In this document: in pieces, positions 1 to 64,000 of the stretch
Numbering within the stretch: position 1 is the first letter of the stretch
Layout: the number at the start of each line of letters is the position of its first letter
NCBI GenBank assembly: GCA_013204155.1
Contig: JABMOK010000186.1
Coordinates: forward strand, 16,210-80,209
Source: Pseudohongiella sp.
GTDB lineage: Bacteria > Pseudomonadota > Gammaproteobacteria > Pseudomonadales > Pseudohongiellaceae
Direction of reading: 5' to 3'
Length of the DNA stretch: 64,000 nt
The notes under the pieces: model-generated
Database searches by the model: none
Told to the model about the DNA's origin: nothing
Seen by the model: the letters and a program-made list of their open reading frames with translations, nothing else
Translations under genes and position numbers: made by a program

Positions 1-948
1 ATCATTGAGCATGTAAGTAGGATTGTTAATCAGGCTCATATAATAAGAGCTGGCATACAGATTCAGCTGCCAATTACTCAGTTCGAAATTTGCGCTGAGA
101 GAATAGCGGGAAGATTCGCCTCCCAGATCGGGATCGATAAAGCCAAAGCGTGAGATCAGACCACTGTCAACCGCTCGCTGGGGAACTTGATTGGTTGAGG
201 TCCACTGTGAGTCATAGGCCGAGAAGGTGATGCGGCTGGGAATATTGGCGATGTCGCCAGTATATTTGAGCAAGCCATTGTATTTGCGAACATCCTGATC
301 CAGATCGAAATGGCCGTTAGTCTGTTGATGCTCGAAGGCGTAGAGCAGATCGCCAGGGCCAAGTGTGAAGGAGTCTGCGGTCACCAGCCGAATTTCATCT
401 TCCGAGCCTAAGGTGAGCTCGGTAAAGCCATTGGGCAGAACATCCCAGGTCTTCATGGAATTTGAGCCGGCCAGAGAAAAATCACCCGTGTCGGCGAAGT
501 AGGGACCCTTCTGAAAATCTACTCGTTCAATTATTTCCGGGATAATGAAATTGAGATCCATATAACCCTGCGCGTGGCCATGGGTGCGCCAGTTAACTGG
601 CATGCCATCGAAATAGGTAGAGAAATCGGAACCATGGTCGAGATTAATGCCGCGCAGAAAATATTGGTTGGCCTTGCCGGGGCCGCTATGCTGGGTGGCG
701 ATCATGCCGGGAACCACTTCCACCAGTTCGGCGACACGGGACATGGGGCGAGTCGAAAAATCACTATAGCCAACCACCCCCTGAGAGGCGGAATTTGCCG
801 TGCCAAGCAGTTGCAAGGAGCGGCCCCAGATGACGACCTCTTCGATTTCCTGCTTTGGTTCAGTTTGACTCTGGGCTAGCGCTGTTGGTGCGGACAGAGC
901 GCCGAGCAGCATAATGGCGGCAGTTACTAAAGCAGTTTGGTTTGGCAC
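1..948 (-). CDS. TonB-dependent receptor, N-terminal 316 residues (3' end outside window)
   Basis: Outer-membrane receptor for TonB-energised uptake; ligand unknown. The frame stays open from a GTG at 948-946 to the window edge. GTG is chosen because an in-frame TGA lies at 969-967, AAAGAG lies a few bases upstream of it, and no earlier ATG exists. The first ~25 residues form a signal peptide ending ALA|QS. An EEVVIWG TonB-box-like stretch follows, then a plug domain with VAELVEVVPGMIATQHSG, a QYFLRGINLDHG segment and YFDGMPVN, then early beta strands of the barrel. The LRGINLDHGSDFSTYFDGMPVN / THGHAQGYMDLN pattern belongs to a receptor subgroup I recognise, but whose substrate I do not know. 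Family length is 650-800 aa, so under half is visible. Confidence 0.9.
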   Translation of the reverse strand, partial: MPNQTALVTAAIMLLGALSAPTALAQSQTEPKQEIEEVVIWGRSLQLLGTANSASQGVVGYSDFSTRPMSRVAELVEVVPGMIATQHSGPGKANQYFLRGINLDHGSDFSTYFDGMPVNWRTHGHAQGYMDLNFIIPEIIERVDFQKGPYFADTGDFSLAGSNSMKTWDVLPNGFTELTLGSEDEIRLVTADSFTLGPGDLLYAFEHQQTNGHFDLDQDVRKYNGLLKYTGDIANIPSRITFSAYDSQWTSTNQVPQRAVDSGLISRFGFIDPDLGGESSRYSLSANFELSNWQLNLYASSYYMSLINNPTYMLND

Positions 949-1058
949 AAATATCTCTTTTTTAAGTCAGCAGGGGATAAGCGACGAACTCTAGGGCATA
1001 GGGAGTTCAGAAATAAGTGAATGCAGGTTAATTAACGTTAAGGAAGGGGAAAAGCAAA

Positions 1059-1110
1059 GCCAAGGGGGAGCGCAATGCTAAGGGGAGCCCAACGCTAAGG
1101 GGAGCGCGAA
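1059..1110. repeat. Tandem repeat, 17-18 bp x3
   Basis: Three adjacent copies of a GCTAAGGGGAGCSCAAC-like unit (1059-1076, 1077-1093, 1094-1110), about 42 bp downstream of the stop of the MFS gene. Non-coding. It belongs to the class of stop-proximal arrays described in the findings. Confidence 0.8.
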
Positions 1111-1151
1111 GCCCAGGGAAGTAGCAGAAGGGAAAGAGAATAGGCAGTGTC

Positions 1152-2333
1152 CTAAGCCATCGGCTGGCTTGCCAGTCGGGTCTCTTTGCTGGGCTGTGGA
1201 TGGTCTGGAATCAATTGCGATAGTAATAGTGAGCCAACCGCAATGGCGGCGCCCAGCAGAAACACGGCACTGTGATTAATCATCCAGAGCACGCCCAGCA
1301 GAGCCGGTAATATCACGGCAGCTATGTGGTTAATAGTGAAACTGATGCTGGAGGTAGCCGCGATGTCCGCCGGGTCGGCTATTTTGTGAAAATAGGTTTT
1401 GATGGCGATTGCCATGGCAAAGAATAGATGGTCCAGCAGATAAAGTCCGACAGCGATTGCAACCGTGTCTACAAAGGCATAACCGACAAAGATAAGAATG
1501 AGTCCCATGTATTCCAGGCTTAGTACCCGCCGCTCTCCAATGTAACTGATCAGGCGGCCGATCTTGGGTGCCAACCAGAAAGTCAGTGCCGCATTCACCA
1601 GGGTAAGCATGACCACATTTTCCACCGGGAAATCAAACTTCTCTACCAGCAAGAAACCGGCAAACACCACAAAAATTTGCCGTCTGGCGCCAGCAAAAAA
1701 AGTGAGCAGGTAGTAAAGCCAGTATCGCTTGCGCAGGAACAACTCTTTTCTCTGTACTACCTGGTCTTCAAAATGAGGAATAGCGGCCCAGCAAAATATT
1801 CCGATGGCTATGCTGATGCCGCCCGCCAGCATATAGATAAGCATGTAGTTGGCGGCAAAGAACATCAGGTAGATATACAGGGCGCCGAGTATGGTCAGAT
1901 TACACAAGGCACGGACACTAATCAGTTGCCCCAGTACGGCTGGCGCTTCGGCTTTACTCAGCCACTGCAAGCTCAGGGAATTGTGCAGAGTTTCCAGGTA
2001 GTGAAAGCCGATGGACATGATTACGGTGCTGAAATACAACCACAGGGCCGTCGGATAGAAGGCGGTAATTGCCGTACCGATACCGAGGGTAAGCAGGGAA
2101 ACAATGGCGAAGGTTTGCTGGCGCACAAAGATCATCACCAGTATTGCGGTGAAAGCAAGGAAACCTGGCACTTCCCGCAGGCTTTGCAGGATACCGATTT
2201 CTTCGCCGTTGAAGGCGGCTTGTTCCACGGCAAAATTGTTCAACATGACCTGCCAGGTGGCGAAGGCAATGGTATTGCCTATTGCGAGCAGGAATAGCAG
2301 CGTTTTACGGTCATGTAATAACTTGTTTTGCAT
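1152..2333 (-). CDS. Major facilitator superfamily permease
   Basis: A 393-residue integral membrane protein with about twelve hydrophobic segments in two halves joined by a charged linker near residues 190-205 (HFEDQVVQRKELFLRKRYW). This is the MFS arrangement. The substrate cannot be read; no sugar-porter or drug-resistance signature is evident. It starts at ATG 2333-2331 with only a weak GAAAGCTG upstream. It is convergent with nothing and divergent from the patatin gene at 2450, which shares its ~115 bp upstream region. A tandem repeat lies just past its stop. Confidence 0.8.
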   Translation of the reverse strand: MQNKLLHDRKTLLFLLAIGNTIAFATWQVMLNNFAVEQAAFNGEEIGILQSLREVPGFLAFTAILVMIFVRQQTFAIVSLLTLGIGTAITAFYPTALWLYFSTVIMSIGFHYLETLHNSLSLQWLSKAEAPAVLGQLISVRALCNLTILGALYIYLMFFAANYMLIYMLAGGISIAIGIFCWAAIPHFEDQVVQRKELFLRKRYWLYYLLTFFAGARRQIFVVFAGFLLVEKFDFPVENVVMLTLVNAALTFWLAPKIGRLISYIGERRVLSLEYMGLILIFVGYAFVDTVAIAVGLYLLDHLFFAMAIAIKTYFHKIADPADIAATSSISFTINHIAAVILPALLGVLWMINHSAVFLLGAAIAVGSLLLSQLIPDHPQPSKETRLASQPMA

Positions 2334-2449
2334 TGATTCAGCTTTCGGATTGAGCGATCGATTCGAGCGCCAATTTTCAGGGTGGCCAGCAAGATGACTA
2401 ACAGACGGCTATAGCTTGAGAGCGGCGACAATTATATCATTAGCCGCTG

Positions 2450-3526
2450 ATGTCATCTCTTTCTATTTTTGCCGGCCCTACCGCCTTGCAGCGTATACAA
2501 GCCGATGGATTACGCGCGGATCAATTTAAGGTCATGCTGGGCGCGTCTGGCGGTCCGAAATGGTTTGTGCTTTTTGGCCTGGATCGCTATCTGTTTGGCG
2601 AGTTCTTCGCCCGGCGTGAGAGCCAACTTCTAACCCTTGGATCCTCTGCCGGTGCCTGGCGAATGTGTTGTCTCGCCACCTCGGACCCGGTGGCGGCCAT
2701 CGAGCGACTGGCGAGAAGCTATAGTGAAGAAAGATATTCTGACGCGCCGACGACAGGGGAGATCACCGGCAAGGCGCGTAATATGTTAGCTGATATGCTG
2801 GGTGAGAATGGCGCCGCCGAAATTGTCGGTAATGCGCATTTCAAGACTCATATCATCGCCGATCGCTGCAAGGGATTTGGCGCATCTTCCAGCAAGTCGC
2901 TGCAGACAATTTTTCTGGTAGCAAGCGCGCTGACGAATGGGATTAGCCGAAAGTCTTTGTCATGGTATTTCGAGCGCACAATTTTCACTACCATGGGGCA
3001 GTCATCGCCCTGGGCATGCAGTAAAGATTTAGACACTTGCTTAACAAGTCTAAGTGAAGAAAACATTTTTGAGGCGATGATTGCCAGTGGATCGATTCCC
3101 TTTGTATTGGACGGAGTGCGAGATATCCGCGGTGCCAAGCCTGGCTTATATTGGGACGGGGGTATAACAGACTATCATTTCGATTTTGATTTCCATGGCG
3201 GTGATGATCTGGTTTTGTATCCACATTTTTCCTCGAGGGTCATCCCGGGGTGGTTTGATAAACATGTTCCCTGGCGTAAGGTTAATGAGCGGAATTTTGA
3301 TAATGTGGTGTTACTGACACCTTCTCGAGAATTTGTCGCCAGTCTTCCCTATGGAAAAATTCCCGATCGTACGGATTTTGAAAAATTTGATTATGACACC
3401 CGACTTGCCTATTGGCGGGAGGTGCTGGATAAGAGTCAGGTTCTGGCGGATGAGTTTTCTGAATTGGTTGTAAGCGGGAAAGGAGTCAATAAAATAAAAC
3501 CTTTCATTGAGCGGGATTCGCGGTGA
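2450..3526 (+). CDS. Patatin-like phospholipase family protein
   Basis: Predicted serine acyl hydrolase of 358 aa acting on lipid esters. It shows the three patatin elements: an early glycine-rich oxyanion stretch (LGASGGPKWF, ~residue 31-40), the nucleophile elbow GSSAG (~residue 64-68), and the catalytic aspartate in DGGITDYHF (~residue 237). No signal peptide or membrane anchor is visible, so it is probably cytoplasmic or peripheral. It lies 25-40 bp upstream of a GNAT gene on the same strand. Substrate unknown. Confidence 0.82.
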   Translation: MSSLSIFAGPTALQRIQADGLRADQFKVMLGASGGPKWFVLFGLDRYLFGEFFARRESQLLTLGSSAGAWRMCCLATSDPVAAIERLARSYSEERYSDAPTTGEITGKARNMLADMLGENGAAEIVGNAHFKTHIIADRCKGFGASSSKSLQTIFLVASALTNGISRKSLSWYFERTIFTTMGQSSPWACSKDLDTCLTSLSEENIFEAMIASGSIPFVLDGVRDIRGAKPGLYWDGGITDYHFDFDFHGGDDLVLYPHFSSRVIPGWFDKHVPWRKVNERNFDNVVLLTPSREFVASLPYGKIPDRTDFEKFDYDTRLAYWREVLDKSQVLADEFSELVVSGKGVNKIKPFIERDSR

Positions 3527-3563
3527 AGGATGAGGAAGAAGTAATGCAAAGTTGGCTAAACCC

Positions 3564-4046
3564 ATGATTAGAGCTGCAACAACGGCCGATGCCGAGGCGA
3601 TTGCTGCTATTTACAATTGGTATATTGAGAATTCCCATCATACTTTCGAGGAAGACGTCTTGTCGGTACAAGACATGGCTCTGCGCATCGAGACGGTCGG
3701 GCCTCTAAGTCCCTGGTTTGTTATGGAGCAGGATGGGGGCATTGTCGGTTACACCTATGCCGCTGCCTGGAAGCCCAGAGCCGCCTATAGATTCACCAGA
3801 GAAACCAGTGTTTACCTGCATCGAGAATATTTCGCTCAGGGCAGAGGCAGGAAACTCTATCAACATCTTATCGATGAATTGAGCAACACGCCGATACATG
3901 TACTGATTGCAGGCATTGCTCTGCCCAATGAGGGGAGTATCGCGCTGCATGAAAGTCTTGGATTTAACAAGATTGGACAATTCCATGAGGTTGGATTCAA
4001 ATATGAAAACTATATCGATGTCGGTTATTGGCAGTTAACACTATGA
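3564..4046 (+). CDS. GNAT N-acetyltransferase, phosphinothricin-acetyltransferase-like
   Basis: About 160 residues with the GNAT fold: MIRAATTADAEAIAAIYNWYI at the N terminus, the acetyl-CoA pyrophosphate loop FAQGRGRKLYQHL (Q/R-x-x-G-x-G/A), and a C-terminal ANxxSIALHESLGF-type motif (NEGSIALHESLGF). This pattern is typical of the Pat/Bar/MddA subfamily, which acetylates small amines such as methionine sulfone or phosphinothricin. ATG 3564 matches family starts. A TTG at 3552 lies in frame and nearer the purine-rich GAGGAAGAAG at 3532, so the start is uncertain by four codons. Its TGA overlaps the ATG of the next gene. Confidence 0.85.
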   Translation: MIRAATTADAEAIAAIYNWYIENSHHTFEEDVLSVQDMALRIETVGPLSPWFVMEQDGGIVGYTYAAAWKPRAAYRFTRETSVYLHREYFAQGRGRKLYQHLIDELSNTPIHVLIAGIALPNEGSIALHESLGFNKIGQFHEVGFKYENYIDVGYWQLTL

Positions 4047-4231
4047 GTGCAGTCAGAAAATTAGCCCGTAAGCAACGGCTCCTCCTATTGCTAACATTCT
4101 GTATGTTGCTGAATTCTTGTCTCGGCACAGTGGTAGGGACTGCCGTGGATGTCACTATTGAGGTCGTGAAAGTGCCATTCAAGGTGGCGGGCGCGGCGGT
4201 TGATTTAGTGATTCCAGATGATGAATGTTGA
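4043..4231 (+). CDS. Small lipoprotein (NF038104-like)
   Basis: A 62-residue protein with a basic N terminus, a leucine-rich membrane segment and a lipobox-like LLNSC near residue 25, followed by a short Gly/Val/Ala-rich mature part (TVVGTAVDVTIEVVKVPFKVAG). This resembles a family of tiny gammaproteobacterial lipoproteins of unknown role. The start overlaps the upstream stop as ATGA, so translational coupling is likely. The cysteine is preceded by N-S rather than the favoured A/S-G/A, so lipidation is probable but not certain. Confidence 0.7.
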   Translation: MSAVRKLARKQRLLLLLTFCMLLNSCLGTVVGTAVDVTIEVVKVPFKVAGAAVDLVIPDDEC

Positions 4232-4262
4232 GCCCCGCTTTAACTGCAGAAAGGATTGATGA

Positions 4263-4685
4263 GTGGCAATTAAACCTGAAGACTACGACGTGCCATCACA
4301 CTACCGACACTGGGTAGGCGATAAGGCAGAAGATCATATCGGCCCTTTCTTTTTTACCATGGAGGGCGAGCGCCCACACACCGCGTTTCGCGCCGCCGCG
4401 CATCACTGCAATGGACATGACTCGGTGCACGGTGGTGTGCTGATGGCGTTTGCCGATTACACCCTTTGTCTCGGTGCCAACGGAGGCGAGAGTGAGAGCG
4501 TTGTCACAGTCAGCTGCAATAGTGAGTTTACCGCGCCAGCCTTCAAAGGAGCCTTGATTCATGGCCGAGGCGAAGTTGTTCGGCGCGGCGCTTCTATGGT
4601 GTTTGTACGCTGTGAGTTGATGGTTGAGGATTCAGTGGTATTGATGGCAAGTGCTGTTATCAAACGCATACGCAAACGAGAGTAA
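4263..4685 (+). CDS. Hotdog-fold thioesterase (PaaI family)
   Basis: A 140-residue acyl-CoA thioesterase-like protein. The hotdog helix carries NGHDSVHGGVLMAFADYTL, matching the HGG-x-x-x-x-x-x-D pattern of PaaI-type enzymes where His/Gly/Asp line the active site. The start is GTG 4263: an in-frame TGA lies immediately before it and AAAGGA is 7-9 bases upstream. It follows the GNAT-lipoprotein pair on the same strand with a 31 bp gap. Likely role is hydrolysis of short or aromatic acyl-CoA thioesters. Confidence 0.8.
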   Translation: MAIKPEDYDVPSHYRHWVGDKAEDHIGPFFFTMEGERPHTAFRAAAHHCNGHDSVHGGVLMAFADYTLCLGANGGESESVVTVSCNSEFTAPAFKGALIHGRGEVVRRGASMVFVRCELMVEDSVVLMASAVIKRIRKRE

Positions 4686-4693
4686 AGGCGGAT

Positions 4694-5335
4694 TTAGCCA
4701 ACACTCAAGTCGCGGATAAGTTCGTCTGGCGATTTAAACAGGAATGCTGGATTTTCTGCTCGTAGTTCCTGTTCGCTGCCATATCCCCAAAGTACCCCGG
4801 CTCCAGCAAGACCATTATTTCTGGCGGCGCTAAGATCAATTTCCCGATCACCTATCATCAGTGAATCCGTCTGGATGGTTTTTGATTGCAATAGCTCTGC
4901 TAGTTGATCTTGCTTGCGTACATTGTAATCGCCGCCACTGACGAATTGAAAAAATTCGATCAAGTTAAATTCTTCGAGAATTTTTACCGCATACTTACCA
5001 AACTTTGATGTGCAGACCCCCATGGGAATTTCTTGCTCGCGAAAGGATTCCAGCATCTCATAGATGCCGTCATAAACTGTATTCTCGGCATAGCCAAATT
5101 CGCTATAACGCTCACGATATGTTGCCATCAAACGTTTTATATAACTCTCATCATCGCTGCCGGATAATTCTTGTAAGGCAATCTCCAGAGGAGGTCCTAT
5201 GTAGGGTGTGATTTCATGTTCGGCTCTGGGTGGATGATCGAACATAGTAAGGGCATAGTTCATGCAGCGTACGATTCCTACTACCGGATCGGTGAGGGTG
5301 CCATCGAGGTCAAATATCAAACTGTGGTATTTCAT
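4694..5335 (-). CDS. HAD-superfamily phosphatase, phosphoglycolate phosphatase-like
   Basis: About 213 aa. Motif I FDLDGTLTDP is at residues 8-17, motif II Thr/Ser is in GVCTSKFG, motif III Lys is in YNVRKQDQL, and motif IV is GDREIDLSAARNNG. The helical cap between motifs I and II places it with Gph/PgpP-like HADs, which dephosphorylate phosphoglycolate or other small sugar phosphates. The reading frame is open further upstream but that part overlaps the amidohydrolase gene. I take ATG 5335; ATG 5344, one base past the upstream TAA, is an alternative. Co-oriented with the amidohydrolase, probably one transcript. Confidence 0.82.
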   Translation of the reverse strand: MKYHSLIFDLDGTLTDPVVGIVRCMNYALTMFDHPPRAEHEITPYIGPPLEIALQELSGSDDESYIKRLMATYRERYSEFGYAENTVYDGIYEMLESFREQEIPMGVCTSKFGKYAVKILEEFNLIEFFQFVSGGDYNVRKQDQLAELLQSKTIQTDSLMIGDREIDLSAARNNGLAGAGVLWGYGSEQELRAENPAFLFKSPDELIRDLSVG

Positions 5336-5345
5336 TGCAGGCATC

Positions 5346-6377
5346 TTAATCTTGTAATGAATAGACCTTTTCGGCGGTGCCATAGAACAAGGCATGCTTC
5401 TCAGTCTCGCTAAAGTCAGCCGCCATTTTCTTAAATGCATTCCAGAGTACAGGGTAATTAATCGACAGTCGATCAACGGGGAAATTACTTTCAAACATGC
5501 AGCGTTGTGGACCAAAACACTCTATCGTGTGCATATAATATTTCTGCTGAAGCTTAATAAGTTCATCCGACGTGGGAGGTCGGTCGGCTTCATGCCAGCC
5601 GAAACCATTGTCAGGCATGGCCAGCCCGCCGAGCTTGGCAACCACGTTCTCACACTTCGCAATCTCTCTGATTTCCTGTTTCCACTCCTGAAAGATCTCA
5701 TCTCGGCAGTTTTTGTAAATGCCGACGCCCAGGGGGGTGCCAAAATGGTCGAGTATCATCGTGCACTCAGGCACGGCTCTGGCCAGATCCAGAAAATCCA
5801 GGTTTTGATGGTGATAGTGCCAGGAATCATAGGTCAGGCCTTGCTCAGCGATAATGCGCAGACCTTGCCTGAAGGACTCCTTGCCATGCAGATAGGGCGG
5901 GGCAGAGCCAACGATGAGCAGGTCTTCCGGCCTCCTGTCTCTGGCGGCGGAATGGCGAATACCTCTGAGCAGGCCATCGCTATGCTGTCGGTGCTGATCC
6001 AGGGCTTCTAACAACAGTTCTTTAGATTCGCCAGCTAGGCAAAGATCGCTATGGGCCACGATGCCGGCAATAGTCGCTTGATTATTAGTGTCTTCGCGGC
6101 TTTGCCGGGCTAGCTCGGCCACATATTTGGTTTCACCTACAGACATCAAATGTTCTGGCGCTTCACGATCGTAGAAGGCCCGGCACTCGATAAAAACCGT
6201 TTTAACAATATTGTGACCGGAACCGGTGTCACCCCACAATTCGGGCATCAGATAATCCCGGTTAAATCGGCTCTTCCATAAGTGGTGGTGAGGGTCGATT
6301 ATGGGTCGGTCTGGTTCGAGTATTTCTTCCTCGACCTGCTGTAACCAAAGATCTGAACCGGGTGTTATGGCTGACAT
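5346..6377 (-). CDS. Amidohydrolase family 2 protein
   Basis: A 343-residue TIM-barrel metal hydrolase of the amidohydrolase-2 / 2-pyrone-4,6-dicarboxylate lactonase-like group. The metal-binding PIIDPHHHLW is at residues 24-33, later histidines occur in SWHYHHQNL and LDHFGTP, and the C-terminal MFESNFPVD supplies the conserved Asp. Substrate unknown; relatives act on lactones, decarboxylate aromatic acids or cleave amides. Its stop lies one base before a possible start of the HAD gene, so the two are probably co-transcribed. Confidence 0.82.
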   Translation of the reverse strand: MSAITPGSDLWLQQVEEEILEPDRPIIDPHHHLWKSRFNRDYLMPELWGDTGSGHNIVKTVFIECRAFYDREAPEHLMSVGETKYVAELARQSREDTNNQATIAGIVAHSDLCLAGESKELLLEALDQHRQHSDGLLRGIRHSAARDRRPEDLLIVGSAPPYLHGKESFRQGLRIIAEQGLTYDSWHYHHQNLDFLDLARAVPECTMILDHFGTPLGVGIYKNCRDEIFQEWKQEIREIAKCENVVAKLGGLAMPDNGFGWHEADRPPTSDELIKLQQKYYMHTIECFGPQRCMFESNFPVDRLSINYPVLWNAFKKMAADFSETEKHALFYGTAEKVYSLQD

Positions 6378-6411
6378 TCAAGTTTCCTTTTCTGTTCTGC
6401 AGGCTCTGTTG

Positions 6412-6489
6412 TTGTCAATCAATGTTGTCAATCAATGTTGTCAATCAGAGTTGTTAATCAGGGTCGCTAACCAGGGTCGCTACTCAGAG
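6412..6489. repeat. Tandem repeat, 13 bp x6
   Basis: Six head-to-tail degenerate copies of TTGTCAATCAATG drifting to TCGCTAACCAGGG, beginning 35 bp upstream of the amidohydrolase start, in the 361 bp divergent gap (6378-6738) before the symporter. A separate 18-bp doublet lies at 6664. No confident promoter was seen in the rest of the gap. Unlike the other arrays this one is not next to a stop codon. Confidence 0.85.
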
Positions 6490-6663
6490 TTGTTAGGCAA
6501 ATTAGCATCTGCCTTACGCGATGTGAATAGCCAGACGGACTAACCGGCGAGAATCGATTCGTCGCCGAGTGTGGACTGGTTTAACTGCCGTTTCATAGTG
6601 TAGTATGCCCAGACTATGTGTTGAGGTTTTGATACAGGTCAGGGCAATTCCTGACTCCCTTTT

Positions 6664-6699
6664 TAGGGTCACCGCGATAAATAGGGTCGCAGCGATAAA
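6664..6699. repeat. Direct repeat, 18 bp x2
   Basis: TAGGGTCACCGCGATAAA is followed directly by TAGGGTCGCAGCGATAAA, 40 bp upstream of the symporter start. It could be an operator doublet or a slippage duplication; nothing further supports either. Confidence 0.7.
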
Positions 6700-6738
6700 A
6701 ATACTAATAAAGTGAGTAATAACTAGCGGGAGCTTCGC

Positions 6739-8280
6739 ATGGGATTGACGGCGTATGTAATTCTTGGGTATCTGGCTTTCTTTGCCGCTGCCGGTTTCTA
6801 TATTAGCAGCAGTAATCGCAGTTCGGCGGACTGGGCTATCGGTGGTGGTTCCCTTGGTGTTTTTATGCTGGCGTTTGGCGTTGCGGGTACACGTATCGGT
6901 GGCGCTGGAACCTACGGTGTGGCCGGCGATGTCATTAGCGGCGGCATCGGGAATCTCTGGTATGGGGTTAATTCCTTCGCGGCACTGGCGCTGGTAGGGA
7001 TGTTTTTCGCAATCCCTTATCGCCGTTTGCAGCTGTCGAGCGTGGGAGAGGTATTCGATCGTCGCTTTGCTTCGCGTCGTTGCCAATCACTCACCAGTCT
7101 CTGTGTGCAAGCTGAATATCTTGTAGTCAATATTATCGAGCCGTATGTTATTGCGACGATTATCACAGGCGTGACCGGTTGGCCATTCGGAGTAGGGATC
7201 ATCATCGGTGCCGTGGTCATTGTAGGGTTTACCGTTACCGGGGGTTTGAAGGGCACGGCGATAACCAATATCGTGCATTGTACGGTTATCATTGTCGGAC
7301 TGGCATTTGTCGGCTTCATTGCGATGCAAAATATAGGCGGCTGGAGTGAGGTCGTCGTTCAAGCCGATGCGATGTTGACCGCTGCGGGTAAAGATATTCC
7401 AAGCTGGTGGAGTTTTACCGGTATCGGCTGGGCTACCATCATCGCGCTGTTTATCTCGGCAACCATTCATACGCCGGCGGCGTCGGTGTATGCCAATTAC
7501 GCCAGCTCGGCGGCCAGACAGGAGTATTTGATCCCGGGTTTTGTTCTGGCGGGGGTCGTAGCGGCTCTTATGCCTCTGGTCGCCGGCTTCATCGGCATAT
7601 TAACCATGGCCAGTTACGGCTCTGAAAGCGGATTGTCCGGCTATTTAAATATCGCGCAATTGGCCATCGATTCGGGTCCTCTACTAGGCGGGATTGCCCT
7701 GGCGGCGGTTTTGGCGGCGGTTATTTCTTCCGGTGCTCCGATTCTGCTGGGCAGCGCAACCATGCTGGTGAATGACTGGATTCCTGCTTCCAAGGATTAT
7801 TCCAGTGACAAGAAACTACGTGCGTATAAAATTGTCACGATCATCTATGGTTCCAGTGCGGCTTTCTGCGCCTGGTATTTTAACTTTGGTTCGGTGCTGC
7901 AATTCCTGTTGTTAGGATTTGCCATGGTAGTGCCACCGGCTATCGCCATTACCTATGTTTTCTACTGGAAAAGGACCACCGAGCAAGCGGCTTTCTGGGG
8001 CATTCTTGCTGGATTTGCTGGCGGCTTGACCATGTGGATTTTAAACAGATCATTCGAGGGGGCCGCGAATGCGGACGTGGGTGGATTCGCGCAGTTCTGG
8101 TACGAAGTATGCCAGTCTCTTGGAGAATGGCGTGACCCGTCATTCCTTACTCTGTTGATTCCGGTAATCGTAATTCCGCTGGTCACCTTATTGGCGCCGG
8201 CCAAGCAGGTTGATCAGCAACAGTCAGACGAGTTTTATCGCAAGTTGGGAAGGATTCAGCGCAATCTTGATTGGGCTTAA
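6739..8280 (+). CDS. Sodium:solute symporter (SSF) family transporter
   Basis: A 513-residue membrane protein with about 13 hydrophobic segments. The N-terminal half carries the SSF hallmark SADWAIGGGSLG and FGVAGTRIGGAGTYGVAG, followed by GGLKGTAITNIVH, typical of the sodium/substrate-binding core helices. It imports a solute (proline, acetate, sugar or vitamin class) with Na+; the substrate is not determinable. It ends one base before a gene-free repeat block whose left element may begin within a few bases of its stop, so an insertion just behind the gene is plausible. Confidence 0.88.
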   Translation: MGLTAYVILGYLAFFAAAGFYISSSNRSSADWAIGGGSLGVFMLAFGVAGTRIGGAGTYGVAGDVISGGIGNLWYGVNSFAALALVGMFFAIPYRRLQLSSVGEVFDRRFASRRCQSLTSLCVQAEYLVVNIIEPYVIATIITGVTGWPFGVGIIIGAVVIVGFTVTGGLKGTAITNIVHCTVIIVGLAFVGFIAMQNIGGWSEVVVQADAMLTAAGKDIPSWWSFTGIGWATIIALFISATIHTPAASVYANYASSAARQEYLIPGFVLAGVVAALMPLVAGFIGILTMASYGSESGLSGYLNIAQLAIDSGPLLGGIALAAVLAAVISSGAPILLGSATMLVNDWIPASKDYSSDKKLRAYKIVTIIYGSSAAFCAWYFNFGSVLQFLLLGFAMVVPPAIAITYVFYWKRTTEQAAFWGILAGFAGGLTMWILNRSFEGAANADVGGFAQFWYEVCQSLGEWRDPSFLTLLIPVIVIPLVTLLAPAKQVDQQQSDEFYRKLGRIQRNLDWA

Positions 8281-8328
8281 AAATGGGTCGGAGTCTGAGA
8301 TATCCCATCTTCTAGATGAAATATTCTC

Positions 8329-8643
8329 GGCGCCTACCCTCTACCCTGTCTTTCTTGCGAGCACACGCGCGGCGATTTTTTCAGCGCTGCGGAACCACAT
8401 TCCTGCAGAAGGATCTTCGAAGCTGAGAAGATTCATGCTGCTTCTTAGGAAGGAGACTACGGACAGTGGGTTCTCCTCCGGCTCAAGGATTCCTCCAGCG
8501 ACATCTCGGAATCCGAATAGAAATACGCTTTTACTTACCGCCAGAGATTCAGTCTAACGTGTTCTGTCCTCGCTTGACCTGAAAAAATAGCCACGCTAAA
8601 ACGTGCTCTGATTGCAAGTAAGACAGGGTAGAGGGCAGGCGCC
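8329..8643 (+). repeat. Hairpin A: 56/65-nt bulged inverted repeat with conserved loop module
   Basis: Left arm 8329-8384 pairs with right arm 8579-8643. The outer stem (GGCGCC, then CCCTCTACCCTGTCTT) is interrupted on the right arm by a TGATT bulge, then comes a 6-bp GAGCAC/GTGCTC stem, an AAAAC bulge, and a 19-20 bp inner stem ending CAG/CTG. The 194-nt loop starts CGCTGCGGAAC and ends CCTCGCTTGAC. Its first 101 nt (8385-8485) differ at only 8 positions from 48215-48315. The element is bounded by GGCGCCT at 8329-8335 and 8638-8644, possibly a 7-bp target duplication. Confidence 0.82.
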
Positions 8644-8761
8644 TTACTTCAGTAATGGCATCAGGATTGCAGATTCAAGAGCGAGAACTACGCATAGATA
8701 AGAGTGGTTTGTGCTTTTGGGCTTATAGAAATGCAAAGACCAGCCGTGTTCACTTGATTGA

Positions 8762-8928
8762 GCGGAGTCGAGTCTGTGAGTCCCTTTGCGCACAATCAGG
8801 CCATGTTTCTATTCTTCCATTTAGCCAGATTAAGCGAGGACTGTCCGAGCCTTAGGCGAGTTCCGCAGCGCTGGCTAAATGGAAGAATAGATGGCCGTGC
8901 GCAAAGGGACTCACAGACTTGGCTTCGC
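8762..8928 (+). repeat. Hairpin B: 67/58-nt bulged inverted repeat, short loop
   Basis: Left arm 8762-8828 pairs with right arm 8871-8928. Two bulges occur on the left arm only (AATCA and GTTT) and account for the 9-nt length difference. The stem order is a ~32-bp outer stem, a 6-bp GGCCAT/ATGGCC stem, and a 20-bp inner stem ending GCCAG/CTGGC. The 42-nt loop (8829-8870) keeps both loop ends found in the other hairpins but lacks most of the internal module. Confidence 0.88.
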
Positions 8929-8993
8929 GTGCAGGCCACATAAAACCCGAATAAAATCTAACCCGAACTCTAACTCTAACCCCTGTTATTTTT

Positions 8994-10559
8994 CTAGCGT
9001 TGCAACTCGCCGTTGGCCTGGATTAAGAACGGGCCGGGTGTCTCATAACTCTTTTCGAGTAAGCTGCAAAGTTCTTCCGCCGTATCAGCTGTGGCGCCGG
9101 GAACGCCAAAACTCTTCGCCATGTCTACCCAGTTAATCTCAGGATTACCAATATCAAACAGGCTGGCAGCGATTTCGCCTACGTCTGTTACGCCGAGCCG
9201 TGCATATTCAACATTCAGAATATTGTAAGAGCGATTGGCAAAGATAACCGTTGTGATATTGAGTCCTTCCCGGGCCTGAGTCCAGAAGCTCTGGTTGGTA
9301 TAGGCGGCTCCACCATCACCGAGCATAGCCAGCACCGGCCTGTCCGGGCAGGCGAGCGCGGCGCCGGTTGCGCAGGGTCCGCCCTGCCCGATGGCGCCGC
9401 CAGTAAGGCTTAGCCAGGAGTTCGTCGCCGAATTCTGGCAGTAAGGATGAGCGGCATTGCCGCCACCGGAGTCTGTCGCTACGATTACGTTATCGGGCAT
9501 GGTTGCCGCAACCGATTGAATGATGGATCGGGTGTCTAATTCGCCATGGGGTTTTCCAATCTCGACTTTTTCGAATTGGGTAATGGCTGCATTTTCCGCG
9601 CCCAGTCTCTCGGCAAGCCTTGCCAGAGCATCGATGGCGTCTTCTTCGATATAGCTCAGTCTGCTTACCTTGCAGCCTTGCGGAATCAATTGTCCAGGGA
9701 CACCTTGATAGGCAAAGAAGCTGGCCGGGACTTGACCGCCTACGATAATGAGATTTTCGATACCTTCCAGAGTTTTCAAAACTTGCTCAGGAAAATAGGG
9801 CAATCTTTCGACAGCGACGCAGCCCGGACCTCCATCCACTCTGCCGGGAAAAGTGCCAGTCATTAGCCGGCAACCGGTTTTGCTGGCAATCTTGCTGGCG
9901 TAAGCCAGTGCAGCCGGCTCGGTGGCATGATGCTCCAATAACAGCATGTTGTTGCCGCCTTTCTGCAGTAAGGGAGCAATCCTCTGTATTACCTGCTCGT
10001 CGATCTTGCATCGTGTTGGGATGGGATTTGGTGCTGCCGGACCTGAACTGTTACCCCAGGCGGCGTCGGCACCCATAATCAAGGTAGCTATCTGGCCAGT
10101 TGAGCCTGGGCTTTGTCGTAAACTTGCGGTGTAGGCATCGGCGCCATCTTGCGCCAGGGTAGCATTAGTGCTGCTGGATTTAATCCAGCAGGAAAAATTC
10201 CGTGCCAGAGTCTCTATATCTGATGTTAAGGGGGCATCGAAACCGAGGTGAAAATTGGGATGATTGCCAACAATATTAATCATTGGCGAATTCGCACGAC
10301 GAGCGTTGTGTAAATTCGCAATGCCGTTCGCCAGGCCGGGGCCCAGATGAAGCAAGGTGGCAGCCGGCTTGCCAGTCATTCTGGCATAGCCATCGGCAGC
10401 GCCGGTGCAAACACCTTCAAACAGTGCCAGTACTGATTTAATACGTGGAACACTATCGAGCGCTTGTACCAGATGCATTTCCGAAGTGCCAGGATTGGCG
10501 AAGCACAGTTCAACTCCACAATCCGCCAGAGTCTCGATTAATGCCGTTGCACCATTCAT
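8994..10559 (-). CDS. Thiamine-diphosphate-dependent enzyme, acetolactate-synthase-like
   Basis: A 521-residue three-domain ThDP enzyme. The N-terminal PYR domain has the catalytic Glu in LFEGVCTGAADGYARM; the C-terminal PP domain has GDGGAAY...NRSYNIL, the GDG-x(~25)-N Mg/ThDP-binding motif. Relatives include acetolactate synthase large subunits, benzoylformate decarboxylase and similar 2-oxoacid enzymes; the exact substrate is unclear. The start at ATG 10559 is fixed by an AAGGAG nine bases upstream, which would fall inside the longer GTG-initiated frame at 10577. No small regulatory subunit gene is adjacent, which argues against a biosynthetic ilvBN pair. Confidence 0.83.
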   Translation of the reverse strand: MNGATALIETLADCGVELCFANPGTSEMHLVQALDSVPRIKSVLALFEGVCTGAADGYARMTGKPAATLLHLGPGLANGIANLHNARRANSPMINIVGNHPNFHLGFDAPLTSDIETLARNFSCWIKSSSTNATLAQDGADAYTASLRQSPGSTGQIATLIMGADAAWGNSSGPAAPNPIPTRCKIDEQVIQRIAPLLQKGGNNMLLLEHHATEPAALAYASKIASKTGCRLMTGTFPGRVDGGPGCVAVERLPYFPEQVLKTLEGIENLIIVGGQVPASFFAYQGVPGQLIPQGCKVSRLSYIEEDAIDALARLAERLGAENAAITQFEKVEIGKPHGELDTRSIIQSVAATMPDNVIVATDSGGGNAAHPYCQNSATNSWLSLTGGAIGQGGPCATGAALACPDRPVLAMLGDGGAAYTNQSFWTQAREGLNITTVIFANRSYNILNVEYARLGVTDVGEIAASLFDIGNPEINWVDMAKSFGVPGATADTAEELCSLLEKSYETPGPFLIQANGELQR

Positions 10560-10721
10560 GTTATTGTTCTCCTTCACCTTGCTAGGTAAATCAATGCCAG
10601 TTATCGCTTGTCGGTTATGTTATCGAATACTTATGTTGTCGAATGTTTATGCTGTTGAAACGCCGGTTATCATAGCATTTAAATGTTTAAAGGCCGTTAA
10701 ACGCAATCATCAAATTCATCG

Positions 10722-11705
10722 CTAAGTTTCCTCGAGATCAAGCGAGATCATATGAGACTCGGCGTAACGGTCACCAAGTACGTTATCACGGCTAAATATT
10801 TCTCCTGCCCGTTGTAAGTCTTCATCGCTGATAGACAATTCTGCCGCCGCGGCGTTCTCCTCCACATAACTAACATGCTTGGTGCCTGGAATAGGGACAA
10901 AGTTTGAGTCCTGAGCCAACACCCAGGCCAACGCCAATTGTGCTGGCGTGCACTCATTGTCCCTGGCGATTTCCTCGAATTGCTGTAGCAGGCCCAGATT
11001 GTGTTGAAAATTATCGCCGATAAATCGAGGCATAGTCTGTCGCATATCATCCGCGCCCAGCGCGGACATATCCGTGACCGCTCCGGTTAGAAAGGCACGC
11101 CCCAGCGGGCTGAATGGCACGAAGCCAATACCGAGCTCTGCACAGCAATCGAATACTTTGTCTTGTGGTTCCCGCGTCCAGAGAGAATATTCAGATTGGA
11201 CGGCGCAAATTGGGTGTTCCCTGTGGGCTCTTCGAATTGTGCTTGAGGAGCATTCCGACAAACCGATGTAACGAATTTTTCCGGATTTAACAAAATCGGC
11301 CAATGCGCCAACACTGTCTTCAATAGGCACATTGAAATCACGACGATGCAGATAGTAGAGATCGATAACGTCGGTATTAAGCCGGCGTAAGCTTTCCTCG
11401 CAGGTTTTCTTGATATTTTCTGGCGAGCAATCCACCACTCTCGCGCCGTCCTTGTTGACGATGCCGCATTTACTGGCGAGGATGAATTCATTTCGTCTTG
11501 TTGGTAAAACCTCCCCAATAAGCGTTTCGTTATGACCCATGCCGTACAGGCTGGCGGTATCCAGGAAGGTATAGCCGATATCGAGAGCGCGATGCAGGGT
11601 ACGTTCTGACTCCTGTCGGTTGGCTTCACCATAGGACTGAGACATGCTCATGCAGCCCAGCCCCAGCGCCGAAACCCTTAGTTCACCCAGCTGACGTTGT
11701 TTCAT
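10722..11705 (-). CDS. Aldo/keto reductase
   Basis: A 327-residue NADPH-dependent (beta/alpha)8 oxidoreductase. The catalytic tetrad is visible as Asp in FLDTASLYG (~residue 50), Tyr in the same motif, Lys in LASKCG, and His in LYYLHRRD. The C-terminal GTKHVSYVEENAAAAEL matches the NADP-binding region of the YajO/Tas/AKR13-like group. It probably reduces aldehydes or ketones; physiological substrate unknown. It is on the same strand as the ThDP enzyme, 162 bp upstream of it. Confidence 0.88.
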   Translation of the reverse strand: MKQRQLGELRVSALGLGCMSMSQSYGEANRQESERTLHRALDIGYTFLDTASLYGMGHNETLIGEVLPTRRNEFILASKCGIVNKDGARVVDCSPENIKKTCEESLRRLNTDVIDLYYLHRRDFNVPIEDSVGALADFVKSGKIRYIGLSECSSSTIRRAHREHPICAVQSEYSLWTREPQDKVFDCCAELGIGFVPFSPLGRAFLTGAVTDMSALGADDMRQTMPRFIGDNFQHNLGLLQQFEEIARDNECTPAQLALAWVLAQDSNFVPIPGTKHVSYVEENAAAAELSISDEDLQRAGEIFSRDNVLGDRYAESHMISLDLEET

Positions 11706-12471
11706 GCTAATTCTCTTGTAGGCATTGCTTGGTGGCCCGCTTCACAATCAATAGTGCTTCGCAAGCACTGCTTGAGCCCGGAGCCGCGCCTGATCTTAGC
11801 ATGAAAGCGTTATTGCGCCGAAGCGGGGGAATGTGCTCGCCTGTTTCGGCTGCCAAATCTTCATCATCCTGTGCATTCACGCGTTCGTTCAGATTCCATT
11901 CAGGCAACAGTGGTTAATCTCTGTTCCATCGCGGAAACGCTATAGCAGCAGGCAAACCTCGCAACACCCGTTTTACTCTCGCCCATTGCTTCAGCCCAAT
12001 TACCGCAAATCCTCACTTCGATCATGGCGGTTAGAGAGTGGGGATTTTTTATGCCTGACGATTAGGTATTTCAGCAAAATTCGACAGATTATTCAGCCTG
12101 GGCTGTTTCCGGACATTACTGAGCTGGTGGAGACGAAAGCGGTGAAGGGTGGCGAGCTGCGGGATGCAGGTAGAACATTTGCTCCATGCAATTTCTGTAT
12201 TCCCGCCATCCATGGCGCTCAGCTGCCGAGGCCGGGCCTACAGGAGTTTCATCCATTGGCTTCTGATTAAGGCGGCTTGCTTGCAGGCTTCCGCTGGCTG
12301 AATGGCCTTTGCTCACGGGTTCTCTATCGCATAGTTATGCTTCCTCCTCCCTCGTCAGAGATGTCAGTATCGAAATTTCAATTGAGAAAAAGTTCTGATC
12401 GTGGGTAAATATTTGTTAGGATTACGGAATAATTTTCTTAATAAGAATAAATCAAAGCTATTCAGGGAATC
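11706..12471. other. Gene-free interval, 766 bp
   Basis: Between divergent genes. Short ORFs occur on both strands but have no family resemblance, no convincing ribosome sites and overlap each other, so none is called. An inverted repeat followed by TTTT at 12008-12050 (AATCCTCACT pairing with AGTGGGGATT) looks like a weak plus-strand terminator without an obvious upstream gene. AGTGCTT/AAGCACT forms a small hairpin near 11752. A TTGAGA, 18-bp spacer, TAAATA pair near 12382-12411 may be the promoter for the gene at 12472. Confidence 0.4.
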
Positions 12472-13857
12472 ATGATTTTTACCAACTTTAGGTTTTCCAA
12501 CTTGCCAGGTCGAAGTGGGGCAGTCCTTCGTTATTTGTTGTTGGTGATAATGAGCTTTCTGCTGCTCTCCCCACGCCTGGTGGCATTGGAATCTATCGGT
12601 TCCCCGGATCAGTATCCGCTACCTGCCGATATGAGTGGCGTGCATTTCTATCTGATCACCATCGATGTCGGCGATAAGGTGTGGGATAACTTTGGTCATA
12701 CCGCGCTGCGCGTTTTTGATGAGGGCAGCAATACGGATGTGATTTTTAACTGGGGAGGATTTGAACTAAGCGGAGGGGTGGTTTCTTTTTCCTACAATTT
12801 TTTCAAAGGAATAATGGACTATCGCCTCGCTACCAATACCCCCAGTCAGGAATTCGCTACGTATCGCTCCCAGCAGCGAACACTATGGCAGGATCAGATA
12901 AATCTCACAAATCCACAAAAAGAAATATTGTATCGCCGGCTGTTATGGAATCTGGAGCCAGCAAATATTTTTTACCCCTATCACTACTTCTTTGACAACT
13001 GCACCACGCGCGTTCGCGATTATCTCGATGAAGCCCTCTCAGGAAGAATAGCCGCATCGAATACAGGCGTTACCGAAAACACTTTCCGGGATCAAGTTCA
13101 AGAACATTATGAATCCGTGTCCGCGGTGGCTTTTTCTCTCGATATTCTAATGAATAGCAATATTGATCGGCCGATCAGCGAATGGGAAGAAATGTTTCTG
13201 CCATTAAGCTTGCGAGATAGACTCTTGCAAATCGAATCTGATGTTGCAGAGAATGGTGAGCGACAGATGCTGTTGTCAGATTCACAGCTAATAATGGAAT
13301 TTCCTCCACCGGCAATCGAGACAGACGCTTATCAGGTAGCTTCGATTTCCTTGTTAGTGCCGGTTTTGTTTTTATTCTTGATGCTGAAGACAATCCCCAT
13401 GTCCTATTTTGCTACGCATTCTCGATTAGGGCTTAAAGTAGCGGGGTTAAATTTTCGGCTGATGGGTTTTCTTGGTTTGATAACAGCCTTGTTTAGCGGT
13501 ATTTATGGCTTGCTGATGTTGGGGAGTTGGTTCGTATCTGATCATCTGGATCTGCATCATAATGTCAACCTGTTGCTATTCTGGCCAACTGATTTGCTGG
13601 GTATTCTGCTGGCTTTGCGTTGGTTAATTTTTTGTAAACCCTGGCCAATGACACATAATAGTACGCCTTTTATTAACTACTATTTAATGGCGCATGTGAT
13701 TGGCATGTTCGCCTATGTCGGGATTACCTTCATGGAGCTAGCAGAGCAATTTACTCTGGGTATTGCTTTGTATGTTGTGCCGGGGTTTTTCTTGTTCACA
13801 ATACTCATATGGCTGGTAGGGTTTGAGCCGGCGAAACCAAGAATTGTGTTTTTCTGA
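12472..13857 (+). CDS. DUF4105 (Lnb-like) membrane-anchored protein
   Basis: A 461-residue protein. A signal/anchor helix at ~18-38 is followed by a periplasmic domain with the DUF4105 signatures VWDNFGHTALRVF, FNWGGFE and the cysteine motif YHYFFDNCTTRVRDYLDE (~residue 165-182). The C-terminal third (~285-450) has four or five transmembrane helices. DUF4105 resembles papain-like/NlpC cysteine hydrolases (His in FGH, Cys in DNC), so a role in envelope lipid or peptide processing is possible but unproven. Preceded by a weak AGGGA ribosome site. Confidence 0.8.
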   Translation: MIFTNFRFSNLPGRSGAVLRYLLLVIMSFLLLSPRLVALESIGSPDQYPLPADMSGVHFYLITIDVGDKVWDNFGHTALRVFDEGSNTDVIFNWGGFELSGGVVSFSYNFFKGIMDYRLATNTPSQEFATYRSQQRTLWQDQINLTNPQKEILYRRLLWNLEPANIFYPYHYFFDNCTTRVRDYLDEALSGRIAASNTGVTENTFRDQVQEHYESVSAVAFSLDILMNSNIDRPISEWEEMFLPLSLRDRLLQIESDVAENGERQMLLSDSQLIMEFPPPAIETDAYQVASISLLVPVLFLFLMLKTIPMSYFATHSRLGLKVAGLNFRLMGFLGLITALFSGIYGLLMLGSWFVSDHLDLHHNVNLLLFWPTDLLGILLALRWLIFCKPWPMTHNSTPFINYYLMAHVIGMFAYVGITFMELAEQFTLGIALYVVPGFFLFTILIWLVGFEPAKPRIVFF

Positions 13858-14030
13858 ATCTGCCGCGCGGCTCAAACTTTGTCGCAGTGCAGCCCCGAAG
13901 AAGCCAGAGCCATCGGGAGGGAACGAGGTAATCCTTTTGTCTCTGTTGGCATAATTGCCTTGCAGGGGATAGAAGTGGAACTTCGACAGGCCTTGTGCCC
14001 GCTTGGGTAATCGGGGATTAAAACTGGCGC

Positions 14031-14060
14031 AAAAAAAAAGGCCGAATCAAAAATTCGGCC
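14031..14060 (-). terminator. Rho-independent terminator of pal
   Basis: On the minus strand, GGCCGAAT and ATTCGGCC form an 8-bp stem around a short loop, followed by nine Ts (A-tract 14031-14039 on the plus strand). It lies ~95 bp past the pal stop, beyond a tandem repeat. Confidence 0.9.
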
Positions 14061-14079
14061 TAACTTCCAAACTGCTTTA

Positions 14080-14143
14080 ATTCTTACTGCGATCGATTTT
14101 TACTACAATTGATTTTTACTACAATTGATTCTTACTACAATCA
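14080..14143. repeat. Tandem repeat, 16 bp x4
   Basis: Four exact-period units of ATTYTTACTRCRATYR (14080, 14096, 14112, 14128); the two middle copies are identical. It starts 10 bp past the pal stop codon and lies between that stop and the terminator, so it is transcribed as the 3' UTR of pal. Confidence 0.9.
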
Positions 14144-14153
14144 ATTGGGCGCG

Positions 14154-14693
14154 TTAAGGGCTTACGATCTGAACGCGGCGATTTGCCTGGTAGGCCGCTT
14201 CGCTCTGGCCACGCTCGGCGGGTCGTTCTTCGCCGTAGCTGACTGTTTCTATTTGTCTGCGGGCAACGCCATTTACGATTAGATAATTTTCGATGCCTTC
14301 GGCGCGACGCTCACCCAATGCCAGATTATATTCGCGAGTGCCGCGTTCGTCGGCATGACCCTCGAGTCGAATACGCTTGCTGGGATTGGCGGCCAGATCT
14401 TTGGCGTGAACAGTCAGGACGTCGCGATCTGCTGGTCGAAATTCAGATACATCAAAATCGAAATAGAATACGGTGGTGCTCAGGGCGGCCTGGGTCATTC
14501 TCTCTTCAGCCGCGGCAGCGCGCGCCGCCGCTTCAGCGGCCAACTCTTGAGTGCGACGCGTTGTGGCATCTATACCGGATTCGGCCGCAGCGGAGGGTAC
14601 TGCTTCGGCTTCCTCGCTGGTGGAGCTACAGGCGACAACACTAACTAGGGTAAAAATAAGTAAGGCCAATTTGGTGGATTGAATGATTTTCAT
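14154..14693 (-). CDS. pal: Peptidoglycan-associated lipoprotein (Pal/OmpA-like)
   Basis: A 179-residue outer-membrane lipoprotein. The signal peptide ends in the lipobox VVAC near residue 22; an Ala/Glu-rich linker (~35-70) follows; then the OmpA-like domain has FYFDFDVSEFRPADRDVL and RIRLEGHADERGTREYNLALGERRA, containing the Asp and Arg that bind diaminopimelate in peptidoglycan. The start at ATG 14693 is set by AGGAG six bases upstream; the longer frame to 14765 lacks a site. Pal is usually encoded with tolQRAB and cpoB, which are absent here, so it could be a Pal paralogue rather than the Tol partner. Confidence 0.85.
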   Translation of the reverse strand: MKIIQSTKLALLIFTLVSVVACSSTSEEAEAVPSAAAESGIDATTRRTQELAAEAAARAAAAEERMTQAALSTTVFYFDFDVSEFRPADRDVLTVHAKDLAANPSKRIRLEGHADERGTREYNLALGERRAEGIENYLIVNGVARRQIETVSYGEERPAERGQSEAAYQANRRVQIVSP

Positions 14694-15048
14694 GATAGCT
14701 CCTGGGAACTTGTTTGTTGCGAAAATTGTTTGAAAATACAGTATGTTAAAAAGTTTGCGAAGCATACCGTATTTATCGGGGCAAATCTATCGAGTGGGCA
14801 ACAATTGCTGCATCGATTAGTGTTTTATTTAACTGAATAGTCCACTTAATTGAGCTATATCAATTCACCTCGGCCGGGAGCATCCGCCGAACAGTCGCTC
14901 GATTTTTGCTTATCAATACCCCTTATTAGTGATAGTCTTTGCAAGCCTTTTAATTCAGTGTAAAACCTTTCCTGCCAGACAACATCAGGTGTACAGGGTC
15001 GGAACAGCAATACCGCCGGTAACAAATTCGGCTTTGAGGAGATTCCCA
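14694..15048. other. Divergent intergenic region, 355 bp
   Basis: Upstream region of pal (minus) and of the acyl-CoA dehydrogenase operon (plus). It is AT-rich near pal. No clear promoter hexamer pair, operator palindrome or RNA gene could be assigned by eye. Confidence 0.4.
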
Positions 15049-16248
15049 GTGAACGCAGATTTTACTGCCGAAGAACAGACTTTTCAGGACCAAGTAAGAA
15101 CATTCCTGCAAAATGACTTTCCTGCCGAATTGCGCAAGAAGGTGGATGCGGGCATCCGCTTAAGCAAGGAAGAATTGGTGCGCTGGCAGAAAATTCTCTA
15201 CAAAAAGGGTTGGGCTGCGCCAAACTGGCCGGTTGAATACGGTGGCACCGGCTGGAGTCCGACGCAGAAATACATATTTGCCACCGAGATGGGATTAATC
15301 GGCGCACCAGAACCGGTGCCGTTTGGTATGAAGATGGTCGCGCCGGTAATCATGGCTTACGGTTCGGATGAACAAAAACAGCGATTTCTTCCGGATATTA
15401 TTCAGAGTAATGTCTGGTGGTGTCAGGGTTATTCTGAACCCAACGCCGGTTCTGATCTTGCCTAACTCAAGACCTCGGCGGTCAGAGACGGTGATGAGTA
15501 CGTGGTTAATGGCAGTAAAACCTGGAATACCTACGGACAATATGCCGATTGGATCTTCTGCCTGGTGCGCACTGATAACAGTGTCAAAAAGCAGGAAGGT
15601 ATCAGCTTTCTGCTAATCGATATGAAATCGCCAGGTATAACACTGAAGCCGATAGTGCTTCTCGATGGCCACGCGGAAGTCAATGAAGTGTTTTTCGATG
15701 ATGTGCGAGTGCCGGTAAACAACCTTATTGGAGAGGAAAACAAAGGATGGACCTACGCCAAGGTGCTGCTTACCCATGAGCGTACAAATATATCGGGTGT
15801 GCCCAGAGGCAAGCGTCGCCTGGCGGCGTTGAAGAAAACCGCCGGCGAAACGGCAGATGGTTTTGGCAGTAATATGATGGAAAACGCCATGTTCAGGCAT
15901 AAGCTGGCTGAAATTGAAATTGAATTACAGGCGCTTGAATATTCTGAACTGCGCACCTTGGCGGCGTTGAGTGTTGGCAAGGCGCCGGGACCAGAATCCT
16001 CTATCTTGAAAATTGTCGGTACAGAACTGGCGCAAAAAATGGATGAGTTATTCGTTGAGCTTGCTGGTTACAATTGTCTGCCCTTCGTGCCGGAACAATT
16101 CGAGGACGGCTTTCAAGGGGAGCCAATAGGCCCCGGTAACTCTGCGGCGGCCGCTCTGACATATTTTAATAATCGTAAGCTTTCCATATTTGGTGGTTCT
16201 AACGAGATTCAACGCAATATTATAAGCAAAGCGGTCTTGGGCTTATAA
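15049..16248 (+). pseudogene. Acyl-CoA dehydrogenase, large-type subunit, with in-frame TAA
   Basis: Reads as one 399-residue ACAD frame interrupted only by TAA at 15463-15465, after SEPNAGSDLA and before LKTSAVRDGDEYVVNGSK. The paralogue at 40130 has Ser at the equivalent position (GSDLASLGT), so a single TCA to TAA change explains it. The start is GTG 15049 with GAGGAG upstream. Both halves look otherwise intact, which suggests a recent mutation, a sequencing error or suppression. The C-terminal motif is FGGSNEIQ rather than EGT, so the usual catalytic Glu is missing, as in one partner of heteromeric ACADs. The next gene is a second ACAD. Confidence 0.8.
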
Positions 16249-16321
16249 ATCGGCGCTGTAAATCAGCCCCCGGGCATTCCTGAAAACGACAAGCGTTACA
16301 ATTATATCAAGAGGTTTAACA

Positions 16322-17455
16322 GTGGATTTTTCTCATACAGAAGAACAGCAAATGCTACAGGAAAGTGTGCAAAAGTTTGTTCAAAAAAGTTATGACTTTG
16401 ACACTCGCAATCAAATTATCGCTAGTGAAAAAGGCTACAGCGAAGAAAACTGGCAGTTATTTGCCGAATTAGGCTGGCTGACAGTGCCATTCGATGAAGA
16501 AGACGGTGGATTCGGTGGTTCGGTGGTCGATTTGATTGTGATGATGGAAGAATTCGGTAAAGCCATGCTGGTTGAGCCATTTACGCCAACTACGGTTATC
16601 GGCGGCGGATTGATCAGCGCACTGGGTAGTGCAGAACAAAAAGCAGAGTTGTTGCCAAAGATCATGGAAGGGACGTTGCAGCTGGCCTGTGCTTACGCCG
16701 AAGCCGGCAGTCGTTATAATCTGGCGAGTACAAAAACAAGCGCCGAGCTCAAGGGTGATTCGGTAACCCTGAATGGAAGCAAGATTGCCGTGCTTAATGG
16801 ATCCAACGCGCAGAAAATTCTTGTCGTCGCGCGTGAATCAGGCGCCGAAACGGCGCGCGAGGGTGTTTCAGTTTTCATCGTGGATACAGAGGCGGCCGGG
16901 GTATCCATTCGAGCCTATACCAATGTCGATGGCAAGAAAGCGGCTGAAATTAGTCTGCAGGATGTTACCGTTGCGGCAAGTGCCAGATTGGGTGCTGCAG
17001 GCGCCGCCCTGACGGCACTGGAAGCTGTCATCGATCGGGCTACGGTATGCGCATCGGCGGAAGCCGTGGGGGCCATGGAATCCTTGCTACAAAAGACAGT
17101 GGAATACAGCAAAATCCGTAAGCAATTTGGAACTGCCATTGGCACATTTCAGGCGCTACAACATCGAATGGCTGATATGTTCATCGAATGCCAATTGGCT
17201 CGATCTATTGTTATCAGGGCAGCGATGAAACTCGACAGTGCTGAAGAGGCTGTGGAGAAAGCGAAGGCTGTATCGGCGGCCAAGAGTCGGGTAGGCAAAG
17301 CGATTCGAAAAGTCGGTCAGGAGGCAATTCAGATTCATGGCGGTATTGGGATGACAGAGGAGTTGGATGTCGGACATCTATTCAAGCGCATTACCGCCCT
17401 GGATCTTATGTTTGGCAATGGCGACTATCATACTGAACGTTTTGCTGCCCTTTAG
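16322..17455 (+). CDS. Acyl-CoA dehydrogenase, small-type subunit
   Basis: A 377-residue FAD-dependent dehydrogenase. It has the N-terminal helical domain (FSHTEEQQMLQESVQKF), a middle beta domain, and the C-terminal RKQFGTAIGTFQALQHRMADM and IQIHGGIGMTEE motifs. The EGTSEIQ catalytic segment is absent and replaced by FGNGDYHTE, typical of the second member of paired ACADs that form heterotetramers. Start GTG 16322 with AAGAGG upstream. It lies 73 bp after the interrupted partner gene, and both resemble the pair at 40130/41399. Confidence 0.86.
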   Translation: MDFSHTEEQQMLQESVQKFVQKSYDFDTRNQIIASEKGYSEENWQLFAELGWLTVPFDEEDGGFGGSVVDLIVMMEEFGKAMLVEPFTPTTVIGGGLISALGSAEQKAELLPKIMEGTLQLACAYAEAGSRYNLASTKTSAELKGDSVTLNGSKIAVLNGSNAQKILVVARESGAETAREGVSVFIVDTEAAGVSIRAYTNVDGKKAAEISLQDVTVAASARLGAAGAALTALEAVIDRATVCASAEAVGAMESLLQKTVEYSKIRKQFGTAIGTFQALQHRMADMFIECQLARSIVIRAAMKLDSAEEAVEKAKAVSAAKSRVGKAIRKVGQEAIQIHGGIGMTEELDVGHLFKRITALDLMFGNGDYHTERFAAL

Positions 17456-17535
17456 GTCATGGAATTGATCTGCGCTATCGATTCTGGATTCCAGCTTGTT
17501 AGTGGTTCAATGCTAAAAACTCGCGGCTCAATTCT

Positions 17536-18246
17536 ATGAGTGAACTGATATTCATTCGTCATGGGCAAGCCTCATTCGGCGAAGCATCCTATGATAAGCT
17601 GAGCGAGAAAGGTGTCGAGCAGGTTCGGATTCTGGCTCAGCACTGGCAGGAAACTGGCGAGCGATTTGACTGTATATACAGTGGAAATCTATTGCGCCAG
17701 AAAGAAACGGCCAGGGAATTACTCTGTCTGGTAAAAGATAGCCCTCAGCAAGTCACCGAAAATGCATCTTTCAACGAATACAACGCCGAACCACTGATGC
17801 GGATATACTTGCGCGATCATGGTGCGCGAGAAGGATTAGATCCCGTCGATAGAAAGCATTGGAAGGATGAAAAAAAATTCCAGCAAATTATTGAAGCGGC
17901 CACAATGAAATGGATTCGTGGTGAATTAGAGCCGCAAGCACAGGATGAAGGTTTCGAGAGTTGGGCTGACTTCCAGTGTAGAGTGCATTTGGCAATTGAT
18001 GAAATCATGGCAAGGCACAGTAGCAACGCCAAGGTGCTTATTTCTACTTCGGGCGGTGTCGTTGCCACGGCAATGCAAAGAGTATTACAATTTCCGGACG
18101 AACAGGTGATTCGTACAAATTGGATGGTGCACAATAGTTCTGTAACGCGAGTAAAATACGGCCAAGGCAAGCTTTCACTCACCCTGTTTAATAATTTAGC
18201 GCATCTGGAGCGACCGGGTTTGCAGCATATGATCACTTTTCGATGA
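17536..18246 (+). CDS. Histidine phosphatase family protein
   Basis: A 236-residue member of the phosphoglycerate-mutase-like branch. The phosphoryl-acceptor motif FIRHGQASFG is at residues 6-15, a second Arg lies in YSGNLLRQKETA, and the later catalytic region is VLISTSGGVVATAM, where the usual His of the SHGG motif is Thr-Ser. That missing second histidine is odd and may reduce phosphatase activity. It sits in an ACAD-phosphatase-kinase-SDR run on one strand, an arrangement common in acyl-CoA catabolism clusters. Confidence 0.8.
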   Translation: MSELIFIRHGQASFGEASYDKLSEKGVEQVRILAQHWQETGERFDCIYSGNLLRQKETARELLCLVKDSPQQVTENASFNEYNAEPLMRIYLRDHGAREGLDPVDRKHWKDEKKFQQIIEAATMKWIRGELEPQAQDEGFESWADFQCRVHLAIDEIMARHSSNAKVLISTSGGVVATAMQRVLQFPDEQVIRTNWMVHNSSVTRVKYGQGKLSLTLFNNLAHLERPGLQHMITFR

Positions 18247-18268
18247 GGCGTCCCTGCGGGAATCAGTT

Positions 18269-19348
18269 TTGAATAACAATAATTTAGTGGATAAAGCGGG
18301 AACTGTCAGGGAAGGAGAAGAACTCGACCTCGATCATTTAAAGCAATACCTGCGATCCGTCCTGGCCTGTAACACCGATAATTTGCTGGTCAAGCAATTC
18401 CCTGGCGGGCATTCTAATCTGACTTATCTGTTAAGCAGCGGAAACGAGCAATGGGTTTTACGCCGCCCACCTTATGGCAGTACGGTTAAATCTGCTCATG
18501 ATATGTCGCGAGAATTTAAGATTCTCTCCGCGCTTAAAAATGTTTTCTCCTACGGGCCTGTGCCGATTCATTTTTGTGATGATCATTCTGTCATTGGTTG
18601 TGATTTCTATTTGATGACTTACATCGAAGGACTGATCATTCGACGGGAATATCCGCAGGATTTAAATTTGTCGCCCGATCAGATTCGACAACAGCTGTTT
18701 AATTTCTTTGATGTATTAAGTGAGCTTCATTCGGTGGATCTGTTTGCCGCCGGACTGGACACTTTTGGTAAGCCGGTAGGCTATGTGCAGCGTCAGGTTG
18801 ATGGCTGGAGTCGACGTTGGGCCGATGCGGTGACTCCGGATACGGTAAATTGTGATAGTACGATTAAATGGTTATATGACAATATGCCGGCAGAAAGTGG
18901 CAAAGCCAGCGTTATTCACAATGACTATAAAATGGACAATGTAATTTTCTCTGTCGAGAATCCCTTGCAGGTGATTGGTGTGCTGGATTGGGAGATGTCG
19001 ACAGTCGGAGATCCATTAATGGATTTGGGCTGTACCTTAGGCTATTGGACCCAGATATCCGATCCGGATTTCTTTCGTGAGTCCCGCACCATGCCCAGTG
19101 ATGTAGAAGGGGCACCAACTCGCGCTGAGATTGTGGCGCGCTTCCAACAACAAACCGGTTTGGCGGTAGATAATTTTCCCTTCTATTTCTGCTTCGGCTT
19201 GTTTCGCCTGGCGGTAATCGGTCAGCAGATTTACTACCGTTATTACAATGGTCTAACCAAGGATCAGCGTTTCGCCGGCTTTGTAAAGAAAACCCATGTA
19301 CTGCAGCAAATGTGTGAGCTCATTATGAGCGGTAAGATTGAAAGTTAG
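18269..19348 (+). CDS. Aminoglycoside-phosphotransferase-fold kinase, ACAD10-type
   Basis: A 359-residue APH/choline-kinase-fold protein. It has QFPGGHSNLTYLL (glycine loop), WVLRRPPYG, the catalytic VIHNDYKMDNVIF (HxDxxxxN Brenner motif, ~residue 212-224) and the DFG-equivalent VLDWEMSTVGDPLMDLG. This subgroup is usually encoded beside acyl-CoA dehydrogenases and is fused to one in animal ACAD10/11, where it phosphorylates 4-hydroxyacyl-CoAs. That role fits the neighbours here. The start is taken as TTG 18269; no ATG lies before the conserved region. Confidence 0.83.
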   Translation: MNNNNLVDKAGTVREGEELDLDHLKQYLRSVLACNTDNLLVKQFPGGHSNLTYLLSSGNEQWVLRRPPYGSTVKSAHDMSREFKILSALKNVFSYGPVPIHFCDDHSVIGCDFYLMTYIEGLIIRREYPQDLNLSPDQIRQQLFNFFDVLSELHSVDLFAAGLDTFGKPVGYVQRQVDGWSRRWADAVTPDTVNCDSTIKWLYDNMPAESGKASVIHNDYKMDNVIFSVENPLQVIGVLDWEMSTVGDPLMDLGCTLGYWTQISDPDFFRESRTMPSDVEGAPTRAEIVARFQQQTGLAVDNFPFYFCFGLFRLAVIGQQIYYRYYNGLTKDQRFAGFVKKTHVLQQMCELIMSGKIES

Positions 19349-19498
19349 GGCGGGTTTTCTGAGAAAGAGTTCTGTTCTATCGAGTAGCTATGCCCCATTA
19401 TTTGATCATTGCTTCGCAATGATACTCAATGGTTCATACTGAGTTCTGTCCCGAAATGATGAGTCTGCAACAAACACGGAAATCCCGAGGAGTATTTT

Positions 19499-20290
19499 AT
19501 GTCATTCAGTATTAGCGAATTATTTTCGGTCGCGGGAAAGACGGCTATCGTCACTGGTGGCTCCAGGGGCATAGGTAAGATGATTGCCCAGGGCTATGTT
19601 GAAAATGGCGTGAAGACCTATATCACGGCCCGCAAGGCAGAAGCCTGCGCAGCGACGGCGGCAGAACTGTCTGCAAAGGGCACTTGTATCGCGCTGCCTG
19701 CCGACCTCTCCAGCGACGAGGGGCGCAGGGCGTTCGTCGATCAAATAAAGCAGCGAGAAAGCAAGATCGATATTCTGGTTAATAATGCGGGTGCCGCTTG
19801 GGGCGCGTCATTTGAGGAATATCCTGATGAGGGTTATGACAAGGTGATGGATATCAATGTGCGGGCTATTTTCATGTTGACGCGCGATCTAATGCCTTTG
19901 CTAACGGCGGGCGCTACAATGGAAAATCCCAGTCGGGTGATCAATATAGGTTCCATCGACGGCTTGCGTGTTTCCACTAGCGATAATTTTGCTTACGGGG
20001 CCAGCAAGGCGGCAGTGCATTTTCTTACCAAAAACCTCGCGCTGCGTTTGGCGCCGAAGGGTTTGACGGTAAATGCGATTGCGCCTGGCGCTTTCGAGAG
20101 CAAGATGATGGCGGCGACATTAGACAAATTTCAGGACAAGATCGAGCGGGAAAATCCTCTGGGCAGAATTGGTTGTGCTGAGGACATGGCGGGTCTCGCC
20201 TTATATCTGGCCTCGAATGCGAGCAAATATATGACCGGCCAGGTAATCGCCCTCGATGGGGGTCGTCATCTTGGCGCACGGGTAGACTAA
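19499..20290 (+). CDS. Short-chain dehydrogenase/reductase
   Basis: A 263-residue NAD(P)-dependent SDR. The cofactor motif TGGSRGIG is at ~20-27, NNAG at ~92, catalytic Ser in NIGSIDG, and YGASKAA provides Tyr and Lys. C-terminal GQVIALDGG is typical of the classical family. Strong GAGGAG before ATG 19499. It follows the kinase after 150 bp, in which an ATCATTGC/GCAATGAT hairpin (near 19405-19423) lies. It may oxidise a hydroxyacyl intermediate in the same pathway. Confidence 0.87.
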   Translation: MSFSISELFSVAGKTAIVTGGSRGIGKMIAQGYVENGVKTYITARKAEACAATAAELSAKGTCIALPADLSSDEGRRAFVDQIKQRESKIDILVNNAGAAWGASFEEYPDEGYDKVMDINVRAIFMLTRDLMPLLTAGATMENPSRVINIGSIDGLRVSTSDNFAYGASKAAVHFLTKNLALRLAPKGLTVNAIAPGAFESKMMAATLDKFQDKIERENPLGRIGCAEDMAGLALYLASNASKYMTGQVIALDGGRHLGARVD

Positions 20291-20414
20291 TACCCCTGTT
20301 GAGCGCTTAATCCACGGCGATAATCTGTCCCACTGTCGCCAAAACCTTTCAATTTCGCGCTCTTCGGTGGTACTTTTAGTGTTCTAAAAATAAAACACCC
20401 TTGAAGAGGAATCA

Positions 20415-21071
20415 GTGAATACACACAAGCTGCCTAAATCCACTATTATCTGCGTCGCCTTTGTAAGTGGTTTCTGCATAATGACCATAGAGATGCTCGG
20501 CGCTCGTATTATGGCGCCTTATTTTGGTGGCAGTCTTTCTGTGTGGGGCAGCATCATCACTGTCTTTATGCTGGCACTGTCGCTCGGCTACCTAATAGGT
20601 GGCAGGCTTTCCACGCGCAATCCAAACCCGGTAACTTTTGCCATGTTCTTTATTGGTGCTGCTGTTTTTTCCCTGCCCATTATCCTGTTTGCCGATTCCA
20701 TCATGAAGCCCATTTTCATGGCTATTGAGGATCCCCGTTATGGGTCTTTGTTGGCCTCGCTCTTCATCTACTTGATACCTACCAGTATTCTAGGAATGAT
20801 TTCACCCTATTCGATACGGTTGTTAGTGGACAGATCTGAGCACAGTGGGCATATGGCGGGTTTGCTGTTCTTCATATCAACACTTGGCAGTGCTGCAGGA
20901 ACCTTGGGCACCAGCTTCTATTTTGTACTCTGGTTTGAAGTGAATCAGATTCTCTGGGGATCGATTGTCGCCTTGATTTCAGCGGGCTGTTTTATATTGC
21001 TGCTTAACTATTTGTTTAACCGAGATGGAGTCATTACTCCCCAGGCTCAGCGCTATGAAAAGCAAATTTAA
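20415..21071 (+). CDS. Polyamine-synthase-associated membrane protein (N-terminal half)
   Basis: A 218-residue membrane protein with about seven helices and the MTIEMLGARIMAPYFGGSLSVWGSIITVFMLAL motif that begins fused membrane/spermidine-synthase proteins. It stops at 21071, 17 bp after the start of the methyltransferase-fold gene, so the usually fused protein is split into two overlapping genes here. GTG 20415 start follows GAAGAGGAATCA. Probable function: membrane module for an aminopropyltransferase-like enzyme; transport role unproven. Confidence 0.78.
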   Translation: MNTHKLPKSTIICVAFVSGFCIMTIEMLGARIMAPYFGGSLSVWGSIITVFMLALSLGYLIGGRLSTRNPNPVTFAMFFIGAAVFSLPIILFADSIMKPIFMAIEDPRYGSLLASLFIYLIPTSILGMISPYSIRLLVDRSEHSGHMAGLLFFISTLGSAAGTLGTSFYFVLWFEVNQILWGSIVALISAGCFILLLNYLFNRDGVITPQAQRYEKQI

Positions 21072-21975
21072 TTTTTTACAATTTTTGACCCGGCAGGAGG
21101 TAAAAATTCTGCCCTTATTGCTTGCGTTCATGTGTTTGCCGGCAGTAGCCGAGACCATCCACGAAGAAAAATCCTTGTATCGGGATATTGTCGTTGATCA
21201 GACTGACGGTCGGCGCTGTCTAATATTTAATGTATTTCGTGGCGACCGAAATCAATCCTGTGTGGATGTGGATGATCGCGAGATGTTGGTATTCACCTAT
21301 ACTCGCATGAGTTTTGCGGGTTTATTGTTAATGCCTGAACCAAAAAAAATTCTGATCGCCGGCCTGGGTGGAGGCACAATTCCAACTACTTTCCATGATT
21401 TATTTCCCGATGCCGAGATCGATATTGTTGAAATCGATCAAGCAGTTGTCAATGTTGCGAAAGATTATTTTTTCTTCGAAGAAAATGAAAACATGAAGGT
21501 AAGTGTTAATGATGCCAGAGTTTTTATCAAACGCGCGGGTATCAGCGGGAAAAAATACGATTACATCATTCTCGATGCCTTCGGCGGAGACTATATTCCG
21601 GAACATTTGTTAACGCTGGAATTTCTGCAAGAAGTCAAACAAATCATGTCGCCAGAGGCGGTACTTGTCGCCAATACGTTTTCTACCAGTAAATTTTACG
21701 ATCATGAGTCGGTGACCTATCAGCGAGCATTCAATGAATTTTTCAACTTCAAATTGCCGACCTCCGGGAATCGAATTATTCTTGCTCAATTGCACCCGCT
21801 TCCACCGCGGGGTGTGCTGATTACCGAGGCACAGCGTATAGTAGAAAATCTGAAGAAGTACGGTGTCCCATTGCTTGAATATCCCAATCGGCTTTCGACG
21901 CGTGTGGATTGGGATATGAGTAGACGCGCCTTAACCGATCAATATGCTCCGGCGAATTTGTTGAAAGAGAACTAG
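21055..21975 (+). CDS. Spermidine synthase-like protein, exported
   Basis: A 306-residue protein with an N-terminal hydrophobic segment ending AVAE, then a Rossmann aminopropyl/methyltransferase domain: ILIAGLGGGTIPTTFH (motif I), VEIDQAVVNVAKDYF (motif II) and ILDAFGGDYIPEHL where spermidine synthases have a catalytic Asp. It pairs with the membrane gene it overlaps. The apparent signal peptide implies an extracytoplasmic or membrane-facing catalytic domain, unusual for a decarboxy-SAM enzyme, so the substrate may differ from putrescine. Confidence 0.75.
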   Translation: MKSKFNFLQFLTRQEVKILPLLLAFMCLPAVAETIHEEKSLYRDIVVDQTDGRRCLIFNVFRGDRNQSCVDVDDREMLVFTYTRMSFAGLLLMPEPKKILIAGLGGGTIPTTFHDLFPDAEIDIVEIDQAVVNVAKDYFFFEENENMKVSVNDARVFIKRAGISGKKYDYIILDAFGGDYIPEHLLTLEFLQEVKQIMSPEAVLVANTFSTSKFYDHESVTYQRAFNEFFNFKLPTSGNRIILAQLHPLPPRGVLITEAQRIVENLKKYGVPLLEYPNRLSTRVDWDMSRRALTDQYAPANLLKEN

Positions 21976-22015
21976 CGGGGTGTCCTGCATAGTTAAGTAG
22001 CCCTCGGCTCTTACA

Positions 22016-22080
22016 CTAATTCCTGCGTCCTACTAATTCCTGCACCCTACTAATTCCTGCGCCCTACTAATTCCTGCGCC

Positions 22081-22083
<3 letters not shown>
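22016..22083. repeat. Tandem repeat, 17 bp x4, running into a stop codon
   Basis: Four copies of CTAATTCCTGCGCCCTA with near-perfect identity (22016, 22033, 22050, 22067). Read on the minus strand, each unit begins TAG, and the first of these TAGs (22081-22083) is the stop codon of the FadH-like gene. Confidence 0.95.
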
Positions 22084-24935
<2,852 letters not shown>

Positions 24936-25156
24936 GTAATGCTCCTCCGAGCGTGGAATACGGGTCAAAAGGTCTTTAACGTAGAATCGAGGCGAAATTG
25001 TGCCATCAATCGTGGCTCTACACAATTTGTGATTTCTGACTTTATGGTTTATTTTGTTGACTGGCTAGCTAACATGAGCGAGTTTGCCGAGGTGTGACCG
25101 TAGTTAGCGGCTTCCAGGCCGATTTTGGGTCTTCGAATTTCCGAACTCCCGGACTA

Positions 25157-25170
25157 TTGATATAGATTAA
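25157..25170 (+). promoter_or_regulatory. FNR/Anr box, class II position, for usp gene at 25238
   Basis: TTGATATAGATTAA matches TTGAT-N4-ATCAA at 9 of 10 positions. A -10-like TACAAT lies at 25193-25198, which would put +1 near 25205 and centre the box at about -41.5, the classical FNR activation position. Confidence 0.8.
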
Positions 25171-25237
25171 GTTAAGATTTTTCCCGGAAATCTACAATTA
25201 CAGAAACTTTTAAGCAAACCCAGAGGCATTTAGAGTC

Positions 25238-26146
25238 ATGTTAGAACTAAGCAGGATACTGGTGATAATAGAGCCGGGAGCCGATTCTCAGCCGGCCCTC
25301 GATAAGGCTGTGCAGTTGGCCAAGTACGCCGAGTCTGAGCTGGAATTGATAATTTCCGACTTCAACGCCTATCTGGAGGATGGTTATTACTTCGACCCGG
25401 TACAAGCGCAGAAAATGCGCTATGAGCATGGCGAGCAGCATATCAAGGAGTTGGAAGCGATGGCGGCTCCATTGCGGGAGCAAGGACTTGAGGTGACCGT
25501 GAGCACCGCCTGGGGTAATCCTCCCTATGAAGAAATCGTTACTCGCGTGAAGGATAGCAAGCCTTCTCTGGTCATTAAAAGCACTCAACACCATAACAAA
25601 CTGGCCAGAATGGCATTAGCTAACGAGGATTGGGAATTGGTACGCTACTGTCCGGCACCTTTGTTGCTGGTGAAGAGTCAGCACTGGTCAACCAAGCCGA
25701 TATTTCTTGCCGCCGTTGACCCGGATCATGTGAATGACAAGCCGGCGGCGCTGGATAATAAGATCATTGCCAGTGCGGCTGCCATGGCCTCCATTTCCAC
25801 AGGTGAGGTGCATCTGTTTCACTCAGCCTGGATGCCACCGCTGGCCGGCGTCTACAAACTTCTCGCAGATGCCGAGCAGGAAGATCGCAAGTTAAACGAT
25901 TTAGCCAAGCTTAATCAAATTAGTGAAAACGCCTGTCACTGGAGCGACAAGGACATCGTGCATGCCCTGCCTGCAACAGCAGAGGCGTTGAATGCCAGCG
26001 TGGTAGTAATCGGAGCGGTATCACGCTCGAGACTCGACCGGGTGTTAATCGGGAATACGGCCGAGAAGGTTCTGGATCGACTGGAATGTGATGTGCTGGT
26101 GATCAAGCCAGACGGGGCCCCTGTTATGAATACGGTTTTGCTGTAG
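25238..26146 (+). CDS. Tandem-domain universal stress protein (UspE-like)
   Basis: A 302-residue cytoplasmic protein made of two UspA folds (~1-145 and ~150-300). Each begins with a hydrophobic beta strand; the second carries VIGAVSRSRLDRVLIGNTAEKVL, the UspE-type version of the nucleotide-binding G-x2-G-x9-G-N/S loop. Tandem Usps in this class are induced in anaerobic or stationary survival. An FNR box in a class II promoter position precedes it, so oxygen-limited induction is predicted. It is divergent from fnr. Confidence 0.88.
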   Translation: MLELSRILVIIEPGADSQPALDKAVQLAKYAESELELIISDFNAYLEDGYYFDPVQAQKMRYEHGEQHIKELEAMAAPLREQGLEVTVSTAWGNPPYEEIVTRVKDSKPSLVIKSTQHHNKLARMALANEDWELVRYCPAPLLLVKSQHWSTKPIFLAAVDPDHVNDKPAALDNKIIASAAAMASISTGEVHLFHSAWMPPLAGVYKLLADAEQEDRKLNDLAKLNQISENACHWSDKDIVHALPATAEALNASVVVIGAVSRSRLDRVLIGNTAEKVLDRLECDVLVIKPDGAPVMNTVLL

Positions 26147-26166
26147 CCAATATTAGCTCGCTCAAA

Positions 26167-26200
26167 CAGTTGCTCTCTCAAACAGGTGAAAGAGCAACTG
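26167..26200. terminator. Intergenic hairpin between convergent genes
   Basis: CAGTTGCTCT (26167-26176) pairs perfectly with AGAGCAACTG (26191-26200). It sits between the convergent usp and DUF5676 genes and probably ends transcription from one or both sides. No T-run follows on either strand, so it is not a textbook intrinsic terminator. Confidence 0.5.
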
Positions 26201-26222
26201 ATGGCGGGTCTATTTCAGCTTG

Positions 26223-26477
26223 TTAGATCAGCTTATTATAAACAGTGGCAATCAGCGCTCCGCTTAGGCCGGCGATAATTGACCAGGCGAAAAGCCCGGT
26301 AACAACGCCTGCGGAAGTCATATGCCAGTCCATGGTTGAAAAATCGCCGTGAACCATATGACCGCTCATTCCCATCATTAACGATGGCTGGATCCAAACC
26401 AATACGCTGCACAGCAACCAAATCAGCGCAAAACCAATAGCCGTTGCGGTTCCAAATTTGATGGCATTCAATTTCAT
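26223..26477 (-). CDS. Small membrane protein, DUF5676-like
   Basis: An 84-residue protein with two transmembrane helices (~8-30 and ~55-78). The connecting loop is Met/His-rich (MMGMSGHMVHGDFSTMDWHM). The form matches DUF5676 proteins, found beside stress or metal-handling genes; function unknown. The Met/His loop might bind copper, but this is speculation. It follows the single-domain usp gene on the same strand with an 80 bp gap. Confidence 0.7.
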   Translation of the reverse strand: MKLNAIKFGTATAIGFALIWLLCSVLVWIQPSLMMGMSGHMVHGDFSTMDWHMTSAGVVTGLFAWSIIAGLSGALIATVYNKLI

Positions 26478-26557
26478 TTCAGCACCTGCCTGTATTTTGA
26501 TTAGCTTGAGTGAAAACTGCTCACCGAGTTCAGGCGAGCAATCGGTGAATATTCGCC

Positions 26558-26992
26558 TTAATCTGATCCCACATGTACCGTCAATACATCGCAGGTAGCG
26601 CCATGTAAAACTTTAATGGCGGTAGAACCGAGCAATATTTTCCATCCTGAATGTCCGTGACTACCCATTACAATCGCGTCGGCAGCAATTTCGCTGGCCA
26701 TGCTACGAATTTCCGACGCCGGGGCGCCCAGCAGAGTGTGCACCCGGTCGCTGCTTATTCCCATATCTTTACCAATCTTTTCCAGACGTTGTTCTGCCAT
26801 ATTAATGGCTTCCTGCTGGAGTTCATTAATATTTACGGCGTAAATATCCATGCTATAGGCGGCAGCTACTGGTTCCACAACATGCACGAGGGTTAATTTG
26901 CCGGCATCATTGCCCGCCATTCGAACCGCTGTATCGATAATTTTCTGTGCATCCTTGGAAAGATCGACCGCTACAAGAATCTTGTTGTACAT
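26558..26992 (-). CDS. Universal stress protein, single UspA domain
   Basis: A 144-residue UspA-fold protein. It begins MYNKILVAVDLSKDA and carries the complete ATP-binding loop GSHGHSGWKILLGSTA (G-x2-G-x9-G-S/T) near residues 113-128, so it belongs to the ATP-binding UspFG-type. Its promoter region contains an FNR box centred about 42 bp from a plausible start site. Confidence 0.9.
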   Translation of the reverse strand: MYNKILVAVDLSKDAQKIIDTAVRMAGNDAGKLTLVHVVEPVAAAYSMDIYAVNINELQQEAINMAEQRLEKIGKDMGISSDRVHTLLGAPASEIRSMASEIAADAIVMGSHGHSGWKILLGSTAIKVLHGATCDVLTVHVGSD

Positions 26993-27096
26993 GGTGTGCG
27001 CCTCTGTTGTTGATTGTTGGTTAGTCGATGATCAAGAGCCAGTCTGGAATTGACCAAACCCTGCATTCATTGGAACTGGTATCTTAGATTGAGCGC

Positions 27097-27110
27097 TTGA
27101 CCTAAATCAA
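27097..27110 (-). promoter_or_regulatory. FNR/Anr box for usp gene at 26558-26992
   Basis: TTGACCTAAATCAA on the plus strand (TTGATTTAGGTCAA in the gene direction) has 9 of 10 consensus positions. With +1 at about 27062 the box centres on -41.5, and TCCAAT (27074-27069) is in the -10 position. It is ~105 bp upstream of the usp start. Confidence 0.78.
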
Positions 27111-27134
27111 GGGCGCGCCGGGTTTTCGGGCAAC

Positions 27135-27199
27135 TTTAATGATCATATTTAATGATCATATTTAATGATTATATTTAATGATTATATTTAATGATTATA
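27135..27199. repeat. Tandem repeat, 13 bp x5, overlapping the cls stop codon
   Basis: Five near-identical TTTAATGATYATA units (27135, 27148, 27161, 27174, 27187). The unit nearest the cls gene contains its TAA stop (27197-27195), so the array begins inside the last codons and continues downstream. Confidence 0.95.
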
Positions 27200-28598
27200 G
27201 ATACGGGGTCAATAACCAGGCTAAAGCATCCCGAACTCTCACCCACGCTGGTCTGGAGAGCAATTTATTTTCATCGACTTGCACCGAAGTGCGAAGTCTT
27301 GTCGCGAAATAATTGGAAATAGCCTGATTAAATTCCTCGCTAAATATTTCTACTCCGAGCTCGAAGTTTAATCGCAGGCTGCGCGGATCAAGATTCGCAG
27401 AGCCTACCAGGGCATAGTTGTTGTCGATAACAATCGCCTTGGTGTGAATGAAGGGCGCAGGTAGCGAGTAAATACGGAGCCCCTTGGTGAGGAGGTAGTG
27501 AAGATTGTGCTGCGCTGCCCAGTGAGCCAGATAAATATTGGTTCGCTCAGGAAGCAATATTCTTACATCGACGCCCCTGAGCCTCGCGCCTATCAGAGCG
27601 CCAATCAAGTCAAGGCCCGGCAAGAAGTAAGGGGTCATTATCCAGATACGTGTTTTTGCCGATGAAAGGACCCCTACCAATAATTCGTTGAGCTTATCTA
27701 AATCTTCATTCGGACCATCGAGGATAAGGCGAGCCCATACTCGAGACTCGGTTTTATTGGTGTTGCTAGGGGTGAAGGAAGATTTTTCAGTGACGCCTGA
27801 ACAATAATTCCAGTCCTTTAAAAATGCGCGTTCAAAATCATCGACGATTTTTCCTGTCAAACGAAAATGTAAATCCATGGTTGGAATTGGGTTTTCGGCC
27901 TGTTCAAGCAGATGCCGATCGGCGATATTTTGTCCGCCGGTGAATGCACTATTCCCGTCCACCAATAAGATCTTGCGATGATTCCGCATATTGGTGTTCA
28001 GCGCCGGGGGAATCAGTTTAATTGGATTGAAAAGCTTAAAGTTGAGCTTGTTCTTACCCAACTTCTTGCCGATACGGGGAGGATAAGCGATCTCACCCAA
28101 GCCATCGATAATTATTCGCACATCAACGCCCCGCTCCTGCGCTCTGCGAAGTGCCTTAACAAATTGATCGCCAGTATTATCGTTCTGAAACAAATAGGTC
28201 GACAGGTATACCCGCTTACTGGCTTGGTCAATGTCTTTTAACATGGCCGGGTAGAGTGCTTCGCCATTTTCCAGAAGCTGAATGTCGGAGCAGGAGCGCA
28301 GTCCCAGGCCTGTCAACGTTTCGCCCACCAATGACAGCGGTCGGAAGTGAGTGCCGATGGGCTCGTCAATAGTCGGAGAATCGTCTGCCTGGGTCTTTGC
28401 CAGGTATGAACGCTGCGCTCTGGCGGCGACCCGGTTTATTCCAAATAACAAGTAGATAAGGGGGCCGAGTAAAGGCAGTATCAGGCAGAAAATGACCCAG
28501 GCCAGAGCGGAGTTTGAGTCTCGCTTGTGCAGAAGAGCATGCTGGGCGGCGGCAAGAGAAATTACGCCAAGAATAAGGCTAATGGTCAATGCGAACAT
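27195..28598 (-). CDS. cls: Cardiolipin synthase, PLD superfamily
   Basis: A 467-residue membrane enzyme. Two N-terminal helices (~1-20, ~28-52) precede two phospholipase D domains with HxKxxxxD motifs: NHRKILLVDG (~residue 207) and FIHTKAIVIDNNYALVGSANLDPRSL (~385). It transfers a phosphatidyl group between phosphatidylglycerols to make cardiolipin. Length and topology fit ClsA-type enzymes. It lies 52 bp downstream of the EEP-family gene on the same strand, an association reminiscent of E. coli ybhP-clsB. Confidence 0.88.
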   Translation of the reverse strand: MFALTISLILGVISLAAAQHALLHKRDSNSALAWVIFCLILPLLGPLIYLLFGINRVAARAQRSYLAKTQADDSPTIDEPIGTHFRPLSLVGETLTGLGLRSCSDIQLLENGEALYPAMLKDIDQASKRVYLSTYLFQNDNTGDQFVKALRRAQERGVDVRIIIDGLGEIAYPPRIGKKLGKNKLNFKLFNPIKLIPPALNTNMRNHRKILLVDGNSAFTGGQNIADRHLLEQAENPIPTMDLHFRLTGKIVDDFERAFLKDWNYCSGVTEKSSFTPSNTNKTESRVWARLILDGPNEDLDKLNELLVGVLSSAKTRIWIMTPYFLPGLDLIGALIGARLRGVDVRILLPERTNIYLAHWAAQHNLHYLLTKGLRIYSLPAPFIHTKAIVIDNNYALVGSANLDPRSLRLNFELGVEIFSEEFNQAISNYFATRLRTSVQVDENKLLSRPAWVRVRDALAWLLTPYL

Positions 28599-28650
28599 GA
28601 TGCTTCCTGTGTGCTCTTGCTAGTCGCTATTTGATGGCCTGCCGATCGAG

Positions 28651-29400
28651 CTATTGAGCGATCTGCTGTTTAAGTTGCAATTCTGCTACGATGGCGCAGT
28701 GATCCGAGATAGACCGCCAGCTAGAATGATCCATTATTTCTACATGGTTTACATTAAAGCCCCGCAGATAGATTCTGTCCATCGTCAGGCAAGGCAGAAA
28801 CGCGGGAAAGGTTTTTGCCAACTTGTTTTGATATTGCATACTAGCCTCTTCGAGTCCCGTCTCCTGTATCAGCTGCGCGTGTGAAGTCCCGCGCCAGTCA
28901 TTAAAATCGCCCGCGAGTATGAGAGGGGCCGAGTCAGGAATATCGCTGTTGATGTGGCTTATCAGCTGCACGATCTGTTGTTTACGTTCTTTTTCGAATA
29001 AGCCGAAGTGTACACAGAGTAGATGAACATTGTTTTCCAGAACTCCATGCAGTATTCCGCGCTGAGAAAAGCTTAAGGTTGACACATCCAGATTATTCCA
29101 GGAGGCGAAGGGCAGTTCACTCAAAATAGCATTGCCATGGTGGCCATGCTGATAGATTGCATTCTTCCCATAGGCGAAGTGGTCCCATACAGAATCGGCC
29201 AGGTATTCAAACTGGTTTTTATCTGGCCAATCGGAGATAGACTCTCGATGGATTTCATTTTCTCCGGTAACTTCTTGTAAGAACACAATATTACTGCCGG
29301 TTTCGCGCAGGCGGTGGCGGATTCTTTCCAGAGTAAAACGGCGATTGCCCGCGGAAAAGCCTTTGTGAATATTCAGGGTCAGGACTTTAAAATTGTTCAT
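28651..29400 (-). CDS. Endonuclease/exonuclease/phosphatase family protein (YbhP-like)
   Basis: A 249-residue Mg-dependent phosphoesterase fold: VLTLNIHKGFS (Asn), VFLQEVTGE (Glu), HFGLFEKER, LAGDFNDWRG (Asp, Asn) and SDHCAIVAEL (Asp-His) in the expected order. It may act on DNA, phospholipids or inositol phosphates. The pairing with cardiolipin synthase suggests a lipid-linked role, as with YbhP. No signal peptide. Confidence 0.85.
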   Translation of the reverse strand: MNNFKVLTLNIHKGFSAGNRRFTLERIRHRLRETGSNIVFLQEVTGENEIHRESISDWPDKNQFEYLADSVWDHFAYGKNAIYQHGHHGNAILSELPFASWNNLDVSTLSFSQRGILHGVLENNVHLLCVHFGLFEKERKQQIVQLISHINSDIPDSAPLILAGDFNDWRGTSHAQLIQETGLEEASMQYQNKLAKTFPAFLPCLTMDRIYLRGFNVNHVEIMDHSSWRSISDHCAIVAELQLKQQIAQ

Positions 29401-29497
29401 ATTGTTGCGAGTCTGCGAGTCTCTGTTATGCTGTTTAACTAATTTCAGGCTATGATTTCCCTGTGGGCAGGCTCAGGTTCAGCCTGCGGATGAAGCA

Positions 29498-29511
29498 TTG
29501 ACCTGAGTCAA
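29498..29511 (+). promoter_or_regulatory. FNR/Anr-like box for the DksA-like gene
   Basis: TTGACCTGAGTCAA is a perfect palindrome in its half-sites, with one deviation from TTGAT in each half. TACATT at 29534-29539 sits in the -10 position that would centre the box at -41.5 relative to a start near 29546. In the opposite direction no -10 is found. Confidence 0.62.
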
Positions 29512-29590
29512 GATGCCGCAATTTCCGTCAATGTACATTCATCCATATCAACAAAGCTAGAATTCAATGAGATGTTCCGCGAGGCTTAAT

Positions 29591-29926
29591 ATGAACCTGG
29601 AAAACATTATAGAAGAATTAAATACCCGCAAGACAGAGCTGGAGTCTCGGCTTGAGCGGACTCATAAGCATATCTATCAGAAAGACGGGCCGGTTAGTGC
29701 GAATTTCAATGAGCAGGTGAAGGAGACAGAAAATGATAGCCTGGTAATGGCGCTCGATGCTGAGGGCGCCGCAGAGCTCGCTCAGGTACGCAATGCCTTG
29801 CAGCGTATCAGTGACGGGGTCTACCAAAACTGTGCCCATTGTGGTGAATCGATTAGTGGAGACAGGCTTGAGGCTATTCCCTATACAGACAGCTGTATAC
29901 GCTGTGCCAGCCAGAGTAATCCCTGA
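29591..29926 (+). CDS. DksA/TraR-type C4 zinc-finger protein
   Basis: About 111 residues. The N-terminal coiled-coil (NLENIIEELNTRKTELESRLERTHKHI) is followed by the zinc finger CAHCGESISGDRL...CIRCA (C-x2-C-x17-C-x2-C). DksA homologues bind in the RNA polymerase secondary channel; short ones like this also occur in stress clusters, such as YbiI or Yjz-type proteins. An upstream in-frame ATG at 29567 is possible; I prefer 29591 because it gives the usual family N terminus. It is preceded by an FNR-like box. Confidence 0.82.
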   Translation: MNLENIIEELNTRKTELESRLERTHKHIYQKDGPVSANFNEQVKETENDSLVMALDAEGAAELAQVRNALQRISDGVYQNCAHCGESISGDRLEAIPYTDSCIRCASQSNP

Positions 29927-30035
29927 TCTCTGAATCCCCAGGCAGTAATTCTGTGGTTTGTTATATTGATACCGCCGCTATGCCTTGCCATAATGCACCC
30001 TGGTAAACATTCAGATGGAAGAAGGAACAGCGCGA

Positions 30036-30941
30036 ATGAAGAAAATCGAACGAATCATGGTGGTAATTGACGCAAATGAAGATTTTTCATCTGCGCCGGA
30101 TGGGCTGCCCGTTGAGTTGAGAAAAGCGTTGCGATTTGTGCAGGATAAGCAAGCGGCTGAGATCAAATTAGTCAGTGTGGGCTATGAGAAATACCTCGGC
30201 AGCAGTTTCCATATGATCGCGGTTGACTATGCCGCACTGCAAAAGGAATATTGCGACCGTTTGTCGGCCAGTATGCAGAATTTGGTAGATCAGCTTGCAG
30301 GGCAGGGTTATAACATTAGCAGCGCAGTACGTTGGGCGCACCCACGATATGAAGCTATCGTCAAGGAAGCTGAGGATTTCAAAGCCGACTTATTGATTCA
30401 GCATTGTCGTGCCTACGGCAAGATTGAACATCACCATCTCACTAACGATAGTTGGCAACTGGTTCGTCACTGCCCACTCCCGCTGCTTCTGGTTAAAGAT
30501 AAGGAATGGGGAGATCCTGTGGTGATGATGGCGGCGGTTGACCCATTGCATAGTCATAGTAAGCCGATGCAGTTGGACCGTCAGATTATTGATGCCTCAT
30601 CTTCCATTAGTGGGCAACTGGCCGGCACTTTCCACATTGTGCATGCTTATGCCGAATCGGCCAGGCCATTCGCCCCTGCTGGAACGATTAAAGCAGAGCA
30701 CAGTGCCGCATTTAGCGAGCTCGTCGGCGGGTATAACTTCGATGAGGCGAATCTGCATTTGATTGACGAAACGCCCGTCTATGCCCTGCAGCACTATAGC
30801 GAGAAATTGAATTCAGATATTGTGGTGATGGGAGCAGTTTCCAGATCAAGATTTTCTGAAGCATTGATCGGTAGCACGGCAGAGGAAGTCTTGGATTATG
30901 TCAAGACTGACTTGTTGATTGTGAAACCATCAGCTGAATAG
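30036..30941 (+). CDS. Tandem-domain universal stress protein
   Basis: A 301-residue protein with two UspA folds. The second domain ends VVMGAVSRSRFSEALIGSTAEEVLDYVKTDLLIVKPS, the same UspE-type loop as its paralogues at 25238 and 32091. ATG 30036 is preceded by AAGGA; ATG 30015 is less well placed. It lies 110 bp after the DksA-like gene on the same strand, has no FNR box of its own, and may be expressed from the upstream promoter. A strong terminator follows. Confidence 0.86.
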   Translation: MKKIERIMVVIDANEDFSSAPDGLPVELRKALRFVQDKQAAEIKLVSVGYEKYLGSSFHMIAVDYAALQKEYCDRLSASMQNLVDQLAGQGYNISSAVRWAHPRYEAIVKEAEDFKADLLIQHCRAYGKIEHHHLTNDSWQLVRHCPLPLLLVKDKEWGDPVVMMAAVDPLHSHSKPMQLDRQIIDASSSISGQLAGTFHIVHAYAESARPFAPAGTIKAEHSAAFSELVGGYNFDEANLHLIDETPVYALQHYSEKLNSDIVVMGAVSRSRFSEALIGSTAEEVLDYVKTDLLIVKPSAE

Positions 30942-30958
30942 TTTAAGACTCGCAAGCG

Positions 30959-30998
30959 AAAGACAGGGCTCATCCTTAATGGAGGGTTCTGTCTTTTT
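30959..30998 (+). terminator. Rho-independent terminator
   Basis: AAGACAG pairs with CTGTCTT, extended inward by several mostly wobble and G-C pairs around a TTAAT loop, followed by TTTTT. It lies 18 bp after the usp stop. Confidence 0.85.
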
Positions 30999-31083
30999 GC
31001 GTTCCGGGCCTGTAGTCGATGTTTGTTGTAGGCTGCCTCGTTGTTTTTCTTTGCTTAAAAATCCTTTCTTCTCTAAAAATATT

Positions 31084-31899
31084 TTATTTCATATGCAGTA
31101 AATTGCCACAGAACTTGCAATGGCGCGCATCTAAATCGTGACTCGTGGCCTGACAACTTACACACTCCCGGGAATCATCGGTCGGTTTTTGCGTTTGCCG
31201 CTGCACCTGCTGCATGAGTTCGGCGCCGATAATCCCGGTGGGGACGGCAATAAACGCATAACCGGAAATCATAGCGAGGGCGGCAATGAATTGGCCCAGT
31301 GGAGTCTGTGGGGAGATGTCACCGTAGCCGACGGTGGTGATGGTTACAATGGCCCAATAGATAGATTGTGGAATATTGTTAAAGCCATTTTCCGGCCCCT
31401 CGATGATAAACATCAGAGCGCCGAAAATGATGATTATAGTTAAAATTGAAAACAGGAAGACGAGTATTTTTCGCCGGGCTTGCATAAGCGCCGCGTAAAG
31501 CATGTTGGCCTCGCCCAAATAGCGTAGTAATTTGAGAACTCGAAAGATGCGAAGCACGCGCATGACCCGGATTACAATCAAATACACCGCTGAAGGGAAC
31601 AGGAAGGCAATATAGGTCGGCAGGATTGAGGCCAGGTCAATAATGCCGTAGAAGCTGAAGATATAAGCGCGTTTGTTCGGCGTACTGTACAGTCTCAGTG
31701 CGTACTCAATGGTAAACAGAATGGTAAACAACCATTCCAGTCTGAATAGGAAGGCGCCATATTGTGCGTGGTAAGCAGCGACGGAATCAAACAGGACTGC
31801 CGTCACACTGGAAACAATCATCACCATCAAGATGATATCAAACAATTTTCCCGCGCGAGATTCATAGCCGAAGATCACATCGTAAATAATTTTTCGCAT
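31084..31899 (-). CDS. Voltage-gated-type potassium channel with C-terminal zinc ribbon
   Basis: A 271-residue six-helix ion channel. S4 carries regularly spaced arginines (VIRVMRVLRIFRVLKLLRY), and the pore has the K+ filter TTVGYGDISP. After the last helix, the tail has CVSCQATSHDLDARHCKFCGNLL, a four-cysteine zinc-ribbon motif that is not part of the core channel fold. It probably carries K+ current across the inner membrane. The ribbon could sense redox or metal. Same strand as, and 191 bp downstream of, a usp gene with an FNR box. Confidence 0.88.
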   Translation of the reverse strand: MRKIIYDVIFGYESRAGKLFDIILMVMIVSSVTAVLFDSVAAYHAQYGAFLFRLEWLFTILFTIEYALRLYSTPNKRAYIFSFYGIIDLASILPTYIAFLFPSAVYLIVIRVMRVLRIFRVLKLLRYLGEANMLYAALMQARRKILVFLFSILTIIIIFGALMFIIEGPENGFNNIPQSIYWAIVTITTVGYGDISPQTPLGQFIAALAMISGYAFIAVPTGIIGAELMQQVQRQTQKPTDDSRECVSCQATSHDLDARHCKFCGNLLHMK

Positions 31900-32090
31900 A
31901 TTAAACGGCTTTTCCCATTAGTTATTCGTTGAAAGCTTTCTGCCTCCTGGTCTTTATCGCCGTGCCCGGGGTTTTCTCCAGAACTAATGGGGCAGTAGCG
32001 GAAGTCACGGCGGGCATCACGCCGATTATTGTCAAGAGAAATACGAGTCCTGCGTGGCAGCAATTGTCCGGCTGAACCTTGCGAGGTCTG

Positions 32091-33005
32091 CTATTTTTTA
32101 GCCGGTTTGATTACCAATACATCGCAGGGGCAGTCTTCGAGAATTTTCTCCGCGGTGTTTCCGACGATGGCACGCTCCAGTACATTTCTTGAGAGGGCGC
32201 CTATTACCAGTATATTTGCCTTGACGGATTTTAGATAATTGACCAGGTGAGGAACAATCTCGCCGTAACTAAGCTCTATATTGTCTTCGGCAATATTATG
32301 ATCCTGCAACAGCTGTTTGATTTTTACTTCATGCTTATGCCGCATTTTTTCCAGACCGATAGTAGATTCGGAGCCTAAAGGAAACATGGTGCTGACAAAG
32401 GGGAAATAAGAATGGAATACATAGGGTGACTGCTGGAGTATGTCAGCGAATAGCTCGGTATGCTCGAGTAAGGAATGATCCAGGTGTGTCTGAACAGCTT
32501 TTCGGTGAAAGGGGTCAACTGCCGTTACTACGGCACCCTCGTCTTGCCACCCATTGGGCTTGACCAATAACAGGTCGGCGGGACATTTCCTGATTAAACG
32601 CCAGTCGGTGTTGGTAACCAGAGATCTCTCTATTACATTGTGCGTGTGTGTGCTCTTCATAACCAGATCGGGTTTGAGCGCCTTGGTCTGCTTTATGATG
32701 GCTTCGGCAAGGTGGTGGTGCTCGGCGAACACCGAATTCACCTCAATCTCTTCCTTGCCAAATTCATCGCTCAGATCCGCCAACAGCTTCTTGTAATGTT
32801 GCTCGAACAGCTGGCGTTGTTGCTCGAAGAAATCACCATCCATTCCCTCATAGACGTAAGAATGGTCGGTCAGCGAGTTCTCATTGTTGATAAAAAGCGT
32901 AATCCTGGCCTTGCATGCCTTAGCCACCAGCTTTGCCCGGTCTACGACGAAATCTCGATCCACGGTAGGATCTATCACCACTAATATGTTCTCGATAGTC
33001 TGCAT
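32091..33005 (-). CDS. Tandem-domain universal stress protein
   Basis: A 304-residue paralogue of the proteins at 25238 and 30036. It has two UspA folds; the second ends LVIGALSRNVLERAIVGNTAEKILEDCPCDVLVIKP. A perfect FNR box lies 120 bp upstream of ATG 33005. Predicted cytoplasmic, induced under low oxygen. Confidence 0.88.
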   Translation of the reverse strand: MQTIENILVVIDPTVDRDFVVDRAKLVAKACKARITLFINNENSLTDHSYVYEGMDGDFFEQQRQLFEQHYKKLLADLSDEFGKEEIEVNSVFAEHHHLAEAIIKQTKALKPDLVMKSTHTHNVIERSLVTNTDWRLIRKCPADLLLVKPNGWQDEGAVVTAVDPFHRKAVQTHLDHSLLEHTELFADILQQSPYVFHSYFPFVSTMFPLGSESTIGLEKMRHKHEVKIKQLLQDHNIAEDNIELSYGEIVPHLVNYLKSVKANILVIGALSRNVLERAIVGNTAEKILEDCPCDVLVIKPAKK

Positions 33006-33124
33006 AATTTCCTGTTCTTGAGCCTTAGTTCCCTAAAGTGGTGGCAGTCATGATAATCATCTAAGGGCGAAGAAACCACTACAAGTCAACAAATCCTATT
33101 GTTAGAGTTTTGCTCACAGGCTTA

Positions 33125-33138
33125 TTGATCCAAATCAA
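33125..33138 (-). promoter_or_regulatory. FNR/Anr box, perfect consensus, for usp gene at 32091-33005
   Basis: TTGATCCAAATCAA matches TTGAT-N4-ATCAA at all ten positions. With +1 near 33090 the box is at -41.5, and an AACAAT-like -10 lies at 33103-33098. It might also act on the divergent cytochrome gene at 33357, though the distance makes that less likely. Confidence 0.88.
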
Positions 33139-33356
33139 CGAGTCGAATCTGTCCTTTTCCATACTGGTGGAGGAGTATTCCCCTTCAAGGCTATTCCCCG
33201 TCAATCAATACGAAACTCGAAACCAGCCGCGTAATCAATTAAGATACGGGTCGTCGAACAGGAAAGGGTAGTATAAAGACTGGTCTTGGTAGAGGCGCTA
33301 ATTGAGAAGCGGGAAAGGGGAAGAAAAGGCGCATGGAAAAGCAAAGGGGGACGTGT

Positions 33357-33848
33357 ATGAAATTGATTTCAGGATTTATCACAATAGCACTGTTATCGAC
33401 ATGTTCAGGCCCGCGGGAGGGTGCCGGTAGCTCTTCATCGCCACGGGTGAACATCCCGTTTACTCCGGATATTAGTATCAACGAAGTCATGGTTGCGCAA
33501 ATTGATCATGCCGCTCACTTTATTTGGAATGCTGCGAATCCTGCTAATGCGGCATCGGCGATTGATTGGCAGGAAGTCGAGCACCACGCGATTCAGTTAA
33601 TCGCCAGTCGAAGCGCAATCAGCATGGGTGGTACCGGAGTCAATGATGCTATGTGGATCGCTCAGACGTCCTGGCGTGAATATGTCAACATGCTGAACAA
33701 CGCCAGTTTGCTGGCGTTGGAAAGCGCCCGCCAGCAGGACGTGGCGCAATTGTCCCGGGCCGGTGATCTGCTTGTCGAGTCTTGTGAATTATGCCACCGG
33801 CAATACAAGCCAGCGATACCCACCGAAGGCTTTACTCACCCGCACTAA
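33357..33848 (+). CDS. Cytochrome c'-like lipoprotein, single C-terminal heme motif
   Basis: A 163-residue protein with a short signal peptide and a lipobox-like LLSTC near residue 14. The body is mostly helical, with a C-terminal SCELCHRQYKPAIP. The single CxxCH near the C terminus followed by Lys is the layout of cytochrome c' and c556, four-helix-bundle proteins that bind NO or handle oxidative or nitrosative stress. ATG 33357 is preceded by AGGGGGA; the longer frame to 33333 is not needed. It lies on the opposite strand of the usp cluster and converges on the ACAD gene three bases away. Confidence 0.75.
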   Translation: MKLISGFITIALLSTCSGPREGAGSSSSPRVNIPFTPDISINEVMVAQIDHAAHFIWNAANPANAASAIDWQEVEHHAIQLIASRSAISMGGTGVNDAMWIAQTSWREYVNMLNNASLLALESARQQDVAQLSRAGDLLVESCELCHRQYKPAIPTEGFTHPH

Positions 33849-33851
33849 TGC

Positions 33852-35000
33852 TCAGCTGGCATTTTTAATCATATTGCGCGCGATGATGAGTTGCTGAATC
33901 TGGCTGGTGCCTTCGTATAAACGGAACAAGCGCACATCGCGATAGAATCGTTCCACAGCATACTCGGACATATAACCGGCGCCGCCATGTATTTGTACTG
34001 CTCGGTCCGCTACCCGACCCACCATCTCGGTGGCAAATAATTTGCAGGCCGACGATTCGGTGCTGACATTTTCACCGTTATCCCGTTTGCGGGCGGTCTC
34101 CTCGGTCATGCATTTAGCGGCATAGGTCTCTGTTTGAGAATCGGCCAACATGGCCTGAATTAATTGTTGCTCGGCGAGCGGCTTGCCGAATTGTTTACGC
34201 TGCATCGCATATTCCAGGGCATCATCTATCAGACGCTGCGCAACACCCACACTGAGACCTGAAATATGCAGTCGGCCTCGATCCAGCACTTTCATGGCGG
34301 TAATAAAACCCTCGCCTTCTTCACCGATGATATTTTCAGCCGGAACCGGACAGTCTTCGAATATCACATCGCAAGTCAGTGAGCCTGATTGTCCCATCTT
34401 CTTATCTATTGCTCCCAGGCTGATCCCCGGTGAGCTTTTCTCGACGATAAAAGATGAGATGCCGCGAGCACCTTTAATGTCCGGGTTGGTTCTGGCCATG
34501 ACATTGAAGGTATCTGCCACGGGGGCATTGGTAATAAAGCGTTTTGTACCATTGAGAATGTAATGATCGCCTTCACGCCTGGCGCTGGTCTTTAGCGCGG
34601 CGGCATCGGAGCCTGCTTCCGGTTCCGTCAGACAGAAACAGCTAATCCATTCGCCGGTGGCATATTTAGGCAGGTACTTCTGTTTTTGCTGTTCGCTGCC
34701 GCTAAAAATAATGGCGGCAGAACCAATGCCATTGTTGGTGCCGATGATCGACCGGAATGCAGGGGATGTACGTCCCAGCGCGATAGCCACCTGAATCTCT
34801 TCTTCCATGGTAAGACCGAGACCGCCATACTGTTCAGGAATAGTCAGGCCAAACAGGCCCAGCGCCTTCATCTCTGCCAGGATATCGTCCGGGAGTTTGG
34901 CTTCCTCCGCCAGTTGCTTCTCTGCCGGGATGAGTCTTTCCCGCACGAAGCGTTCAATTATGTCGACAAGTTGTGTGAGAGTTTCCTGATCGCGAATCAT
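33852..35000 (-). CDS. Acyl-CoA dehydrogenase
   Basis: A 382-residue canonical ACAD. It has IPEQYGGLGLTMEEE, CLTEPEAGSDAAALKTSA (FAD/acyl binding), RKQFGKPLAEQQLIQAMLAD and the C-terminal LYEGTSQIQ with the catalytic Glu. It is complete, unlike the two paired sets elsewhere in the window, and likely homotetrameric, oxidising a medium- or branched-chain acyl-CoA. Converges with the cytochrome gene. Confidence 0.9.
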   Translation of the reverse strand: MIRDQETLTQLVDIIERFVRERLIPAEKQLAEEAKLPDDILAEMKALGLFGLTIPEQYGGLGLTMEEEIQVAIALGRTSPAFRSIIGTNNGIGSAAIIFSGSEQQKQKYLPKYATGEWISCFCLTEPEAGSDAAALKTSARREGDHYILNGTKRFITNAPVADTFNVMARTNPDIKGARGISSFIVEKSSPGISLGAIDKKMGQSGSLTCDVIFEDCPVPAENIIGEEGEGFITAMKVLDRGRLHISGLSVGVAQRLIDDALEYAMQRKQFGKPLAEQQLIQAMLADSQTETYAAKCMTEETARKRDNGENVSTESSACKLFATEMVGRVADRAVQIHGGAGYMSEYAVERFYRDVRLFRLYEGTSQIQQLIIARNMIKNAS

Positions 35001-35324
35001 TGCCTGGCTGCCTGCTTCCGTGTCTGTGAAAATGAGCGACTAAACTAGCATAAGGCAGGATTTTATGCGACTGCACGCACCGGATTCGCTGGTTTGAGGT
35101 TCAATTCCACCGCTCAATTCCCTATGCTAGAATGGCCAACCTTGTTTCACGGCAGCGCCGTTGAAGACGGGGAAAGCTATTGGCTCCAGGGGGAATCCAG
35201 TAGCGTCTGTTGCTAACACCATAGCGCGAGGGGCAGTCATAAGGGCTGGTGCCCGGTTTTTGCTATCACTCCTCCAAAATTATTTGCCAGTTAATAAGTT
35301 TAGCCATCACTTAGAGAGTAAACC
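35001..35324 (+). promoter_or_regulatory. Possible promoter and structured leader of the thiolase-fadB operon
   Basis: Gene-free stretch of 324 bp. TTCAAT (near 35100) and TATGCT (near 35123), 17 bp apart, may form a sigma-70 promoter. The following ~190 nt fold into several small stems: CGGC/GCCG, CCGT/ACGG, GCTATTGG with CCAGTAGC, and GGGC-TGGT-GCCC followed by GGTTTTT near 35249-35262. The last could be a leader terminator. It matches no riboswitch family I know. A TTG-initiated ORF here is not convincing. Confidence 0.35.
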
Positions 35325-36545
35325 ATGTCTGATAACACACTCACCGATGCCTTTATCTACGATGGTGGACGCACCGCCTTTGGTCGCCATGGGGGAGCAC
35401 TGTCTCCAGTCCGCCCGGATGATCTATTGGCCCATGTTATTAAAACCGTAGTCGAGCGAAATCCATTTGTGGCCCAGGATTATGAAGATGTCATCATAGG
35501 TAATACCAATGGTGCCGGCGAAGATTGTCGTAATGTTGCAAGATTTGCGCTGCTGCGTGCTGGCATGCCTACTTCGGTGGCCGGTTTAACGGTCAATCGT
35601 CTCTGCGGATCTGGCTTGGCCGCCACTCTGGATGCGGCTCGGGCGGTGAGAGTTGGAGAGGGGGATTTATTTGTAGCCGGTGGCGTCGAATCAATGAGCC
35701 GCGCGCCTTTAATATTATCCAAGGCGCAATCGGCTTTTGATCGTGGCCAGCAAATAGCAGACAGCACTCTGGGGGCACGTTTTACCAATCCCGCCTATGC
35801 GGCCGCCTATGGCAATGACACGATGCCGCAGACGGCAGACAATATTGCCAGCGAGCTGGGTATTTCCCGAGCCGATAGCGATGGGTTCGCGGCGGCTTCT
35901 CAAGCCAGGTACGAAGCGGCCAGAGGTGACGGTTTCTTCAAAGATGAAATTATTCCCATCGAAGTGCCCCAGGGCCGCAAGAAACCCGCGCTGGTGGTTG
36001 ATGCCGACGAGCATCCACGACCATCATCCAATCTTCAGGCCTTAAGCGGATTGCGCGCCCTGTTCGAAGACGGCGTGGTAACCGCGGGCAATGCCTCCGG
36101 TATTAACGATGGCGCCGCCGCCTTGATTGTCGGCAATGCCGCTATCGGTGAAAAATTTGGGCTGCAGCCAAGAGTGAGAATTATTGCCGGCGCCGTCGCT
36201 GGCGTTGAGCCAAGAGTGATGGGTCTGGGTCCGGTGTTTGCTATACGTAAAGCGCTGGCTCGGGCCAATTTGCAATTGTCGGATATGGATATCATCGAGA
36301 TCAATGAAGCCTTCGCCTCACAGGTGTTGGGTTGCCTTAAGATGCTGGAAGTGGATTTCACTGATTCCCGGGTTAATCCCAATGGGGGTGCTATCGCGCT
36401 AGGTCATCCGCTGGGGGCTTCCGGGGCAAGAATCGCCGTTACTGCCATGCGTCAGCTGGAAAGAACCGGCGGCAGATATGCGGCGATCAGTCTTTGCATC
36501 GGTATCGGACAAGGGGTGGCGGCAATATTGGAACGGGTTGAATAA
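35325..36545 (+). CDS. Acetyl-CoA acyltransferase (thiolase)
   Basis: A 406-residue thiolase II/beta-ketothiolase. The nucleophilic Cys is in VNRLCGSGL (~residue 91), the His in GGAIALGHPLGASG (~360), and the second Cys in SLCIGIGQG (~390). The IYDGGRTAFGRHGGAL N terminus resembles PcaF/PaaJ/FadA-type degradative enzymes. Together with the downstream FadB/J-like protein it forms a beta-oxidation pair, gap 88 bp. Start ATG 35325; GAGAG lies ~8 bp upstream. Confidence 0.9.
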   Translation: MSDNTLTDAFIYDGGRTAFGRHGGALSPVRPDDLLAHVIKTVVERNPFVAQDYEDVIIGNTNGAGEDCRNVARFALLRAGMPTSVAGLTVNRLCGSGLAATLDAARAVRVGEGDLFVAGGVESMSRAPLILSKAQSAFDRGQQIADSTLGARFTNPAYAAAYGNDTMPQTADNIASELGISRADSDGFAAASQARYEAARGDGFFKDEIIPIEVPQGRKKPALVVDADEHPRPSSNLQALSGLRALFEDGVVTAGNASGINDGAAALIVGNAAIGEKFGLQPRVRIIAGAVAGVEPRVMGLGPVFAIRKALARANLQLSDMDIIEINEAFASQVLGCLKMLEVDFTDSRVNPNGGAIALGHPLGASGARIAVTAMRQLERTGGRYAAISLCIGIGQGVAAILERVE

Positions 36546-36633
36546 ATCAGATTAAGCCAAGGCCCTGAAACAGGATTCAAATGAGTCACACTGGCGATCA
36601 AGTCAGCCATACAAAGAATTAAAAGGAATCAAT

Positions 36634-38742
36634 ATGTCGAATGTAGTGAGCTACGAATTAATTGAAAACATTGCCGTGATCAGCGTCAATAGCCCACCCG
36701 TCAATGCCTTGTCTCAGGCGGTACGGGAAGGGATATTGAATGCGGTTACCACGGCACAGACGGATGCTTCTGAAGCCATTGTGCTGCGCTGTGAGGGGAG
36801 CACCTTTATCGCCGGTGCGGATATCACAGAGTTTGGCAAACCACCGATGGAACCTGGCTTGCCGGTGGTGCTTGACGCCATCGAAAATTCCAGCAAACCG
36901 GTTATCGCGGCCATCCATGGCACGGCGCTCGGCGGTGGGTTCGAGGTATCACTTGCCTGTCATTACCGCTGTGGGATTGCTTCGGCGAAGGTGGGCTTGC
37001 CTGAAGTGAAGCTGGGCCTGTTGCCAGGCGCCGGTGGCACACAGCGGGTTCCTCGCCTGGCAGGTGTTAAGGCGGCGCTGGAGATGATTACCACAGGGAA
37101 TCCGGTCGCGGCAGGCAAGGCCCACGAGATGGGCCTGATAGATGAGCTTATTCAAGGTGACGATTTAAAGGCCGGCGCGATTCACTACGCGAAACAGCTG
37201 CTGGAGTCCGGCGCGCCACTTAAACGAGTTCGTGACATCACTATCGATCCGGCGACGGTCGAGCCAGGATTTTTTGCGGCCGCACGGAAGAAACTTGCCT
37301 TGCGCGCCCGTGGTCAGATTGCACCCGACAAGATTGTTTCCTGTATCGAAGCCGCCGTTAATCTGCCAATGGATCAGGGTCTGGAAAGAGAGAGGGAACT
37401 GTTTCGTGAATTAGTGACCTCGCCAGAGTCGGCGGCAATGCGGCATATCTTTTTTGCCGAGCGCCAGGCCGCGAAGATCAAGGATTTACCCAAAGATACT
37501 CCCGTACGGGATATCAAGAAGGTCGCAATTATTGGTGGCGGCACCATGGGCGGGGGCATAGCCATGTGTTTCGCCAATGTGGGTATCCCGGTTTTGATGC
37601 TGGAGATTAATGACGAAGCCTTGCAGCGCGGCATGAACATTATCAACAAGAATTACAAGATCACGGTGCAGAAAGGCAAACTGGATCCCAACAAAATGCA
37701 GGATCTTCTCGATCTGATCACAGGAACAACCAATTACGCTGATCTTGGCGATGTTGATCTGGTGATAGAAGCCGTGTTTGAAAACCTTGAACTAAAGAAA
37801 GAAATTTTCGCCAAGCTCGATGGTGTCTGTAAGCAGGGTGCGATTCTGGCAAGCAACACCTCCTATCAGGACATTAATGCCATAGCCGAAGCCACCAGTA
37901 GACCCGAAGACGTTCTGGGTATGCACTTTTTTAGTCCGGCCAATGTAATGAAGTTGCTGGAAGTGGTTCGCGGTGAGAAGACGGCGGACGATGTGCTAGC
38001 CACCTCAATGCAGATCGGCAAGAAGATTGGCAAAGTCTGCGCGTTATCGAGGGTCTGTTATGGCTTCATCGGTAATCGTATGTTGGGTGGCTATGGCCGC
38101 GAAGCGCAGATGCTACTCATGGACGGCTGTACGCCGGCGCAGGTCGACTCGGCGCTGGAAAAATTTGGCATGGCGATGGGACCCTTGGCTATGGGCGATC
38201 TTGCCGGACTCGATGTGGGTTATAAGGCCCGTCAGGCGAGAACAGATCTGCCGGACGATGCAAAACTGTATCGCGTGGGTACGCTACTGGTTGAGATGGG
38301 CCGACATGGACAGAAAACCGGTTCCGGTTTTTACAAGTATGATGCAGAGACGCGCAAGCGCATGTCCGACCCGGAAGTAGAGGCCATGATCAAAGCGGAG
38401 GCAGCAAAGATTGGGGTCGAACAACGGGATATTTCCGAGCAAGAAATTATACAGCGCTGCCTTTATCCGTTGATAAACGAAGGGGCGCTTATTCTCGAAG
38501 AAGGCATTGCACAGCGACCCGGCGATATCGATGTGGTGTATGTATTCGGCTATGCTTTTCCCGCCGCGAAGGGTGGGCCAATGCACTACGCCGATCATAT
38601 TGGGTTAAAAAATGTTTATGACAAGATCTGTGAATTTCGTGATCGCGACGGTGGCGAGCAATATTGGAAGCCTGCGCCGTTACTCGAAAAGCTGGCAAGG
38701 GAAGGCAAGACCTTCGCCGAATGGGGCGCGGAACAGGGTTAG
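36634..38742 (+). CDS. fadJ: Bifunctional enoyl-CoA hydratase / 3-hydroxyacyl-CoA dehydrogenase
   Basis: A 702-residue two-domain enzyme. The N-terminal crotonase domain (~1-190) has FIAGADITEF (oxyanion), HGTALGGGFEVSLACHYR and PEVKLGLLPGAGGTQR with the two catalytic Glu. The C-terminal dehydrogenase (~295-700) has VAIIGGGTMGGGIAMCFAN (NAD) and LGMHFFSPANVMKLLEVV (catalytic His). Domain order and length resemble FadJ/FadB and peroxisomal multifunctional enzymes; the bacterial symbol is given by similarity of layout only. Partner thiolase is upstream. Confidence 0.88.
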   Translation: MSNVVSYELIENIAVISVNSPPVNALSQAVREGILNAVTTAQTDASEAIVLRCEGSTFIAGADITEFGKPPMEPGLPVVLDAIENSSKPVIAAIHGTALGGGFEVSLACHYRCGIASAKVGLPEVKLGLLPGAGGTQRVPRLAGVKAALEMITTGNPVAAGKAHEMGLIDELIQGDDLKAGAIHYAKQLLESGAPLKRVRDITIDPATVEPGFFAAARKKLALRARGQIAPDKIVSCIEAAVNLPMDQGLERERELFRELVTSPESAAMRHIFFAERQAAKIKDLPKDTPVRDIKKVAIIGGGTMGGGIAMCFANVGIPVLMLEINDEALQRGMNIINKNYKITVQKGKLDPNKMQDLLDLITGTTNYADLGDVDLVIEAVFENLELKKEIFAKLDGVCKQGAILASNTSYQDINAIAEATSRPEDVLGMHFFSPANVMKLLEVVRGEKTADDVLATSMQIGKKIGKVCALSRVCYGFIGNRMLGGYGREAQMLLMDGCTPAQVDSALEKFGMAMGPLAMGDLAGLDVGYKARQARTDLPDDAKLYRVGTLLVEMGRHGQKTGSGFYKYDAETRKRMSDPEVEAMIKAEAAKIGVEQRDISEQEIIQRCLYPLINEGALILEEGIAQRPGDIDVVYVFGYAFPAAKGGPMHYADHIGLKNVYDKICEFRDRDGGEQYWKPAPLLEKLAREGKTFAEWGAEQG

Positions 38743-38755
38743 ATTGCCTCAATTT

Positions 38756-38839
38756 ACTCGCAGGTAACTACTCGCAAGTAATCAGTCGCAAGCAATCAGT
38801 CGCAAGTAATCAGTCGCAAGTACGTAGTCGCAAGTGAAG
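38756..38839. repeat. Tandem repeat, 14 bp x6
   Basis: Six units of ASTCGCARGTAATC, the outer ones diverged, starting 13 bp after the stop codon of the fadB/J-like gene. Non-coding. Confidence 0.93.
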
Positions 38840-38924
38840 GCGCCGAGAATAGTCTTGAACTCAATCCCGGCGCCGTTGACTATTCAACTAGCAGAATACT
38901 TTAGCTGTTTATACAAGAGAGTTA

Positions 38925-39977
38925 ATGATGATTTCATACCAAACTACAACACCCGGAGCGCCGCTGTTACGCGTCGAGTCTCCGACACCGGAACCGACCG
39001 GCACTGAAGTACTTCTGAAGACCGTGTCCTGTGGCGTATGCCATTCTGATATTCATATGCATGACGGTGTTTTTAATCTTGGCAATGGCAAGCAGCTGGA
39101 AGTGCACAGCGAAGGCATGGTGCTTGGGCATGAAATATTTGGCGAAGTTGTCGCGCTTGGCCCGGATGCTGAAAACGTGAAGATAGGCGATCGCCGGGTG
39201 GTGTATCCCTGGATAGGCTGTGGTAATTGTGCGGCCTGTAATCGTGGCGAAGAACAGTTGTGCACCCCAGGAAGAGCGCTAGGCATTGTAGTGCATGGGG
39301 GGTTTTCTGATCATGTCATGATTCCTCACAGCCGTTATTTGTTTGATGGAGGGGATATAGCGGATTCCCTGGCGGCGACCTATGCCTGTTCAGGACTGAC
39401 AGCCTACAGCGCTTTGAAAAAACTCGGCGAACTACATGCGGATGATGAGGTAGTCATTATCGGAGCCGGTGGTGTTGGCATGATGGCTATTCAGATTGCC
39501 CTGTCGGCGATGAATATTGACCCGATCGTTGTCGATATAGACGAAGCAAAATTGCAGGCCGCCAGAGAGCTTGGCGTTACTCGAACCTTTAATTCATCGG
39601 ATCCGCAAACGGCAAGGGAAATTCGCAAGGTAAGCGGTGGTGCCTATGGGGTGCTGGATTTCGTTGGTGCCGAAGCGACCGTTAACTATGGGCTGGGCTG
39701 TTTACGCAAAGGCGGCATGTTGGTAATTATTGGCCTGTATGGCGGCGCATTAAATATTCCAATTCCCTTCATTCCGATGAATGCACGTATTATCCAGGGT
39801 AGCTATGTGGGTACGCCAGAGGATATGGGTGAGTTAATGGCGTTGGTACGAGCCGGCAAGGTCGCGCCCATTGAGATTCATGAAAGGCCGATGTCGGAAG
39901 CCAATCAAGCGCTGGTAGATTTAAAGGCGGGCAAGGTTCAGGGACGGCAAGTACTGATGAATGACGAGTACTTGTAG
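38925..39977 (+). CDS. Zinc-dependent alcohol dehydrogenase
   Basis: A 350-residue MDR enzyme. Catalytic zinc ligands are in CGVCHSDIHMHDG and GHEIFGEV; the structural zinc site is CGNCAACNRGEEQLC; the Rossmann motif is VVIIGAGGVGMMAIQIAL. The acidic VDIDEAKL after it favours NAD over NADP. It oxidises an alcohol of unknown size. A 6-hydroxycyclohex-1-ene-carbonyl-CoA or AdhT-like role is conceivable beside acyl-CoA genes. Confidence 0.87.
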   Translation: MMISYQTTTPGAPLLRVESPTPEPTGTEVLLKTVSCGVCHSDIHMHDGVFNLGNGKQLEVHSEGMVLGHEIFGEVVALGPDAENVKIGDRRVVYPWIGCGNCAACNRGEEQLCTPGRALGIVVHGGFSDHVMIPHSRYLFDGGDIADSLAATYACSGLTAYSALKKLGELHADDEVVIIGAGGVGMMAIQIALSAMNIDPIVVDIDEAKLQAARELGVTRTFNSSDPQTAREIRKVSGGAYGVLDFVGAEATVNYGLGCLRKGGMLVIIGLYGGALNIPIPFIPMNARIIQGSYVGTPEDMGELMALVRAGKVAPIEIHERPMSEANQALVDLKAGKVQGRQVLMNDEYL

Positions 39978-40020
39978 GTCAGATACCCATGGTTAGTAAT
40001 TGCGGGCTGGCAGCCAAGTG

Positions 40021-40111
40021 CCAGAACTACTCGCCAGAACTACTCACCAGAACTACACGCCAGAACTACTCACCAGAACTACACGCCAGAACTACACGCC
40101 AGAACTACACC
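40021..40111. repeat. Tandem repeat, 13 bp x7
   Basis: Seven contiguous copies of CCAGAACTACWCR, differing only at positions 11 and 13, placed 43 bp after the alcohol dehydrogenase stop and ending 18 bp before the next start, right beside its GAGGAG. No spacers separate the copies, so it is not a CRISPR array. Confidence 0.97.
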
Positions 40112-40129
40112 GAATAGAGGAGTCCCGAT

Positions 40130-41359
40130 TTGTCGGCAGTAAGCGAATTTCAAGCAAGCACTCGAGCATGGCTGGAGCAAAATTGTCCGGCGTCCATGCG
40201 CACACCCATGGTGCAGGAAGAAATTGTCTGGGGTGGACGCAATGCGACTTTTGCCAATCCGGACAGTAAGCTGTGGTTGCAACGCATGGCAGAAAAAGGC
40301 TGGACCTGTCCAGGCTGGCCGGCGGAATATGGCGGCGGTGGGCTGGATAAAGAACAGACCATCATTCTCAGTCAGGAACTGGCGCGCATTAATGCCCGAC
40401 CGGCACTCACCAGCTTTGGTATTAGCATGTTGGGCCCGGTGCTATTGGAATACGCCAGTCACCAACAGAAGATGGCATTTATCCCTCAGATTGTTCGCGG
40501 CGAAATTCGTTGGTGTCAGGGCTATTCCGAACCTGGCGCGGGATCAGATCTGGCGAGCCTTGGTACCCGGGCGGAGTTGCAGGGGGATTATTATCTGATC
40601 AACGGCTCCAAAGTCTGGACCTCCTATGCCGACAAGGCGGACTGGATTTTCTGTCTGGTGCGCACCGACACCGAAGTACCCAAACATTCAGGCATCAGTT
40701 TTATCTTGTTCGATATGGCGAGTGAAGGGGTCTCAACCCGGCCTATTCAATTGATTAGTGGCTCATCACCCTTCTGTGAAACCTTCTTCGATGATGTGAA
40801 AGTTCCCGCTGGCAATTTGGTAGGCCGCCTGAATGAAGGCTGGACCATCGCCAAGCGCTTGCTGCAGCATGAGCGCACCATGATTTCCAGTTTTGGCCTG
40901 GCCAGTGGTCAGTCCGATCGCGGCGGCACCACTTCGACGGTGGCGAGTATCGAGGGTGCGGCCATGCACTATCGTGGTGATACGGATAAATTGTCAGATC
41001 CGGTGCTGCGTGACCAGATCGCACAATTCAAAATCGACAGCGAAGCTTTTGCCTATACCTCGCAGCGCTCGGTTGAAGAATCGAAACAGGGACAGGGGCC
41101 AAATGCCACCTCTTCGATGTTGAAAAATTATGGTTGCGAGCTTAACAAGCGACGTTATGAGTTATTGCTACGGGCCATCGGCAGCCAGGGTCTTGGTTGG
41201 GAAGGCGAAGGTTTTAATCCTGAAGAGTTGCAAGTGACGCGTGAGTGGCTACGCTCCAAGGCCAATTCGATCGAGGGCGGTACCTCGGAAGTTCAGCTCA
41301 ATATCATCGCCAAGCGTGTTCTGGGTTTGCCAGACATTTTGAGTATGAGCAAGCGATAG
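40130..41359 (+). CDS. Acyl-CoA dehydrogenase, large-type subunit
   Basis: A 409-residue ACAD. It has WCQGYSEPGAGSDLASLGTRA for FAD/substrate binding and a C-terminal EGGTSEVQLNIIAKRVLGLPD bearing the catalytic Glu region. TTG 40130 is the start because GAGGAG precedes it at the right distance and no ATG exists until well inside the conserved region. It resembles the interrupted gene at 15049. The next gene, 39 bp on, is the small-type partner, so the two probably form an alpha2beta2 enzyme. Confidence 0.87.
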   Translation: MSAVSEFQASTRAWLEQNCPASMRTPMVQEEIVWGGRNATFANPDSKLWLQRMAEKGWTCPGWPAEYGGGGLDKEQTIILSQELARINARPALTSFGISMLGPVLLEYASHQQKMAFIPQIVRGEIRWCQGYSEPGAGSDLASLGTRAELQGDYYLINGSKVWTSYADKADWIFCLVRTDTEVPKHSGISFILFDMASEGVSTRPIQLISGSSPFCETFFDDVKVPAGNLVGRLNEGWTIAKRLLQHERTMISSFGLASGQSDRGGTTSTVASIEGAAMHYRGDTDKLSDPVLRDQIAQFKIDSEAFAYTSQRSVEESKQGQGPNATSSMLKNYGCELNKRRYELLLRAIGSQGLGWEGEGFNPEELQVTREWLRSKANSIEGGTSEVQLNIIAKRVLGLPDILSMSKR

Positions 41360-41398
41360 TCGCGCTAACAGAATGCGTAAGAGGCAAACGAAAACACA

Positions 41399-42547
41399 AT
41401 GGCTTTAACACTTAACCAAGATCAGCAATTATTGAAAGATTCGGCGCAGAGTTTCTGCCAACACAATGCGCCTGTTTCGATGTTACGAAAATTGAGAGAC
41501 AGCAAAGATAGTGACGGCTTTGATCGGCAGCTATGGCAGCAGATGATCGAACTGGGCTGGGCAGGAATGGCGATTCCCGAGGCCTACGGCGGATTCGATT
41601 TTGGTTATGGCGGTCTCGGTGTAGTGCTCGAGGAGACTGGCCGCACGCTGGTAAGCTCGCCACTGATCTCGACTGTGCTGGTGGCGGCGACGGTAATCAA
41701 TGAATTGGGTAGCGAGCAACAAAAACAGGACTTGCTGCCTAAAATTGTAGCCGGAGAATTACTCATAGCCCTGGCGCTGGACGAACAAACCAGTCATGCG
41801 CCAAAGCGTATTGCTACCACGGCGAGTAAGTCCGGCACAGATTATATACTTAATGGCCGCAAGACCTTCGTGCTCGATGGGCATGTTGCACAGCAGCTTA
41901 TCGTGGTGGCACGCACTTCCGGCGAGACAGACAGCGAAGCAGGTATTAGCCTGTTTCTGCTGGACAGCAATGCCGAGGGGGTGAACTGTCAGCGCAGCTG
42001 GATGGTAGATAGCCGTAACTCGGCGCAGCTGGAATTCGTCAATGTTAAGCTTGGCGCGAATGCCCTGCTGGGCGAACTGGATAAGGGCTTCGACGGGCTG
42101 GATCGGGCGCTGGACGTGGCTCGCATTGGCATTGCCGCGGAAATGCTGGGCAGCATACAGACGGTGTTCGAGAGTATTCTGCAATACCTCAAACAGCGAG
42201 AACAGTTTGGTGTGTTGATCGGCTCCTTTCAGGGCCTGCAACACCGCGCTGCCGAGATGTACAGCGAGATTGAGCTGTGCAAGTCTGCGGTGCGCGCGGC
42301 ACTGGCTGGACTGGACGATCCGCAGAAGAGCCGGATTGAAATCGCTGTGCTTGCCAGCGTTGCCAAGGCTAAATTATCTGAAGTGTTTTTTCTGGTGAGT
42401 AATGAAGGAATTCAGATGCACGGCGGCATCGGCATGACCGATGAATTTGATATCGGATTTTTTATCAAGCGCGCAAGAGTGGCTCAGCAGTATCTGGGCG
42501 ATGCGGTATTTCACCGTGATCGCTATGCCACACTGAATAATTTTTAA
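41399..42547 (+). CDS. Acyl-CoA dehydrogenase, small-type subunit
   Basis: A 382-residue ACAD lacking the C-terminal EGTSEIQ. It keeps REQFGVLIGSFQGLQHRAAEM and IQMHGGIGMTDEFDIGFF. It pairs with the upstream large subunit and resembles the gene at 16322. In known paired ACADs of steroid or dicarboxylate catabolism, one subunit supplies the catalytic Glu and the other part of the FAD site. That fits what is seen here. Confidence 0.86.
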   Translation: MALTLNQDQQLLKDSAQSFCQHNAPVSMLRKLRDSKDSDGFDRQLWQQMIELGWAGMAIPEAYGGFDFGYGGLGVVLEETGRTLVSSPLISTVLVAATVINELGSEQQKQDLLPKIVAGELLIALALDEQTSHAPKRIATTASKSGTDYILNGRKTFVLDGHVAQQLIVVARTSGETDSEAGISLFLLDSNAEGVNCQRSWMVDSRNSAQLEFVNVKLGANALLGELDKGFDGLDRALDVARIGIAAEMLGSIQTVFESILQYLKQREQFGVLIGSFQGLQHRAAEMYSEIELCKSAVRAALAGLDDPQKSRIEIAVLASVAKAKLSEVFFLVSNEGIQMHGGIGMTDEFDIGFFIKRARVAQQYLGDAVFHRDRYATLNNF

Positions 42548-42631
42548 CAGCTATTTTTAAGATCTGTTTTTTTAAAACGTGTAGTGTTCAATGCTATCCC
42601 ATTTAAACGCCCAGGCTAGTGAGACCAAGTC

Positions 42632-43318
42632 ATGCCATTGCTCGTAATCGGAGTTGTTCTGGCAGTTCTGATTTATATTCCCAGCTACTGGGTGCGACGG
42701 GTCATGTCCAAATATAGCCGGGAAATGCCCGAACTGCCGGGTACCGGCGCCGAACTCGCCCGACATCTGATCAAGCGCTACAAACTAGATGGCATCAAGG
42801 TAGAAGAGACGGATCCCCAGCGTGATCATTTCGATCCGCTTGCCCAGGCGGTTCGACTTAGCCCCGACAATTATCACGGCAAGTCGCTCACCGCGGTTGC
42901 GGTAGCCGCCCATGAAGTAGGCCATGCCATTCAGTTTCACCGCAAAGAGAAAGTTTTTGAATTGCGTCAGCGCTTTTTGCCGCGTGCGGCTGCTCTGAAT
43001 AAAACCGGCGTGGCAATCATGTTTGCTTTTCCGCTTATCGCCGTCGTGTTGCGATCACCGTTTGCCGTGGCAATGGTGATTGGCCTGAGTCTCTTGTTAC
43101 AGCTGGCCGGCGCGTTAGCTTATTTGATAATTCTCCCGGAAGAATGGGATGCAAGTTTCAATAAGGCCTTGCCGGTATTGCTGGAAGGAGAATACGTCGA
43201 GCCAGAGCAGCTTCCGGCGATACGAAAAATTCTAAAAGCCGCCGCCCTGACTTATTTCGCGGCGGCACTGGCCAATGTTCTTAATGTGGGCCGTTGGTTT
43301 ATGCTATTAAGACGTTAG
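42632..43318 (+). CDS. Membrane zinc metallopeptidase, YugP-like
   Basis: A 228-residue integral membrane protein with an N-terminal helix, the zinc motif VAAHEVGHAIQFH (HExxH, ~residue 93), and three C-terminal helices. This matches the neutral-zinc-peptidase family PF04298 (YugP), function unknown. Members are usually ~225 aa, so it looks complete. Confidence 0.83.
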   Translation: MPLLVIGVVLAVLIYIPSYWVRRVMSKYSREMPELPGTGAELARHLIKRYKLDGIKVEETDPQRDHFDPLAQAVRLSPDNYHGKSLTAVAVAAHEVGHAIQFHRKEKVFELRQRFLPRAAALNKTGVAIMFAFPLIAVVLRSPFAVAMVIGLSLLLQLAGALAYLIILPEEWDASFNKALPVLLEGEYVEPEQLPAIRKILKAAALTYFAAALANVLNVGRWFMLLRR

Positions 43319-43358
43319 GCCGAACAGAACCCTCTATTGCTTGCTAAAGGTTATCCGT

Positions 43359-43730
43359 ATGGATGAGTCACTGAATGTTTTTGATGAATTATTAGTTCCC
43401 TGTGGCGCCGACCCGGCGCCAGGCTTTTATCGCGACGGCTGCTGCAATACCAGCGCTGAAGATATTGGTTGCCATACCGTGTGCGTGCAAATCAGCGAAG
43501 CCTTTCTTCAATACTCTCGCTTTCGTGGTAATGATCTCTCCACGCCCCTGCCCGACTTCAGATTTCCCGGGTTAAACCCCGGTGATACCTGGTGTTTGTG
43601 TGCTTCGCGCTGGCTGCAGGCCTATGAGCAGAACATGGCGCCGAAGGTTTATCTGATGCGAACCCATAAGAAGGCACTGGAGATCGTGGCCCTGGACAAA
43701 TTGAAAGAATATGCGCTTGATCTTAATTAG
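43359..43730 (+). CDS. DUF2237 family protein
   Basis: A 123-residue soluble protein with the family signatures NVFDELLVPC, GFYRDGCCNTSAEDIGCHTVCVQI, GNDLSTP and GDTWCLCASRW. The conserved cysteines and Gly-Asn-Asp-Leu suggest a metal or catalytic site, but no function is established. ATG 43359 has AAAGG upstream; the TTG at 43341 is discarded. Confidence 0.85.
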   Translation: MDESLNVFDELLVPCGADPAPGFYRDGCCNTSAEDIGCHTVCVQISEAFLQYSRFRGNDLSTPLPDFRFPGLNPGDTWCLCASRWLQAYEQNMAPKVYLMRTHKKALEIVALDKLKEYALDLN

Positions 43731-43880
43731 CGGCAGAGTGAGCCGGTTTAATCAAGTAGATCGGGAGCAAGATTGTTGTCCGCAAGCGGTTTTAATACGG
43801 GAGGTTTGGGGCTAGACTGATAAGCCGAAACATTGGAACTGCGCAAACACAGTTTGCCAATTCCGGGGGCACGGATAGTT

Positions 43881-44195
43881 ATGAAAAAAGTATATTCACA
43901 TGAGAATTTAGCACTTTTGCATACCGCAAAAGGCTTGCTGGAAATCAATGGAATTAGTTGTTTTGTAAAGAATGAGTACCATGCATCAGGTGGGCATGTT
44001 GGCTTTGGGAGTATACCAATTGAGCTATGGGTCCAGGATGATGCGGACGCAGAAACAGCTGTTTCCCTGCTAGAGCGAGAGCTGAGTAACTCTAGTGACA
44101 GGCCAATGTGGACTTGCAGCAAATGTAACGAAGAAAACGACGGTTCGTTTGAAACATGCTGGAATTGCCAGAGGGAAAATACGGACACAGAGTAG
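43881..44195 (+). CDS. DUF2007 protein with C-terminal zinc ribbon
   Basis: A 104-residue protein. The N-terminal DUF2007-type fold is YSHENLALLHTAKGLLEINGI...LWVQDDADAETAVSLL. It is joined to WTCSKCNEENDGSFETCWNCQ, a RanBP2-like C-x2-C-x10-C-x2-C ribbon. DUF2007 proteins are predicted signal-transducing or PII-like. ATG 43881 gives the family N terminus; the longer frame from 43833 looks unconserved. Confidence 0.75.
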   Translation: MKKVYSHENLALLHTAKGLLEINGISCFVKNEYHASGGHVGFGSIPIELWVQDDADAETAVSLLERELSNSSDRPMWTCSKCNEENDGSFETCWNCQRENTDTE

Positions 44196-44303
44196 TCAAC
44201 TCGACAAGCACGCACTAAAGCGTGCGTAATGGCTGGTCCTGTCTGACACAATTTTTTCGGCTTTAGCAACAGCGCTAGCTGTGTATTACGAGGAGTAAGT
44301 AGT

Positions 44304-44576
44304 TTGGATTGGAAAATATTTTTGGCGATCTTTGCAACGGTTTTCATTGCTGAGTTGGGGGACAAAACCCAGCTGGCTACTATGCTATTCGCGGCAGATA
44401 AAGAGGTTGGTAAATTTACCGTTTTTGTTGCCGCCTCGGCTGCACTTGTTGTGGCTTCTGCTATCGGCGTGTTGGCTGGCAGCATGTTATCCGAATATAT
44501 AAACGAGAAAACGCTTCATTATCTGGCGGGCGTCGGGTTTATCGCGATAGGCTCTTACACTTTATATACGGCTTGA
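44304..44576 (+). CDS. GDT1/TMEM165 (UPF0016) cation exchanger, single repeat
   Basis: A 90-residue protein with three helices and the family motif FIAELGDKTQLAT (E-x-G-D-K-T, ~residue 14-25). GDT1 proteins move Mn2+ or Ca2+ and normally have two such repeats; a single-repeat protein must dimerise. No second repeat is encoded next to it. TTG 44304 is chosen because GAGGAG lies upstream and the frame has no earlier start. Confidence 0.82.
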   Translation: MDWKIFLAIFATVFIAELGDKTQLATMLFAADKEVGKFTVFVAASAALVVASAIGVLAGSMLSEYINEKTLHYLAGVGFIAIGSYTLYTA

Positions 44577-44669
44577 TGTTATGCTCGGCGATGAGTTAAT
44601 CCAAGAAATGAGTTGCCGTAAACACTAAATCAGAACTTAATAGTTCAAAGTAACAAGGAGGACTAAAGG

Positions 44670-45377
44670 ATGAATTTAACTAAAACTCAATTTTCTTCAC
44701 GCGGCGTGCTGGTACTGAGCCTATGCCTGTTGGCATCCTTTGCCAACGCGCAGCGAGATCTCGATCCAGGCCGTTTCGAGCAAACCATTCTGGCATTCGA
44801 GGAGCAAGACAAAGTCTCGCCACCTGCACAAGGTGCGATTCTTCTAACCGGGAGTTCCAGTATCGCGCGTTGGAACGATCAGGCGGTAGCGGCGCTAGCG
44901 CCACTGTCGGTAATACCAAGAGGCTTCGGCGGCAGCGTCATGGGCGATTTGCTGCACTATCTTGATCGTGTGGCCCTGGTCTACAAGCCTCGTGCAATTC
45001 TTGTCTATGAGGGCGATAACGATACCGCGTTTCATATTCCGGAAGACAACATAGTTGGTCAGTTTGAACAGATCGTCGCCAAAGTTCACGCGGCCCTACC
45101 CGAGACCCGAATCTACGTGCTGTCGGTTAAGCCCAGTGTCTCGCGTCTCGATGTCTGGCCTGTGGCGCAACGGGTTAGCGCGCGTCTGCAGGCTATTGCC
45201 GAGTCAGATTCTTTGGTGCATTACATCGACGTCGCCACGCCATTCATGCAGGCCGATGGCACGGTGATGACCGATATATTCGTGGCCGACAATCTGCACC
45301 TTAACGATAAGGGCAATGTAATCTGGGGAGCGGCAATCAAGGCGGGCTTGATGAAGGTCGAAGGACAATTCGAATAG
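44670..45377 (+). CDS. Exported SGNH/GDSL hydrolase
   Basis: A 235-residue exported esterase. A signal peptide ends FANA|Q at ~27. SGNH blocks: LLTGSSSIARW (Ser), GGSVMGDLL (Gly), VYEGDND (Asn) and DNLHLNDKG (Asp-x2-His). Likely periplasmic acyl or acetyl esterase. Start ATG 44670 with AGGAGG. Confidence 0.85.
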   Translation: MNLTKTQFSSRGVLVLSLCLLASFANAQRDLDPGRFEQTILAFEEQDKVSPPAQGAILLTGSSSIARWNDQAVAALAPLSVIPRGFGGSVMGDLLHYLDRVALVYKPRAILVYEGDNDTAFHIPEDNIVGQFEQIVAKVHAALPETRIYVLSVKPSVSRLDVWPVAQRVSARLQAIAESDSLVHYIDVATPFMQADGTVMTDIFVADNLHLNDKGNVIWGAAIKAGLMKVEGQFE

Positions 45378-45392
45378 AGCTTGGTAATTAAC

Positions 45393-45932
45393 ATGAGAAT
45401 ACTCGATCTGATCAAGGCGCTTGTTGAATTGGGTATTCCCATGGTGGTCCTGAGCTGGTTCATTTTTTCCTGGCTGTACGGCGCCGGAGAAATTGATCGC
45501 GAGGCAGGCCGCAAAGCCATTTCCGCCCGAGTAAAGAAATTGAAGAAGTCGTTCGAGAAGAAAGAAGAAAAAAATACCAATTATGTCTACGACAAGTGGA
45601 TGTGGTTCGGAAGTGGTTTTTACGGCCTGGCCGGGCTCTGGACTTTTGCAGTAGTCGAGATATCAGATCTGTTTGGCTTTGTATTTAATTTCCCTGGCCT
45701 GACGGCAATGTTTGAAGATGGCTTCATCAGTTTTGTCGTTGCACTGTTATTGAACCAGGTTACAAATATAGTCACTGCCTTTGTCTGGTTTGGTTACTGG
45801 TCCGCGGATTCTGTCATCGTCTGGGTGCTGGTTGCTTATATCGGTTACTGGGCAGGGGTCGAAATGGCAAGACGCGGGATGGTGTTGCCAATTGATCAAT
45901 GGCTGAAAAAACTGTCGATTAAAAAGTCCTGA
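45393..45932 (+). CDS. Predicted membrane protein of unknown function
   Basis: About 179 residues. It has one N-terminal helix (~8-28), a basic, lysine-rich coiled segment (KAISARVKKLKKSFEKKEEKN, ~42-62), then two or three helices. No family recognised. It follows the SGNH gene by 15 bp on the same strand, so co-expression is likely. Confidence 0.7.
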   Translation: MRILDLIKALVELGIPMVVLSWFIFSWLYGAGEIDREAGRKAISARVKKLKKSFEKKEEKNTNYVYDKWMWFGSGFYGLAGLWTFAVVEISDLFGFVFNFPGLTAMFEDGFISFVVALLLNQVTNIVTAFVWFGYWSADSVIVWVLVAYIGYWAGVEMARRGMVLPIDQWLKKLSIKKS

Positions 45933-46081
45933 AGCCGCCATCGCTGGCCAGTGCACATCTATTTTCTTTGCTGTGTTGGAGATCACTTTGGGCTGTCAGG
46001 CTGAGGGACGCAAGTGAAGCAATACCTGCGCCCCTCTGAAAAATGAATTGGCGGGGTTTTATTTAAGTACTTAGGCGGTGA

Positions 46082-46882
46082 CTAAAATTCGTCATAGCCT
46101 TGAGTGAGTTCGATGTAAGTTCCTGCAGGATCAGTAATATAAGCGATCTTCAATCCGATGGAAGGAATGTCCCTAAACGGCACGTCAAACACTATTCCCT
46201 TTGCTTCCAACTGCTTGCAGAAGGCTTCCAGGTCATCAAACTCAAATCCAATATGATCCAGCGATGCCCCTTTTGTTGGTAATCTCGGCGTGTTGGAATT
46301 GCCGAAACTGATATTCATGCCGGGCGCATTGGTGGTGGTCGCGATGCTGCCGCGCGGTTTGACTTCCAAAGAAAAAATATCGGTATACCAGGCCAGCAGT
46401 TCCTCTGCATCGGGCAGGATGAAGTGAATATGATAGCCAGTGATCTCTTCCGACAGTCCCTGGTCTTCCTGCATTTCTACATACACGTCGTCGGGAAGCA
46501 TGATGTAGGCGTTGGTTTGACCCTCGGCGCCGATAAATATTCTACCGACTTCCAGTCCTGCGGCACGCCACTTCGCCAGAAAGGCATCCATGTTGCGCAC
46601 CTTGAAGCCAAAATGATCCATCACTGTGGCTTGTGTGCCCATAGTCGGCGCTTTGGCGGTCAATGCCACCAGCATATTAGGAAGGCGAACAGCGGTTAGC
46701 GGGCCTTTTTCCACGACCACACCGTTAAAATGCTCAACCCAAATCTGCTTGTGTAATTCGATATCAGATACATTCAGGTGCACGTGTCCATAGGTGAGAC
46801 CGGCTGGATTGGGTGAGGCGAGTTGGGCGCTGGCAAGGCTTGAAAGCAGTGCGAGGCATAGCAGACTGGATAAAAATTTCAT
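46082..46882 (-). CDS. Exported VOC (glyoxalase-fold) protein
   Basis: A 266-residue protein with a signal peptide ending LASA|Q, then two vicinal-oxygen-chelate beta-alpha-beta modules: GLTYGHVHLNVSDIELHKQIWVEHF, TVMDHFGFKV, ITGYHIHFILPD and SLDHIGFEFDDL, with His and Glu (YIELTQG) as metal ligands. Exported VOC proteins are uncommon; substrate unknown. ATG 46882. Confidence 0.82.
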   Translation of the reverse strand: MKFLSSLLCLALLSSLASAQLASPNPAGLTYGHVHLNVSDIELHKQIWVEHFNGVVVEKGPLTAVRLPNMLVALTAKAPTMGTQATVMDHFGFKVRNMDAFLAKWRAAGLEVGRIFIGAEGQTNAYIMLPDDVYVEMQEDQGLSEEITGYHIHFILPDAEELLAWYTDIFSLEVKPRGSIATTTNAPGMNISFGNSNTPRLPTKGASLDHIGFEFDDLEAFCKQLEAKGIVFDVPFRDIPSIGLKIAYITDPAGTYIELTQGYDEF

Positions 46883-47001
46883 GGTTGAGTTTCCTGTGTT
46901 GTTCTTAGCCTAATGTTATCAGCCTAAGAATAATGGCTTGTTCGATGTGAGTCCATTGATTCACGCTTTGCCGGTAAACTTTCCCTGTGATCATTGCGCG
47001 G

Positions 47002-47979
47002 CTACCACACCTTCGCCAGTAGCTCATAAGAGCGCCGTCTCGCCTCGGGGTCATGGGTAATGGTAACTAACATGAGTTCATCGACCTGAAATTGTTCGGC
47101 AAGAGCCAGCAATTTTTCCTTCACCTGCTGTGCTGTGCCCACGGCTCTTTTATCCCTGTTTTCTTCGATCACGCGTAATTCTCCCTCGGAGTAGGGAAAT
47201 TCAGTGGCTTCTTCGACGGAGGGAAAAGGACCCGGGTTACCCCGTAGCAAGCGAATATACCAGAGGTCACGGCTGCGGGATAAGTTTAGCGCCTGCTCTT
47301 CAGTTTCAGCGGCGATGCAGAAGATTGCCAATGCGCTGTGGGGAGCTTGCAAATTAGGGCCGGGCTGAAATCGATCGCGGTAGAGTTGGAAAATATCGGA
47401 TCGAATTTTTGGATTAATAAAATAGGCGAAGTTGTAGGGTAAGCCCATAAGCGCGGCCAGCTGCGCGCTGTCTTCACTGGAGCCTAACATCCAAAGCTCG
47501 GGAGGAATATCAACCCTGGGAAAGGCGCGGGCGTTTTCCATGCCTTGGGTTCGTGGATCCGTATCGTTTAGCAGCGCCTGAAGATCCGCGACCATATTTG
47601 GAAAGTGTTCCGGTCCAACCCGGGATCCGTAGCGTATGGCTGCCGCGGTAAACGGATCGGTACCCGGTGCTCTTCCCACACCGAGATCGACTCTGCCCGG
47701 ATACAGTGTCTGCAACAGCTTGAAATTCTCCGCCACTTTGTAAGGGCTGTAATGCGGCAGCATCACGCCGCCGGAGCCGATGCGAATATTTTTGGTTTCC
47801 GCGCCCAATCTGCCTAATAGAACTTCCGGAGAACAACCCGCCAGAGCATCGGATGCATGATGTTCTGCAACCCAATACCGATAGTAGGCCAATTCATCGC
47901 ATAATCGTGCAAGCTGTATGGTTTCCTGCAATGCTTCGAAGGGATTGCTACCACTGCGTACGGGAGACTGATCCAGCAC
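47002..47979 (-). CDS. LLM-class flavin-dependent oxidoreductase
   Basis: A 325-residue bacterial-luciferase-like monooxygenase with RYWVAEHHASDALAGCSPEVLLG, GSGGVMLPHYSPYKVAENFKLLQ, RVDLGVGRAPG and the C-terminal VGTAQQVKEKL. The frame is open upstream to a TAA but contains no ATG; the likely true start is ATT, encoding I-K-L-S before V-L-D-Q, or GTG 47979. Family members start M-x-K-L-S-V-L-D, so a GTG start would remove the first beta strand. A MITE-like element lies ~110 bp upstream and may have displaced the original start. Confidence 0.8.
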   Translation of the reverse strand: MLDQSPVRSGSNPFEALQETIQLARLCDELAYYRYWVAEHHASDALAGCSPEVLLGRLGAETKNIRIGSGGVMLPHYSPYKVAENFKLLQTLYPGRVDLGVGRAPGTDPFTAAAIRYGSRVGPEHFPNMVADLQALLNDTDPRTQGMENARAFPRVDIPPELWMLGSSEDSAQLAALMGLPYNFAYFINPKIRSDIFQLYRDRFQPGPNLQAPHSALAIFCIAAETEEQALNLSRSRDLWYIRLLRGNPGPFPSVEEATEFPYSEGELRVIEENRDKRAVGTAQQVKEKLLALAEQFQVDELMLVTITHDPEARRRSYELLAKVW

Positions 47980-48043
47980 CGAGAGTTTAATTTTGTTGCT
48001 TCGTTTATTGATTTTTATGTACTCGAAGGATTATCGGAAGAGC

Positions 48044-48087
48044 TCAGAGTATAAACTATTTCTTCTGATCAATAGTTTTTACTCTGA
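48044..48087. repeat. 17-bp inverted repeat with TCAGAGT ends
   Basis: TCAGAGTATAAACTATT and AATAGTTTTTACTCTGA pair with one mismatch around a 10-nt loop. The outer end reads GGGGTCAGAGT on the minus strand. It abuts the left end of the MITE-like element at 48092. REP-like hairpins starting GGGGTCAGAGTA are familiar to me in gammaproteobacterial genomes, but I cannot check that here. Confidence 0.75.
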
Positions 48088-48091
48088 CCCC

Positions 48092-48500
48092 GAGGTATCC
48101 CCACAAAATTCCAATGGTTCGCGTTAGATTTTATTAGGGTTTTATGTGGCCTGCACGCGAAGCCGAGTCGGTGAGTCTTTTTGCGCACGGCCATCTATCC
48201 TTCAATTTAACCAGCGCTGCGGAACTACATTCCTCCAGAAAGATCTTCGAAGCTGAGAAGATTCATGTTGCTTTTTAGGAAAGAGACTACGGACAGTTGG
48301 TTCTCCTTCGGCTCAGACAGTCCTCGCTTAATCTGGCTAAATTGAAGGATAGAAACATGGCCTGATTGTGCGCAAAGAGACTCACCGACTCGACTCCACT
48401 CAATTAAGTGAACACGGCTGGTCTTTTTATTTCTATAAGTGTTCCCATTTTCAATCCGCAATTCAGGCGCCGAGAAAATATTATTTCGTGGGGATATCTC
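48092..48500 (-). mobile_element. MITE-like repeat element, copy 2, with hairpin C
   Basis: About 409 bp without genes. Terminal inverted repeats: GAGGTATCCCCACAAAATT (48092-48110) and the reverse complement of 48482-48500, 16 of 19 positions equal. Inside is hairpin C: arms 48157-48214 and 48333-48399, bulges AAAC and TGATT on the right arm, and a 118-nt loop (48215-48332). It is oriented opposite to copy 1. Its empty GGCGCCT site (48465-48471) corresponds to where hairpin A is found in copy 1. It lies between the LLM gene and the trp promoter. Confidence 0.85.
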
Positions 48501-48612
48501 AGACTCGGATCCTTTCTCACTGGCCCTTATCAATGCCTAGTCTATGATGGCCTGATAGATGCCGCTACGAAGTTTCGCATAGTCATCCAGGCCAGTGACC
48601 GGGATAAAGCGG

Positions 48613-48641
48613 TTGACATAAATTGGAGCCTGGCGCATCAT
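48613..48641 (+). promoter_or_regulatory. Predicted sigma-70 promoter of trpL-trpE(G)
   Basis: A perfect -35 TTGACA (48613-48618), a 17-bp spacer and CATCAT (48636-48641, 4 of 6) as -10. A start around 48648-48651 would place the leader ATG at or within a few bases of the mRNA 5' end, i.e. a leaderless leader peptide. Confidence 0.65.
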
Positions 48642-48650
48642 GCCGCCCCT

Positions 48651-48713
48651 ATGAATACACGATTTTACTTTTGGTGGCTAGCTAACGCGGGTTGCCAGGA
48701 GAAACAGTTCTAG
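48651..48713 (+). CDS. trpL: trp leader peptide
   Basis: A 20-codon ORF whose product contains FYFWWLANAG, with tandem TGG TGG Trp codons at 48672-48677 flanked by aromatic codons. It lies between a TTGACA promoter and trpE(G), followed by an inverted repeat. This is the layout of a Trp-codon attenuation leader: a ribosome stalled at the Trp codons when charged tRNA-Trp is scarce changes the fold of the downstream RNA. It was missed by length-filtered ORF calling. Confidence 0.85.
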   Translation: MNTRFYFWWLANAGCQEKQF

Positions 48714-48724
48714 TTTTCTTCTTT

Positions 48725-48754
48725 GGCCGCCCAGGGTTGTGGCGGTCTATTGTT
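48725..48754 (+). terminator. Candidate trp attenuator hairpin
   Basis: GGCCGCC (48725-48731) pairs with GGCGGTC (48741-48747) over 7 bp with one wobble, followed by TATTGTT. The U-tract is imperfect. I could not assign the alternative antiterminator stem by eye. Confidence 0.55.
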
Positions 48755-48816
48755 CCAAAAAAAATCTTTCATCGCCATAACACTAGCCGGTCATACGGGT
48801 TACGAGGTTATAGGCA

Positions 48817-51027
48817 ATGCAGACAAATACTCAAATTCAATATAAGTGTGCCAGTGGTGTTCAGGTGCGGCGTTCTGCTGTGCAACTGGATTACCAGACT
48901 GCCGTGGATCAGCTTGCGGCTTCATTGGATCACTCTCCAGGGGTTTTGCTGGCTTCCAGCTTCGAATTTCCCGGCAGATACACGCGCTGGGACATTGGTT
49001 TCGTTAATCCACCGCTGCAATTTATTGGTCGCGGCAATAGCCTCGAGATTAAGGCCTTAAATATTCGCGGCGAAATTTTGCTGCCGGAAATTTATCGCGC
49101 GTTACAGGACTGTAAAGCAATCGAACAACTCGATGGTGCGCCGCAAAGCATAAGCTTGTCGCTGGTAACAAAAAGTGAAGAATTCAGCGAAGAGTTGCGC
49201 AGTCGAAAGGCGAGCTTGTTTTCCGTTTTGCGCGAGGTCATCGCCTGCTTTGCCAGTGCAAGTGATCCTTACCTTGGATTATATGGCGCGTTTGGCTATG
49301 ACCTTACTTTTCAGTTTGAAGATGTTATTCGTTACCAGACACGAAATGCCGAGGATAGAGATTTGGTGCTGTATCTGCCAGATCAAATTATTGTCGCCGA
49401 TCATCGTGTCGGAAAAACGATTTGCTATAACTATGAATTTGTCTGTCGCGGATGGGATGCTGAAAAATTTACTGAAACAACCGGTGGGTTTCGCCGCAGT
49501 GGGGTAAAAAGCCCCTACGTCCCGGCGCTTCATACTGCGCAGGATTGCGATCATAAAGCGGGTGAATTTGTTGAGCGGGTAGAACAGGCCCTGGAGTATT
49601 TTCGCCGCGGAGATTTGTTCGAAGTAGTTCCCGGACAAACGTTTTATGAACCCTGCAAGGATAGTCCTGCTACGGTGTTTCAACGACTAAAGGAAAACAA
49701 TCCCTCACCCTACGGGGCGTTGATGAATCTCGGGGAACAGGAATATCTGGTGGCCGCATCACCAGAAATGTTTGTGCGCGTCGATGGCAGGCAGATAGAA
49801 ACCTGTCCGATTTCCGGCACCATTAAAAGAGGTGACGATGCCATCGGTGACGCAACGCAGATTAAGACCTTGTTGAATTCTGCCAAGGACGAGTCTGAAT
49901 TGTCGATGTGCACCGATGTCGATAGAAATGACAAGTCTCGCGTTTGTGAACCGGGCTCGGTAAGAGTCGTTGGGCGCAGACAGATCGAGATGTATTCGCG
50001 CTTGATTCATACGGTGGATCATGTAAAGGGGTACATGAAAGCAGAGTTCGATGCATTGGATGGATTTCTGGCCCATACCTGGGCTGTGACCGTGACCGGC
50101 GCGCCAAAACTTGCCGCAATGCAATTCATCGAACAGCAGGAGAAATCGCCCAGACACTGGTATGGCGGCGCTATAGGCCATATCGGATTCGATGGAAATT
50201 TAAACACCGGCTTAACCTTGCGTACTATTCGGGTTAAAGAGGGCGTAGCTCAGATCAGAGCAGGTGCTACCTTATTAATCGATTCCGATCCGGTAGAAGA
50301 AGAGAAAGAAACCCGACTAAAGGCATCGGCATTAATCGATGCGGTGCGCGGTCAGATTAAATCAGGGCAGGGTAAATCAGGGCAGGGTCAAGGCGCTGAA
50401 GTTTTTAGCTGTGAAGATGGCCTCGGTATCAAAGCCTTGATGGTAGATCATCAGGATTCCTTCGTTCACAATCTCGCCGCCTACTTCCGGCAGTGCTCAG
50501 TTGAACTCACTACTCTGCGACCAGAAGCGGCTCGCAAGTACCTGAAAGATCAGCGAGTCGATTTATTGATTCTGTCTCCTGGGCCATCGACGCCTGAGCA
50601 TTTTGCGATGAAGGCCACGATTGACATGGCGCTGGCACAAGGCATTCCGATTTTTGGAGTCTGTTTGGGCCTGCAGGGCATCGTTGAATATTTCGGTGGC
50701 GACTTGACCCAGCTGGGATATCCGATGCACGGTAAACAATCCCTGATTACTCACCAAGGAAGCGCGCTGTTTGCCGGGATTGCCAGTGAGTTCTCTGCCG
50801 GTAGATATCATTCGCTGATCGCTAAAACTGTACCCGCTTGCCTGCGGGTAACAGCAATAAGCGAAGACAATTCCGTAATGGCGATTGAGCATCAGAGTTT
50901 ACCCATTCAGGCGGTTCAATTTCATCCTGAATCAATCATGAGTCTGGAAAACCAGACTGGTCATCGGCTTATACAAAATGTAGTGGCGGGAGTTGCTAAA
51001 TTGAAATTGATGCAGGAGGCTGTTTAA
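48817..51027 (+). CDS. trpE(G): Anthranilate synthase, fused TrpE-TrpG
   Basis: A 736-residue fusion that converts chorismate and glutamine to anthranilate, the first step of tryptophan synthesis. The TrpE part (~1-520) has LLASSFEFPGRY (a variant of the Trp feedback LLESS motif), RGDLFEVVPGQTF, CPISGTIKRG and RAGATLLIDSDPVEEEKET. A Gly/Gln-rich linker (KSGQGKSGQGQG) precedes the glutamine amidotransferase (~535-736) with catalytic Cys in FGVCLGLQG and His-Glu in QFHPESI. The fused form is typical of rhizobia and several other proteobacteria. Start ATG 48817 with GAGGT upstream; controlled by the leader at 48651. Confidence 0.93.
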   Translation: MQTNTQIQYKCASGVQVRRSAVQLDYQTAVDQLAASLDHSPGVLLASSFEFPGRYTRWDIGFVNPPLQFIGRGNSLEIKALNIRGEILLPEIYRALQDCKAIEQLDGAPQSISLSLVTKSEEFSEELRSRKASLFSVLREVIACFASASDPYLGLYGAFGYDLTFQFEDVIRYQTRNAEDRDLVLYLPDQIIVADHRVGKTICYNYEFVCRGWDAEKFTETTGGFRRSGVKSPYVPALHTAQDCDHKAGEFVERVEQALEYFRRGDLFEVVPGQTFYEPCKDSPATVFQRLKENNPSPYGALMNLGEQEYLVAASPEMFVRVDGRQIETCPISGTIKRGDDAIGDATQIKTLLNSAKDESELSMCTDVDRNDKSRVCEPGSVRVVGRRQIEMYSRLIHTVDHVKGYMKAEFDALDGFLAHTWAVTVTGAPKLAAMQFIEQQEKSPRHWYGGAIGHIGFDGNLNTGLTLRTIRVKEGVAQIRAGATLLIDSDPVEEEKETRLKASALIDAVRGQIKSGQGKSGQGQGAEVFSCEDGLGIKALMVDHQDSFVHNLAAYFRQCSVELTTLRPEAARKYLKDQRVDLLILSPGPSTPEHFAMKATIDMALAQGIPIFGVCLGLQGIVEYFGGDLTQLGYPMHGKQSLITHQGSALFAGIASEFSAGRYHSLIAKTVPACLRVTAISEDNSVMAIEHQSLPIQAVQFHPESIMSLENQTGHRLIQNVVAGVAKLKLMQEAV

Positions 51028-51034
51028 CAGGGTC

Positions 51035-52027
51035 TCATGGCATTTCGTTTGTAAACCAGTTGGCTAATCGCAAGCCGGCGAGTTGAATGCGTCGTGTAGC
51101 GCTACTCTGCATCTGCTGCACATAGGCAGAATCCAGCGGGATACTATTTATGCGCCGGTCTTGAATTTGTGCCGCGGTAATTTCACGGCGTATAGCGCTC
51201 GAATAAACTTGCCTGTGCAGAATCTCCCGACTCTCGTTCAACCACAGCGACCAGTCAGATTTTGCGGGGCTAATAGTGGAACTACGATTCACCGACGGCG
51301 CTTGCAAAAATGCCTGTAGATGAAATGCCAGACCCTCGCCAGTGAGTGCTCGGTCCCAGCGGGCGTGTAGATTTCCGTCATCGGTGGCAATGCCATTGCC
51401 ACCCCGATCTCCCTGGGGAAACAGTTTTTCGGAATACAGCGAACCGGCATGCAAGGGTTGATGGATATCGGCCATCAAGTGCAGCACCCAGCACAGCGCG
51501 ACGGCCCTGATCGCAGGCGATGTTTCGCTATTGGCCAGCAGTCGCGTATTGAAGTCCAGCGCCGTCATCACATTGTGAATCTGGGCTGGACTGCGAATGG
51601 CGGCAGCAGGCTCGCCGTTGATGGCGGCAAAACTGTCGATGTCCAGATAGACATTGCCCTGGGTCTGGGCGGCATCGCGAAGCCAGGCGCCATCGATAAA
51701 GTGCCAGGGGGGTCGATTAAATTCTTCTCGTTCTTGAGCCGGTAAGCGGCGCGCCAAATCAGGCCAATAGGAAGCCTGTCCTAACAGCCATTGCAAACGT
51801 GTTGCATCGTCGGCCTGGGCGAGGGTAGACGGCATGGCATCGATGAAGTCTTGTTGAAAGCGAGGATGTTGCCGCAGGATATTTAAAAGTTGAGCTTTCT
51901 TTTCATCGCCAAGCAAACTCAGTGCAATTGAAGTCGCCAGCCGATGACCTACCGAATCCCAGGCCGATGCAGTTTGTGAGGCCGCAATCAGTATCAACAG
52001 CAGCAAACAACAACACAGTTTTTTCAT
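51035..52027 (-). CDS. Exported S1/P1-type nuclease
   Basis: A 330-residue zinc-dependent phosphodiesterase. A signal peptide ends TASA|WDSVGHRL; the N-terminal Trp and histidines of the trinuclear zinc site follow in sequence: WDSVGH, WHFIDGAW, HLMADIHQPLHAG and NLHARWD. It cleaves single-stranded nucleic acids, or acts as a 3'-nucleotidase for phosphate scavenging in the periplasm. Converges with trpE(G), 7 bp gap. Confidence 0.9.
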   Translation of the reverse strand: MKKLCCCLLLLILIAASQTASAWDSVGHRLATSIALSLLGDEKKAQLLNILRQHPRFQQDFIDAMPSTLAQADDATRLQWLLGQASYWPDLARRLPAQEREEFNRPPWHFIDGAWLRDAAQTQGNVYLDIDSFAAINGEPAAAIRSPAQIHNVMTALDFNTRLLANSETSPAIRAVALCWVLHLMADIHQPLHAGSLYSEKLFPQGDRGGNGIATDDGNLHARWDRALTGEGLAFHLQAFLQAPSVNRSSTISPAKSDWSLWLNESREILHRQVYSSAIRREITAAQIQDRRINSIPLDSAYVQQMQSSATRRIQLAGLRLANWFTNEMP

Positions 52028-52054
52028 GAATTTCTCATCAATGAAAGATCGCGA

Positions 52055-52107
52055 GCGAGTAGAGCGAGTAAAGAGTAGAGAGTAGAGAGTAGAGAGTAAA
52101 GAGTAAA
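52055..52107. repeat. Tandem repeat, 7-9 bp unit, 7 copies
   Basis: Units of GAGTARA, the first two extended to GCGAGTARA, between the livF stop (45 bp away) and the S1/P1 nuclease start (28 bp away). It may lie in the 5' UTR of the nuclease mRNA, where copy-number change could alter expression. Confidence 0.9.
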
Positions 52108-52152
52108 GAAAGTGTAGCAGCGAATAGACAGTTTACGCTCAGGCGGCTTGTT

Positions 52153-52848
52153 TCAGACTTCCAGCCACTCGGCACGCACTGCATCTTCCCCCATAAGGCT
52201 GTCAGCCGTGCCCTCATACACAATTTTGCCGTGACCCATGACATACAGGCGATGGGAGATCTTCAAGGCGATCGAGAGTTTTTGTTCGACTAACAAGATG
52301 GCAACGCCGCGCCTGGCGATCTCCTGCAACAGGTTTGCAACTTGTTCAACAATTTTTGGCGCCAGGCCTTCCGTAGGCTCGTCGATCATGATCATGTCCG
52401 GGTCGCCCATCAGGGTTCGGCACATGCACAACATCTGTTGTTCGCCGCCGCTAAGCACACCCCCCTCCACATCGGCCCTTTCGCCAAGATTGGGAAACAT
52501 TCTGAACATTTCATCGATAGTCCAGCGACCCTGTGTCTGGGTGGATTTCATTCCCAGGATCAAATTTTGTCGTACCGTGAGCGAAGGGAAGATGTCACGA
52601 TTTTCAGGAACATAACCCAGGCCCAGATGGGCGATTTCAAAACTCTCCTTGCCGGCTATTTCCAGGCCCTTAAATTTAATCGAGCCCTGGGGCGCAACTT
52701 CTCCCATAATCGTTTTCACGGTGGTCGATCGGCCAACACCATTACGACCTAGCAGGCTGACTATCTCACCTTTTTGCACGTTAAAATTGACGCCTTGCAA
52801 AATATGGCTCTTGCCATAGTAGGCATGTAGATTACTCACCTCAAGCAC
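52153..52848 (-). CDS. livF: Branched-chain amino acid-type ABC transporter ATP-binding protein LivF
   Basis: A 231-residue ATPase. Walker A reads GRNGVGRST, with Arg replacing the invariant Lys; the signature is LSGGEQQM; Walker B is DPDMIMIDEPTEGL. The start overlaps livG by 8 bp. Codons confirm CGA for the Arg. I recall the same substitution in some proteobacterial LivF homologues, so the protein may still function, probably with LivG as the main ATPase. Confidence 0.9.
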   Translation of the reverse strand: MLEVSNLHAYYGKSHILQGVNFNVQKGEIVSLLGRNGVGRSTTVKTIMGEVAPQGSIKFKGLEIAGKESFEIAHLGLGYVPENRDIFPSLTVRQNLILGMKSTQTQGRWTIDEMFRMFPNLGERADVEGGVLSGGEQQMLCMCRTLMGDPDMIMIDEPTEGLAPKIVEQVANLLQEIARRGVAILLVEQKLSIALKISHRLYVMGHGKIVYEGTADSLMGEDAVRAEWLEV

Positions 52849-53593
52849 TGGTCACCACCTCCCCAAGATAGGCTTCCTGAACTTTCGGGTTGGCGCGTAT
52901 ATTTTCTGGCGTGTCGGTGGCGATTATTTCCCCGTACACCAGCACGGAAATTCTATCGGCAACATCAAACACAATACTCATATCATGTTCCACCATGATC
53001 AGGGTTTTGCCTTCGGTGATGCGTCGTATCAGTTCTACTGCGTTTTCAGCCTCGCTGTGGCTCATGCCGGCAACCGGTTCATCCAACATGACCAATTCGG
53101 CACCACTTGCAATTGCAATGCCCAACTCCAGCGCGCGTTGCTGTGCGTAGGCCAGTTCGCCAGAGGGAAACAAGGCCTTGTCTTTAAGTCCAATTTGCTC
53201 CAGTACATGCATGGTTTTTTCGTTAAGTTCAGTTTGCTTGCCGAGTAGATGCCAGAATGAATATCCATATCCATTGGACCATAGCAGGGCGCAACGCACA
53301 TTCTCGAAGACATTCAGGCGCGGGAAAATATTGGTTACCTGGAAACTGCGGGCTAAGCCTAATCGGGCTATTTCGTATGGGGGTTTGTTTTGTATTTCTG
53401 CGCCATTGAAGTTTATTGTGCCAGCTGTCACATTATAGCGACCGCTTATCAGATGAAATAGAGTCGATTTTCCGGCGCCATTGGGGCCGATGATCGCATG
53501 TTTCTCACCTTCTTTGATGTCTAGCGAAACGCCGCGAATAATTTCGCTTACACCGAAATTTTTGCGTACATCTTTGAGGGTGAGAATGCTCAT
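52841..53593 (-). CDS. livG: ABC transporter ATP-binding protein LivG
   Basis: A 250-residue ATPase with a normal Walker A (GPNGAGKST), the signature region (LAYAQQRALELGIA, replacing LSGGQ as in this subfamily) and Walker B (LVMLDEPVAGMSHSE). It forms the nucleotide-binding pair with LivF. ATG overlaps the stop of livM as ATGA. Confidence 0.92.
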   Translation of the reverse strand: MSILTLKDVRKNFGVSEIIRGVSLDIKEGEKHAIIGPNGAGKSTLFHLISGRYNVTAGTINFNGAEIQNKPPYEIARLGLARSFQVTNIFPRLNVFENVRCALLWSNGYGYSFWHLLGKQTELNEKTMHVLEQIGLKDKALFPSGELAYAQQRALELGIAIASGAELVMLDEPVAGMSHSEAENAVELIRRITEGKTLIMVEHDMSIVFDVADRISVLVYGEIIATDTPENIRANPKVQEAYLGEVVTSA

Positions 53594-54828
53594 GATTCAG
53601 TTTTCTCGCTAGCGGGAATTGCGTTAGCTGACTCCCAGGCGTCACGAAGCTGCGGCAAGGATCGGCGAGTGGCATAAAATGCTGCCACGGCAATAGTTAT
53701 AGCCACTATCCAGGTCAGTGCTGCATCTGTAGCGAGTTGCATACCGAAAAAGGAAAAACTCTGTTCCTCGGTCTGCATCATCTCAATCATTGCTACACAC
53801 GTCATGGAAAACAAGAAGGCGGGAATTCCGCTTATCAGATAGGGCAGGGCGAGCTGCTTCAGATTGCCTCTTAGCCAGGCAGTCTGATGCATCATGATGA
53901 AGCCAGCAAAGCCTCTTGGTAGAAACATCACCGTGAGGATAAACATAATGCCCAGATACAGCATCCACAGTTCTGAATAGTTGCTCAGCAGTGAATTCAT
54001 CAGGGTGAGAATTACCGCGCCAATGATTGGGCCGATGAAATAACCCAGGCCGCCAATGTAGGCCATGAGCAGTACGCGGCCAGAGGTAATCGCATTCAGG
54101 TTTTCTTCTGTTATAAATTCATAATTGAGCGCGAAAAGCCCGCCAGCGATGCCGGCAAACAGGCCGGAGGCGCAGAAGGAAATAAATCGAACCCGGCGTG
54201 CGCTGTACCCAATAAACTCCGCGCGTTCTGGATTTTCGCGCACGGCATTCGCCATTCGCCCCGCTGGAGTTTGCGTAAACAGATACATAAATACAGTGGC
54301 AATGAACACCCATATTGCCGCCAAATAATAGATCTCCAGGTCCTGGGCGAAGTCGACGCCGAAAAATAGTGGGCCGAACGTGCGGTCGCCGCTTATACCC
54401 GCTTCGCCACCGAAGAAATCGGTGAAGATAAGTGATGTTGCGGCGATCAGTTCGCCAATACCTAAAGAGATCATGGCGAAAATAGTGCCTGCTTTGCGGG
54501 TAGAGAAGCTGCCTATAAAAATAGCCGCGAGCAAGCCTATGACACCACCGATGAGGGGAATGAAAAGGATCGAAAAATAGACTGTTTCAAACTCAATCAA
54601 TATCAGCGCGTGTACTGCCAGAAAGCCTCCCAAACCGAAATACACAGCATGCCCAAATGACAACATTCCGCCTTGTCCCAGCAACATGTTGTAACTGAGG
54701 GAAAAGACGATGGCGATCGCCATCTGATTGAAGATCGATATCGCCAGAATTGAATCGAAGAATTGTGGCAAGGCGAGCAGGACTATCAGGTAGCCAATCC
54801 AGACGGAGAGTTTTTTAATCATCCCCAT
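53590..54828 (-). CDS. livM: ABC transporter permease LivM, with C-terminal extension
   Basis: A 412-residue permease with about ten helices. The core (~1-310) has the LivM signature FSLSYNMLLGQGGMLSFGHAVYFGLGG and IGYSARRVRFISFCASGLFAGIAGGLFALNYEF. A ~90-residue tail with two more helices follows (SGIPAFLFSMTCVAMIEMMQ, LTWIVAITIAVAAFY), longer than typical LivM (~330 aa). ATG 54828 shares bases with the livH stop (TAATG), so translation is coupled. The longer ORF to 54933 overlaps livH and is rejected. Confidence 0.88.
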   Translation of the reverse strand: MGMIKKLSVWIGYLIVLLALPQFFDSILAISIFNQMAIAIVFSLSYNMLLGQGGMLSFGHAVYFGLGGFLAVHALILIEFETVYFSILFIPLIGGVIGLLAAIFIGSFSTRKAGTIFAMISLGIGELIAATSLIFTDFFGGEAGISGDRTFGPLFFGVDFAQDLEIYYLAAIWVFIATVFMYLFTQTPAGRMANAVRENPERAEFIGYSARRVRFISFCASGLFAGIAGGLFALNYEFITEENLNAITSGRVLLMAYIGGLGYFIGPIIGAVILTLMNSLLSNYSELWMLYLGIMFILTVMFLPRGFAGFIMMHQTAWLRGNLKQLALPYLISGIPAFLFSMTCVAMIEMMQTEEQSFSFFGMQLATDAALTWIVAITIAVAAFYATRRSLPQLRDAWESANAIPASEKTES

Positions 54829-55778
54829 TATTCTTCTCGCTTGCCCAATAGTCCGGTGGGTCTGAAGATCAATACCAGAACCAATAAAAGGAATGGCAGT
54901 ATTGGTGCCACTTGGGGCAGTGTGAGGGTCCATAGATCATTAAGTGGATGACTGGATTCGAATGAAACACCGATGAGGTTGAGTAGCTCGGGCATGCCCA
55001 CGTCTGAGGCAATGGCATAGGATTGCAATAAACCAATCAGCAGCGAGGCGATAAAGGCTCCCGCTAATGAGCCCAGACCCCCGATGACCACGATTACAAA
55101 AACGATGCTGCCTAATACCGCGGCCATACCAGGAAAGGTAGTCAGCACGGGACCCGCAATGACCCCGGCCAATCCGGCAAGCGCCGTGCCGACGCCAAAT
55201 ACCCCCATGAAAATGAGCGGCACATTGTGCCCCAGATTCGCCACCGTGTTGGGGTGTGTTATCGCCGCCTGAATAATAATGCCGATGCGACTGCGGGTAA
55301 GCACACGGTACAGGCAGATGAAGATACCCAGGGATATGGCAATCATGAATCCTCGATAGGCTGAGAACTCCTGACCGAAGAGTGTGAACAGCGGAAAATC
55401 GAGAATATCGGGCGACTGATAATTTTTGGTGTCACGGCCCCAGATAAACTGGATGGCTTCCTCGACCAGGAAGGCTAGGCCGAACGTAAATACCAGTTCC
55501 GCGACGTGACCGGATTTATGCACACGGCGTAGGCCATAGCGTTCTACTAATGCACCAACGGAGCCAACAATGAGCGGGGCAAAAATCAGCCCAGCCCAAA
55601 ACCCCAGATACTGACTAATGGAAAAGGCAAAGTAGGCGCCGAGCATATAGAAGCTGGCATGAGCAAAGTTAAGCACACCCATCATGCTGAAGATCAGGGT
55701 CAGTCCGCTGGCCAGCATGAACAGTAGCAGGCCAGTTACCAGACCATTGAGGGTGGCGAATATGAGGACTTCTAACAT
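54828..55778 (-). CDS. livH: ABC transporter permease LivH
   Basis: A 316-residue permease. It shows LVTGLLLFMLASGLTLIFSMMGVLNFAHASFYMLGAY and later GVIAGPVLTTFPGMAAVLG, typical of LivH. It pairs with LivM in the inner membrane. It is 74 bp downstream of the binding-protein gene. Confidence 0.92.
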   Translation of the reverse strand: MLEVLIFATLNGLVTGLLLFMLASGLTLIFSMMGVLNFAHASFYMLGAYFAFSISQYLGFWAGLIFAPLIVGSVGALVERYGLRRVHKSGHVAELVFTFGLAFLVEEAIQFIWGRDTKNYQSPDILDFPLFTLFGQEFSAYRGFMIAISLGIFICLYRVLTRSRIGIIIQAAITHPNTVANLGHNVPLIFMGVFGVGTALAGLAGVIAGPVLTTFPGMAAVLGSIVFVIVVIGGLGSLAGAFIASLLIGLLQSYAIASDVGMPELLNLIGVSFESSHPLNDLWTLTLPQVAPILPFLLLVLVLIFRPTGLLGKREE

Positions 55779-55852
55779 GGTTGTTTTAGTAGTTCTGAAT
55801 TCTCAGTAGCGATGAGCTTAAGATCCCTGTTTTCGAGAGCGCCAGGCGCCGT

Positions 55853-57112
55853 TTAACGACGCGGTCGCTGCATCTGGCAACTGGACTCGACGATGGTTTC
55901 TTCGGCGGGCACATGGTATTCGCTGAGCAGGCCAAAACCGGAATTATCGGCGTCGAATTCAACCCCTTCGTCAGTATGCACAGAGACATGCAAGGACTGG
56001 AAAATTTGATGGTCGCTGCCGCGCATCCAGAGTTCTTCGCCACTCATGTTGGTGAAGCGCATATCTTCAAGCGCCAAGGCAATAGTATAGGGATCGGTAC
56101 TCTGAGTTTCTTCCATGGCAGTGACCATCATCTGCAGGGCGTTGACTATGCGTTGCTGGGTGACGTCGTTATTGGGGTTCTTTGCCTTAAAGGCGCGAAT
56201 AAAGTCTTTTCTGGTTTCAGTTGGAATGGGATTAGAGGATTCATTGTGCACCAGTCGGATCAGGTTTTTTCCGTCTTCACCCAAGGTGGCGGTGATTCCA
56301 TCGTAGGCCGCATAAAAAGTGTACACGGGTATTTCCAATCCGGAATCAATGATAGAGCGCGCCAGAGAAACCATGTCGGCGCCAAAGTTTCCGGTGATCA
56401 CGGCATCGGCACCGGATGAAACAATTTTTGTGACATAAGGCGTGAAGTCCTTAACCTGTCCGATCGGATGAAACTCGTTGCCGACGATTTCTATGTCTGG
56501 ACGTTTTTCATTTAACAAGCGAATCGATGTGTCTGCGACTACATGGCCAAAGGAATAATCCTGGCCGATGATATACATGCTCTTGATATCTTGATTTTGC
56601 GCAATATAGTCTGTTAGCACGTTTAGTTTCATCACCGCGTGAGCGTCGAATCGAAAATGCCAAAAGCTGCAATCCTCTTCGGTAAGAGCCGGGTCAACCG
56701 CCGAATAATTAATTTGTAGCACTTCCATTTCGGGATTGCGTCGATTATGTCGCGCAATCGTGGTGCTCAGGGTGTTGGCTACGGCCGAGCTATTGCCCTG
56801 GAAAATAATTTGCAGCCCGTCGCTAACCGCGCGTCTGAATTGCAATTGCGTGTCGGTCGGACTTTGCTTGTTATCCAGTGGAACGATCTCGATCATGCGG
56901 CCACCGAGTATTCCGCCCTTGGAGTTGTACAAATAATCGGCGGCGAATTGCAGGATTTTCAAACCGCTGGTGCCGATGGAGGCAAAGGTGCCGGAAAGAG
57001 GGTCCATAAAGGCGATGCGTACTGGTTCTTGCGCCTGGCTGGCAGTGCTCAGAGAGAGCAGGCTCACCAACAGTAAGCCATTCAATCTAAAGGAGAATAT
57101 TTTACTTTTCAT
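55853..57112 (-). CDS. livK: Periplasmic substrate-binding protein of the liv-type ABC system
   Basis: A 419-residue protein with a signal peptide ending ASQA|QEPVRIAFMDPLSG and the two-lobed Peripla_BP_6 fold (IIGQDYSFGHVVAD, DAVITGNFGADMVSLARS). Homologues bind branched-chain amino acids, amides, urea or aromatic acids; the ligand cannot be read. ATG 57112 replaces the TTG at 57118. It is the first gene of a liv operon ordered K-H-M-G-F. Confidence 0.88.
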   Translation of the reverse strand: MKSKIFSFRLNGLLLVSLLSLSTASQAQEPVRIAFMDPLSGTFASIGTSGLKILQFAADYLYNSKGGILGGRMIEIVPLDNKQSPTDTQLQFRRAVSDGLQIIFQGNSSAVANTLSTTIARHNRRNPEMEVLQINYSAVDPALTEEDCSFWHFRFDAHAVMKLNVLTDYIAQNQDIKSMYIIGQDYSFGHVVADTSIRLLNEKRPDIEIVGNEFHPIGQVKDFTPYVTKIVSSGADAVITGNFGADMVSLARSIIDSGLEIPVYTFYAAYDGITATLGEDGKNLIRLVHNESSNPIPTETRKDFIRAFKAKNPNNDVTQQRIVNALQMMVTAMEETQSTDPYTIALALEDMRFTNMSGEELWMRGSDHQIFQSLHVSVHTDEGVEFDADNSGFGLLSEYHVPAEETIVESSCQMQRPRR

Positions 57113-57176
57113 GGGCAATATCTTTGTTTTTTTATTAATAATCCGTACTCAGGCAGAGGGAACGGAGCGAAACTTG

Positions 57177-57205
57177 ACAGTAACCTAGAGTCTCACCTGA
57201 ATCAA
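57177..57205 (-). promoter_or_regulatory. Possible promoter of livKHMGF
   Basis: On the minus strand, TTGATT (57205-57200), 17-bp spacer, TACTGT (57182-57177), ~65 bp upstream of livK. The rest of the 356 bp divergent gap 57113-57468 shows no other clear site; an ArfB upstream frame (GTG 57406) is not supported. Confidence 0.4.
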
Positions 57206-57468
57206 GAACCCGCCACCGCTTTGCGTCGAGACGATGAATATCCCTGATTGTTGCAGAACGAGGCGCTTTACCGTGGCAGAATTCAGGCCTCGGGGAATTG
57301 AATGAGAACCCGGATTTGTCGCTTAACGGCAACAGCCGCGCTGGGTTTGGGTTTTGTAGTGAGTGGGGTTGCAGCTAGACCCCGGTTCCCCGAGCACATT
57401 CTGGTGTGCGTCGGCGCGTGGCTGTGTTTAACTTACTTCGGGTGAATCACTCTCTTGTCTGGAATTCC

Positions 57469-57873
57469 ATGTTGAAAATAGTAGAGTCGGAAATTGAGTT
57501 CAGCGCTATCCGCGCCAGTGGTCCGGGTGGGCAGAATGTGAATAAAGTATCGACTGCCGTGCAGCTTCGATTTGATATTCATCGTTCAAGCTTGCCGCAA
57601 ACAACCAAAGACCGACTGATGAAATATTCTGATCGCCGGATTAACAAAGAAGGCGCCATTGTTATTAAAGCCCAACGTTTTCGAAGTCAGGACAAAAACA
57701 AACAAGATGCTATTGATCGATTGCATAAATTGGTAGCCGAGGGGTCGAAAGTAGAACAAAAACGAATCGCAACCAGACCGGGCAGAGCGGCAAAAGAGCG
57801 AAGGCTAAAAGAAAAGAAAAGATTGGGTGACAAGAAGGTCCGCCGAGGCAATATCGGCTCACTGGATCAGTAA
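57469..57873 (+). CDS. arfB: Peptidyl-tRNA hydrolase ArfB / class I release factor-like
   Basis: A 134-residue ribosome-rescue factor. The catalytic GGQ lies in IRASGPGGQNVNKVST (~residue 14-29) and the basic C-terminal tail (RPGRAAKERRLKEKKRLGDKKVRRG) enters the mRNA channel of stalled ribosomes. It hydrolyses peptidyl-tRNA on non-stop complexes. Size and tail match ArfB (YaeJ) rather than RF1/RF2. Confidence 0.92.
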   Translation: MLKIVESEIEFSAIRASGPGGQNVNKVSTAVQLRFDIHRSSLPQTTKDRLMKYSDRRINKEGAIVIKAQRFRSQDKNKQDAIDRLHKLVAEGSKVEQKRIATRPGRAAKERRLKEKKRLGDKKVRRGNIGSLDQ

Positions 57874-57890
57874 GCTAAGAGGGATTCACT

Positions 57891-58274
57891 GTGGTGATCA
57901 AAAGCATTTCACATATCACCGTTTATGTTAGCGATCAGGACCAGGCTCTGCGTTGGTATCAGAATAATCTGGGCTTCGAGGTTTGTATGGACAACGATGT
58001 AATGCTTCCCGGTAAGCGTTGGTTAACCGTCTGCCCTGCCGGCAATCAGGCACTACAATTTGTATTAGTGTTGGCGAGTAACGAAGAAGAGCAAAGCCGA
58101 GTGGGCAATAATCTTATGACCGTGTTGGCGAGTAATGATTGTATCGGTGATATGGCTACCCTGGCTCGGCAAGAAGTTGAAATTGTCGGTCCACCGGAAG
58201 AAATGCCCTGGGGTATATCGGGTATTATTCGGGATTTATACGGCAATCCTTATAATTTGGTAGGCCCACGGTAG
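57891..58274 (+). CDS. VOC (glyoxalase-like) family protein
   Basis: A 127-residue single-module VOC protein. SHITVYVSDQDQALRWYQNNLGFEV gives the first metal His; the C-terminal ...IIRDLYGNPYNLVGP lacks the usual Glu ligand and has Asn. Possibly a bleomycin-resistance- or glyoxalase-like enzyme; substrate unknown. 17 bp after arfB, likely co-transcribed. GTG start. Confidence 0.8.
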   Translation: MVIKSISHITVYVSDQDQALRWYQNNLGFEVCMDNDVMLPGKRWLTVCPAGNQALQFVLVLASNEEEQSRVGNNLMTVLASNDCIGDMATLARQEVEIVGPPEEMPWGISGIIRDLYGNPYNLVGPR

Positions 58275-58440
58275 ATTGATTCACTTTTAATTAAAAACAA
58301 GCAAGCTGAAAGGCTGGTAGGGAGGTCTGTGAGTAGTCTCTGGGCCTGATAACAGCGAAGAAATGCAATATAGTAGCTGCTAGGAATTTAGTTCTATACA
58401 ATCATTTCGGAATAATAATAATCGTCAAAGGAATAAGCTA

Positions 58441-59472
58441 ATGAAAAAATCACTCGCGATATTTGGCCTGGTGCTGCTTGCCGGCAACTCGATCCAGGTT
58501 CTTGCTCAGACCATCAGCCCTGCAGCGGCGCAGTTGGCGCTCGAGGCGCGCACCCCACAGATCAATGTCATTGAGGAAATTCTACCGCTACGCATCCCGG
58601 GCCATACCCTGGGTGAGACCGAGGGCGTGGCGATGAATAAGGACGGCCATCTGTTCGTCTATTCGCGCACCGGCTTTAGCGGCTCCTCGCGCGGAGGCAA
58701 TGCAGCCAAGCTGTTTGAGTTCGACCAGAATTTTAATTATGTAAAGGAATGGATTCCCGATTCCTATGGCGAGTCGTTTGCCCATGTAGTGCGCGTCGAT
58801 CCGGAGCAAAATGTCTGGGTTGTGGACGAAGGCTCCAACACGGTAATCAAGGTGGACCCGACCGGCCTGATACAGATGGTTTTGGGTCGCAAGCCGGAAT
58901 CCCTCGACTGGTGGGAAGAGTTTGTTGAGCAGGGCGACACGGACACAGACCTGCATCCGGAGGGCAGAATGGGCACCTTTAACCGTCCGACGGACGTCGC
59001 CTGGGGCCCGGACGGCAGCATTTTTGTCAGCGACGGCTACAACAACTCGCGCGTGGTCAAGATCTCCAAGGACGGTGTCTGGGAGAAGACCTTCGGCACC
59101 TTTGGCGATGGCGACGGCCAGATGCGCACCCCGCACGGGATCGCGGCAGGCTATGGTCATGTCTATGTCGCGGACCGCGGCAATCGCCGTATTCAGGTGT
59201 TCGACTACGACCTGAACTTCGAGAGATACATCACCAATATCGGCGCGCCCTGGACCGTACAGGTGACGCCAAAATATATCTATAGCGGTGACGGTAATGG
59301 CAAGATATATCGTCTCGACCATGAAGGCAACCTGCTGGGTTGGGCCCAGACCAGTCTGGGACAGGGCCAGACCGGATGCCTGATTCACTCCCTCGAGGCC
59401 GTAAGTGATACCGTCCTCTACAAGGGCGCCTGCTCCTTGTGGAATGTTGAAAAATTCACCTTTCCTGAGTAA
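58441..59472 (+). CDS. Exported NHL-repeat beta-propeller protein
   Basis: A 343-residue protein with a signal peptide ending VLA|QTISP and about six NHL repeats (e.g. FAHVVRVDPEQNVWVVDEGSNTVIKV; GHVYVADRGNRRIQVF). The closest recognisable group is the peptidyl-alpha-hydroxyglycine amidating-lyase-like NHL family in bacteria; activity unproven. Codon choice is visibly more GC-rich than that of the neighbours on either side. AAAGGA precedes ATG 58441. Confidence 0.8.
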   Translation: MKKSLAIFGLVLLAGNSIQVLAQTISPAAAQLALEARTPQINVIEEILPLRIPGHTLGETEGVAMNKDGHLFVYSRTGFSGSSRGGNAAKLFEFDQNFNYVKEWIPDSYGESFAHVVRVDPEQNVWVVDEGSNTVIKVDPTGLIQMVLGRKPESLDWWEEFVEQGDTDTDLHPEGRMGTFNRPTDVAWGPDGSIFVSDGYNNSRVVKISKDGVWEKTFGTFGDGDGQMRTPHGIAAGYGHVYVADRGNRRIQVFDYDLNFERYITNIGAPWTVQVTPKYIYSGDGNGKIYRLDHEGNLLGWAQTSLGQGQTGCLIHSLEAVSDTVLYKGACSLWNVEKFTFPE

Positions 59473-59775
59473 CCCCGAAGGGGTCAGATGCAGTCTGGCA
59501 TTTCAAGACAGTATCTGACTCCATCTCAAAGTGAATGTCAGCTTCTGGTTGTGAGTTCAATTGGTCAGCGCAACACACTACTATTGTAAGTAAAAGGTGG
59601 AGTGCTGCATCATGGTTTATCGAACCCGACTGAAATACACAGATTCAATGAAGTCCTTTATTTGGGACCGATACGGGCAAGCTGTTCGAGGAACTCAAGA
59701 GACGCAAGGTCTTTCGAGTGGCCGCGGTGTATGCTCTGGTGGCCTGAGTGCTAATACAGAATAGGGATAATTGAG
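59473..59775. other. Intergenic interval with hairpins and gene remnant
   Basis: CCCC-GAA-GGGG (59473-59483) is followed by a nested inverted repeat, GTCAGAT (59483-59489) with ATCTGAC (59513-59519) and inner GTCT/AGAC; no T-run follows. The GGGGTCAGA outer end recalls the hairpin at 48044. Further right is the gene remnant listed at 59673. Confidence 0.6.
59673..59747 (+). pseudogene. Remnant: N-terminal fragment of a TPR/adenylate-cyclase-family protein
   Basis: Twenty-four codons then TGA encode LFEELKRRKVFRVAAVYAL and V-A. This is the start of the cytoplasmic/TM junction found at the N terminus of a large family of winged-helix, TPR or cyclase-type membrane proteins (normally followed by a transmembrane helix of ~20 residues). 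No start codon precedes it and nothing of the body follows, so it is a decayed fragment. Confidence 0.6.
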
Positions 59776-60381
59776 ATGATGCGTGCGTTGAAAATCGGTT
59801 TGCTGGTGGTCGTAGCCCTCGTTGTCATATCACTCCTGACACTGCGCGTAACCGGCCTAGAGCCCCAATACATCGATCCCCGTAGTGAAGCGTTTGCCGA
59901 GAACGGCCGGAGTTCCTCTCCGGGATTGTGGCTCACAGGGGAGGTCGTGCGTGAATCAGTGCCGAATTGGGACTGGGTCAACGACGTCAACGACCCGATC
60001 CGTGGAAACACGATAATGCTCGAGACTCGTACCTCGTATGGGATCCCCCACTCGGTCATGATTAACCTTACCGCCCGCGGCGACAAACTCTACATTGGTG
60101 GAAGCGAACAAGATTCCAGACTACAAAAGGAGTTCCCCGACTCAAAAGCGTGGTGGGCTAACATCGAACGCGATCCGCGCGTACGCATGAAAATCGACGG
60201 AAAGATCTACGAAATGACGGTAGCATTGATTGCCGATCGAGCCGAAGTTGCCCAATTAATTGGCAGGGACCCCGTTACGAAAGTAATGGCTGCAGACGGG
60301 AAGGAACAGATCACCGGGGTGAGGCACTACTGGCGCGTTTACCAGCGAAACATCCCAGAGTATGGGGACGGCTCGCATTGA
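59776..60381 (+). CDS. Predicted membrane-anchored split-barrel (nitroreductase/F420-like) protein
   Basis: A 201-residue protein with one N-terminal helix (~5-25), then SVMINLTARGDKLYIGGSEQ...AWWANIERDPRVRMKIDGKIYEMTVALI, a pattern of deazaflavin- or FMN-binding split barrels (the DUF385-type loop with W-x-x-N-I-x-x-D-P). Cofactor and substrate unknown. The GC-richer codon use matches the NHL gene upstream. Confidence 0.6.
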   Translation: MMRALKIGLLVVVALVVISLLTLRVTGLEPQYIDPRSEAFAENGRSSSPGLWLTGEVVRESVPNWDWVNDVNDPIRGNTIMLETRTSYGIPHSVMINLTARGDKLYIGGSEQDSRLQKEFPDSKAWWANIERDPRVRMKIDGKIYEMTVALIADRAEVAQLIGRDPVTKVMAADGKEQITGVRHYWRVYQRNIPEYGDGSH

Positions 60382-60403
60382 GATCGAGTAAAGGATTAGA
60401 TAG

Positions 60404-60928
60404 ATGAAATATCGGGCTCTGGTCAGCATCACCTTATTATTCCTGCTCTTTAATCAGGGGGTGCAGGCGCAGGATTCGCTGGTCAGTGCTGAATCCAGTT
60501 TTAGGTACATTGCCACGACTCTGGATAAATTTCGTGCCACTGGCAGGCTGGTCAATAATCCCGGAATAGACGGCGCGGATCTGGAGCACTTTATTGCCTT
60601 GCTGGATGATTTCTATCAGCAGTTCAGTCAGGGTTTCAACAGCGACAGTGCCATGTGTCAGTTTTATAGAGATCCCGAGAATGGCAGGATGACAATAGAA
60701 CAGCGAGCGGAATTAAGTTTCAGTTATTTGCGGGAGATTGGCGCGCGGCTTGAGCGTTATATTTCTATCGATGAGGATTTTCAGCTTGCGCTGGAACAAC
60801 AATTTGGCAGTATCTTGTTGCGCAATATCACGGCAGCTAAAGCGACTGCAATCAGCAATCAACGGCTGCCATCATCGAATTTCGATGAGGCAGCGATGAT
60901 TAATTTTGCCGACACGATGTGTGACTAA
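60404..60928 (+). CDS. Exported hypothetical protein
   Basis: A 174-residue protein with a signal peptide ending VQA|QDSLVS. The mature part is helical, with no recognised family; two cysteines (CQF near residue 85 and the penultimate CD) could form a disulphide. It converges with the thiolase gene three bases away. Confidence 0.65.
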   Translation: MKYRALVSITLLFLLFNQGVQAQDSLVSAESSFRYIATTLDKFRATGRLVNNPGIDGADLEHFIALLDDFYQQFSQGFNSDSAMCQFYRDPENGRMTIEQRAELSFSYLREIGARLERYISIDEDFQLALEQQFGSILLRNITAAKATAISNQRLPSSNFDEAAMINFADTMCD

Positions 60929-60931
60929 GCA

Positions 60932-62116
60932 CTAATAAACTTCAAATAATCCAGCCGCTCCCATACCGCCGCCCACACACATGGTACAGACAACGTATTT
61001 GGCACCGCGCCGCTTACCTTCGATCAATGCGTGTCCCACCATGCGCGCGCCACTCATGCCATAGGGGTGACCTATGGAGATAGCACCACCATTGACGTTA
61101 AGTAATTCATTGGGAATGCCCAGTGTGTCCCGACAATAGATTACTTGCACGGCAAAGGCTTCATTCAGTTCCCATAAGCCGATATCGTCCATTTTCAAAT
61201 TATTACGCGCCAGCAGTTTGGGTATGGCGAACACCGGACCGATTCCCATCTCATCCGGTTCCAGACCCGCGACCGCCATGCCACGGTAGGCGCCCAGAGG
61301 CTGCAAGCCTTTCTGCTCGGCGAGTTTGCTGTCCATGATGACCGAAGCCGAGGCGCCGTCGGAGAGTTGACTGGCATTGCCGGGGGTTATTACGCCGCCT
61401 TCGAATACAGGCTTTAGTCCCTGCAAGCCTTCCAGGGTAGTAGTCGGACGATTACCTTCATCCTTCTCCAGTAGCGTGTCATGAACACTTTGCTGTTTGC
61501 TTTCTTTGTCCATGAACAGCATCTTCGATGGCATAGCAACGATTTCATCATCGAATGCCCCGGCTTGCTGCGCCGCCGCCGTTCTCTGCTGGCTCTGAAA
61601 GCTATACTCATCCTGTAAATCTCTGGAGATGTTGTAACGCTTGGCGACTATTTCTGCGGTCTGTAACATCGACATATACGCGTGTTCGGATTTGGCGATG
61701 ACGCCGGGGTCCTGTGCGCGATAAGCATTGCGATGCTCATTTTGCACCAGGGAGATGGATTCCAGACCGCCACCTACAACGATAGGCATACCATCATGGA
61801 TTACTTGTTTGGCGGCGGTGGCGATTGCCATCATGCCCGAGGCGCATTGTCGGTCCATGCTCATGCCGCCGACGGAGCTTGGCAAGCCTGCCGCTACGCC
61901 AGCTGTGCGTCCAATATTCTGGCCCGATGAACCCTGCTGCATGGCGCAACCCATTATCACATCGTCTATTTCGCCCGGGTCGATGCCCGCACGCTTAACC
62001 GCTTCTGCGATAGCATGACCACCCAGGCTTGGTGCATCGGTGTCATTAAAGGCGCCGCGATAGGCCTTGCCTATCGGCGTTCTGGCGGTGGATACAATTA
62101 CTGCTTCTTTAGTCAT
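60932..62116 (-). CDS. Acetyl-CoA C-acetyltransferase (thiolase)
   Basis: A 394-residue thiolase. The nucleophile is in MDRQCASGM (~residue 88), His in [14 protein letters not shown], and the second Cys in [10 protein letters not shown]. It resembles AtoB/FadI-type degradative thiolases. ATG 62116 is fixed by GGAG a few bases upstream; the frame to 62131 is discarded. It lies 130 bp downstream of the UGSC selenoprotein on the same strand. Confidence 0.9.
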
Positions 62117-62215
62117 TCCAATCTCCATCATTACAACAATTTAATTTTCTCAGGCCTGGCACTAGCGGGCTCGACAGTCTTACTCTGTCTGGGCTTTCTG
62201 CGTTTGATCGCAAAC

Positions 62216-62260
62216 CTGTTTTTCGAAAATCTATTTTTCGCAAATCTATTTTTCGCAAAT
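62216..62260. repeat. Tandem repeat, 15 bp x3, overlapping the selenoprotein stop
   Basis: CTGTTTTTCGAAAAT, then two identical CTATTTTTCGCAAAT units. Read on the minus strand the unit ends ...AAATAG; the copy at 62246-62260 supplies the last four codons (I-C-E-K) and the TAG stop of the selenoprotein, and two more copies follow. Confidence 0.95.
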
Positions 62261-62770
62261 CAATGCGAAAATAGCGTCGATCGAATCTCTGGCCAGTTCG
62301 ACCATCTCCGCATCCGTGCGATCCTGAATGGGATGGGGAACGAAGACACTTGCCGGTTTAATGCCGAGGGATTTTCCCTGCGCCGCCGCCGCTTCAACAA
62401 ATTCACAGGAAGCGATAAATCCCGAAGGGAGTCCTCTGCTTTCCAGGTTCATGATGTCATGCAAACTGCACGAGGTACATGAGCCTCAGTCGGCGAGGCC
62501 TTCAATGACAGCGTCACATTCCACGCCTATTTGCTGAGTAAGTGCCGCGGGTGCTGTTCGGGCGAACGTTGGCTTGGCGTAGCGCTTTACTATGGCGCCG
62601 GCTGCTTCTAAATGTTTCTGTACTTCGTCGAGCAGCTCTTTGCCGCGTGGCTTGGAGATATCGAGTAGTCCGATTGTTGCTCCTGCGAGAGTTGCGAGTC
62701 TGGGCAACAACTGGCGCTCAGAGGGTTGCAGTTCCGCAGTCGGGTCTAGCAGGCATGTTTGACTGGTCAT
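62246..62770 (-). CDS. UGSC-motif selenoprotein (TGA at 62488-62486 reads as selenocysteine)
   Basis: A 174-residue protein in one frame interrupted by a single TGA: ...AVIEGLAD-U-GSCTSCSLHDIMNLE... The stretch U-G-S-C, and homology on both sides of the TGA (before: LLDISKPRGKELLDEV; after: RGLPSGFIASCEFVEAAAAQ), identify the UGSC family, known with Sec or Cys at this position. A candidate bacterial SECIS lies immediately downstream of the TGA. The protein has no signal peptide. The C-x2-C after the Sec suggests a redox role; the reaction is unknown. Automatic ORF calling splits it into two. Confidence 0.88.
62454..62480 (-). promoter_or_regulatory. Candidate bacterial SECIS element
   Basis: Starting 5 nt past the UGA: AUGU pairs with ACAU, then GUGCA with UGCAU (one G-U), capped by a GUU loop whose first base is G and which lies ~20 nt after the UGA. 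Bacterial SECIS elements are short stems directly behind the UGA with a guanosine in the loop. The internal ACCUC is unpaired. Confidence 0.6.
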
Positions 62771-62832
62771 GTTTTTCTCTCTTTTTTCTATCGATTGGCC
62801 GGTTTTAAATTTAAAGGGTTCAATTTCTGTTG

Positions 62833-62980
62833 GTGTTGGGTATTGATTCTATTCTATCGATTAATATTGTTTTGAATTCGACTGATTCAACTTCTATTTG
62901 TCTTTAGTATTGGTTCTGATTCTCTATTCTATCCATTAGTCTTGTGTTGAATTCGACTGATTCAACTTCTATTTGTCTTT
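62833..62980. repeat. 75-bp direct repeat x2 with internal dyads
   Basis: Two degenerate ~75 bp copies; the identical 34-bp core is at 62872-62905 and 62947-62980. Each core holds TTGAAT-N7-ATTCAA, a perfect 6-bp dyad. The array fills the 225 bp between the selenoprotein gene (start 62770) and the gene whose stop is at 62996, so it is upstream of the selenoprotein and may contain its operator. Confidence 0.9.
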
Positions 62981-62995
62981 CATTTTTGTTCTGTT

Positions 62996-64000
62996 CTATT
63001 CTATCTTTTGTGAAACCAGTTGACTGCCTCGTTCCCCTGCGGCTACCCAGCCAGCAATAATTGCCGAGAACAAACCGGCGCTGCCGCCGGTGGTAACAAT
63101 GTGCAAACCATCGTCTCTAAATTTATTCAACAGCGTATCTTTGAATTGAATCGGCATGCCTTCGGAAATGCCATGCGCTCCGCGAACAACTTCGGCGCCG
63201 GGTATTGTTAATTCCTTATAGAGGGCTTCACGAAGATCGGATTTCGACCAACCGCCCAGACGAAATACGCGACGATGCTCCGGGCTAACGACTAAAATTG
63301 CATCCGCGAGGCCGTACCATTTTGTATTGACTATAGCTCGCAAACTATTCGCCATGGTTTTTGCTAAAGACTCTGGCGTACGAGACTGTTGATCGACAAT
63401 GGCTTGCAGACCATCTCCGGCGAACAGACTGATGACAGAGTCCTTGCGCTGATAGCCTCGATCCATTGCCAGACTGGGCCAGTCTTCATCGGATTCATCT
63501 TCGGCAAAGCAGAAAGTGAATTTGCCCGGGTTTCCCATGGTCGCCCGATCGATGCCCCCTGGTACCCCGCCGCCCACATTGCGTATCAATAGCTGCAACG
63601 CGCGACCGATGGTGGCATTGGCCCGATTGCCTTGTCCAAGCGCGTTAACGCCTGAGTTCATGCCAATCTGTTTGGCGATCGGTCCGCTGACGACCATTAC
63701 CGGCGATGAAAAATAGGTGGTACACAACAGGCCGTGCATGCAGAAGGGGTCTTGTAAGGCTGCCTCAACAGAGGCGATAACGACGGGGAAATATTCCGGC
63801 TTGCAGCCAGCCATTACCGCATTGATTGCCAGTTTTTCAATGCTACAGGGGACATTGTCGGGTGGAATATTGCCCAGCAGATCATCGGCATTTCGATCAG
63901 TGCCATTCAGCATCCTCATTACCCGCAGGGGAGTCGGCGGCACCACGGGCAGGCCATCACTCCAGCCACGATCGAAACAGGCCTCCATAATGTCTTCGGC
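62996..64000 (-). CDS. Conserved protein of unknown function, partner of UGSC selenoprotein (5' end outside window)
   Basis: At least 334 residues; the frame is open through the window edge (A-E-D-I before M-E-A-C-F-D-R-G-W), so the ATG at 63988 is probably internal. Visible motifs: WSDGLPVVPPTP, NAVMAGCKPEYFPVVIA, GLLCTTYFSSPVMVVSG, GMNSGVNALGQGNRANATIGRA and VTTGGSAGLFS. I have a general memory of this family beside UGSC genes but no known activity. No membrane segment or signal peptide is seen. It is co-oriented with the selenoprotein gene. Confidence 0.7.
   Translation of the reverse strand, partial: AEDIMEACFDRGWSDGLPVVPPTPLRVMRMLNGTDRNADDLLGNIPPDNVPCSIEKLAINAVMAGCKPEYFPVVIASVEAALQDPFCMHGLLCTTYFSSPVMVVSGPIAKQIGMNSGVNALGQGNRANATIGRALQLLIRNVGGGVPGGIDRATMGNPGKFTFCFAEDESDEDWPSLAMDRGYQRKDSVISLFAGDGLQAIVDQQSRTPESLAKTMANSLRAIVNTKWYGLADAILVVSPEHRRVFRLGGWSKSDLREALYKELTIPGAEVVRGAHGISEGMPIQFKDTLLNKFRDDGLHIVTTGGSAGLFSAIIAGWVAAGERGSQLVSQKIE

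Follow-up and report, generated by a model that had tools for sequence, protein, structure and literature searches.

A family of long bulged hairpins with variable stems and conserved bulges and loop, apparently undescribed, in Pseudohongiella and its relatives

Closest described systems

REPINs are dispersed, intergenic, non-coding repeats that fold as single strands and show compensatory changes in their paired spacer (PMC3116915). The attC sites of integrons conserve little stem sequence, are recognised as a folded bottom strand and carry two extrahelical features on the same side, for which a separation of six nucleotides is preferred (PMC3053210). Hairpin A, in the window (the whole 64-kb stretch of DNA that was analysed), shares traits with both. 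Like the REPINs and BIMEs of TnpA-REP systems, hairpins of its kind are dispersed, would fold as single strands and show compensated pairing. However, in REPINs the REP ends are conserved and the middle varies, whereas in the present hairpins it is the arms that vary, around a conserved loop and conserved bulges, an exchange that rules out identity with an ordinary REPIN. REPIN-like inverted REP ends are present in a subfamily of genome G091, but none was seen, on inspection of flanks by eye, at the window copies or at most others. Of the linked Y1 or RAYT transposase that was sought, the gene was found and the linkage was not: a RAYT gene (PF01797) is present in all 12 hairpin-bearing genomes tested, a sample of hairpin-bearing genomes only, so that no association is shown, and no hairpin lies beside the RAYT genes at the loci examined.

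The likeness to attC consists of the free stems, bottom-strand folding (here suggested by the mismatch asymmetry) and two same-side features six apart. Nevertheless, the R boxes of attC (RYYYAAC / GTTRRRY) occur on neither strand in any of 150 copies, which rules out attC identity, and the present hairpins differ in their 4-5 nt bulges and long conserved loop, with no cassette arrays seen. Integron integrase genes above the curated cut-off occur in three of ten hairpin-bearing genomes, at

G000:C48:4662-5600, integron integrase gene
G091:C1:192811-193752, integron integrase gene
G133:C79:1501-2445, integron integrase gene

and there is none in the complete genome G352, which has 19 hairpin copies, or in G204. 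The fetched flanks of the three genes contain no hairpin. No hairpin adjoins the examined RAYT or integron integrase genes, and this was counted against the reading preferred below. A third likeness is to MITEs, since in the window's genome terminal repeats (TCTGAGATATCC) bound the two-hairpin unit, which probably also has a 7-bp target duplication; elsewhere, hairpins without the TCTGAGATATCC ends are found, so that a MITE is only one carrier.

Over seven hairpin loci, Rfam gave nothing above the gathering threshold, and the window region returned only microRNA and sRNA matches far below the gathering score. A few searches of the open-access literature found no description of such hairpins. 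The original prediction likewise named no family of this form, and A apparently belongs to an undescribed family of long bulged hairpins.

Anatomy of the window hairpins

The geometry first described for A (outer stem, TGATT, 6-bp stem, AAAAC, inner stem ending CAG/CTG, loop) was confirmed in every anatomical particular. The features below were read from the sequence, those of the loop of A also from copy comparison; R2 is a covariance model described in the next section.

8329-8643, + strand, hairpin A (H2 type), whole; R2 match 8337-8635, E=1.5e-19
8329-8358 and 8614-8643, + strand, outer arms of A (30 nt)
8359-8364 (GAGCAC) and 8603-8608 (GTGCTC), + strand, 6-bp stem of A
8365-8384 and 8579-8597, + strand, inner arms of A, ending CAG/CTG
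8385-8578, + strand, loop of A, starting with CGCTGCGGAAC at 8385 and ending with CCTCGCTTGAC
8598-8602, + strand, bulge AAAAC of A
8609-8613, + strand, bulge TGATT of A
8598-8613, + strand, the two bulges of A with the intervening 6-bp stem arm GTGCTC, at the family-wide spacing
8762-8928, - strand, hairpin B (H1 type), short loop; R2 E=2e-35
8794-8798 (AATCA) and 8805-8808 (GTTT), bulges of B as read on the + strand
48161-48395, + strand, hairpin C (H1 type); R2 E=3e-30
48161-48188 and 48368-48395, + strand, outer arms of C
48353-48356 (AAAC) and 48363-48367 (TGATT), + strand, bulges of C

Against dinucleotide shuffles, A folds with a z score of -7.5 and B with one of -13. As had been claimed, A has stems unrelated in sequence to those of B and C, and its loop matches that of C at 92.3% over 104 nt, in agreement with the 93 matches in 101 nt first reported for the loop start. 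Between the conserved CGCTGCGGAAC start and CCTCGCTTGAC end of the A loop, optional modules are inserted. Two such modules, of about 80 and 100 nt, are found in H1 or H2 loops (window hairpins A and C, and loci L061-L064), as if swapped between hairpins.

Distribution of the family

Further members, on whose existence the original prediction had staked its reading of A, were found with two covariance models. The first, R1, was seeded with six short-loop hairpins, A excluded; of the 137 family genomes searched with it, 31 (5 of 8 genera) gave a match and 106 gave none. The second, R2, built from copies in other genomes and containing no window sequence, recovered B, C and A with no other match in the 64 kb and, when seven candidates were scored per genome, detected the family in 32 of the order's 392 genomes, which represent 8 families and 13 of 142 genera. 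Copy numbers depend on this setting; with 150 candidates scored, the fuller counts were about 31 copies in G091, 19 in G352, about 16 in G443, 7 in G426, 3 in G204 and 9 in the source genome. The family is patchily distributed, with a maximum of about 31 copies in one complete genome and a presence in at least eight bacterial families. At one locus of G443 (L303, 2629-3155), three copies stand in tandem with a 190-nt period.

Repeats defined by structure are nearly invisible to ordinary repeat finders, as shown by a DNA search with a 706-nt copy that matched none of 57 relatives, against the dozens of genomes reached by covariance models. The plasmids and phages searched gave no match. Two pattern scans were set aside: one for the exact architecture, with 13 matches in GTDB genomes and 2 in viral contigs, was judged to have returned chance matches, of which some 10 would be expected, and none showed a matching far arm; a looser loop pattern found a single match in viral contigs, inside seemingly coding sequence.

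Free stems, fixed bulges and loop

In the six-hairpin seed, 33 of the 48 pairs show changes in both partners, pairing holds in 97.9% of cells, and a one-sided standard change is found in none; shifting the partner by one to three columns, as a control, lowers pairing to 33-44%. About 147 copies were then considered, comprising 122 distinct aligned copies and 25 from other families and genomes. Among the 122, Watson-Crick pairs make up 92.1%, and at 31 of the 48 paired positions the commonest pair type does not exceed 60%. Over all of the approximately 147 copies, all four Watson-Crick pairs occur at most stem positions, yet 92% of cells are paired, and the 25 more distant copies display the same anatomy and the same covariation picture.

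The unpaired parts behave differently, with identity in the bulges and loop mostly 0.83-0.99 as against 0.3-0.5 at most stem positions (122 copies). Conservation is high throughout the bulge AARC (A.94, A.83, R, C.98), the bulge TGATT (T.96, G.92, A.97, T.84, T.95) and the loop core GCGGAACTCG (mostly.8-.99), and in 108 of the 109 copies that could be scored, six bases separate the two bulges. The loop holds a further covarying mini-stem (GG/TCC, GC/TGC). The proposal that bulges, spacing and loop are fixed while stems are free, and hence that a structure is recognised, is strongly supported by this covariation and by the searches of 137 family and 392 order genomes.

Strand asymmetry of mismatches

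With no strand bias in mutation, the neutral expectation is that A.C equals G.T, C.T equals A.G and C.C equals G.G. On the top (aligned) strand, the mismatches number 254 A.C to 89 G.T, 137 C.T to 21 A.G and 32 C.C to 8 G.G; A.A and T.T are even (18 and 20). Raw counts are inflated by the relatedness of copies; the per-genome excess is 29:3 (4 ties, p=2.6e-6) and 30:1 (p=3e-8), and of 32 informative genomes, 29 have mismatches that fit folding of the complementary strand. The mismatches tolerated on that strand are the stable G.T, G.A and G.G, and its fold thus appears to be what selection acts on. An alignment artefact is unlikely, because training of the model used the other strand, on which any preference of the model would be expected to be for G.T. 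Mutation bias can be dismissed only in part as a source of the asymmetry, with G>A and T>C both feeding the A.C class.

The wobble asymmetry is no larger than those of G.A and G.G, which would suit DNA better than RNA; the mismatch pattern looks somewhat more DNA-like than RNA-like, and the working molecule would be single-strand DNA rather than RNA. Two points were counted against a single-strand DNA element. Firstly, G.T/U and G.A are tolerated by RNA and DNA hairpins alike. Secondly, the hairpins are oriented along the direction of replication in the complete genome G352 (15:3), but not in G091 (16:15).

Proposed nature of the element

At a probability of roughly 0.5, the hairpins are a non-autonomous, structure-recognised single-strand DNA element, often lying inside other palindromic repeats. 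A would be a member of an order-wide dispersed family of non-autonomous repeats, with a working form consisting of one DNA strand, namely the one opposite the top strand of the alignment (the - strand in the case of A), folded as a long hairpin. A putative enzyme would read the unpaired features, namely the same-side bulges AATCA and GYTT of that strand, six bp apart, together with the structured loop, and stem sequence would be irrelevant provided that pairing holds. The unit would be copied together with its stems, which would later drift by compensated changes, and the hosts of the hairpin would differ by lineage, being a TIR element in the window's genome and, in G091, inverted REPs that belong to a RAYT-type system. 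What the sequences show is the family with its anatomy, its covariation and strand asymmetry, its enrichment between convergent genes and its presence at many loci; that the molecule is single-strand DNA and not RNA, that a protein recognises it and that it is self-mobile are inferences. It is also possible, more tentatively, that the hairpins constitute a new class of single-strand DNA mobile element or recombination site, spread through one order and hitch-hiking in palindromic repeats, with an enzyme that reads the two bulges and the loop and ignores the stems. If an enzyme does read these folds, they would join integrons as a natural case of recombination in which the stems of the site are free, and would be a good model for studying single-strand DNA recognition.

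The best surviving alternative, although unlikely, is a multicopy structured non-coding RNA, read from the complementary strand, whose bulges and loop bind a protein. The prevalence of G.U-compatible mismatches on that strand and the covarying mini-stem in the loop are consistent with such an RNA, and even then a large structured family would be missing from Rfam. However, wobbles make up only about 3.6% of complementary-strand pairs (254/6979) and the G.A and G.G asymmetries are equally strong, no conserved promoter-like or terminator-like flank was seen (by eye, T-tracts included), Rfam has no match, and the distribution is patchy, the copy number reaching about 31 in one genome.

Copying, evolution and genomic setting

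Close pairs of copies differ mainly by uncompensated single changes and distant pairs mainly by compensated ones, for example 18 compensated to 1 single. The units of a young subfamily in G091, of which eight near-identical copies at different loci were aligned, have inverted REP-like repeats of 26-27 bp at their ends; there are about 93 of these repeats in the genome, some on both sides of a Y1 transposase gene. The young copies carry their parent's stems, so that stems are inherited on copying, and their capture from the target at insertion is ruled out. At L307, L308 and L310 (G352/G333), much like the REP-bounded copies of G091, the hairpins lie at the centre of another palindromic repeat (CATCCCGACgaagcg..GAGGGATCT).

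In one syntenic block, several species have hairpins at the same sites, with largely unrelated stems and differing orientation but with pairing kept; in one species the hairpin is reduced to its stem base. These same-site hairpins may stem from in-place evolution or from hot-spot turnover, and the pairing kept at shared sites, which is not easily explained by pure selection for mobility, counts against the preferred reading. Simple, approximate ORF calls place 69 of the 122 copies between convergent genes, 36 between tandem genes and 9 between divergent ones. The first impression that hairpins follow a same-strand gene was not borne out (19:17 in tandem contexts, no bias), which argues against a role within the gene's mRNA.

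The convergent setting and the occupation of some sites in several species would fit a host function in convergent intergenic regions, such as a two-way terminator, an insulator or a nucleoid-protein site. This is nevertheless quite improbable, given that 106 of 137 family genomes have no match, that only the stem base is left at the same site in another species, that C lies between two divergent genes and that a terminator needs neither loop nor bulges. The least credible alternative is that the hairpins have no function and persist in safe convergent intergenic regions, while DNA-level correction, through template switching or arm-to-arm conversion, preserves the complementarity of their arms: quasipalindrome correction is a known process, many source-genome copies are internally deleted as long palindromes are, and orientation differs among syntenic copies, but correction should erase 4-5 nt bulges and not conserve their sequence, 6-nt spacing and loop, predicts no strand asymmetry of mismatches, and sits poorly with changes that are uncompensated in close pairs and compensated only in more distant ones.

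Carrier element in the source genome

A had been presented as a free-standing third hairpin, and flank comparison corrects this point. The sequence to the left of A, reverse-complemented, is the one found to the right of C and, judged from the copies compared, A and B are one composite repeat element with two hairpins in opposite orientation, in the order terminal repeat TCTGAGATATCC, hairpin H2 (A), linker and hairpin H1 (B, inverted). C is a copy of the composite without the H2 (A) half. A simple inversion of B, named at the outset as an origin of A that would overturn the idea, is not what happened, the H1- and H2-type stems each recurring elsewhere. The parts of the carrier, from copy comparison and, for the C element, from sequence, are

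8294-8305, + strand, terminal inverted repeat TCTGAGATATCC of the A+B element, A side
8644-8761, no strand assigned, A-B linker, common to other two-hairpin copies
48089-48503, no strand assigned, whole C element, between degenerate terminal repeats

The C element is flanked by CTCTGAC (48082-48088) and CTCGGAT (48504-48510), which look like a decayed 7-bp target duplication. At L124, a TIR-TIR remnant, the site is reduced to TCTGAGATATCTCAGA between two perfect copies of CTCTAAG (7 bp), which suggests a 7-bp target duplication; it is perfect at this one remnant and, judged by eye, decayed at other loci.

The source genome has about 17 loci of the two-hairpin type once contigs broken at hairpins are paired (L064+L078, L065+L069, L066+L076), and at many of them one or both hairpins have been lost through internal deletion. 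A perfect 88-bp palindrome without bulges in L064 (end of G000:C173) was rejected as a contig-end fold-back artefact, because its true continuation appears to be contig C19 (L078, G000:C19 end). Contigs besides C173 and C19 likewise break at hairpins and can be paired (C25+C132, C136+C183). No autonomous partner with matching terminal repeats was found in the source genome, and apparent gene-bearing versions between hairpin pairs were discarded, the intervening genes resembling ordinary chromosomal genes by context. Within the window, a REP-like hairpin CTCAGAGTATAAACTATTTCTTCTGATCAATAGTTTTTACTCTGACCCC (48044-48092) directly abuts the C element, and tandem 13-bp repeats TGTTGTCAATCAA occupy 6410-6461.
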